This document shows, piece after piece, positions 1 to 37,004 of a stretch of DNA of 37,004 nucleotides (positions are counted from its first letter, which is position 1; the number at the start of each line of letters is the position of its first letter). This stretch comes from Candidatus Onthousia faecigallinarum (lineage in GTDB: Bacteria > Bacillota_I > Bacilli_A > RF39 > UBA660). A program made the position numbers and the translations under genes. The notes under the pieces are model-generated. The model was not told where the DNA came from, did not search any database, and was given only the letters and a program-made list of their open reading frames with translations. The stretch is from positions 1-37,004 of the forward strand of contig DVKE01000029.1 in NCBI GenBank assembly GCA_018716225.1, in the 5' to 3' direction.

Positions 1-6
1 GAAGAA

Positions 7-2505
7 ATGAAAAAAGAAATACTAAGTTTCATAGAAGAAGAGAAAAAAACTTATTTACAGTTAAAGCAAGCGATGAAAGTCAGCTCTTTTCAAGAAAAAA
101 AGGAATTTGAAGAAGCCCTTTTGGAATTAGAATTGGAAGGAAAAATGTATGAAAAAGATGGAAAGGACTTTCTTCCTTTGACTCCCTTGCATCATCTTGA
201 TAAAGTAGTAGCAAAAGGAAAAGATCTTTTTTTAGCACAAGAGCAAGTCAAAATAGAGGCAGAGGTTCGCGGATCTTTTTCTCCTTTTCCGAATGATCTT
301 GTCATCGTTAAAAAAGGTTCCGCCCCTACTCTTGAACAAATCATAAAGCACGATACTGCCAGCGTGATCCCTTTCTTTCTCAAACTATTAGAAGAAAGAC
401 CCCTTCACTATAAACAGATTCGCGCTTTTTTTCTTGTCAAAACAAAGAAACAACAATTAGAGCTTTTAAAAACCTTACACCAGTTAGAATTAGAGGGGAA
501 AGTTTGGCGCCAAGAGAATACCTATACTGCTTTCCCAACCGATTATTATATTACCACGCTCCAACACTCTTCACATGGAATCACTTATTATCTTACTCAG
601 GAAGAGAAAAGACATATTGTAAAAGAAGATGAGTTAAATGGAGCATTCCCTAGTGATACTATTGTTGCCAGTAAAAAAGGAAAGCATATTATAAAGGTAT
701 TAAAAAGAGGCCAAGAACAAGTGGTAATGGAAGTAGAAGAAAAAGATGGAGTCAAGCACTTGAAACCCGTTTTAATTCCAGGCGGGAATCAAGTCAGTGT
801 CCGTATTAGTTCTCATGATATGAAATCGTTAGTCGATGGTGATCGTATTGTCGTTCATATTGGAACCAAACAATATGATGAGAATTGTTTTGAAGGAAAT
901 TATCTTGGAAAAATTGGTCATATTCACGATCCAAACACCTTTCTTTCTTCTATCGCTATTAGTAAGGGTTTCCCGATTACCTTTAGGGAAGAAACCATCC
1001 ATGAAGCCAAAGCTCTACCAGGGGAGGTTTCGGAAGAAGAAGCGAAAAATCGGATTGACCTAAGAAATGAAACTATTTTTACGATTGATTGCCCAACTAC
1101 CAAAGATATGGATGATGCCATCAGTCTTAAAAAACTAGAAAATGGCAATTATTTGTTAGGCGTTCATATCGCTCATGTCAGTCATTATATTAAACCAGAT
1201 ATGAAATTATATGAGGAAGCTTATCAACGAGGAACCTCCCTTTATCTCTTAAATACCGTAAATCCCATGTTCCCCCATTCGATCTCCAATGGCATTTGTT
1301 CTTTAAATCCGAATGTAGATCGCCTTACGAAAACTTGTCAGATCGAAATTGATCCTAGCGGTAAAATTATAAATTATGATATTTTTGATTCTGTCATTCA
1401 CTCAAAAATAAAAATGGACTATGACTCGGTAAATCAGTTTTTAGCGGATGAAACAAAAAAAGAAGAATACCTTCCCTTTCAAAAAGATCTTTTCCTCATG
1501 AAAGAACTTTCCAATATTATCGATCAAAGAAAATATCAAAATGGATATCTTCCTTTCGCTTCCAATGACATTGAAGCCGTCTTTGATGAAGAAGGAAAAG
1601 TAACTGCTTTTCAAGCTGTTGATCAACAAACCGCTGGTCGCATGATTGAAAATTTTATGATCTATGCAAACTGTTGTGTTGACAACTATTTAAAATGGTT
1701 ACCCTTCGCTTCCATTCATCGGATTCATGAAGAGATCAGTCATGAAAATGTTTTAAAAGCAATCGAAAAATTAAAAATTTTAAATTTTAAAATAAAAGCC
1801 AGCCAAAACGAAAAGGATAAATTTCTTCTGCAAAGTATTTTAAAAGACTATGCTACTTCTAGTACTTATCCTATTGTATCCAAGATTATTCTCACCTCTT
1901 TAGCGAGAGCAGAATATTCTACCGAAGATGATATCGGTCATTTTGGACTAGGATTAAAAGATTATACTCACTTTACTTCACCTATTAGAAGATTTCCTGA
2001 CTTGCAAGTGCAAACGCTATTGGATGCTTATCAAGAAAATAAAAGCCGAGAAGCCTTTCCTTCCCAAGAACAATTACAAATAATCTGTGAACATTGTTCT
2101 TACATGGAACGTCAAGCTGATCTGGCAGAACAAGAAGCTCTTTATTTAAAAATGTTAGAATATGCCGAACAACATCAAGACAAATACTATCATGCTTTCG
2201 TAACGGAAATTGGACCCAATAGAGCCCTTCTTACAACTTCAAATCATATCCCAGGCTACTTAGATTATTCGAATATGCAAGGAAATGTCCTTTATTGTAG
2301 TTCCCGAGAATATTTAAAAAACAGACAAAATCAAGTGGTATTAAAAGTGGGAGATGAGTTATTAGTAAAAACCAAAAACTCTGATTACCAAGAATTAAAA
2401 GTAAACTTCGCTTTTGAGAAAAACTTAACCATGGAAAAAGAACAAAGAAAAGGCGCCACGGCTTTAAAAGTTTATCAAAAACGGAAAATACCCGCTAACT
2501 TTTAA
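7..2505 (+). CDS. rnr: Ribonuclease R (RNB-domain exoribonuclease)
   Basis: 832 aa ORF with RNB catalytic motif RNETIFTIDCPTTKDMDDAISL, TSPIRRFPDLQVQ motif and C-terminal S1-like segment. Confidence 0.93.
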   Translation: MKKEILSFIEEEKKTYLQLKQAMKVSSFQEKKEFEEALLELELEGKMYEKDGKDFLPLTPLHHLDKVVAKGKDLFLAQEQVKIEAEVRGSFSPFPNDLVIVKKGSAPTLEQIIKHDTASVIPFFLKLLEERPLHYKQIRAFFLVKTKKQQLELLKTLHQLELEGKVWRQENTYTAFPTDYYITTLQHSSHGITYYLTQEEKRHIVKEDELNGAFPSDTIVASKKGKHIIKVLKRGQEQVVMEVEEKDGVKHLKPVLIPGGNQVSVRISSHDMKSLVDGDRIVVHIGTKQYDENCFEGNYLGKIGHIHDPNTFLSSIAISKGFPITFREETIHEAKALPGEVSEEEAKNRIDLRNETIFTIDCPTTKDMDDAISLKKLENGNYLLGVHIAHVSHYIKPDMKLYEEAYQRGTSLYLLNTVNPMFPHSISNGICSLNPNVDRLTKTCQIEIDPSGKIINYDIFDSVIHSKIKMDYDSVNQFLADETKKEEYLPFQKDLFLMKELSNIIDQRKYQNGYLPFASNDIEAVFDEEGKVTAFQAVDQQTAGRMIENFMIYANCCVDNYLKWLPFASIHRIHEEISHENVLKAIEKLKILNFKIKASQNEKDKFLLQSILKDYATSSTYPIVSKIILTSLARAEYSTEDDIGHFGLGLKDYTHFTSPIRRFPDLQVQTLLDAYQENKSREAFPSQEQLQIICEHCSYMERQADLAEQEALYLKMLEYAEQHQDKYYHAFVTEIGPNRALLTTSNHIPGYLDYSNMQGNVLYCSSREYLKNRQNQVVLKVGDELLVKTKNSDYQELKVNFAFEKNLTMEKEQRKGATALKVYQKRKIPANF

Positions 2506-2515
2506 AAAGAGAAAA

Positions 2516-2905
2516 CTAGTTATTAAACCGTAATAAATAACCATCTGGATCTTGGAGCAAAAACTCCTTATCTTCATATATAGTTTCATTTGCTTGATAA
2601 CGATTTATCATCAATTTTTTAAAAAACACGATCTTCTGATCCTTTAATTTTTGATAATATTCATCGATATTAGAGATCGTCATACTAAGATTGATCCCTC
2701 TCCCAAATGGATATTCTAATCTTCCAGTATTCCAATGATCATTGATTTCTTCGATCATAATTTGATTCCCTTCTAATTCCAAAAAAGCAAACTTATCTTC
2801 TTTTCTCTCATACTTTATTTGAAAACCAAGCAAAAGATAAAACTCTTTGCTTTTTTCAATATTTGTTACACTTAACTCAGGGATTAATGAATTAAATTTC
2901 ATCAT
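2516..2905 (-). CDS. VOC (glyoxalase/bleomycin-resistance-like) family protein
   Basis: 129 aa; SVTNIEKSKEFYLLLGF start and LQDPDGYLLRF end typical of VOC proteins; ends on TAG. Confidence 0.8.
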   Translation of the reverse strand: MMKFNSLIPELSVTNIEKSKEFYLLLGFQIKYERKEDKFAFLELEGNQIMIEEINDHWNTGRLEYPFGRGINLSMTISNIDEYYQKLKDQKIVFFKKLMINRYQANETIYEDKEFLLQDPDGYLLRFNN

Positions 2906-2989
2906 AGCACCTTCCTTTTTTGTTTATCAATTTGTGGTCAACCTCAACAATTTTCCTGCAACTTCTTTTATTTTAACGCATTAAAACAT

Positions 2990-3016
2990 AGAAAAAACAA
3001 CCTTTTTGGTTGTTTT
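2990..3016 (-). terminator. Intrinsic terminator, minus-strand direction
   Basis: Stem AAAACAACC (2994-3002) / GGTTGTTTT (3008-3016), 5-nt loop, U-tract when read on the minus strand. Confidence 0.6.
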
Positions 3017-3127
3017 CATATTCTAATTGGTACGGACAAATAGTATATCCGAAACCTTGGGAATAGTTGATAAACAACTAATCACTAAAATAATAATAAC
3101 ATAATTTTTAATAAATTAAAATTTTTT

Positions 3128-3700
3128 TTATTTAATTTGTTCACATCTATTTTTTAATACTCTAATTAGTTTTTTATGCAATTGTTGTTCTAATGTTTCA
3201 TCATTATCCTTTGTTAACGTACCGTTAAAACATAATTCTTGAGATATATCGTTATATAATCCTGAAACTACTTCTGTTAATTCCCAACCATATTTATTAA
3301 TAATTGGTTTAAACATTTCTAATTTATAATCAGCTAATGTTATAAGTGGCTTGGTAGTACCTAACCATCTCATTGATTCTTCAACAATTGCCTTACCTAT
3401 TCCTAAACCTCTACATTTATCAGAAACATATAATGTACATATTTTTTGTTCTTCCTCGTCTCTTTTTAAACAAGCCATGGAAATTATTTCATTAACATTT
3501 TCAGGATTTCTAACAAATAATATATTTCGTTCATCACCATTTATAGTTGCTGGTAATTGTTTAGTAAAATACCATTCTTTATGTTTTGGGTAATCATCAC
3601 AAATAAAATCTGTTATCATATAAATTTTTGTGGCAAGTTCCATAAATTCTTCTTCTGGAATAATTCCTACATATTTTTTTAAACTCTCAATATTTATCAT
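3128..3700 (-). CDS. GNAT family N-acetyltransferase
   Basis: 190 aa; acetyl-CoA binding segment CTLYVSDKCRGLGIGKAIVEESMRW. Confidence 0.8.
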   Translation of the reverse strand: MINIESLKKYVGIIPEEEFMELATKIYMITDFICDDYPKHKEWYFTKQLPATINGDERNILFVRNPENVNEIISMACLKRDEEEQKICTLYVSDKCRGLGIGKAIVEESMRWLGTTKPLITLADYKLEMFKPIINKYGWELTEVVSGLYNDISQELCFNGTLTKDNDETLEQQLHKKLIRVLKNRCEQIK

Positions 3701-3744
3701 ATTAGCTTTTCCCCCTCAAAATTCGTTGTTTATGATACCACTTT

Positions 3745-3773
3745 TTGCCATATTTGTCAATTTATGATATAAT
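3745..3773 (+). promoter_or_regulatory. Sigma-70-type promoter for the ASCH gene pair
   Basis: TTGCCA (3745-3750) - 17 nt - TATAAT (3768-3773), followed by AGGAGGGG RBS before ATG 3795. Confidence 0.65.
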
Positions 3774-3794
3774 ACTTACGCAGGAGGGGATTAA

Positions 3795-4334
3795 ATGGAT
3801 AAAAATCGTAGAAATAGAATTGCTATTATTTCAATAATGACATATTATGCTAGACAAATATTCGATGAAACAAAACTTTATGAATTTAGAAAATCGCCAT
3901 TAAAAAATGAATTACTTAACAAAAAGATTTACGTATATTCTGCCAAAGAAGATAAAGCAATTATTGGATATTTTAAAGTAAGTGATATTTTAAATGGTAA
4001 CACAGATGAGATTTTACATGCTACAGGATATGATAAGAGACAAGATGGTCATGAAATAGTTGAATATTATGGAAAAAACAATCCAAATTGCTATGCTTTA
4101 CATTTATATGATGTTACTGAATTTGAAGAATATTTATCATTAAGAGATATGAGAAGTATTTCAAAAAATGCTGATATGCCACAATACATTAAATTTATTT
4201 ATGATAATGATCCATTATATGAGGTTATTATAGAATGGGATGAAGCATTCAGTTTAGATGGAAACTTATGTGACAATCCTAGCAAAACAAAACAAATGAT
4301 ATTACAAAAAGCTAGAATGAAAGGAAGAAAATAA
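3795..4334 (+). CDS. PUA-like/ASCH-type domain protein
   Basis: 179 aa; YYARQIFDETKLYEFRKSPL...KIYVYSAKEDKAIIGYFKV resembles ASCH/PUA-like beta-barrel proteins. Confidence 0.6.
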   Translation: MDKNRRNRIAIISIMTYYARQIFDETKLYEFRKSPLKNELLNKKIYVYSAKEDKAIIGYFKVSDILNGNTDEILHATGYDKRQDGHEIVEYYGKNNPNCYALHLYDVTEFEEYLSLRDMRSISKNADMPQYIKFIYDNDPLYEVIIEWDEAFSLDGNLCDNPSKTKQMILQKARMKGRK

Positions 4335-4335
4335 T

Positions 4336-4677
4336 ATGGAACACGAAATGAAATTACAACCTGAGTATTATAATTTTATACTTAATGGTACTAAAAGAAT
4401 TGAAATAAGACTTTTTGATGAAAAAAGACAACAAATCAAAATTGGAGAAACAATTAAATTTTTAAAAGAACCTGAATTGAATGAGTCATTTAATGCAAAG
4501 GTTATTGGATTATTAAGATATAATTCTTTTGAAGATATGTTTAAAGATTTTGATATTTCTGTTTTATCTGATAAATCTATGACTAAAAAAGAATTAATTG
4601 GCGTTCTTGAACAATTTTATACTAAAGAAAAGCAAGAACAATATGGTGTTTTAGGAATTAGAATTGAATTAATATAA
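4336..4677 (+). CDS. ASCH domain protein
   Basis: 113 aa; MKLQPEYYNFILNGTKRIEIRLFDEKRQQIKIGETIKF is a typical ASCH opening; 1-nt gap after upstream gene, probable operon. Confidence 0.75.
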   Translation: MEHEMKLQPEYYNFILNGTKRIEIRLFDEKRQQIKIGETIKFLKEPELNESFNAKVIGLLRYNSFEDMFKDFDISVLSDKSMTKKELIGVLEQFYTKEKQEQYGVLGIRIELI

Positions 4678-4693
4678 AAGATGACAATGAGTT

Positions 4694-6040
4694 TTATCTC
4701 TCAAAGTCATCTTTTTCTTTGTTTAAATCTAAATCTTCAATGTCATCATTATCTAAAACATTGTCTTCATACATATCATTAACAACATCAATATATTTAT
4801 CATCTTTATCATACCAACTATGAAGTTTATTATGTAAGAAAGATATTAGTTTTTCAAACTTCTCTTTCCAATATTCAAGAGTGTTTTTTAAATCATAAAT
4901 TTTAGATTTTAAAAATGAAATTTCATTGTCCTTTTCTTTAATCGCATCATTTAAAGTCTTAACTCTTAAATTAAGTGCCTCATTATTTTCAGTAAGAGTT
5001 TTAATTTTATTATTATTGTTTTTTAATTGTTCATGAGCATTAACTAAAGTATTGGATAGCGTTTGGATCTTATCATATTCTTTACTTGTATTATTAACTT
5101 GTTCGATAAAGTCGATAAAAGAATCCTTATCCTCTTTTGATAAAATATAATTATCTTTATTTAATTTAGAATTTTTTAATTTATCAATTTTATATTTTAT
5201 ATCTTTAGAGTCTTGTTTTAACTCTAAAGATTTTTTGTTTGCTTGTTTTAAATTTTCGGTATTCTTTTCAATTTGTTTTTTCATTTCAATATAGTTATCC
5301 ATATCAGATACATGAATATCTCTATTTCTACCTTTTTGTTTTTGTTTAAGGGTAGAATCTAAACTATATACTTGATTAAATTCTTCAATACATAAAGTTC
5401 TCATTTTATCTTGTAATCTAATTAATGATTCTTTAGTAAATACATCGGATTTACCAACTTGTTTTTCCATACCGTTCTTATTTTTATATTTAATTGGAAC
5501 ACCGACAATATGTAAATGTGGACTTGTCTCATCATAATGAATTATAGCACTGGCTACTTTAAAGTTAGGAACAAGCATTTCTAAATCATCAACTTGTTTT
5601 TGATAAACTTCAGACATTTTCTTCTTGAAGTTTTTATCTTTAGTGTCCCAATATTCTTTATCTCCAAGTTCAAGAATAATTTCACAAGCAAGATCTTTTT
5701 TCTCATTATTGGATACATTATCAAAATAATTTTCTATCATTCTACTAGGTCTAGTTTGTTTAGAATTATATTCTAATCTTGCTTCTTCAAATTCTTTTAA
5801 ATATAGTTTTTTAACATCATCTAGTGGAGAAGAAGTTCCTCTTACTATTTCTATTAGTTCTTGGTTATCATCATATTTTCTATAATTATGTTTATCTACT
5901 TTTGATAATTGTCTTACATTTTGAATAGCATTATTAGGTAAAGATGTTGTTCCACTTAAATTGTTTTTACCATTTTGTTTAGATATATTTTTTCTATTTT
6001 TATCACTACCTAAATGTAATGAATAAGCAAGTTCTGACAT
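4694..6040 (-). CDS. MobV-family relaxase (Pre/Mob plasmid recombination/mobilization protein)
   Basis: 448 aa; relaxase motif AIIHYDETSPHLHIVGVP (HxDExxPHxH), coiled-coil C-terminus. Confidence 0.9.
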   Translation of the reverse strand: MSELAYSLHLGSDKNRKNISKQNGKNNLSGTTSLPNNAIQNVRQLSKVDKHNYRKYDDNQELIEIVRGTSSPLDDVKKLYLKEFEEARLEYNSKQTRPSRMIENYFDNVSNNEKKDLACEIILELGDKEYWDTKDKNFKKKMSEVYQKQVDDLEMLVPNFKVASAIIHYDETSPHLHIVGVPIKYKNKNGMEKQVGKSDVFTKESLIRLQDKMRTLCIEEFNQVYSLDSTLKQKQKGRNRDIHVSDMDNYIEMKKQIEKNTENLKQANKKSLELKQDSKDIKYKIDKLKNSKLNKDNYILSKEDKDSFIDFIEQVNNTSKEYDKIQTLSNTLVNAHEQLKNNNNKIKTLTENNEALNLRVKTLNDAIKEKDNEISFLKSKIYDLKNTLEYWKEKFEKLISFLHNKLHSWYDKDDKYIDVVNDMYEDNVLDNDDIEDLDLNKEKDDFER

Positions 6041-6061
6041 AGGTTTCCTCCTTTCTAGAAG

Positions 6062-6212
6062 TGACCACTCAAATGGTCATTTTGGTTATCCAAAATTTCT
6101 AACCCCCTAGGAATTTTGTACGCTAAGCATACAAAATATCCAGTGGGCTAAGGTTTAACACCTTAGAAACCGTTTACTTTATTTCACAATAACCAAAACT
6201 TCGTAATGGTTA
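6062..6212. promoter_or_regulatory. Putative oriT: cluster of inverted repeats upstream of mobV
   Basis: Hairpins TGACCA/TGGTCA (6062-6079), ATTTTGG/CCAAAAT (6079-6096), ATTTTGTACGC/GCATACAAAAT (6113-6137), CTAAGGT/ACCTTAG (6148-6166), TAACCA/TGGTTA (6190-6212). Confidence 0.6.
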
Positions 6213-6286
6213 AAGTTCATAAGTATTAATTTTTAAATTGCTATCGCCACTTTCATTTACTTCGTAAACAAAACGTGCCACGCATT

Positions 6287-8140
6287 TTAAAAATCTTCTT
6301 CGGTAACATTATCTGGTATTGTTTCAAATACATCTCTAATGTTTACCTTTATATCATTTGGGTTATTCTTTGTAGTAAGCATTCCCATAGATAACCAATT
6401 CTTATCTCCATTATTATCTTTTTGTAATGGAAATGCTCTTATAGGGACTTCATTTCTTTGAAGTGGTCCTATATCTAATTTTTCAGTTTCTTTATAATAA
6501 GTACCTTTGTATAAATTAACTTCATAATATTCGCTTAATCTATATAAGTGTTGCATTACATCTTTAATAGGTAAGTATTCACTATATCTTATATTTGTAT
6601 CAACGCATACACCATTAAAATCATAAGTAAGTGGTCTTTTTCTATCAATATAACCTTTTGTATATAATTCATTGAAATCATTATAGAATGTACTTCTAAA
6701 ATTAATTTGTTTAACGACTAATTTTCCATTTTTAGTTTCTAATTCAACATCATCAATATATCTCATAATTATATCTGCTTTATCATCTCGATCTAATAAG
6801 TCCCAATTATCATTAAAAGCATAATAAGATATTGGTAATTTAACTTTATTGATAAAGTCCATCTCTCTTTTAAGTAATATATCTTCAGTAGTGAAGTTCA
6901 ATTGTTCTGCTTGTGAATTTTCTAACAATTTAGAATTAATATCTTTAATCTGATTTTCTATTAATTCCAATTCACTTTTATATTCTTCTTCTGTAAATAT
7001 TGAATCAATATATGCTTTTCTAATTCTATCTTTTTTGTTATTTAATGATTTTAATTCTTTTTCTAATTCTTGTTTTGGATTATCTACTTTTGATTTTAAT
7101 ACTGGTAAAAAGAACTCATTAACAACATTATCGTATTCCAATATATCAGCAAGTAGTGTTTTAATCTTTTCTTCAATCTTATCTTCTTTAATATTATTTT
7201 TACAATTTTCACATCTATAATAGAAATACCATTTATCATATTTAATTTTATGAGTAGCACCACCAGCAAGTATTCTTCCACATTTAGGACATCTTAATTT
7301 TTGTAAGAAAATATAAGTTTGAGTTCTCATATAATTCTTTTGATTTTTCTTCTTTTGTGCTTGACAGTTTTCCCATAGTTCTTTACTAACTAATGGTTCA
7401 ACAACATTTTCATAATATACAGGTTTATTTATTGTTTTACCAGATACATAATCTCCTTTATATAATTCATTAGATAATATTTTCAATATTCTTGTATCTT
7501 TCCAATTTGTTTTACCTTGTATTTTTTCTTTATTAAATATATTTGCAATAGTGCTATAAGAATTACCTTCAAAATATAAATTAAATATTCTGATAACTAT
7601 ATCTTTTGTAAGTGGATCAGGAACTAATTTTTTATCAATACGTTTAAATCCAATAGGACAAACTGCTGGAATATGACCTTGTTTAATTGCTCCTGCCATA
7701 CCGACTTTTGTTCTTTCACTTGTTCTTTCAATTTCATTTTGTGAAACTGACATCATTATTCTAGTTACCATTTTTCCGTTAGCTGTTGTTGTATTAATAT
7801 CATCATTAGCACATACTAAATCAAATCCATACTTTTCAGAGGTTTTAAGTAAGTTTTCCCAATCATATATACTTCTTGATAATCTATCTAACTTTAAAGC
7901 AATAACAGTGTTTATTTTACCATTTTTAGCGTCATCTATTAATCTATCAAACTCTGGTCTATGATTACCTGTTTTAGCACTTATTCCAGCATCTTGGTAA
8001 TAATCATATATCTTATATCCTTTAAATTTACAAAGTGCCTCTAATCTTTCTTTTTGTTCTGGTAAACTAAATCCTTCTTTGGCTTGATCTTCAGTTGATA
8101 CTCTTAAATACAAACCACATATTCTTTCTTTGTCTTTCAT
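6287..8140 (-). CDS. Large serine recombinase/integrase
   Basis: Resolvase domain LYLRVSTEDQAKEGFSLPEQKERL...LKLDRLSRS, recombinase domain, zinc-ribbon LRCPKCGRILAGG...YRCENC; ATG at 8140 preceded by AAAGGAG. Confidence 0.93.
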   Translation of the reverse strand: MKDKERICGLYLRVSTEDQAKEGFSLPEQKERLEALCKFKGYKIYDYYQDAGISAKTGNHRPEFDRLIDDAKNGKINTVIALKLDRLSRSIYDWENLLKTSEKYGFDLVCANDDINTTTANGKMVTRIMMSVSQNEIERTSERTKVGMAGAIKQGHIPAVCPIGFKRIDKKLVPDPLTKDIVIRIFNLYFEGNSYSTIANIFNKEKIQGKTNWKDTRILKILSNELYKGDYVSGKTINKPVYYENVVEPLVSKELWENCQAQKKKNQKNYMRTQTYIFLQKLRCPKCGRILAGGATHKIKYDKWYFYYRCENCKNNIKEDKIEEKIKTLLADILEYDNVVNEFFLPVLKSKVDNPKQELEKELKSLNNKKDRIRKAYIDSIFTEEEYKSELELIENQIKDINSKLLENSQAEQLNFTTEDILLKREMDFINKVKLPISYYAFNDNWDLLDRDDKADIIMRYIDDVELETKNGKLVVKQINFRSTFYNDFNELYTKGYIDRKRPLTYDFNGVCVDTNIRYSEYLPIKDVMQHLYRLSEYYEVNLYKGTYYKETEKLDIGPLQRNEVPIRAFPLQKDNNGDKNWLSMGMLTTKNNPNDIKVNIRDVFETIPDNVTEEDF

Positions 8141-8160
8141 ATACTTCAACTCCTTTTACT

Positions 8161-8213
8161 AAAAAAAGAGGAGACAATAGTATCTAATTAAGTCTAAATA
8201 CTACTGACTCCTC
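8161..8213 (-). terminator. Intrinsic terminator (attenuator) in the recombinase leader
   Basis: 16-nt arms at 8198-8213 and 8168-8183 with one mismatch and one GU pair, 14-nt loop, followed on minus strand by 7 U (8167-8161), then the recombinase RBS. Confidence 0.8.
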
Positions 8214-8261
8214 AATATAATTCACATTATATAATTTTATTTTATCTTTGCTTTTTATCAT
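8184..8261 (-). CDS. Putative leader peptide MIKSKDKIKLYNVNYIEESVVFRLN
   Basis: 25-codon ORF with GGAGG RBS 6 nt upstream of ATG; its coding sequence forms the 5' arm of the attenuator and its TAG lies at the end of the loop. Confidence 0.6.
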   Translation of the reverse strand: MIKSKDKIKLYNVNYIEESVVFRLN

Positions 8262-8309
8262 GATGTACCTCCATTTCTAGAGAATACCCTCTTTCATTGG
8301 TTATATATA

Positions 8310-8334
8310 ATATCATTTTTTCAAGATTTGTCAA
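8310..8334 (-). promoter_or_regulatory. Probable recombinase-leader promoter
   Basis: Minus strand TTGACA (8329-8334) followed at approximately 17-19 nt by an ATTATATATAA -10-like stretch. Confidence 0.5.
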
Positions 8335-8360
8335 TTCCCTCTATAGGGAATATATAGTAT

Positions 8361-8633
8361 TTAGATAGTTTTTAAATAATCTTCTAATTCAGATAGTTTA
8401 ATCTTATTAGATAGATTTTCAATAAATACTTCATTAGAATAATTGAATATTAAGAAAGTTTTATCTTTTATGATAATTCTATTAGGTTCAATATAAGTTA
8501 AATTAGTTCTATCTATCTTTCTTATATTACCATTAATGATTTTAGGTGTAGTCTTTGCAAACTCACATATCAGTTCTAATTTCTTTCTTAATGATTCTTC
8601 AATAGGTAATTCTTCTTTAATAATATTTACCAT
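8361..8633 (-). CDS. Hypothetical protein of the mobile element
   Basis: About 90 aa from ATG 8633 (AAAGGATGG RBS upstream); no recognised domain. Confidence 0.55.
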   Translation of the reverse strand: MVNIIKEELPIEESLRKKLELICEFAKTTPKIINGNIRKIDRTNLTYIEPNRIIIKDKTFLIFNYSNEVFIENLSNKIKLSELEDYLKTI

Positions 8634-8741
8634 AATACCATCCTTTCTTTCGGATGTTTTTTGTAAATACAAAAAACTAATCCATTTCTGAATTAGTTAT
8701 TTATCAAACTCAAACTATAAAAGTTCGAGCAGAATTCCTTT

Positions 8742-8818
8742 TGGTAGCGAGAGGGGGAGTCGAACCCTCGACCTTTCGGGTATGAACCGAGCGCTCTAGC
8801 CAACTGAGCTATCTCGCC
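8742..8818 (-). tRNA. tRNA-Met (CAT)
   Basis: Minus strand GGCGAGATAGCTCAGTTGGCTAGAGCGCTCGGTTCATACCCGAAAGGTCGAGGGTTCGACTCCCCCTCTCGCTACCA; cloverleaf, anticodon CAT, encoded CCA; resembles B. subtilis elongator tRNA-Met. Confidence 0.93.
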
Positions 8819-8944
8819 ATCGAACAAATTTATAGTATCATATATTTTTCTTCTTGGCAACCATTTTTTTGCTCGAATTTTGCCATATGGTACTTTCTTC
8901 TTCTTCCAAGCGATGTTATACTAAAGGAAATTTAGGAGGTATTT

Positions 8945-9472
8945 ATGTTCTATGTTACAACCTACTCTTCTCCTCTTGGTATATTAATTCTACTTTGTAA
9001 TGATCAAGCTTTATTAGGAGTCTTTCAAAACGGGCAAAAATATTTTCCCGAAACATTGATAAGTAAAGCTATTTTTAAAGAACATCATCCAATTTTAGAA
9101 CAAGCTAGCAATTGGCTTGATCGTTATTTTAAGGGACAAAAACCAAATCCCTTAGAATTACCTCTTGAGCCCCAAGGGACTCCCTTTCAAAAAGAAGTAT
9201 GGCATCTATTATTAGAAATTCCTTATGGAAAAGTAACAACTTATCAAGAGATTGCCAAAGCATTAGCAGAAAAAAGAAAAGGAAAAACAATGTCTTGCCA
9301 AGCAGTAGGGAGTGCGATCGGCCACAATCCTCTTGCTATCATCATCCCTTGTCATCGCGTCATTGGGAAAAATGGAACATTAACAGGTTATGCCCTGGGA
9401 ATCGAAAAAAAGAAATTTTTACTAACTCTAGAACAAGAAGCAAGAAATCAGACAAGCCGAATAAAAGATTAA
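8945..9472 (+). CDS. ogt: Methylated-DNA--protein-cysteine methyltransferase
   Basis: Active-site motif IIPCHRVIGKNGTLTGYA; GTPFQKEVWHLLLEIPYGKVTTYQEIA. Confidence 0.92.
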   Translation: MFYVTTYSSPLGILILLCNDQALLGVFQNGQKYFPETLISKAIFKEHHPILEQASNWLDRYFKGQKPNPLELPLEPQGTPFQKEVWHLLLEIPYGKVTTYQEIAKALAEKRKGKTMSCQAVGSAIGHNPLAIIIPCHRVIGKNGTLTGYALGIEKKKFLLTLEQEARNQTSRIKD

Positions 9473-9609
9473 TATCCATTTGTTCTTATGACTAGTTTAT
9501 TCCATTTAAAGTACGTTTGCTAGGTACTAGAAGAGTAATCTTTTCGTAATAAAATTTTTGATTAAAAAACGGTCAAGAAGTCAACTTCTTCCTTTTCCAA
9601 CAATCTTTT

Positions 9610-10092
9610 TTATTTTCTAGTATATACTAAATGTTTGTAAGTAATATTATTTTCTTCTTTTTCTTCTAGGACTTCTTTTTTCCACTCTTCGGGATAAAAC
9701 TCGGGAAAATATACATCCGCTTTACTTTCCGCATTTACTTCTGTTAATAACATCTTATCGGCATAGGGCAACATTTGCTGATATATACTGGCCCCTCCAA
9801 TAACCATAACTTCTTTTCCATATTGTCTAATATAGTTTAATAAATCATCGAGCGAATGAACAATGAAAACTCCAGGGATTTCTATATTCTTCTTCGTTAA
9901 AACAATATGTTTTCTTTCTGGTAAAAGTTTCGGTAAAGATTCCAAGGTGTTTCTACCCATAATAATTGGTTTCTGTAAGGTATGATCGCGAAAAAACTTC
10001 ATATCACCTTTAAAATGCCAAATTAAATCGTTATCTTTTCCAAGTTCTAAATTTTTGCCTACGGCAGCGATCATCGTAATATTCTTCATCTT
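9610..10092 (-). CDS. folA: Dihydrofolate reductase
   Basis: MKNITMIAAVGKNLELGKDNDLIWHFKGDMKFFRDHT...IIMGRNTLESLP...VIGGASIYQQMLPYAD. Confidence 0.93.
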   Translation of the reverse strand, partial: KMKNITMIAAVGKNLELGKDNDLIWHFKGDMKFFRDHTLQKPIIMGRNTLESLPKLLPERKHIVLTKKNIEIPGVFIVHSLDDLLNYIRQYGKEVMVIGGASIYQQMLPYADKMLLTEVNAESKADVYFPEFYPEEWKKEVLEEKEENNITYKHLVYTRK

Positions 10093-10504
10093 AAGTTTTC
10101 TTCCTTTCAAAATTACATTTTAGATAAGGTCAGCTTATAAAATGGCTCCTAGATCTATATTAATAATAAGTCTTATAACCACGAAAAGTTCTTTTCCCCT
10201 AAAGCAAGTTTTTAATTTTATCATAGAGATTCATAGGTAGAATCTATATATTCCTTCATAAATTTTTTGCTGTTTTCTCTCTGATACAACCGAAATTTAT
10301 AAGCTCGGTCACTTGCTTTTACTTTAATGTGCAAACAAGTGCTTGTCAATAGTTTTTCTTAAATTTATCCTCATGGATTTTACGATTATATAAGAAACTA
10401 AAAATAGAACATTTTAACTTGTAAATCACAACCACCCGGTGAAATTTGACAAAATCATTTTTTTTGGTATAATAAGCGCACTTTAACAAAGGGGGATATA
10501 TATT

Positions 10505-10939
10505 ATGTTTAAAGGTACAAAAGAGAAAAAAGCTAGAAAGCTAGAGGAGAAAATTAGAGTCACTAATCTAAAAATTTATCAAGAAAAAATGGATGACACT
10601 TGTTTCTTAGCAGGAACGATCTCTACGGGAGCGATTATAGCAACGTTATTGGGAACAACGATATTGAACAATGCACTAACTTATGATCTTATCAATCCTA
10701 TTGCTAGCGTTCCAGCTTGTGCACTTATAGGTCTTGCTTGCTTTGGTACCGTAACAAAAATAACAAAAAAGAAAACCGACAATATGAAAAGATTAAAATT
10801 CTTTGCAGAAAACAAAGATCTTATTAAGGCTGGAGCAGAAGAAGAAATAAGCATATTAGAAGCGAGAAAAATGAATTTAGGAAAACTAGAAAAATATGCA
10901 AGCGAGGGCAAAAGCAAAGTATTAAGAAAAACCAAATAA
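10505..10939 (+). CDS. Hypothetical membrane protein
   Basis: 144 aa with two hydrophobic segments flanked by basic, coiled-coil-like ends; GGGGG-type RBS upstream. Confidence 0.6.
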   Translation: MFKGTKEKKARKLEEKIRVTNLKIYQEKMDDTCFLAGTISTGAIIATLLGTTILNNALTYDLINPIASVPACALIGLACFGTVTKITKKKTDNMKRLKFFAENKDLIKAGAEEEISILEARKMNLGKLEKYASEGKSKVLRKTK

Positions 10940-10946
10940 TCGAATC

Positions 10947-10976
10947 AAAAGAAGTTGAAATGCTTCTTTTTCTTTT
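10947..10976 (+). terminator. Intrinsic terminator
   Basis: AAAAGAAG / CTTCTTTT stem with 8-nt loop then T-rich tract. Confidence 0.55.
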
Positions 10977-11060
10977 GCCCAATTATAATTTCTTTTGTTT
11001 TTCCTGATAAGTTATTCTTTTCTTGTGCTATAATGGTATTAGAATAGAAGGTGAAAAGAT

Positions 11061-11816
11061 ATGAAAAGAAGAAAAAGCAAAAGAAAAATAGTCATCATTC
11101 TGATTTTGGCTGTCTTTGCTTTCCTATTTAGTTTTTTTAAGGATGATATAACCTCGTTTATCCAGTCAATCGAACCACAGGAGTCCTATGCTCTTCCTGA
11201 GCAAGAGGAAACTTCTCCTACTTACCAAGTGGATGACATTCCAGCTTACCAAGGAAATTTGTATGTTGTTTTAAATAACAATGAACCAAACTTTAGCGAA
11301 ACGGATTATACAACAACTTCGTTTGAACATTATAATGATTTAGATTCTTTAGGACGTTGTGGAGTCGCATTCGCTAATGTCGGATTAGAGACAATGCCAA
11401 CAGAAGATCGAGGAAGTATTGGTCAAGTCAAACCTTCTGGTTGGCATACCGTAAAATATGATAATGTTAGTGGGAAATATCTATACAATCGTTGTCATTT
11501 AATCGGTTATCAATTAACAGGAGAAAATGCCAATGAAAAGAATTTAATTACCTGTACTCGGTCCATGAATACCGAGGGCATGCTTCCTTTTGAAGATGAG
11601 GTAGCAGAATATGTCAAGGATACAGGAAATCATGTTTTATACCGTGTTACGCCTATTTTTGAAGGAGATAATTTACTGGCAACTGGCGTCGAAATGGAAG
11701 CCAAATCAGTAGAAGATGATGGCAAAGGTGTAAAGTTCAATGTCTTTGTCTATAATGTTCAAGATGGAATTCAGATTGATTATAAAACTGGTGATAGTTC
11801 CTTAGAAAAGGAATAA
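11061..11816 (+). CDS. Membrane-anchored DNA/RNA non-specific endonuclease (EndA/Spd-like)
   Basis: N-terminal TM segment; YLYNRCHLIGYQLTGENANEKNLITCTRSMNTEGMLPFE matches the beta-beta-alpha nuclease family. Confidence 0.85.
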   Translation: MKRRKSKRKIVIILILAVFAFLFSFFKDDITSFIQSIEPQESYALPEQEETSPTYQVDDIPAYQGNLYVVLNNNEPNFSETDYTTTSFEHYNDLDSLGRCGVAFANVGLETMPTEDRGSIGQVKPSGWHTVKYDNVSGKYLYNRCHLIGYQLTGENANEKNLITCTRSMNTEGMLPFEDEVAEYVKDTGNHVLYRVTPIFEGDNLLATGVEMEAKSVEDDGKGVKFNVFVYNVQDGIQIDYKTGDSSLEKE

Positions 11817-11840
11817 GAGAAGATGTCCCTTCTCTTTTCT
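11816..11840. terminator. Intrinsic terminator between convergent genes
   Basis: AGAGAAG (11816-11822) / CTTCTCT (11829-11835) followed by T-rich tract. Confidence 0.55.
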
Positions 11841-11846
11841 TTTTCT

Positions 11847-12827
11847 CTAATTTATCATTCCATTTTCATAATTATAACGTTCTTTTTGTTTTACCTTTGC
11901 TTTATTTTCTTGTAAACTATCATCTAGTGTCTTTTGGGTTTCTAAAAATTCTTCTTGGGATTGTTTTAATTCTGCTTGAATCGTCATGAAAAAAGCATAA
12001 AGTTCTTCCCATTCTTCCTTAGAACAAAAAGGTTTTACATTCTTTTCAAGATCTTTTCCTTCCGCTTCGATCTGCTTCACATTTTGATCAAGAATACGAC
12101 CAAAAGAAGTCATCTCTTTGGTAGCATTTTCAAGCTCTTTTTGATAATCTTCATAAAAAGCAATTCTTTGCTTAGTATAGAAAGGTTCACTCATCGCTTT
12201 CAGTTGTTCTACTAATAAAGAAGAAAGAAGAACAGTATTTCCGAAAGAAGGATCGCGTCTCCATCTTTTTGAAGTCATAAATAATAGAAAAGCCAACATT
12301 AACTCTTTTTGTTGTTTCTTAAAATTCCATTTTGTTTTTTCTTGATAAGTGATCCTTTGAGACACTAACTTTTGTAATTTCGCACTTACCTCTTCCATTT
12401 CTTTTAACTTCTTTTTTTGATCTTTTTGGTTCTTTTCTAGGTCAAAAAAGATCTTCTTTTTTTCTTCTTTTTTCCTTTCTCCGGTAAAATAATCATTCTT
12501 TTGTAAATCTAAAAACTCTTCTACCGCTTCTTTTTTCCTTTCAATTCCATAAACATGACCAAAAAGTTTTTTCCCTTCTTCTTCAAACGGAAGCTCAGAG
12601 GGAGAAGTTTTTACAAACTCCGTTAATTCTTCTTCATATTCTGTTAACTCCTCTCTTACACTCGCACTAGTTTTTTCTAAAGCGGTTAACTCTTTTTGAC
12701 TGAAGGGGCATTTGACATTCTCTTCTTTTGGTTCGATTACTTTTTCTTGGATCGCTTGATACTTCTCTTTTTCTTCTTCAATAAATTGAAATAGAAAACT
12801 CTCTAAGGTTACTTCTTCTTTCTTCAT
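11847..12827 (-). CDS. Hypothetical coiled-coil protein
   Basis: Very Lys/Glu-rich helical ORF; likely start MKKEEVTLESF; no recognised domain. Confidence 0.6.
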   Translation of the reverse strand: MKKEEVTLESFLFQFIEEEKEKYQAIQEKVIEPKEENVKCPFSQKELTALEKTSASVREELTEYEEELTEFVKTSPSELPFEEEGKKLFGHVYGIERKKEAVEEFLDLQKNDYFTGERKKEEKKKIFFDLEKNQKDQKKKLKEMEEVSAKLQKLVSQRITYQEKTKWNFKKQQKELMLAFLLFMTSKRWRRDPSFGNTVLLSSLLVEQLKAMSEPFYTKQRIAFYEDYQKELENATKEMTSFGRILDQNVKQIEAEGKDLEKNVKPFCSKEEWEELYAFFMTIQAELKQSQEEFLETQKTLDDSLQENKAKVKQKERYNYENGMIN

Positions 12828-12861
12828 ATACATCACGTTTCTTATTATAGCGTGAAACGGT

Positions 12862-13653
12862 CTAAAGTTCAATTAAAGCCGAAATCAATCGATAAATTTT
12901 AATTCCTATTTTTTGCCAAAAAGGATACGATAAATCGTTGGGAATCTTTTCTTTTTCCATGGCTCTTACAACTCTTTGAGCAAGCAAAAGATAATCTTTT
13001 TCTTCGATTAGGGAAAACATTTGCTCTTGCTTTTGGGTTATCTTCTTGCCTTCTTCTTCTTTAAAATAGAGATCTTTTTCTTTATTTAAAATCATATACT
13101 CATTAAATCCTGTTTGATAGGCTCCTGGTACAAAGAGACAAAGTCTTACCTTTAACTGCTGAAGTTTTAATTCTTTTTGAAGCGTTCTGCCTATAGAATA
13201 TAGACTCATCTTACTAGAAGTATAACTTCCTAAATAAGGCAAAGGAAGAAAAGCAGCCAAAGAAGATGTTAAGAAAATTTTGCCCTTTTGTTTGGTAAGA
13301 AGACATCTTCTTAAGTATTTTTGAAGCACTTTTAAATTTTCAAAGAGATTGATCTGATAATTTTCTTCTATTCGTTTTATATTCATTTCCAACAGACTTC
13401 CCCCTTCGGCAATCCCAGCCTGCAAGAAAATAAGATCAAAAGAATTCTCTTCTAAAATGCGATAATCTTTCTCTTCCCCTAACCGAAATAAAACGGGAAA
13501 CAGAAATACCCCATCTTCCATTCCTTTTTGTTCTAAAAAAGATAGTTGCTCTTTTTTATGCACACCGGCATAAACAATATGCCCTCTTTTGGCTGCTTCT
13601 TTGGCAATGGCATAACCAAGACCACTATAAGCTCCTGTTATAAATATTTTCAT
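12862..13653 (-). CDS. SDR family NAD(P)-dependent oxidoreductase
   Basis: MKIFITGAYSGLGYAIAKEAAKRGH (TGxxxGxG-type), YTSSKMSLYSIGRTL (YxxSK). Confidence 0.85.
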   Translation of the reverse strand: MKIFITGAYSGLGYAIAKEAAKRGHIVYAGVHKKEQLSFLEQKGMEDGVFLFPVLFRLGEEKDYRILEENSFDLIFLQAGIAEGGSLLEMNIKRIEENYQINLFENLKVLQKYLRRCLLTKQKGKIFLTSSLAAFLPLPYLGSYTSSKMSLYSIGRTLQKELKLQQLKVRLCLFVPGAYQTGFNEYMILNKEKDLYFKEEEGKKITQKQEQMFSLIEEKDYLLLAQRVVRAMEKEKIPNDLSYPFWQKIGIKIYRLISALIEL

Positions 13654-13689
13654 TTTCTAATCGCCCTTTCTTAGTCTATCCAAAAACTA

Positions 13690-13717
13690 AAAAAAGACTC
13701 CCACTATTTGGAAGTCT
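13690..13717 (-). terminator. Intrinsic terminator after the histidine kinase
   Basis: Minus strand AGACTTCC-AAATAGT-GGGAGTCT followed by T run. Confidence 0.6.
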
Positions 13718-14975
13718 TATAAATATGAAAGGATACCCCTTTCTTTTCGTTTTTAATGGTAATATCATAACCTAGTATATTTAGGGTTTTCTTGACTATG
13801 GATAGACCTAGTCCAAACTCCCCTTTGATTCCTTTCCGGAACGGAGTAAAGATTCCTTCTAGTAGCGCCGGATCAATATTTGGACCATCATTATATAAAG
13901 TTAAACGATTGTTTTTGGCAGTTATTTTTATGGTTTTGTCAGCATAGCGCATAAAATTTGCTAATAAATTATCAATAATTGTTTCCCAGTGCTCTTCTGT
14001 TCCATAGAAATTACTATTTTTATCAATATTGACAATAAATTCAATATCTTTTCTTTTAAATTTAAATTCCTTAATCGCCCGAGAGACAATTTTATTTAAG
14101 TCAATAAGAGTAAGTTTTACATTCATATTGTCCTTCAGATAATCTAGTTTATTCAAATAAAGAAGTGAATGAACTTTGAATTCTAGTTTATCTGTTTGCT
14201 CTTCAATGACAGCCATAGCACTATCAGCATCCTCGATCTTGTCATTGTAAGCTTCGACATAAGACTTTATTACGGTGAGAGGTGTTTTAAAGTCGTGTGA
14301 AATATTTTGATACATTTGGTTGCGGTATTCTTCCTGATTTTTTAAAGAAATCCGCATATCTTCCACAGCCATCTCTAAGGACTTCATTTCATCGTCCATC
14401 GAAAACTCTAATTTATGATCATAGTTGTCATTATCGATATTATCAATTTTTTGTTTTAATTTTTCTACCTTTTTTACTATAAAGCTGCTCCACAAGATTA
14501 AAACAAGAGAAATAAAGAGGAATGTTAGTAATACTACTGGTAGAATTGCATTTAAAATATCCGCCCTGGTTTTATTAATATAGGTATCACCAGTTAAAGC
14601 AATTTTTGTAACATTATTATTATGGAGTGTGTAATAATAATAAGTTTGGTGTTTGTAAACAAATTTCCCATAATCTTGGGTAAAATCAGACATAATCTCG
14701 GAAACATCACGAAAGGGAATAATATCGTGAATATTATCGCTGTAAGCGATCGCGTCACCTATTTGATAAATATAGGCTATTTCCGTTGAGATTAAGTCTT
14801 CATCAATGTCAGATTGAACAAATTCAAGAGGCTCTCGTAAGTAATTATAAATATTTTTTTCTGTGATCGGAAGTACGACTTGGGGTAAAACGATGCCTAG
14901 CATTAGTAAGACAACGGCAAAGATAAAGACAATTAAGATTAATAACTGATGGCTCAGTTTTCCTGCAAATCTCAT
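13704..14975 (-). CDS. Sensor histidine kinase
   Basis: Two TM segments, H-box NISHDFKTPLTVIKSYVEAY, N-box DNLLANFMRY, G-box GEFGLGLSIVKKTL. Confidence 0.92.
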   Translation of the reverse strand: MRFAGKLSHQLLILIVFIFAVVLLMLGIVLPQVVLPITEKNIYNYLREPLEFVQSDIDEDLISTEIAYIYQIGDAIAYSDNIHDIIPFRDVSEIMSDFTQDYGKFVYKHQTYYYYTLHNNNVTKIALTGDTYINKTRADILNAILPVVLLTFLFISLVLILWSSFIVKKVEKLKQKIDNIDNDNYDHKLEFSMDDEMKSLEMAVEDMRISLKNQEEYRNQMYQNISHDFKTPLTVIKSYVEAYNDKIEDADSAMAVIEEQTDKLEFKVHSLLYLNKLDYLKDNMNVKLTLIDLNKIVSRAIKEFKFKRKDIEFIVNIDKNSNFYGTEEHWETIIDNLLANFMRYADKTIKITAKNNRLTLYNDGPNIDPALLEGIFTPFRKGIKGEFGLGLSIVKKTLNILGYDITIKNEKKGVSFHIYKTSK

Positions 14976-15637
14976 TGTGATAACCTATAACCATAACCAT
15001 ATACGGTTCCAATATTTAGTTTAGGCATCTTTTTGCGAAGTCTTCTAACGAGATCATCGACGGCTCGATCGGAGCCAAAGTAATCGATTCCCCACACAGA
15101 TTCTAAAATTTCTTCTCGAGAGAAGGTTTTATTAATATTTTGTACAAAGAGTAGTAAAAGATCAAATTCCAAGGTAGTAAGTTTTATTTCTTTTTTTGAA
15201 AGGGTTACTCTTCTACGATCAACATCAATGACATAATCGAGATAAGTAATGATATCACTTTCTTTTTTTTGGTATACACGTTTAATGATATTATTAACAC
15301 GCAAGACTAGTTCTTTACTAGAATAAGGTTTTGTTATGTAATCATCGCTACCTAACTCTAGGCCTAAAATTCGATCCAAATCCTGATCTCTAGCCGAAGT
15401 AAAGATCACGGGTACATCAGGATACTTTTCTCGAATTGCTTTGATTACATCATAACCATTCACATCATCTCCTAACATAATATCAAGTATCCAGACATCC
15501 ACAGGAGAACCAATATAATTAATGGCATCCGCTCCTTTCTCAAAACAAGTCACTTCATATCCTGCTTTTTCTAGATACATTTTTACAACAGCTTGCAAAT
15601 CAAGCTCATCTTCTACAAAACATACTTTGTACATCAA
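14972..15637 (-). CDS. OmpR/PhoB-family response regulator
   Basis: Receiver VDVWILDIMLGDDVNGYDVI...VIFTSARD...DDYITKPYS and winged-helix DNA-binding domain; 4-nt overlap with kinase. Confidence 0.93.
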   Translation of the reverse strand: MMYKVCFVEDELDLQAVVKMYLEKAGYEVTCFEKGADAINYIGSPVDVWILDIMLGDDVNGYDVIKAIREKYPDVPVIFTSARDQDLDRILGLELGSDDYITKPYSSKELVLRVNNIIKRVYQKKESDIITYLDYVIDVDRRRVTLSKKEIKLTTLEFDLLLLFVQNINKTFSREEILESVWGIDYFGSDRAVDDLVRRLRKKMPKLNIGTVYGYGYRLSQ

Positions 15638-15839
15638 TAATCACCACCAATAGTATATCACTATTTTCTTGTTTTTTCTATTTATCATCTCCTCTATTTA
15701 TTTATTGGGATTTTAGGTAGTCTTTTGTTTTTCTTTTTTCTAGCGACCACTCTCCTTTCTTTACATATTCATCATACCGGAAAATTTTGGGAAAACAATC
15801 AACACTTTATGGGAAATTGTGGGAAAAGAAAAAGAAGGA

Positions 15840-18029
15840 TTATTTTGTTTCCTTCTCTTGTTTTTTCTCTCGTCTTTCGTCTTCCATATGCAATTCTTTT
15901 AGGGCTTCTTTTCTTGAGAAATTTTGTTTTCCTTTTTTATCTACCCCAATGGCTTTCACGATAATGGTATCCCCTTCTTTTACAACATCTTCCACTTTCT
16001 TTACATGATCTTTCGCTAGTTGAGAAATATGAACGAAGCCTTCACAACCCGGCCATAATTCGACATAACAACCAAACTCAATGATCTTAACGACTTTCGC
16101 TTCATAAAGTTTCCCTTCTTCGACTTCGCGAGCGACTTCTTGAATGCGTCTTGCCGTTTCGTTGATAATCTCTTGATCGGTATGATAAATAATCACTCTA
16201 CCATCATCTTCTAAATCAACTTTGACAGCCCCAATGCTATTAACATCGTTCACATGACTTGATTCACAAATGATTTTGGTGATCATCTCACCACCCTTAC
16301 CAATAACATCACGAATCTTATTTGGTAAGATATAGAAAATCATGGTCTTTGGCGCATATTTCGAAACTTCTTTTCTTGGTTCTTTAATTTGTTTTTGAAT
16401 CACATCAAGAATTTCTATTCTAGCTTTTTTCGCTTGTTCAAGGGCTTCTTTTAAGATCTCTTTGGTTACGCCTTTGATCTTGATATCCATTTGCAAAGCA
16501 CAAATGCCATTTCTTGTTCCCGCCACTTTAAAGTCCATATCTCCTAAATGATCTTCCATGCCAGCGATATCGGTTAAAATCGTATAATCATCCCCAGAAG
16601 TGATTAATCCCATAGCAATACCAGCGACTGGAGCTTTAATCGGAACTCCTGCTGCCATCAAACTCATACAACCAGCGCAAATACTGGCTTGACTACTGCT
16701 TCCATTGCTTTCTAAGATTTCGGATACCACCCGAATGGTATAAGGAAATTCCTCTTCACTAGGAATGACTTGTAATAAAGCTCTTTCTCCTAAGGCACCA
16801 TGACCAATTTCCCGTCTACCTGGTGCCCCATAACGACCGGTTTCTCCGACGCAAAAGGCTGGGAAATTATAGTGAAGCATAAACCGTTTCTCATCTTCTA
16901 ACGATAGACCATCTAAGATTTGATGCTCTCCTAAAGCCCCTAAGGTTGTAACCGATAAGCACTGGGTTTCTCCTCGGGTAAACAAAGCGGAACCATGTGT
17001 TCTAGGAAGAAGATCAATATCCGTAGAAAGAGGGCGAATCTCATCCATTTTTCTACCATCTGAACGAATATGCTCTACTACCACGATTTTGCGGAATAAT
17101 TCGTATTCTACTTGCTCTAAAATGGTCCGCACTTTCACAAGCAGTAACGCAAGTTCTTCCTCTTCCATTTCTTTCTCATTTTCTAACTTGTACTTCTCAA
17201 CAATCTGATCTTTAATTTCATCAAGTCGCTCGTATTTTGTTAATTTATCTTTAATTCTTAAAGCCTCATCCAAATCTTTTTCGGCCAAACCTCGAACTTC
17301 ATCTCTTAGAGCATCTTCAATCTCTAATTTTTCATATTCCATTGGCACTACATCAAGATCAGCGATGACATCCTGTTCAAATTGACAAAGCTCTTTGATC
17401 GCTTCATGCCCTTTCATCAATCCTTCGAGCATAATATCTTCGGATACTTGCTTTGCCCCTGCTTCTACCATATTAATGGCATCTTTCGTTCCCGCTACAG
17501 TTAGATCAATTAAACTATTTTCTAGCTGTTCTGATGTGGGATTGATGATATATTCTCCTTCGATATAACCTACTTTTACCCCGGCAATCGGTCCTTCGAA
17601 GGGAGCTCCTGTTAACATCGTAGCAATGCTTGATCCTAACATGGCCGTAAGTTCCGGTGAACAATCTTGATCTACACTAAGTACTGTATTAATCACCTGC
17701 ACTTCATTTTTAAAATCCTCTTTAAATAAAGGACGCATCGGACGATCGATCATTCTTGCCGCTAGCGTTGCCGCTTCTGTCGGTCTTCCTTCTCGTTTAA
17801 TAAAACCTCCCGGAATCTTTCCAACTGAATAAAGTTTTTCTTGATAATTTACCGTTAATGGAAAAAAATCACTCAACAAATTCGTTTTTGGATTCACCAC
17901 AACTGCCGTCAAAATGACCGTATCTCCATAACGAACTAACACCGAAGCCGTCGCTTGTTTTGCTAACTCTCCATGTTCAACAATAATTTCTTTTCCATGA
18001 AATTCCTTTTTAAATACCTTCTTTGCCAT
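15840..18029 (-). CDS. pnp: Polyribonucleotide nucleotidyltransferase (PNPase)
   Basis: 729 aa; VIGKGGEMITKI KH domain, S1 domain YEAKVVKIIEFGCYVELWPGCEGFVHISQL, duplicated PH domains. Confidence 0.96.
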   Translation of the reverse strand: MAKKVFKKEFHGKEIIVEHGELAKQATASVLVRYGDTVILTAVVVNPKTNLLSDFFPLTVNYQEKLYSVGKIPGGFIKREGRPTEAATLAARMIDRPMRPLFKEDFKNEVQVINTVLSVDQDCSPELTAMLGSSIATMLTGAPFEGPIAGVKVGYIEGEYIINPTSEQLENSLIDLTVAGTKDAINMVEAGAKQVSEDIMLEGLMKGHEAIKELCQFEQDVIADLDVVPMEYEKLEIEDALRDEVRGLAEKDLDEALRIKDKLTKYERLDEIKDQIVEKYKLENEKEMEEEELALLLVKVRTILEQVEYELFRKIVVVEHIRSDGRKMDEIRPLSTDIDLLPRTHGSALFTRGETQCLSVTTLGALGEHQILDGLSLEDEKRFMLHYNFPAFCVGETGRYGAPGRREIGHGALGERALLQVIPSEEEFPYTIRVVSEILESNGSSSQASICAGCMSLMAAGVPIKAPVAGIAMGLITSGDDYTILTDIAGMEDHLGDMDFKVAGTRNGICALQMDIKIKGVTKEILKEALEQAKKARIEILDVIQKQIKEPRKEVSKYAPKTMIFYILPNKIRDVIGKGGEMITKIICESSHVNDVNSIGAVKVDLEDDGRVIIYHTDQEIINETARRIQEVAREVEEGKLYEAKVVKIIEFGCYVELWPGCEGFVHISQLAKDHVKKVEDVVKEGDTIIVKAIGVDKKGKQNFSRKEALKELHMEDERREKKQEKETK

Positions 18030-18249
18030 TTTATTTCCTTCTTTCTTTTCAAAGCATTTTACTTGTTAGTTAGAGAAGGAGGAAATAAATACAAATGTAA
18101 AAAGATTCTTTCCTGTCCTTATCTTCCGAAACAACATAAAATTCCTTTTATAAGGTTTTTCATCCATTACTAGAATAACAGAAAACCAAAGAAAAAGCCA
18201 CAGTTTTCCAAAATAAACTTCGGTCAAAGAAAAAAAAGAGCCCATTGCC

Positions 18250-18519
18250 CTATTTTCTTAAACCTAACTTTTTCACAACTTCACGATAACGCGTAACATC
18301 CGTTTTCGCTAGATAGTTAAGCATATTACGACGTTGTCCTACTTTCATTAAAAGACCACGATTTGAATGATAATCATGCTTATGTTCTTTTAAATGAGCC
18401 GTTAAGTTTTCAATTTCTTTGGTTAGGATAGCAATTTGAACTTCTGGAGAACCAGTATCCTTTTCTCCCCGTCCAAATTCTTTTACGATCTTTTGCTTTT
18501 CTTCTTTTGTTAAAGCCAT
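18250..18519 (-). CDS. rpsO: 30S ribosomal protein S15
   Basis: [89 protein letters not shown]; ends on TAG. Confidence 0.97.
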
Positions 18520-18635
18520 CTTTCGCACTTCCTTTCTATCAATGATTCGCTTTCACTTGGTAATAGGTGTAAGGAAGAACTCCTACTACTAAGAGAAAGT
18601 AACAGCTATAATATACTATAATTTTCTTCTTTTGT

Positions 18636-19283
18636 CTATTCTTTTACCAAAGTTTTTTCTTTTTCCTTTTCTACTGGTGTTCCAAATTCCGTTGATTTTA
18701 ATTCTCCTTGTACAATTTCATAGTCCGAAAAAGAAACAGGTTCAATATTCGTATAGCACATATAAGTAGAATCATATCGATACAAGCTAAAAAGCAATTT
18801 ATAGCCAGGATGATTCGAATAAGTCTGATATTCTTCGGTTGTTTCCGCTTTCACTAGTAATACATGTTGATTACTATCTAAGACATTTTTTTCTAAATTC
18901 TCTTCCTTCTGCGGATCGGTCAAAGTACCAAACTCTTCATAAGAGGTCACTTCTACTTCATCGGTGTTGGTATAGTATATAACATCTCCATGAGTAGCGG
19001 TATCATCCCAAAAAAGCCATTTATAATGAGAGATATAAGGACCAAAGCCACAAACTTCATAACCCGGATGAGAAGGTAACTGTATAACATCCTCCTTTTT
19101 ATCAAACCCTTCAAACGGAATAGAAAAGATCTGCTCATAAGGTTCTACGATCTATTCTGCCGCTAACTTTACTGGAGCATCTTGCTCCTCCTTTTTTGAT
19201 CCACAACCGCCGCATCCTGATAAGATTAAAGAAGAAACGGTAGCGTAAGCCAACATTTTTGAATATAATTTTACATTTTTCAC
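18636..19283 (-). pseudogene. Lipoprotein gene interrupted by in-frame TAG (19152-19154)
   Basis: Conceptual reading from GTG 19283: MKNVKLYSKMLAYATVSSLILSGCGGCGSKKEEQDAPVKLAAE*IVEPYEQIFSIPFEGFDKKEDVIQLPSHPGYEVCGFGPYISHYKWLFWDD...; lipobox LSGC; same frame continues to TAA at 18636. Confidence 0.75.
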
Positions 19284-19357
19284 AATTTAATTTTTCCTTC
19301 CATTTTATTTTCTATTCCCTTTTTGTTCTTTTCCTTAATCAAAAGCAAACTCTACTT

Positions 19358-21154
19358 TTAGGATTTATTTTCTTTTGTTTCTTGCTTTTGTTGCATTGCT
19401 TTTACTAAGACTTTCTCAGGCTCTTTGACTGTTCCTAAATAATTTATCATCTCATCAAGCTTATCCAATTGGTCATTTGGATAGATCCCTTGATAATCAT
19501 CCATCACTTCACTAACCGCAAAGTCAAAATCCCTTTGTTCTTGCTCTTTTCTTACTCGTCTTTCTAATCTTTCTTTTAAAGCGGTCGTTTTCTCTATAAA
19601 CTCTACAGCATTTTCTAATGGTAAAACACAGCCATAAATAAGTTTAAAAGCATACGCTGCCTTTTTTTCATCTTCGATGGTAGAAAGATATTCTACAATC
19701 TCCTGCGCATCGCTTCGACAAAGGAGAGGGGTCTCAGTCAAAGATTGCATCGTATATAAGGACTGAAAATTTTCCTCTGTCTTGGAAATTGTTTGCATAT
19801 ACTTCTTTCTTTCTTCTTCATCTAAAACCAAAGCATTGCTACTCTCAAGAAAAGTTCTAGCATAGAAAGCTTGTTGTCCATCTTTCGCAGTCGCTATGAT
19901 CCTAGTATATTCACTTCCTTTTTTATAGGTTGTTTCATTCGCAAATTTACGAGCCTCATCCGCTTGGGCTGCTCCTTTTGCTGCTACAATAGCTTGTAGA
20001 TAAGAAAGACCCTCGGTAAAAGATGTAGCAGTTATAATTCCACCGGTTGCCGCTTGATAACCCGCTTTGGCTTGATATTCTTCTTGAGCATCTCTTACCG
20101 CTTTAATCCAAAGAGGAGCATCTTCTCTTTTCATAATCGCTTTGGAACGAGTCATAAGAGCAGCAAAATAATTTTGAAAATCTTCTTTACTTTCAGCCAC
20201 CATATTTTCGATCAAAAGAACATCTTTTCGATTACAAAAAATAGAATTGATCGCTGCTTCTTTGATATCTTCGGCTTTTGTTTTTACAGGAGCTTCTATA
20301 ATTGGTTTTAATATTTCTTTTAAATCTTCTCTTTCCATCACCCGATTGATTTTTAAAGCCTCATAAGCTTCCCTTGCCGGACCGGTATCTTTCGCTAAGG
20401 CAAACATACGAATAAGGTCAACCGCATCCTCTCGATTTAATACTTTTTTCTTTTGAGCCACCATTCGAGTCAATTCTAGACTTCTTTCTTCTTTGGCTTG
20501 TAAGAAGGCTTTGACAATGTCAAAAAAGCGAGGATCTTGACATATTTGGGGTATACGTAGCAATTGAATGAGGTAATTTTCTTGCTGCCCATTTTCTAAT
20601 GATGAAGCAAGCTTCACCGCTTGAAGAGGATCTACCGTAGAAGAACTTACCATCACTTGATTATAACCTTGAACAAGTTCTTTGACAAAATCCCGTTGAA
20701 AACTTTCTGGCAAATGCGTCACATATCTTACATATTCAATTGCATCTTCTTTTTCTAACACTTTTTTCGCTTCTCCTACCGTCAAACCATCAAAAGCTTG
20801 TTCTTCGCTTGGCGCCAAAGCAATTTCCTTGACAAAATCAAGTTTATTTTCTTTTTTGGCCACTTTTCTTTCCATTAAGCTAGCAAAAAGAGCATTCCCA
20901 GCCTTTACTTTTTCATCTTTTATCATATCTAACACTTGAGCTTGATAGTCTTTCTTTGCCTGGGTAAATTTAGAAGAAGAATATAAAACGATAAGAGCAA
21001 GCGATTTTTCACGACTCTCTAAGATCGTCTTAAATACCTCTTCTTTTTGATTCAATAAAACATCAAGATTAATGAGCCTAGTGTCAAAATTTTTCTTCTT
21101 TAATTCATATAGACTATCCTTTACAAATTTTAATATTTCAATCTTATTTCCCAT
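19358..21154 (-). CDS. Alpha-solenoid repeat protein (598 aa), paralog of upstream gene
   Basis: Repeated units of about 35-40 aa of type vLxREDAxxxIxxiAxAkxxxQAxxAxxxL; N-terminus alignable with 21169..23421 product. Confidence 0.7.
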   Translation of the reverse strand: MGNKIEILKFVKDSLYELKKKNFDTRLINLDVLLNQKEEVFKTILESREKSLALIVLYSSSKFTQAKKDYQAQVLDMIKDEKVKAGNALFASLMERKVAKKENKLDFVKEIALAPSEEQAFDGLTVGEAKKVLEKEDAIEYVRYVTHLPESFQRDFVKELVQGYNQVMVSSSTVDPLQAVKLASSLENGQQENYLIQLLRIPQICQDPRFFDIVKAFLQAKEERSLELTRMVAQKKKVLNREDAVDLIRMFALAKDTGPAREAYEALKINRVMEREDLKEILKPIIEAPVKTKAEDIKEAAINSIFCNRKDVLLIENMVAESKEDFQNYFAALMTRSKAIMKREDAPLWIKAVRDAQEEYQAKAGYQAATGGIITATSFTEGLSYLQAIVAAKGAAQADEARKFANETTYKKGSEYTRIIATAKDGQQAFYARTFLESSNALVLDEEERKKYMQTISKTEENFQSLYTMQSLTETPLLCRSDAQEIVEYLSTIEDEKKAAYAFKLIYGCVLPLENAVEFIEKTTALKERLERRVRKEQEQRDFDFAVSEVMDDYQGIYPNDQLDKLDEMINYLGTVKEPEKVLVKAMQQKQETKENKS

Positions 21155-21168
21155 TTCTTTCTCTCCTT

Positions 21169-23421
21169 CTAGTTTGTTTCTTTGACTATTTTTCTTCTTT
21201 CAAAGCTTTTTTGTAACACTTTGCCTTGTTTTTCTTCGGGTATTTGTTGCAATAAATTCGTCAATTGTTCTAGGTCATAAATATCCACATTGGTAAGCGG
21301 TATTTTTGATATTTCATCAAGAAAAATGGCATCCTCTTGCTTTTGATTTTCTTGCTTTTGTAAGGCAAGACGAGCTTGTTCTTCTTTTACCCAACCATTG
21401 ACTTCTGCTAAAGTGATTCGTTCTTTGCTATCGGCTTTCTTAATTTCTTCACAAACTTTTTTTACTGCCTCTGGCTCTTCCACGAAAGAAAGAGTTGTCA
21501 TAATTTCTTTTCGATCCTCTGGTTCTAATTGATAACAATGGCGAATCGCTACATCGACGCCTTCTACTTGATAATCTTTTTCGGCTTTCTGATACAGCGG
21601 TAGAAAAGAAAGGAGATCGGGATAAGCAAGAGCCAAAGCTTTTTGATCCAAAACAAGATTATTGGCTGCAAATAGTTGATCCTTTCCTTTTAAAGAAGCA
21701 GCCGTCTCAATCAAAGTTAAAGAATCTTCTCTTTCTAATTCCAATACATTAGTAGCAGTAGCAAGATTACAAGCTACTCTTAGTTGAAGAGGTTCATCCA
21801 AAGCCTCTAAAATATCCATAAAATCAAAGACATAATCTTTCCCTCTAGCTAAAAACTCATCATTTTTTAAAGTAGCTTCAAAGGCGCCTTGCAATTTCCA
21901 AAATTCATTTTTCTCCCCAAGCTGAGAAATTTTTCTAGCTAATGATAAAACTGGTCGTTTCCCATACTTTAATATCTTTTTTAGAGCAAGGATGCGTGTA
22001 ATACTTAAAGCACTACTACTTTCGGATTGAGCTATAATATTCATTAAGGTACTACTATAATCTCTTATTCTTTCCCAACGATACTCTTTTTCTAATGATT
22101 CTAGCGTATTTGTATATAGTCCTAATCCTATCTCAGGAGAAGGATCTACCAGATCCAAAATGGCTTTCGCTTGCCACTCTCCTTTGGAAGAAGCCACCGC
22201 TTGAATCAAAGACAATCGATCAGGACGTTTCAATACTCTTTCACATTGGGCCATTCTACCGGTAACCTCTGTTATAATGCTTTCATCTTTCTCCTTCTCT
22301 CTTTTAATCGAGGTCATTATTTGCGTAATAGGAAGAATCTCTTCTTTCGCATACCGAAGGGTTCTGGGATTACTTATCGTAGCAGCGACAATATTGGGAA
22401 AATTACTGTTTTTAAGCATTTTAAGGACAGGAATGACAATTTCTTTTCCTAAGGAAAGAAAATTAGACTGCACAGCAGTTTCCATCGCCCACAAGACTTG
22501 AGGCTTTGGCTCGTTGGCAAAAGTTTCTACAAGAGCGAAATAATAATCTTTTTCTAGTCTTTGGATCCTAGGATTTCGTGCTATATCACTAGCAAACGAT
22601 AAAAAATAAGGCATTACTCCATCTTCTTTTATTTGATCGAGAATATCAATAAGCGGAAAAACATACCCTCTTTCCACAATCACTTGATTCGTCATCACGT
22701 GTTCGAAAGTCTTTGCTTTGTCAAACTTATCGATACTGCCAATTCTTTTAAGACAGGTTAAGATGCCATCCTGCGGGAGAGCAAGAGCATAAGGATTGAT
22801 CACCACATCATAAGCAAATTGAGGAAAGAAAGCTTTTGACACTTCTTCTATGATCGCATCCCGTCTTTTTTTCTCTTGAGCAAGAATATTCGGATGATTC
22901 ATAGTAGCATAAAATACATCTAAATTTCCTCTACTGTCCTCCTTCTTAGCAAGTGTTTGAATATAATCATAGGCATCTGGCAAGTCTAAAACCGCATCAT
23001 TGCAAGCTAAAAGAGTTGCAAGCTTCGCTTGATGAACCTCTCTTGTTGCAATCAATTCAAGGAACGAAAAAGCATCTTCTCTTTTTAAAAGATTCGGGTT
23101 TGTTGCCAATAAACTAGCATAAAACAAAGATAAGGAATCAATATCTTTCTCCTCAAAAATACTTTCCACTTTCGCTTTTAACGCAGAATCAGCTTGCATA
23201 AAATCTCTTGAGGAGAAAAGAATTAATCTTGCATATTGCTGGTATTTATCAGTTTCCTCCTTTTCCTTTGAAGAACTATCTTCCATTATTTTGTTAAGAT
23301 CTTGTTGAAACAAAACCTCTAAATCCATTTGATAGGGAAGGTTTATTTTAGAATCTTTAAAGCTTTCTAACTCTTTCAAACAATCCTTTGCTAACTGTAA
23401 TACTTGTAATTCTAAATTCAT
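21169..23421 (-). CDS. Alpha-solenoid repeat protein (750 aa)
   Basis: Repeats such as LLKREDAFSFLELIATREVHQAKLATLLA and VLELEREDSLTLIETAASLKGKDQLFAANNLV; start MNLELQVLQ with AAAGGAG RBS. Confidence 0.7.
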   Translation of the reverse strand: MNLELQVLQLAKDCLKELESFKDSKINLPYQMDLEVLFQQDLNKIMEDSSSKEKEETDKYQQYARLILFSSRDFMQADSALKAKVESIFEEKDIDSLSLFYASLLATNPNLLKREDAFSFLELIATREVHQAKLATLLACNDAVLDLPDAYDYIQTLAKKEDSRGNLDVFYATMNHPNILAQEKKRRDAIIEEVSKAFFPQFAYDVVINPYALALPQDGILTCLKRIGSIDKFDKAKTFEHVMTNQVIVERGYVFPLIDILDQIKEDGVMPYFLSFASDIARNPRIQRLEKDYYFALVETFANEPKPQVLWAMETAVQSNFLSLGKEIVIPVLKMLKNSNFPNIVAATISNPRTLRYAKEEILPITQIMTSIKREKEKDESIITEVTGRMAQCERVLKRPDRLSLIQAVASSKGEWQAKAILDLVDPSPEIGLGLYTNTLESLEKEYRWERIRDYSSTLMNIIAQSESSSALSITRILALKKILKYGKRPVLSLARKISQLGEKNEFWKLQGAFEATLKNDEFLARGKDYVFDFMDILEALDEPLQLRVACNLATATNVLELEREDSLTLIETAASLKGKDQLFAANNLVLDQKALALAYPDLLSFLPLYQKAEKDYQVEGVDVAIRHCYQLEPEDRKEIMTTLSFVEEPEAVKKVCEEIKKADSKERITLAEVNGWVKEEQARLALQKQENQKQEDAIFLDEISKIPLTNVDIYDLEQLTNLLQQIPEEKQGKVLQKSFERRKIVKETN

Positions 23422-23559
23422 TTTAAACTCCTTTTTTTGATAGAAAAAAAGTAACACAGCGAAAGAAAATAAGTTGTCTTACTCTCTTCTTTTGGTTACT
23501 TTTTTGATTTCGATAGTACTAGAAAACGTTCTTTCATAATCTTTTCCTCCTGTTATTTT

Positions 23560-25113
23560 TTAACTCTCTTTTTTCTTTTCCAATACTTTACCCTTTTCTC
23601 TTTTCTTTACTTGATATTGATGATTATCTCCGATTGTTTCGGCCGATAAAATTACTTCTTCATAAAGATCCTCATGATCCTCTACTTCTTGGTAAGCACG
23701 CCAAGTGCTATTACTAACAATCCCTTCTAGAGAGCGAGCTCCCGTTCTTAATTCATAAGCTTTTTGAGCAGCCCTTTGATAATAAGAATCTTTTATCGTC
23801 AAGGTAACCCCTAAATCTGCAAAAGCCTCTTTTTCCGCTTTTAAAGGAGACTTACCACCCCTTCTTAGAATTTCTTCTAGATCTTTTTCCTTTAAATCAT
23901 TCAAATGAATTACAATCGGAAATCTACCCATAAATTCTTCCGGCATCAACCCAATTTTAACAAAATCTTCGATTTCTGGCTCCCGATTTTTACCAGTCCC
24001 CGCCATCATCTTAAAACCTACTGGATCTTTTTTGGCACTTACTTTCTTATAAACATCCATAAAAGCTCCTCCGGCAAGAATTAACATGTTATTGGTCTTA
24101 ATCGGAATACTTTTAGCTGAAAATTTATTTTGATGCGCTTGATACGTCGTACCATCCAAAAATTTTAATAAAAGATTCAATACCGCTCTTCCGGCAATAT
24201 CTTGATTGCTTTCACTTCCCTTTTTATCAATTTCATCAAAATAGAGAATCGCTCTTTCTGTTTTTTCTAGATCAAAATTACAGTTCGCATATAATTCGTA
24301 CAATTCTTCTTCGATGTCTTTTCCTACATAACCAGGAGAAGTTAATTGTCCCGAATCGACTATTTTAAAAGGACGATTCAAATGTTGAGCTAACTGAGAC
24401 ATAATTTCTGTTTTTCCAACTCCGGTAGAACCCGTTAATAAAATACCCTTTTTCTTTCCTTTTTCCATTCTCTTAATTTCCGTCACAATCCGATCGATCG
24501 CTTCATCTTGAGCTAAAACTGTTTCTTTAATTTTGGCTTTAATTTCTTTGGAAGATAGGATTTCCGGAGAAGAAGTCACAAACACTTTCGCACTTTCTTG
24601 AGCTGAGGAAGAAGTTTTCTTTTCTTTTGTTATCAATAAGGCATCCTTAACTTTTTCTAATTCTTGTCTTGTAAACTGCTTTGTCTCAATCATTTTTAAT
24701 AAGACTTCTTTTGACATATCGGGTTTCTTATTCTTTTTCCCTTCTTCTTTAAAGATATCTTCTAAAGAAAAGGATTTAATCAAAATTTGCCCTTTTTCTT
24801 GATCACTTTCCGTTGCAAAATAAATCTTGGTTTCATTTTCTTCCATGTAATGAAAGAGCCATTCTTGATAAGGCTCACAAGAATATTTTTCTTTTAAACT
24901 CTGAAAGGAAACGGGATTCGCATAAAAATACTCTTGTTCCGAAAACATAAAACAGGGATCTTGAAAGGGTAAAAATTCTGCCCCTTCTTCGGTAACAAAA
25001 GAATTGGAATCCGGATCATAATCCCCCTTAATAACATTAATCGGTGCAAACAAGAAATAATTTTCTGCTAAACAATATTTTCTTACCAAAGTGGCAATAT
25101 ATTTTTTGGCCAT
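23560..25113 (-). CDS. ClpX-like AAA+ ATPase with divergent N-terminal domain
   Basis: Walker A LLTGSTGVGKTE, Walker B AILYFDEIDKKG, LILAGGAFMDVYKK, PVGFKMMAG loop, LMPEEFMGRFPIVIHL, GARSLEGIV; lacks ClpX Cys4 zinc finger. Confidence 0.85.
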   Translation of the reverse strand: MAKKYIATLVRKYCLAENYFLFAPINVIKGDYDPDSNSFVTEEGAEFLPFQDPCFMFSEQEYFYANPVSFQSLKEKYSCEPYQEWLFHYMEENETKIYFATESDQEKGQILIKSFSLEDIFKEEGKKNKKPDMSKEVLLKMIETKQFTRQELEKVKDALLITKEKKTSSSAQESAKVFVTSSPEILSSKEIKAKIKETVLAQDEAIDRIVTEIKRMEKGKKKGILLTGSTGVGKTEIMSQLAQHLNRPFKIVDSGQLTSPGYVGKDIEEELYELYANCNFDLEKTERAILYFDEIDKKGSESNQDIAGRAVLNLLLKFLDGTTYQAHQNKFSAKSIPIKTNNMLILAGGAFMDVYKKVSAKKDPVGFKMMAGTGKNREPEIEDFVKIGLMPEEFMGRFPIVIHLNDLKEKDLEEILRRGGKSPLKAEKEAFADLGVTLTIKDSYYQRAAQKAYELRTGARSLEGIVSNSTWRAYQEVEDHEDLYEEVILSAETIGDNHQYQVKKREKGKVLEKKKES

Positions 25114-25171
25114 TTTCCATTCCCCCTAATATGTGAAGTAATTTAAGTCTAGCGCCTCTTCCTAGTACTTG

Positions 25172-26578
25172 TCAAATAGAATTTAATTTTTTATAAGATT
25201 TTAATTCTTCCCCCTCTCTTTGATAGATCGCAATTTCTTGTCCCTTACAAAGAAAAACCACTTTATCGACTACCCCATAAGTATTTTTCATTGGATGACC
25301 ATTCAAAAGACGTTCTTGATCCTCTTTTTTAATTTCTGCTTCTTTTAAGGAAAGAGCTTCTCCTATCTTTAAAAGTGGAGTATCGACCGTAATCTCTTCC
25401 AAAGAATAACATTGATCTAAGGTGAAATTCCCTTGTTTGGTTCTCGTTAAGGCACTCATCGTAAACAAAGATTGGCAAGCTGTTCCTAAATCACGAATCA
25501 GACTTCGAATATAGGTCCCTTTCGATACAAGAGCTCGAAAACGAAAAGAAGATTCTTTTATCTCCAATAATTCTAGTTCATAAAGGATAACATGCTGCCT
25601 TGGTATTTCTACTTCTTTCCCTTCTCTTGCATATTGATAAAGTTTTTTCCCCTTTACTTTTTTAGCAGAATAAAGCGGTACTTCCTGATTATATTCTCTA
25701 GGAAAGATTCGAAACGCTTCTTTTAATTTCTCTTGATCAAGTAAGGAAGAACCTTCTTCTAAGACCTTCCCTTCGATATCTAAAGTATCTGTTCTTTTTC
25801 CTACTACTACTTCCGCAAGATACTCTTTGGTCGCAGACATCAACAGATCACTTACTTTCGTCGCTTGATTGACTGTTACTACTAAAACCCCAGTCGCAAG
25901 AGGATCGAGTGTTCCGGTATGTCCTACTTTTTTCGTATCAAAAACAGAAGAAATATGGTTTACCACTTCCCTTGAAGTAAGGCCTTGCGGTTTGTTGACA
26001 AGTAAAATTCCAGAACGATGATATTTTTGATCATATTCTTCGAGACAAAGATGTTCTTTTTCCATTCTTTGAGCCGTGCTCTTTCCCACATAGCGATAAT
26101 GCCAAGGTTCATAAGCATAACCCGTAAGCCGTTCTTTTTCTTTGGGATAACGTAAAATAAGACCACAAGAACTTAAATTTTTCTTTATTTCTTGCCAAAG
26201 AGGTTCCCTTTCCTTGGCCAATAGATCTTCATTTTCTAGCAGATCTTTCCCCTCTACTCTTAAAAACACATCAAAACAAAGCCCCGTATGATGCTCACTT
26301 TCTCCTGCTCTTGCCACATACTTCTCGACATAATCCAAACCATATTGCTCTTGAAATTCCTCTCTTATTTTTTGTTGTTCTTCAAACGTTCGATACCCAC
26401 TCGCCAAATCAATTTCAATTCTTTTTGAAGCTAGTCTTTCTTTTAATTCGAAATAAGCTTTTAAGGTTCTTTTCTCTAACAAAAGAGTCTGTCCCAAACA
26501 ATTAGTCACTTTTTTTAATTGATTTTGATCTATTTTGAGACAAGGATGATCTTTATTTACTAGAATCTTTTCGTTCAT
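25172..26578 (-). CDS. truB: Fusion: VanY-type D-Ala-D-Ala carboxypeptidase domain + tRNA pseudouridine55 synthase TruB
   Basis: N-half: ASGYRTFEEQQKI, ESEHHTGLCFDVFL, YEPWHYRYVG (VanY zinc motifs). C-half: GILLVNKPQGLTSREVVN, KVGHTGTLDPLATGVLVV, VSKGTYIRSLIRDLG (TruB). Confidence 0.9.
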   Translation of the reverse strand: MNEKILVNKDHPCLKIDQNQLKKVTNCLGQTLLLEKRTLKAYFELKERLASKRIEIDLASGYRTFEEQQKIREEFQEQYGLDYVEKYVARAGESEHHTGLCFDVFLRVEGKDLLENEDLLAKEREPLWQEIKKNLSSCGLILRYPKEKERLTGYAYEPWHYRYVGKSTAQRMEKEHLCLEEYDQKYHRSGILLVNKPQGLTSREVVNHISSVFDTKKVGHTGTLDPLATGVLVVTVNQATKVSDLLMSATKEYLAEVVVGKRTDTLDIEGKVLEEGSSLLDQEKLKEAFRIFPREYNQEVPLYSAKKVKGKKLYQYAREGKEVEIPRQHVILYELELLEIKESSFRFRALVSKGTYIRSLIRDLGTACQSLFTMSALTRTKQGNFTLDQCYSLEEITVDTPLLKIGEALSLKEAEIKKEDQERLLNGHPMKNTYGVVDKVVFLCKGQEIAIYQREGEELKSYKKLNSI

Positions 26579-26921
26579 TCTCTTCTTCCTTTACTTGACT
26601 TAGTATCTTATCCATATGTTCCCCATAAGCAATCGATTCATCATAAACAAATCGTAACTCTGGAGTATGTCTTATTTCAATTCTTTGACTAAGTTCTGTC
26701 CGAAGAAAACCTTTCGCTTTATTTAAAGCCTGTAAGGTAGAATCTTTCTTTTCAGGATCCAATACGGTAAAATAAACTTTACAATAACTAAGATCACTCG
26801 ATAAATCACACCCTGTAATGGTCACAAAATGAATGGCCTCATCTTTTACTTCGGTCATTAATATTTTACTTAACTCCTCTTGAATTGCATCATTATAACG
26901 CTCTATTTTGATATTTTCCAT
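26553..26921 (-). CDS. rbfA: 30S ribosome-binding factor A
   Basis: 122 aa; KIERYNDAIQEELSKIL...DLSYCKVYFTVL...LRTELSQRIEIRHTPELRFVYDESIAYGEHMDKIL. Confidence 0.93.
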   Translation of the reverse strand: MENIKIERYNDAIQEELSKILMTEVKDEAIHFVTITGCDLSSDLSYCKVYFTVLDPEKKDSTLQALNKAKGFLRTELSQRIEIRHTPELRFVYDESIAYGEHMDKILSQVKEEENERKDSSK

Positions 26922-26958
26922 ACATCCGTTCCTTCTTTCTAAATCTTCTTTTTTGCTT

Positions 26959-26987
26959 ATTATACTATTGATTCCGAAAGCTGTCTA
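26959..26987 (-). promoter_or_regulatory. Probable promoter for rbfA-vanY/truB operon
   Basis: Minus strand TAGACA (26987-26982) - 17 nt - TATAAT (26964-26959). Confidence 0.6.
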
Positions 26988-27004
26988 GATATTCAATTTA
27001 TCCT

Positions 27005-27033
27005 TTGCAAAATAGAAGCTTTTCTTTTATAAT
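27005..27033 (+). promoter_or_regulatory. Probable promoter for the giant repeat gene
   Basis: TTGCAA (27005-27010) - 17 nt - TATAAT (27028-27033), then GGGAGG RBS before ATG 27060. Confidence 0.65.
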
Positions 27034-27059
27034 ATTTTTTAAATGGGAGGTTTGGTTCA

Positions 27060-30000
27060 ATGACATCAAATAAAGAAATTGTAGAATTATTAAAAAAAGG
27101 AGATCCACAAAGAACAAAATTCTTTCAAGATATGCTAAAAAAGGAATTAAAAAATTCATTCTTAACCGAAGAGGAAAAAGACAAACTAATCAAAGAAACG
27201 TTAACGGAAGCGATGGATAGTTATCAAGATGAAAACACGATCTTTGCCTTTTACTTAAAAAGAATCTTAAAGCAAAAGGAAAAGGTAATACAAGAAAAAG
27301 AAACTTCTCTTGGTAATCAATTATTTTCAAAAGAAGAAATGCTTATTTTAAATTTATATCAAGACGTCACTTCTTATGGTTATTTAGACAATCATCAAAT
27401 TGCTGCCAAACTTCATCTTTCCCTTTACCGAGTTAAAAGTGTCGAAAAAAAACTAGCCCAACTTTTAAAAAGGAATCGAGAGGACATCCTTACACTTTTT
27501 CCTAATCTAAAAGAAAATTTAAAATTACGAGCTTCTTTACAAGAAAAACAAAAACAAAAATTAACCGAAGAAGAAATCAAACTCATCGCTTATTTCACGG
27601 GAGAAATCAATGATGTTTGCCTCGATTTGCCTGATCTTGCCAAAAGATTTTACTTAGAGGAAGAGCAAGTTAAGCAGAAGCTAGCTGTGGCCATCAAAAA
27701 ATTAGATCTTCCTAATAATCAGGAACAAATCAACAACCGCTACCCTTCTGCTTTAAAAATGTTGGAAGTGCGCAAAAAAATAATAGAAGAGCCTGCTACC
27801 CCTCGAAAAAAAGAAAAAAAAATAAAAAAGAAAAGTGTTTCGAAACCACCCCAAGAAAAATCATCTTTTTCTATAACAGACAAAGAGTTATTAAAGCAAT
27901 TACAACAACAAGAGGAAATTTTTTTGACCAAGGAAGAAGTTATCAAAAATTTACATATGCAAAGCTACAAAAGTTTTTTAGAACGCAAAGCAAGACTTTT
28001 TGATCAGCTCAAAACAAACCCTACGCTTTTTCAAGAAGCCCAAAAAATTTATCCCAATCTAAATCTTGGCAAGCCAGAATATATTTTAAAGGATTCCGAG
28101 CGGCTTTTACTAAGAGCTTTAAATAAGCAGCAGGAAGAAAATTTAAGTTTAGAAGAGATCGGACAGCAATTAAACTATACCAACAAAAACAACTTATCCG
28201 CTGCCATCAAAAGAGTCATTCAAAAAATAAATACATTCCCATTGTTAAAAAAACGAGCGTTTGCCTGCTTCCCTCATCTTCCTGCCCTTTTGGAAGCAAA
28301 ACAAGTTTCCATTTCTAACCAACCAAAACTCTCAAAAGAAGAACAAGAGCAACGAGACATTTTGTTTTTACAAACCTTAGAACGGCAATATACAGAATGT
28401 CTTCCTACCGAAGAGATGGCCGAACTTCTTTCTTACCCCACAAAAGTAGCTTTCCGCCAAAGAAAAAATGAACTACTAAGACGAATTCGTACCAATCCAA
28501 ATTGGAAGAAGAAAGCAGAACAGTTTTTTCCTCATTATCCCTTGGCTTTTTCAAAACAACAATTAACTTCTGCCCAAAGAAAGCTTCTTCGCCTATTAAA
28601 GGAACAGCAAGAAAATATGCTTCTTACCAATCAAGAGATCATGAAACAATTAAAGATCACAAGCAATGACTCTTTTCTGGCAAGTAAAAGAAAATTGTTT
28701 GCTTGTTTAAAAGAAAAAGAAGGACTAGAACAAGTAATCTCATTCTTTCCTAATGTTTCGTCCCTTTGGGAAGAAAAACCTCCTACCTTAACCCCTCAAG
28801 AAAGAAAGCTGTTAAAATTATTAAAAAGGCAACAAGAGGAATGGTTAACCACCCGTGAAGTCATTCAAGAAAGTGGTTATTCTTCTTCCGGCTTTTATAA
28901 GGCAAAGGCTCAATTACTCACAAAATTAAAAAAAGAAAATCTCCAAGAATTTCAAAAGCTAACCGAAACAATAGAGTCAAATGATCCTGCTTTCTCTTTT
29001 CATGATGGCGAAAAAATGATTCTTCGTCTTTTGAAGCAACAAATAAAAGATCCGAGTCTAACCGAACAACAAATAGAAATAGAATTAGCTAAAGTATTCC
29101 CCCTTCGTTTTAATTATCAAAAAAGAAAAAAGAAATTAATAGAAAAATTAAAAGAAAATGAAGCTTTACAAAGAAAAGTTCTAGCTTGGGAACCACAATT
29201 AGAGGAATTATGGATCAAATCAAAGGCAAAGGCGCCATTAGGGTTAACAGCCAATGACTTAAAAAGAATAAAGCTTTGTAAAAGGGAGCAAAAGGAACTT
29301 TTAACTGATCAGGAATTAGCTCAAGAAGAACAAGGACCTTTCAAAATCCGCAAAATAACCTTAAGAGAAAAAATATTACACCATCCCGAAGTCTTGGAAG
29401 AAGCCAAAAAAATCGAACCCAACATCTTAAATTATCTAAAACCTTTACCACTTCGTACTTCTTCTCGCCTTATCTTAAGAGCCTTAAAAGCGCAACAAGA
29501 AAACCCTACCCTTACGGATCAAGAGATGGCCCAAAAATTATCCTTTTCTACCCTTGAAGATTATCAAAAGAAAAAGAAGGCTTTATTGAAGCGGATCCAA
29601 CAAAACCAAGAATTAGTCACTTTATTAACAGACTTTTTACCAGATCCTAGTATCTTAGAAAACAAAAAAAGCTCTAAAACGTTAAGTGAAGCCGAAATTG
29701 CTTTATTAAAAATTTATCAAAAACAATAGCATGAATTTCTTACCAGTGAAGAAGCGATCAAAGAACTAGGAATTTCCTCTTGTATGTTCTATCAAGCAAA
29801 ACAAAAATTAACCAAAGATATCCAAGAACATCCAGAATTGATGAAAGAAGCAAAAAAAATATTTCCGAAATTCTCCGGTCATGGCGAAAAACAAATTACC
29901 AAACAAATGTGTCTATTGGTCCGTTCTTTAAAAAAACAACAAGAAAACTTCTTTCTACAAGATCGCCAAATTGCAGAAGATTTAGGCTATTCCAGTATAA

Positions 30001-30842
30001 GAAATTATTCGATTGCTAAAGCTCAATTTTTCGGACGAATTAAACAAAATCCTCCCCTTGAAAAAAGAGTATTTGAATTCTTAGATCGGGATCTTTTAAA
30101 AACTCACTTGTTAGACTCTGAACGCCAATTTTTACAAGTTCTCCAAGAATATGCTAACCTTGATGACGAACAACGGAGCAAAATCCTTCATTATTCTCAA
30201 ATAGAGCCTTACCAACATAAAAAGGCAAGACTAAAAAGAAAAATCAATTCCTCCCCAATTCTAGCAGAACGTTTTTCCCATCTTTTTGAACCTCCAAAGC
30301 AAGAAATCACTCCCCAAGAAATATCCCAACTACAACAAACTTATCAATTATCATTAGACGAAGAACAATATCAAAAGGTAGAAGAGAAAGAAGACTTAAA
30401 GAGAAAAGCTAAAAACAATCTTTCTTATATAATAAAAGAATGGCCTAGTTTTGAAGAAAATGTTGTTTTAAGAGAACAAATTCCATCTCAAGAAAAAATC
30501 GCTTTAAGCGAAGAAGAAATAAAAAATCTAAAGAAAGCTTGCCAAAGACAAGAAGAAAAGAAAGAACAAGGTAGCAAGTCTAATCTTGTACAAGGAATTC
30601 TTACTCTAGAATCCTCTATCTTTGGAGACTATGTCAAACAATGTACTTTCGAACAAAAAACGATGTTAGCTTTACGCTTTGGCTATTTTAATCAACAACC
30701 GATGGCCGTAAGTGACATTGCCGAAATCTTTCAAGTAGAAAAGGAAGAGGTTAGAAAATTAACAAAAGAATGCCTTCTTCATAGCAAAGAACTCTTACAA
30801 CAAGAAAAAGCCAAAAAAAAGATCAAAAAAGATAGTAGGTAA
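27060..30842 (+). pseudogene. Giant tandem HTH-like repeat protein with sigma region-4-like C-terminus; split by in-frame TAG at 29727-29729
   Basis: About 13 degenerate ~75 aa repeats (L..E..LL..L..QQE..LT..EI...L.YSS...F...K..LL..L..NP.L...A...FP.L); C-term MLALRFGYFNQQPMAVSDIAEIFQVEKEEVRKLTKECL. After TAG the same frame continues HEFLTSEEAIKELGISSCMFYQAKQKL... to TAA at 30842. Called pseudogene/interrupted; readthrough not excluded. Confidence 0.65.
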
Positions 30843-30865
30843 ATATTCTTACCTACTATCTTTTT
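30825..30865. terminator. Bidirectional terminator shared by infB and the giant repeat gene
   Basis: Perfect inverted repeat GATAGTAGGTAA (30831-30842) / TTACCTACTATC (30849-30860) flanked by A-run and T-run. Confidence 0.85.
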
Positions 30866-32991
30866 ACTTCGACCAATTCATAAACTTCAATCGTATCTTG
30901 TTCTTTATAATCTTGGAAATTTTCTAACGTTAGACCACAATCCATTCCTTTGGTAACTTCCTTTACTTGATCTTTTTCATGTTGCAAGCTTTTAATCGAA
31001 CCATTATAGACCACAATTCCATCGCGAATCACTCTTGCTTTGCTATTTAATTTTACCGTTCCAGAAGTGACATGGCAACCAGCAATCATACCAATCTTTG
31101 AAAATTTAAATAATTGTCTTACTTCTAGTTCCCCAATAACTTTTTCTTCATAGACTGGTTCTAGCATTCCTTTCATCGCTTGTTCCATCTCTTCTACTAA
31201 TTTATAAATAATATCATACGTTCTAATTTCTACATTGTGCTCTTTGGCAATCTCTTGTACTTTACTGTTCGCCCGAACATTAAAACCAATAATAATCGCA
31301 TTAGAAGCTTTTGCTAGGACAACATCACTTTCGGTAATACCACCGACTCCACCACGGATAACATTTACTTTGACCCCTTCTACATCAATCTTCTCAAGTG
31401 ACTTTTTAACCGCTTCTAAGGAACCATTGACATCCGTTTTTAAAACAACATTAATTTCTTTTAATCCTTCATGAATTTGTCCAAACAAATCTTCTAAGGT
31501 CATACCAGTACGATTGGTATCTTTTTCTTTCGCTCTTAAAGCTCTTTCTTCGGCAATACTCTTCGCTTGCTTTTCGGTTTCAAAAGCCATGAATTTATCC
31601 CCAGCCGATGGAAGCGCCGAAAGCCCTGTAATCTCTACCGGCATGGAAGGAGTCGCTTCCACAATATTTTGGCCTTGATCATTTTTTAAAGTTCGAACCT
31701 TGCCATAGGTAGTACCTACTACAAGCGGATCCCCTAAACGAAGTGTTCCATTTTGAATTAATAAAGTAACTACACTGCCAACATGCTTATCCATTTGACT
31801 TTCCAAAACTGCACCTGTCGCATAACGAGAAGGATTGGCCTTTAATTCTAACATCTCTGCTACTAATAAAATGTTTTCTAGAAGTTCAGGAACTCCCTCC
31901 CCAGTGATAGCAGAGATTCGATTGACAATCGTATCACCACCCCACTCTTCTGGCGTAAGTCCTGTTTCTACTAACTCGGATAAGACCTTATCAATATTGG
32001 CATCTGGTTTATCAATCTTATTGATCGCTACAATAATAGGAACACCGGCTGCCTTAGCATGATCAATTGCTTCCTTCGTTTGAGGCATCACTCCATCATC
32101 CGCTGCCACAATAATAATAACAATATCTGTAACCGAAGCGCCACGTGCCCTCATCTCCGTAAAAGCTGCATGACCAGGTGTATCAATAAACGTAATCATC
32201 TTTCCATTGCATTTTACTTGATAAGCACCAATCGCTTGGGTGATACCTCCCGCTTCACCACTCGCGATACTACTTTTTCTTAAATAATCTAAAAGAGTTG
32301 TTTTTCCATGATCGACATGACCCATAATCGTAACAACAGGGGGTCTTTCTTGCAAATCCTCTTCTTTTTCCTCAATCTCATAATTTTCAAAATTTGAAAT
32401 ATCAGCTGTTTCTTCTCGCTTTACCGTTTTATTATAATCCAAAGCCAAAATCTCTACATCTTCAAAACGCAAAGGTTGGTTTACCGTAGCCATAATACCT
32501 AAGCCCATTAACTTCTTAATGATTTCAGCAGTAGAAACATTTAACTCCCGTGCTAGATCTCCTACGGTCATAGAATCTTTATAAAGAAGAACGTTTTCAT
32601 CCTGCACTTTGGCATTACTCTGTAATTTTGCACGATGTTTATAAATCTTCTTTCGCTCTTCTCTAAAATTAGTTTTATCCGATCCTTTGTTGACTTTTCC
32701 TTTCGCTTTGCCCACTTTGGCCGGTTTTTCCATCGCCAAATGAGAATCATAAGCAATCTGTTCTGCTTTTTCTTCCAAAGCAAAATTTTTCTCTAACTCA
32801 TTTTCCTCTTCACTTTCCTTTACATAATCTTCTTCATCTTGTAAAGAATTGTCTAGTAAAATAATCTCATCATCGGATAATACCCGATCAAGATCACTAT
32901 AATCCATCGCAAGTCGATCCATATGTTTGATGATTTCTTCTACACTTCGATTGGTATCTTCTGCGTATTCTTTAATATTCATGCTCATCAC
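30856..32991 (-). CDS. infB: Translation initiation factor IF-2
   Basis: VVTIMGHVDHGKTTLLDYLR, TFIDTPGHAAFTEMRARGA, VAINKIDKPDAN; ends VEVKR-TAG. Confidence 0.96.
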   Translation of the reverse strand: MMSMNIKEYAEDTNRSVEEIIKHMDRLAMDYSDLDRVLSDDEIILLDNSLQDEEDYVKESEEENELEKNFALEEKAEQIAYDSHLAMEKPAKVGKAKGKVNKGSDKTNFREERKKIYKHRAKLQSNAKVQDENVLLYKDSMTVGDLARELNVSTAEIIKKLMGLGIMATVNQPLRFEDVEILALDYNKTVKREETADISNFENYEIEEKEEDLQERPPVVTIMGHVDHGKTTLLDYLRKSSIASGEAGGITQAIGAYQVKCNGKMITFIDTPGHAAFTEMRARGASVTDIVIIIVAADDGVMPQTKEAIDHAKAAGVPIIVAINKIDKPDANIDKVLSELVETGLTPEEWGGDTIVNRISAITGEGVPELLENILLVAEMLELKANPSRYATGAVLESQMDKHVGSVVTLLIQNGTLRLGDPLVVGTTYGKVRTLKNDQGQNIVEATPSMPVEITGLSALPSAGDKFMAFETEKQAKSIAEERALRAKEKDTNRTGMTLEDLFGQIHEGLKEINVVLKTDVNGSLEAVKKSLEKIDVEGVKVNVIRGGVGGITESDVVLAKASNAIIIGFNVRANSKVQEIAKEHNVEIRTYDIIYKLVEEMEQAMKGMLEPVYEEKVIGELEVRQLFKFSKIGMIAGCHVTSGTVKLNSKARVIRDGIVVYNGSIKSLQHEKDQVKEVTKGMDCGLTLENFQDYKEQDTIEVYELVEVKR

Positions 32992-32998
32992 CTCTTTC

Positions 32999-33262
32999 TT
33001 ATTTTTTCAAAATCTTTTCAATCTCCTCATAGATAGAATCTGGAATCTCACACTCCAATTTTCTACCCAAACTATTTTTTTTCTTCGCTTGTTCTAGTAT
33101 ACCAAGATCTTTTTTAATATATGCGCCTCTCCCGTTCATTTTTCCTGTTTCATCTACTTTTATTTCGCCTTCTTTCGTTTTAACGATTCGAAGAAGGTCT
33201 CTTTTCGGAAACTGTTCCCCACTTACAACACAAGTACGAAGAGGTATTTTCTTCTGCTTCAT
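32999..33262 (-). CDS. ylxR: YlxR family RNA-binding protein
   Basis: PLRTCVVSGEQFPKRDLLRIVKTKEGEIKVDETGKMNGRGAYI; position between nusA and infB. Confidence 0.92.
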   Translation of the reverse strand: MKQKKIPLRTCVVSGEQFPKRDLLRIVKTKEGEIKVDETGKMNGRGAYIKKDLGILEQAKKKNSLGRKLECEIPDSIYEEIEKILKK

Positions 33263-33275
33263 GTTATCACCTCAA

Positions 33276-34481
33276 TTATTCTGATTTGATATTAATTCCA
33301 GCATTACTCGCTTGTTCTTGCGTTTTAATGTCGATCTTATAATGCGTAAGGCGACTAGCAAGACGAGCATTTAATCCTTTCTTTCCAATTGCCAAAGAGA
33401 AATTATCTCCATTGGCAATGACAAGTGCTTCTTGTTTCTTAGCATCCGTAATCGCTACCGTTAAATCTTTGGCTGGAGATAAGGCATTGGCAATAAAAAC
33501 AGCAGGATCTTTGTCATAACGAACCACATCAATTTTCTCACCATGCAATTCTTCAATAATACGAGCGATCCGACTACCACGTTCCCCAATGCAAGCCCCA
33601 ATTGGATCGACTTTTGAATTCTCTGAATAAACAGCTACTTTACTACGATTACCAGGATCCCTTGCCACACTATAAAGTAAAACAGTTCCATCCGCAAGCT
33701 CTGGGATCTCTAATTCAAATAAACGCTTTACAAAGCCATAATGCGTTCTACTTAAAAGAATTAATAAATTTCTACCATTATTATCAACTTTTGTAACATA
33801 AACTTTAATTTGACTTCCCATTTCGATCTTTTCACCAGGAATAATATCTTTTTTTGGAAGAATTCCATTCGTTCTACCAAGATCAATATAATAATTATCC
33901 GTATCCTCCAAAGCTACTGTACCAACTAATAATTCATCTTGTTTGTCCCCAAACTCTTCCATAATACTATTTCTTTCTGCTTCTCTTATCTTTTGAACAA
34001 CCACTTGTTTGGCGGTAGAAGCAGCAACCCGACCAAAATCATGAGGAGTTACTTCCGTATCAATTGTATCGCCAATATTTAAACTTTTATTAATCTTACG
34101 CGCATCACTTAATTTAATTTCGCATTCAGGATTAAAGAAACTTATCTTCTCTTTTTCCTTTTCCTCTTGCTCTCCATCCTCTTTCGTAGTCTCTACTTCT
34201 TCTTCCTCTTCTTCATCCTCATCACTATAATGCTCAAAAAGATAATCTTCATATTCTTCTTTTGTCATCTTATCATCAGGAACAACTGTTAAATAGGAAT
34301 ATACTTTGATATCTCCTGTTTGTTCGTTAATGATAACTTTTACATTATTATTTTTGGTATTATAATTTTTCTTATAAGCAGAAGTTAGCGCTTGCTGCAT
34401 CGCATCAAATACAATTTGTTTATCAATATTTTTCTCTTTTACGATATTATCTACCGCTTTTAAAAACTCTTTATTATTCAC
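33276..34481 (-). CDS. nusA: Transcription termination/antitermination protein NusA
   Basis: S1 and KH domains: VDPIGACIGERGSRIARIIEELHGEKIDVVRYD, SLAIGKKGLNARLASRLT. Confidence 0.95.
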   Translation of the reverse strand: MNNKEFLKAVDNIVKEKNIDKQIVFDAMQQALTSAYKKNYNTKNNNVKVIINEQTGDIKVYSYLTVVPDDKMTKEEYEDYLFEHYSDEDEEEEEEVETTKEDGEQEEKEKEKISFFNPECEIKLSDARKINKSLNIGDTIDTEVTPHDFGRVAASTAKQVVVQKIREAERNSIMEEFGDKQDELLVGTVALEDTDNYYIDLGRTNGILPKKDIIPGEKIEMGSQIKVYVTKVDNNGRNLLILLSRTHYGFVKRLFELEIPELADGTVLLYSVARDPGNRSKVAVYSENSKVDPIGACIGERGSRIARIIEELHGEKIDVVRYDKDPAVFIANALSPAKDLTVAITDAKKQEALVIANGDNFSLAIGKKGLNARLASRLTHYKIDIKTQEQASNAGINIKSE

Positions 34482-34731
34482 TTTTTTCCTCTCCTTTTTC
34501 CTTTGAATGAATATCTAGAACATCAACATCATCTGCATAGTGCTTTTCATCGATTAAAGGATTAATGACCTTCGTTGCTTTCGTAATACGCTCTACATCG
34601 ATCACCGTATCACTATCTAATTCAATATTAAGGGAACGAATTCCCTCTTCCTCGGTATAATAAACATCACCCACAAACATATCAAGTTCCTTTAATGGTT
34701 CTTTTAATAACTGTTCAATCTTTTCTTTCAT
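34474..34731 (-). CDS. rimP: Short RimP-like protein (N-terminal domain only)
   Basis: MKEKIEQLLKEPLKELDMFVGDVYYTEEEGIRSLNIELDSDTVIDVERITKATKVINPLIDEKHYADDVDVLDIHS; RBS GGAGG; overlaps nusA start. Confidence 0.75.
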   Translation of the reverse strand: MKEKIEQLLKEPLKELDMFVGDVYYTEEEGIRSLNIELDSDTVIDVERITKATKVINPLIDEKHYADDVDVLDIHSKEKGEEKSE

Positions 34732-34887
34732 AAAGCCTCCTTTACCGAAAACAAAGAGTGGGATTTTTACATTCCCACTCCTTTCTTGATACCCATTATA
34801 CACATTTTTTCTTGATTTGTCAAAAGCATTCTAATTCCAGCCCAAAAATGCCCTTATTTTATAATATTTTATCATAGTCTTTATTTC

Positions 34888-35511
34888 TTAGTACCTTTTA
34901 CTTTTTTTCAGAACCTTTTGAAGTGCTTTTTTAAAATTACTTTTGTCTTCTTCATTATTTGAATTTTTGACGCAATCCTTTTCCCCAAAGAATATTTTCC
35001 ATTTCGTATTACTATCTCTTTGATACTGTTTCTGCCTTTCTTCCCATTGCTTTTGACGTTCCTCACGTTCTCTTTGATACTGTTTCTGCCTTTCTTCTCG
35101 TTCTCTTTCATATCGTTTTAACTGTTCTTCCCAATCTTGTTGATGTTTTTTTCTTCTTTCTTCCCATACATCTTGCTGGTATTTCCTTGCATTAAAAAAT
35201 TCTTGATAAAATTCCCAAAAATTTTCTTCCCCTGTCTTATTTTTTGTAGTATTTTGTGAATAATCAGTCTGAGAAAAAAAAGAGCCTCTTTGCTGTCTAA
35301 ATTTGAAATCATATACTCTATCATATACTACTTTCTTACTTTCATCACTTAATGTTTGATAAGCAAGGGTGATTCTTTGCATCATTTCGGTTGTATCTTG
35401 ACTTGGATTATTATCTGGGTGATACTTCCGTGCCATTTGATAAAAAGCTTTTTTTATTTCTTCTTGCGAAGCGTTTCTACTTACTCCTAAAATTCCATAA
35501 TAATTATCCAT
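34888..35511 (-). CDS. J-domain (DnaJ-like) protein with charged repeat tail
   Basis: YYGILGVSRNASQEEIKKAFYQMARKYHPDNNPS (HPD); C-terminal EERQKQYQRER repeats. Confidence 0.88.
   Translation of the reverse strand: MDNYYGILGVSRNASQEEIKKAFYQMARKYHPDNNPSQDTTEMMQRITLAYQTLSDESKKVVYDRVYDFKFRQQRGSFFSQTDYSQNTTKNKTGEENFWEFYQEFFNARKYQQDVWEERRKKHQQDWEEQLKRYEREREERQKQYQREREERQKQWEERQKQYQRDSNTKWKIFFGEKDCVKNSNNEEDKSNFKKALQKVLKKSKRY
35015..35097. repeat. 29-bp direct repeat within the J-protein tail (54-bp period)
   Basis: TCTCTTTGATACTGTTTCTGCCTTTCTTC at 35015-35043 and 35069-35097. Confidence 0.9.
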
Positions 35512-35613
35512 TAATAATACCTCCCCTTAAGTGAACTATAGTATAACATGATATCTTATTTTTGTCAAAAAAAGCATTGCCTTCTTGCTTTTTTCTTTAG
35601 AAAACAACACTTT

Positions 35614-36778
35614 TTACTGAGCAATCGGAAAATCAATTTTACCCATATGCTTATAATTCTTTACTTTTATATGTTTTAATTCTCTTGAATTATCAAAAGC
35701 AAAGAAATCTTTTACATCTTTATCTAACCATAAGTAAGGGCTTTCTTCACTTTCTATGATATCCATAATGCGTTTATCCAATCTACTATTTCTAATATAA
35801 GGAGTCTCTTCTAAATTTGGAACCGTCTCCGCCACATGAAAAATAAATCGAGACCTGTTTTATAAGCTTGAAAATCAGCCAAGTTATCCTTATATTGCGT
35901 TAATAATTCTCTATATCTTTTATAACGCTTTATTTGCTCTTCGATTCCCTCGATCTGATTCACATAGATATGAGCATCTTTAATGGAATAATTAATTTTT
36001 CCAGCTTCTAAATCAGCAACTTGCGCGATCATTTTTAAAAGTGTGGCATACTGTGTTACATTAAAAGGCAAGCCTAATGGAACATCACAACTACGCTGAT
36101 GGACGGATAAATTTAAAGTATCTCCCGTTACATCCCATTCTGTTGACCAAACACAAGAAGGAAGAACAGCAGAACGTAAAAACTCATCTTGCCATAAACT
36201 TTTTACCATTCTCCGATCATTTTTATTCGTTTTTAAAGTATTGATTAAGTTTTGCGTATGCTGATATCTCTTAGTAATAAAGCCATAAGCCGTTCCAATG
36301 GTATAAGCATATTCTTTTCCATAAAATTTAGCAGCTTAAATATTTTTTCCTTCAACCAAACTCTTAGCTTTCATAACATTACCATTTTCATCATATTTCG
36401 GCTTTAACTCTCCATTTGGATTTTCTACTGAAACACTAAAAGGATCTAAAACAACTACTTCTTTTTCTTTCTCATATTCCTCTGTGATTGGTTCATAAAT
36501 ACGATAAATTTCATCTGGATCAACCATCCACTCGTCCCAAATATGCACTCCCCGTTGATGTAAATCTCTCACATCATTCGATTGCATTTGCCAAATCCAA
36601 AGCATCTCTATAATTGCATTCTTATAATAGGTTTGCTTTGTCTGTAAGATAGGAAATTCTTCGCTTAAATTTATTTCAAAATTATAACTAGGAATTTTAA
36701 GAGTATTCACTCCCGTTCTATTTTCTACTTCAATACCCCTTTGTAATATCTCACTTGCTAACATAATATAATCTTGAT
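35614..36778 (-). pseudogene. thyA: Thymidylate synthase pseudogene
   Basis: Three ThyA pieces: ...DYIMLASEILQRGIEVENRTGVNTLKI...GVHIWDEW; in-frame TAA at 36336-36338; ...VHQRSCDVPLGLPFNVTQYATLLKMIAQVADL...; -1 frameshift in A5 run at 35839-35843; 5' end abuts IS. Confidence 0.85.
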
Positions 36779-37004
36779 GTTAGTATAAATATATAGACAC
36801 GAAAATCTGTCCAAATATGATATAATATAGTATCAAGTGAGGAAGAAGTGTCTATGGCAAAACAACAATATAAAAACTATGATGAAGAATTTAAAAAAAC
36901 GATAGTAAGTCTATATGAGTCAGGGAAGAAAATATCAGAATTATCAAGAGAATATGGCGTAGGACATACTAATATAAGAAATTGGATTAATAAATATCAA
37001 AAAA
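36777..37004 (+). mobile_element. Left end of an IS3-family-like insertion sequence (continues beyond window)
   Basis: Starts at the point where the thyA coding frame is lost (TGTTAGTATAAATATATAGACACG...), followed by an OrfA-like transposase start. Confidence 0.6.
36854..37004 (+). CDS. Transposase OrfA-like (HTH_Tnp_1), partial
   Basis: MAKQQYKNYDEEFKKTIVSLYESGKKISELSREYGVGHTNIRNWINKYQK; GAGGAAG RBS; runs off the window. Confidence 0.85.
   Translation, partial: MAKQQYKNYDEEFKKTIVSLYESGKKISELSREYGVGHTNIRNWINKYQK

Follow-up and report, generated by a model that had tools for sequence, protein, structure and literature searches.

Sigma factors are usually compact proteins with a single region 4. 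The protein described here has its top structural matches among the sigma-70 factors of groups 1–4 (SigA, SigE/F/G/K, ECF), and its C-terminal module shares their sigma-4 fold while its N-terminus fits part of their region 2. It differs in carrying 13 helix-turn-helix (HTH) units where those proteins have one sigma-4, in a degenerate region 2, in the absence of a clear r3.2 linker, and in scoring under every curated sigma cut-off. Regulators of the LuxR/GerE type provide a second point of reference, since their HTH profile fits the core repeats as well as the sigma-4 profile does; the protein lacks their receiver or ligand domains, and GerE domains are not known to occur other than singly. With TALE, BurrH and other tandem DNA-reading repeats it shares tandem units, unit duplication and variable exposed positions, by analogy only: a TALE repeat spans 33–35 aa, compared with a tri-helical HTH of ~64–75 aa here. 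SigO-RsoA of Bacillus subtilis, listed as a two-subunit sigma factor (PMC10141391), indicates that sigma parts can work when carried by separate chains, a precedent relevant to the split gene copy described below; unlike that gene, it has no repeat array. In open-access papers we found no giant sigma factors and no duplicated region 4, and no family in Pfam, NCBIfam, PHROGs or PADLOC covers the protein.

A repeat-rich frame between rbfA and infB

The window, the whole 37,004-nucleotide stretch of Candidatus Onthousia faecigallinarum DNA that was analyzed, contains a repeat-rich frame on the plus strand (27060–30842), flanked by two minus-strand anchors, rbfA (26553–26921, identified by translation) and infB (30856–32991). 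An earlier note on this DNA had described a single giant protein and had overlooked an in-frame TAG at 29727–29729. The frame comprises 1260 codons with this single internal stop: a first ORF of 889 aa (27060–29729), starting with the ATG at 27060, closes at the TAG (codon 890), and a second part in the same frame (29730–30842) holds 370 open codons, or 352 aa from its first ATG (29784), located 18 codons past the TAG. The stop falls within the ninth core repeat; it lies in the motif KQ*HEFLT, at a place that reads QQE in other repeats. Recoding of TAG as a sense codon is ruled out: the codon is an ordinary stop in the window, ending 6 of its 22 ORFs. For that reason the window copy would be either split, inactivated or mis-assembled.

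Upstream of the frame lie a promoter-like site, TTGCAA-17-TATAAT (27005–27033, plus strand; 10 of 12 consensus bases), and a ribosome-binding-type GGGAGG (27045–27050, plus strand). A second consensus match, TAGACA-17-TATAAT (26959–26987, minus strand), faces rbfA, such that the rbfA-side gap has promoter-like sites in both directions, on consensus matches only. Between the convergent ends of the repeat gene and infB, an 18-bp stem with A/T tracts on both sides (30826–30865) resembles a terminator. Given the two-way promoter-like sites and this stem, the repeat gene looks like its own transcription unit, separating infB from rbfA–truB. The proposal that the gene interrupts a translation operon is borne out by its position inside the usual infB–rbfA transcription unit; the proposal that it has its own promoter fits the upstream sites, but promoter-like sites across the region as a whole are not in excess of shuffles.

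Several other features of the window were recorded. A VanY-type D-Ala-D-Ala carboxypeptidase domain and, following it, a TruB pseudouridine synthase form a single fused ORF (25172–26578, minus strand), and the length of this fusion, 460–475 aa, is kept across the genus. On the same strand, a Mob_Pre-type relaxase adjoins a large serine recombinase (4694–8149), probably as part of an integrated mobilizable element, and two large ORFs of 598 and 762 aa (19358–21154 and 21169–23457) have no Pfam match.

Fold and kinship of the repeats and the two ends

A repeat HMM of 64 positions, seeded from the repeats of a relative and iterated, located 13 units of ~64 aa in the frame, two N-terminal and 11 in the core, with a mean core spacing of ~75 aa and starts at aa 90, 168, 273, 343, 431, 502, 577, 650, 729, 804, 875, 955 and 1019. 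In 70 reversed or shuffled proteins the same HMM gave three marginal matches (E<0.05; best E 0.024). Self-comparison in 40-aa windows reached a best score of 86, against maxima of 37–53 in ten shuffles, and the repeat consensus reads LTKKEIKILKLLNKQKNKPLSDEEIAKKLGYKNIKSYNKAKNKLFNKLKKNEELKEEVKKIYPN. The earlier count of about 13 repeats agrees with these results. All units lie on the plus strand. HTH unit 1 (aa 89–149; 27324–27506), which is sigma-4- and sigma-3-like, matches Pfam Sigma70_r4 at 4e-5 in addition to the HMM, and HTH unit 2 (aa 168–229; 27561–27746) was placed by the HMM and profile comparison. They are followed by a Lys-rich linker (aa 246–266; 27795–27857) of low AlphaFold confidence that is probably disordered. 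The HMM places core repeats 1 to 4 at 27876–28058, 28086–28277, 28350–28535 and 28563–28754, repeats 5 to 8 at 28788–28943, 29007–29195, 29244–29423 and 29469–29645, and repeats 9 (the one broken by the TAG) to 11 at 29682–29867, 29922–30080 and 30114–30287.

AlphaFold models predict helical units, each made of the three helices of an HTH plus one more (mean pLDDT 81 for residues 1–407, modeled with 21 sequences; 77 for the C-terminal 370 aa), with a packing between units that the models do not fix (pTM 0.34 and 0.42, respectively). Searching the PDB by Foldseek with residues 1–407, the best 50 matches were all sigma-70 factors or their complexes (probability 0.80–1.00, E no better than 0.002), and among the named top matches in a viral library most were phage sigma factors. 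In profile–profile comparisons HTH unit 1 matched sigma-4 at 96.6% and sigma-3 (r3) at 92.5%, HTH unit 2 matched sigma-4 at 94.1%, and the core repeats matched sigma-4 at 94.7% and GerE at 96.3%, with all unrelated controls below 8%; the window protein itself has no GerE match in Pfam, and its likeness to GerE is one of profile similarity, short of the family cut-off. The AlphaFold models and HTH profile matches rule out a coiled coil or plain helical repeat, in keeping with the earlier description of the repeats as HTH-like. We dropped a specific assignment of the core repeats to sigma-4, since GerE fits them equally. From their profiles, the repeats are best described as sigma-4/GerE-type HTHs, single units of which are not separable from the LuxR/GerE type, and the case for sigma descent consequently rests on the two ends and the domain order. 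Of the suggestion that a sigma factor expanded by repeats, the sigma-4 C-terminus and degenerate sigma-2 N-terminus stand, while the core units may or may not have a sigma-4 origin. The gene product has a pI of 9.3, and helix 3 of the HTH has a mean charge of +2.4, compared with −0.9 to +0.2 for the other helices.

The N-terminal domain (aa 1–84; 27060–27311, plus strand) is, by AlphaFold and profile comparison, a degenerate sigma region-2-like domain, as its earlier likening to region 2 had anticipated. Its alignment with sigma-2 scores 28.1 (P 4e-5) over ~30 columns only, with a maximum of 14.9 in 100 column shuffles, and is without the usual −10 aromatic residues; Pfam Sigma70_r2 gave no match. 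HTH unit 1 begins 9 residues past this domain.

The C-terminus contains a sigma region-4 module (30606–30794, plus strand), recognized by Pfam, NCBIfam, PDB profile, hhalign and superposition, which upholds the earlier reading of this end. Its predicted structure superimposes on domain 4 of Staphylococcus aureus sigmaA with a TM of 0.80 (rmsd 1.3 Å, 56 columns, probability 0.96). In the window protein the C-terminus scores 0.0038 with Pfam sigma-4 and 1.4e-6 with NCBIfam sigma families; among the members of the family, 10 of 25 have Pfam Sigma70_r4, with a best value of 3e-7. Searching the PDB with a profile built on the C-terminal region recovers sigmaA region 4 (E 0.02–0.05), and the module matches sigma-4 of the genus sigma factors at 97.3% in profile–profile comparison and the extra C-terminal modules of genuine same-genus sigma factors at 98.6% (hhalign, E 1e-15). 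On fold and sequence, then, the C-terminus is a sigma region 4 HTH.

Distribution and turnover among relatives

The gene is present in 25 of the 35 genomes of the genus Ca. Onthousia; the 10 genomes without a match rule out a genus-wide universal gene. In 24 of 24 Ca. Onthousia relatives it adjoins rbfA and/or infB on the opposite strand, a synteny that rules out a recent insertion in a single genome. Most relatives have an intact gene, which in L030 encodes 741 aa, and the number of units among them ranges from 4 to 18. In other genera of the family the gene also occurs beside infB, encoding 673 aa in one (L129) and 1601 aa with 18 units in another (L137). In G011, G023, G034 and genus g27 a copy of a second type neighbors a VanY-like gene; a second family copy in this setting occurs in several genera (L039, L043, L044, L130, L131). 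Where the gene is missing in G005, G026 and G029, infB is directly beside rbfA. Judged from gene order, the infB–rbfA junction is an insertion-tolerant slot. In a tree of infB, rbfA and truB, some branches of which are weakly supported, the window and G017 form a separate near-basal branch, a pattern compatible with early gain followed by several losses. Other gene-less relatives (L081, L083, L077, L080, L076) were seen to carry SbcD/SbcC, a phosphoesterase, a PD-(D/E)XK transposase or an alpha-CTD-type protein in the slot.

The repeat gene is under purifying selection in relatives, yet evolves fast, as indicated by pairwise dN/dS values that are mostly 0.27–0.54 and always below 1, compared with mostly 0.03–0.11 for infB. 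Between species, sequence conservation is about 25% for the repeat gene and about 77% for infB. In several pairs the dS of the repeat gene is well below that of the adjacent infB and rbfA, which suggests between-species recombination. Exposed helix-3 positions, presumed to face DNA, evolve faster than the remaining exposed ones (0.41 vs 0.31, permutation p 0.0012, with positions picked from the sigma-4 alignment and pairs that are not all independent); relaxed constraint could be the cause. The array grows and shrinks by whole repeats, with recent duplications of a 246-bp unit: the second copy in G018 contains a DNA array of 4.6 copies with this period and 93% matching, and G034 and G023 have an internal second C-module. 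A fresh tandem DNA array was not found in the window itself.

This bacterial family habitually attaches repeat arrays to its sigma proteins. Its members include genuine sigma factors enlarged to 789–1416 aa by added C-terminal modules, and in a sister-lineage sigma factor (L138:2118–6367) the order r1.2-r2-r3-r4 is followed by at least 12 helicase-associated (HA) domains. The extended sigma factors of the family (L065, L066, L070, L133, L138, L141) have the extra C-terminal module in common with the window protein, or likewise bear added C-terminal units. Unlike the window protein, they retain r2 and r4 in full, and many of them r1.2 and r3 as well; their units are either few or different in kind (e.g., HA domains). 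Giant genuine sigma-70 factors with added repeats were also noted in further sister-genus sequences (L132:4392–14663, L133, L139–L144); in L132 a neighboring 1864-aa protein has a different repeat, of the YKIFGEE...LYGENL type. Unusual regulation of sporulation has been predicted in related Bacilli orders (PMC10868615), and a tie to the present genus is speculative.

A model for the array and its rivals

The computational analysis establishes the architecture, the HTH folds, the sigma kinship of the ends, the conserved locus, purifying selection in relatives and unit duplication. We propose, giving the model about an even chance, that the protein is a DNA-binding array of sigma-70 descent, specific to this lineage, that connects RNA polymerase with extended DNA; its binding of DNA and polymerase and its regulatory role are inferred. 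An ancestral sigma factor would have lost the ordinary sigma layout, retaining a worn sigma-2-like N-terminus and a sigma-4 C-terminus, between which repeated unit duplication would have added tandem HTH units in variable number. Most probably the HTH array would then be set along an extended stretch of DNA with the sigma-type ends contacting RNA polymerase, and the protein would act at a small number of long sites, either as a sigma factor of an unconventional kind or as a sigma-like co-regulator. In the window genome itself the TAG would either inactivate the protein or cause it to be made in two pieces.

A nucleoid-associated or architectural protein, whose HTH array would cover or bridge DNA largely regardless of sequence and whose sigma-type ends would be relics that make no polymerase contact, would account for the many basic units (pI about 9), for a number of units that ranges freely between 4 and 18, and for the very low conservation beside infB. 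We consider it rather unlikely: it leaves the strong sigma signal of both ends unexplained, and a relic should decay, whereas the sigma-4 module at the C-terminus has stayed well conserved and is found in genuine sigma factors too. Because the family carries enlarged genuine sigma factors, we prefer the polymerase-linked array over a plain DNA coat. Still less probable, in our judgment quite doubtful, is an arms-race protein with diversifying recognition units, for instance one aimed at phages or mobile elements or one that is itself selfish, for which the infB–rbfA junction is a tolerated insertion site. The patchy presence of the gene, the other genes found in the slot of relatives that lack it, the fast change of helix 3, and the low dS, suggestive of between-species exchange, are what such a protein would predict; the stable chromosomal position across genera argues against it, as do the lack of a viral-contig relative and of any meaningful PHROGs match (one weak unknown only), which rule out a phage origin, and the lack of a PADLOC match to the window protein, which rules out a known defence system.

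Decay of the window copy as a pseudogene concerns that copy alone and would agree with any function that the family may have; we regard it as a serious possibility, slightly less probable than its opposite. The in-frame TAG, the likewise split version in G014 (L045) and the relatives without the gene all speak for it. Yet only one stop interrupts so long a frame, the repeat pattern is kept in both parts, the nearest relative (G017) has an unbroken frame across the equivalent region, and the TAG may instead be an assembly error of the metagenome-assembled genome.

What would be the relevance of a polymerase-linked array in this lineage? We speculate, as an unlikely extension of our model, that it is a modular DNA-reading protein: each sigma-4-like HTH would read a short DNA word, duplicated units would diversify into long addresses, and the sigma-type ends would bring RNA polymerase, yielding a re-addressable sigma factor. 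If true, this modular reader would be part of a broader radiation, within this Bacilli family, of giant sigma proteins that bear repeats. The picture of the sigma factor as a compact protein is challenged by a lineage whose genomes are reduced (~1.1 Mb) and which has repeatedly built giant sigma-derived proteins of up to 18 HTH units. This lineage offers a testable system for the way in which one HTH gives rise to tandem DNA-reading arrays, and possibly a scaffold on which to design programmable transcription factors.
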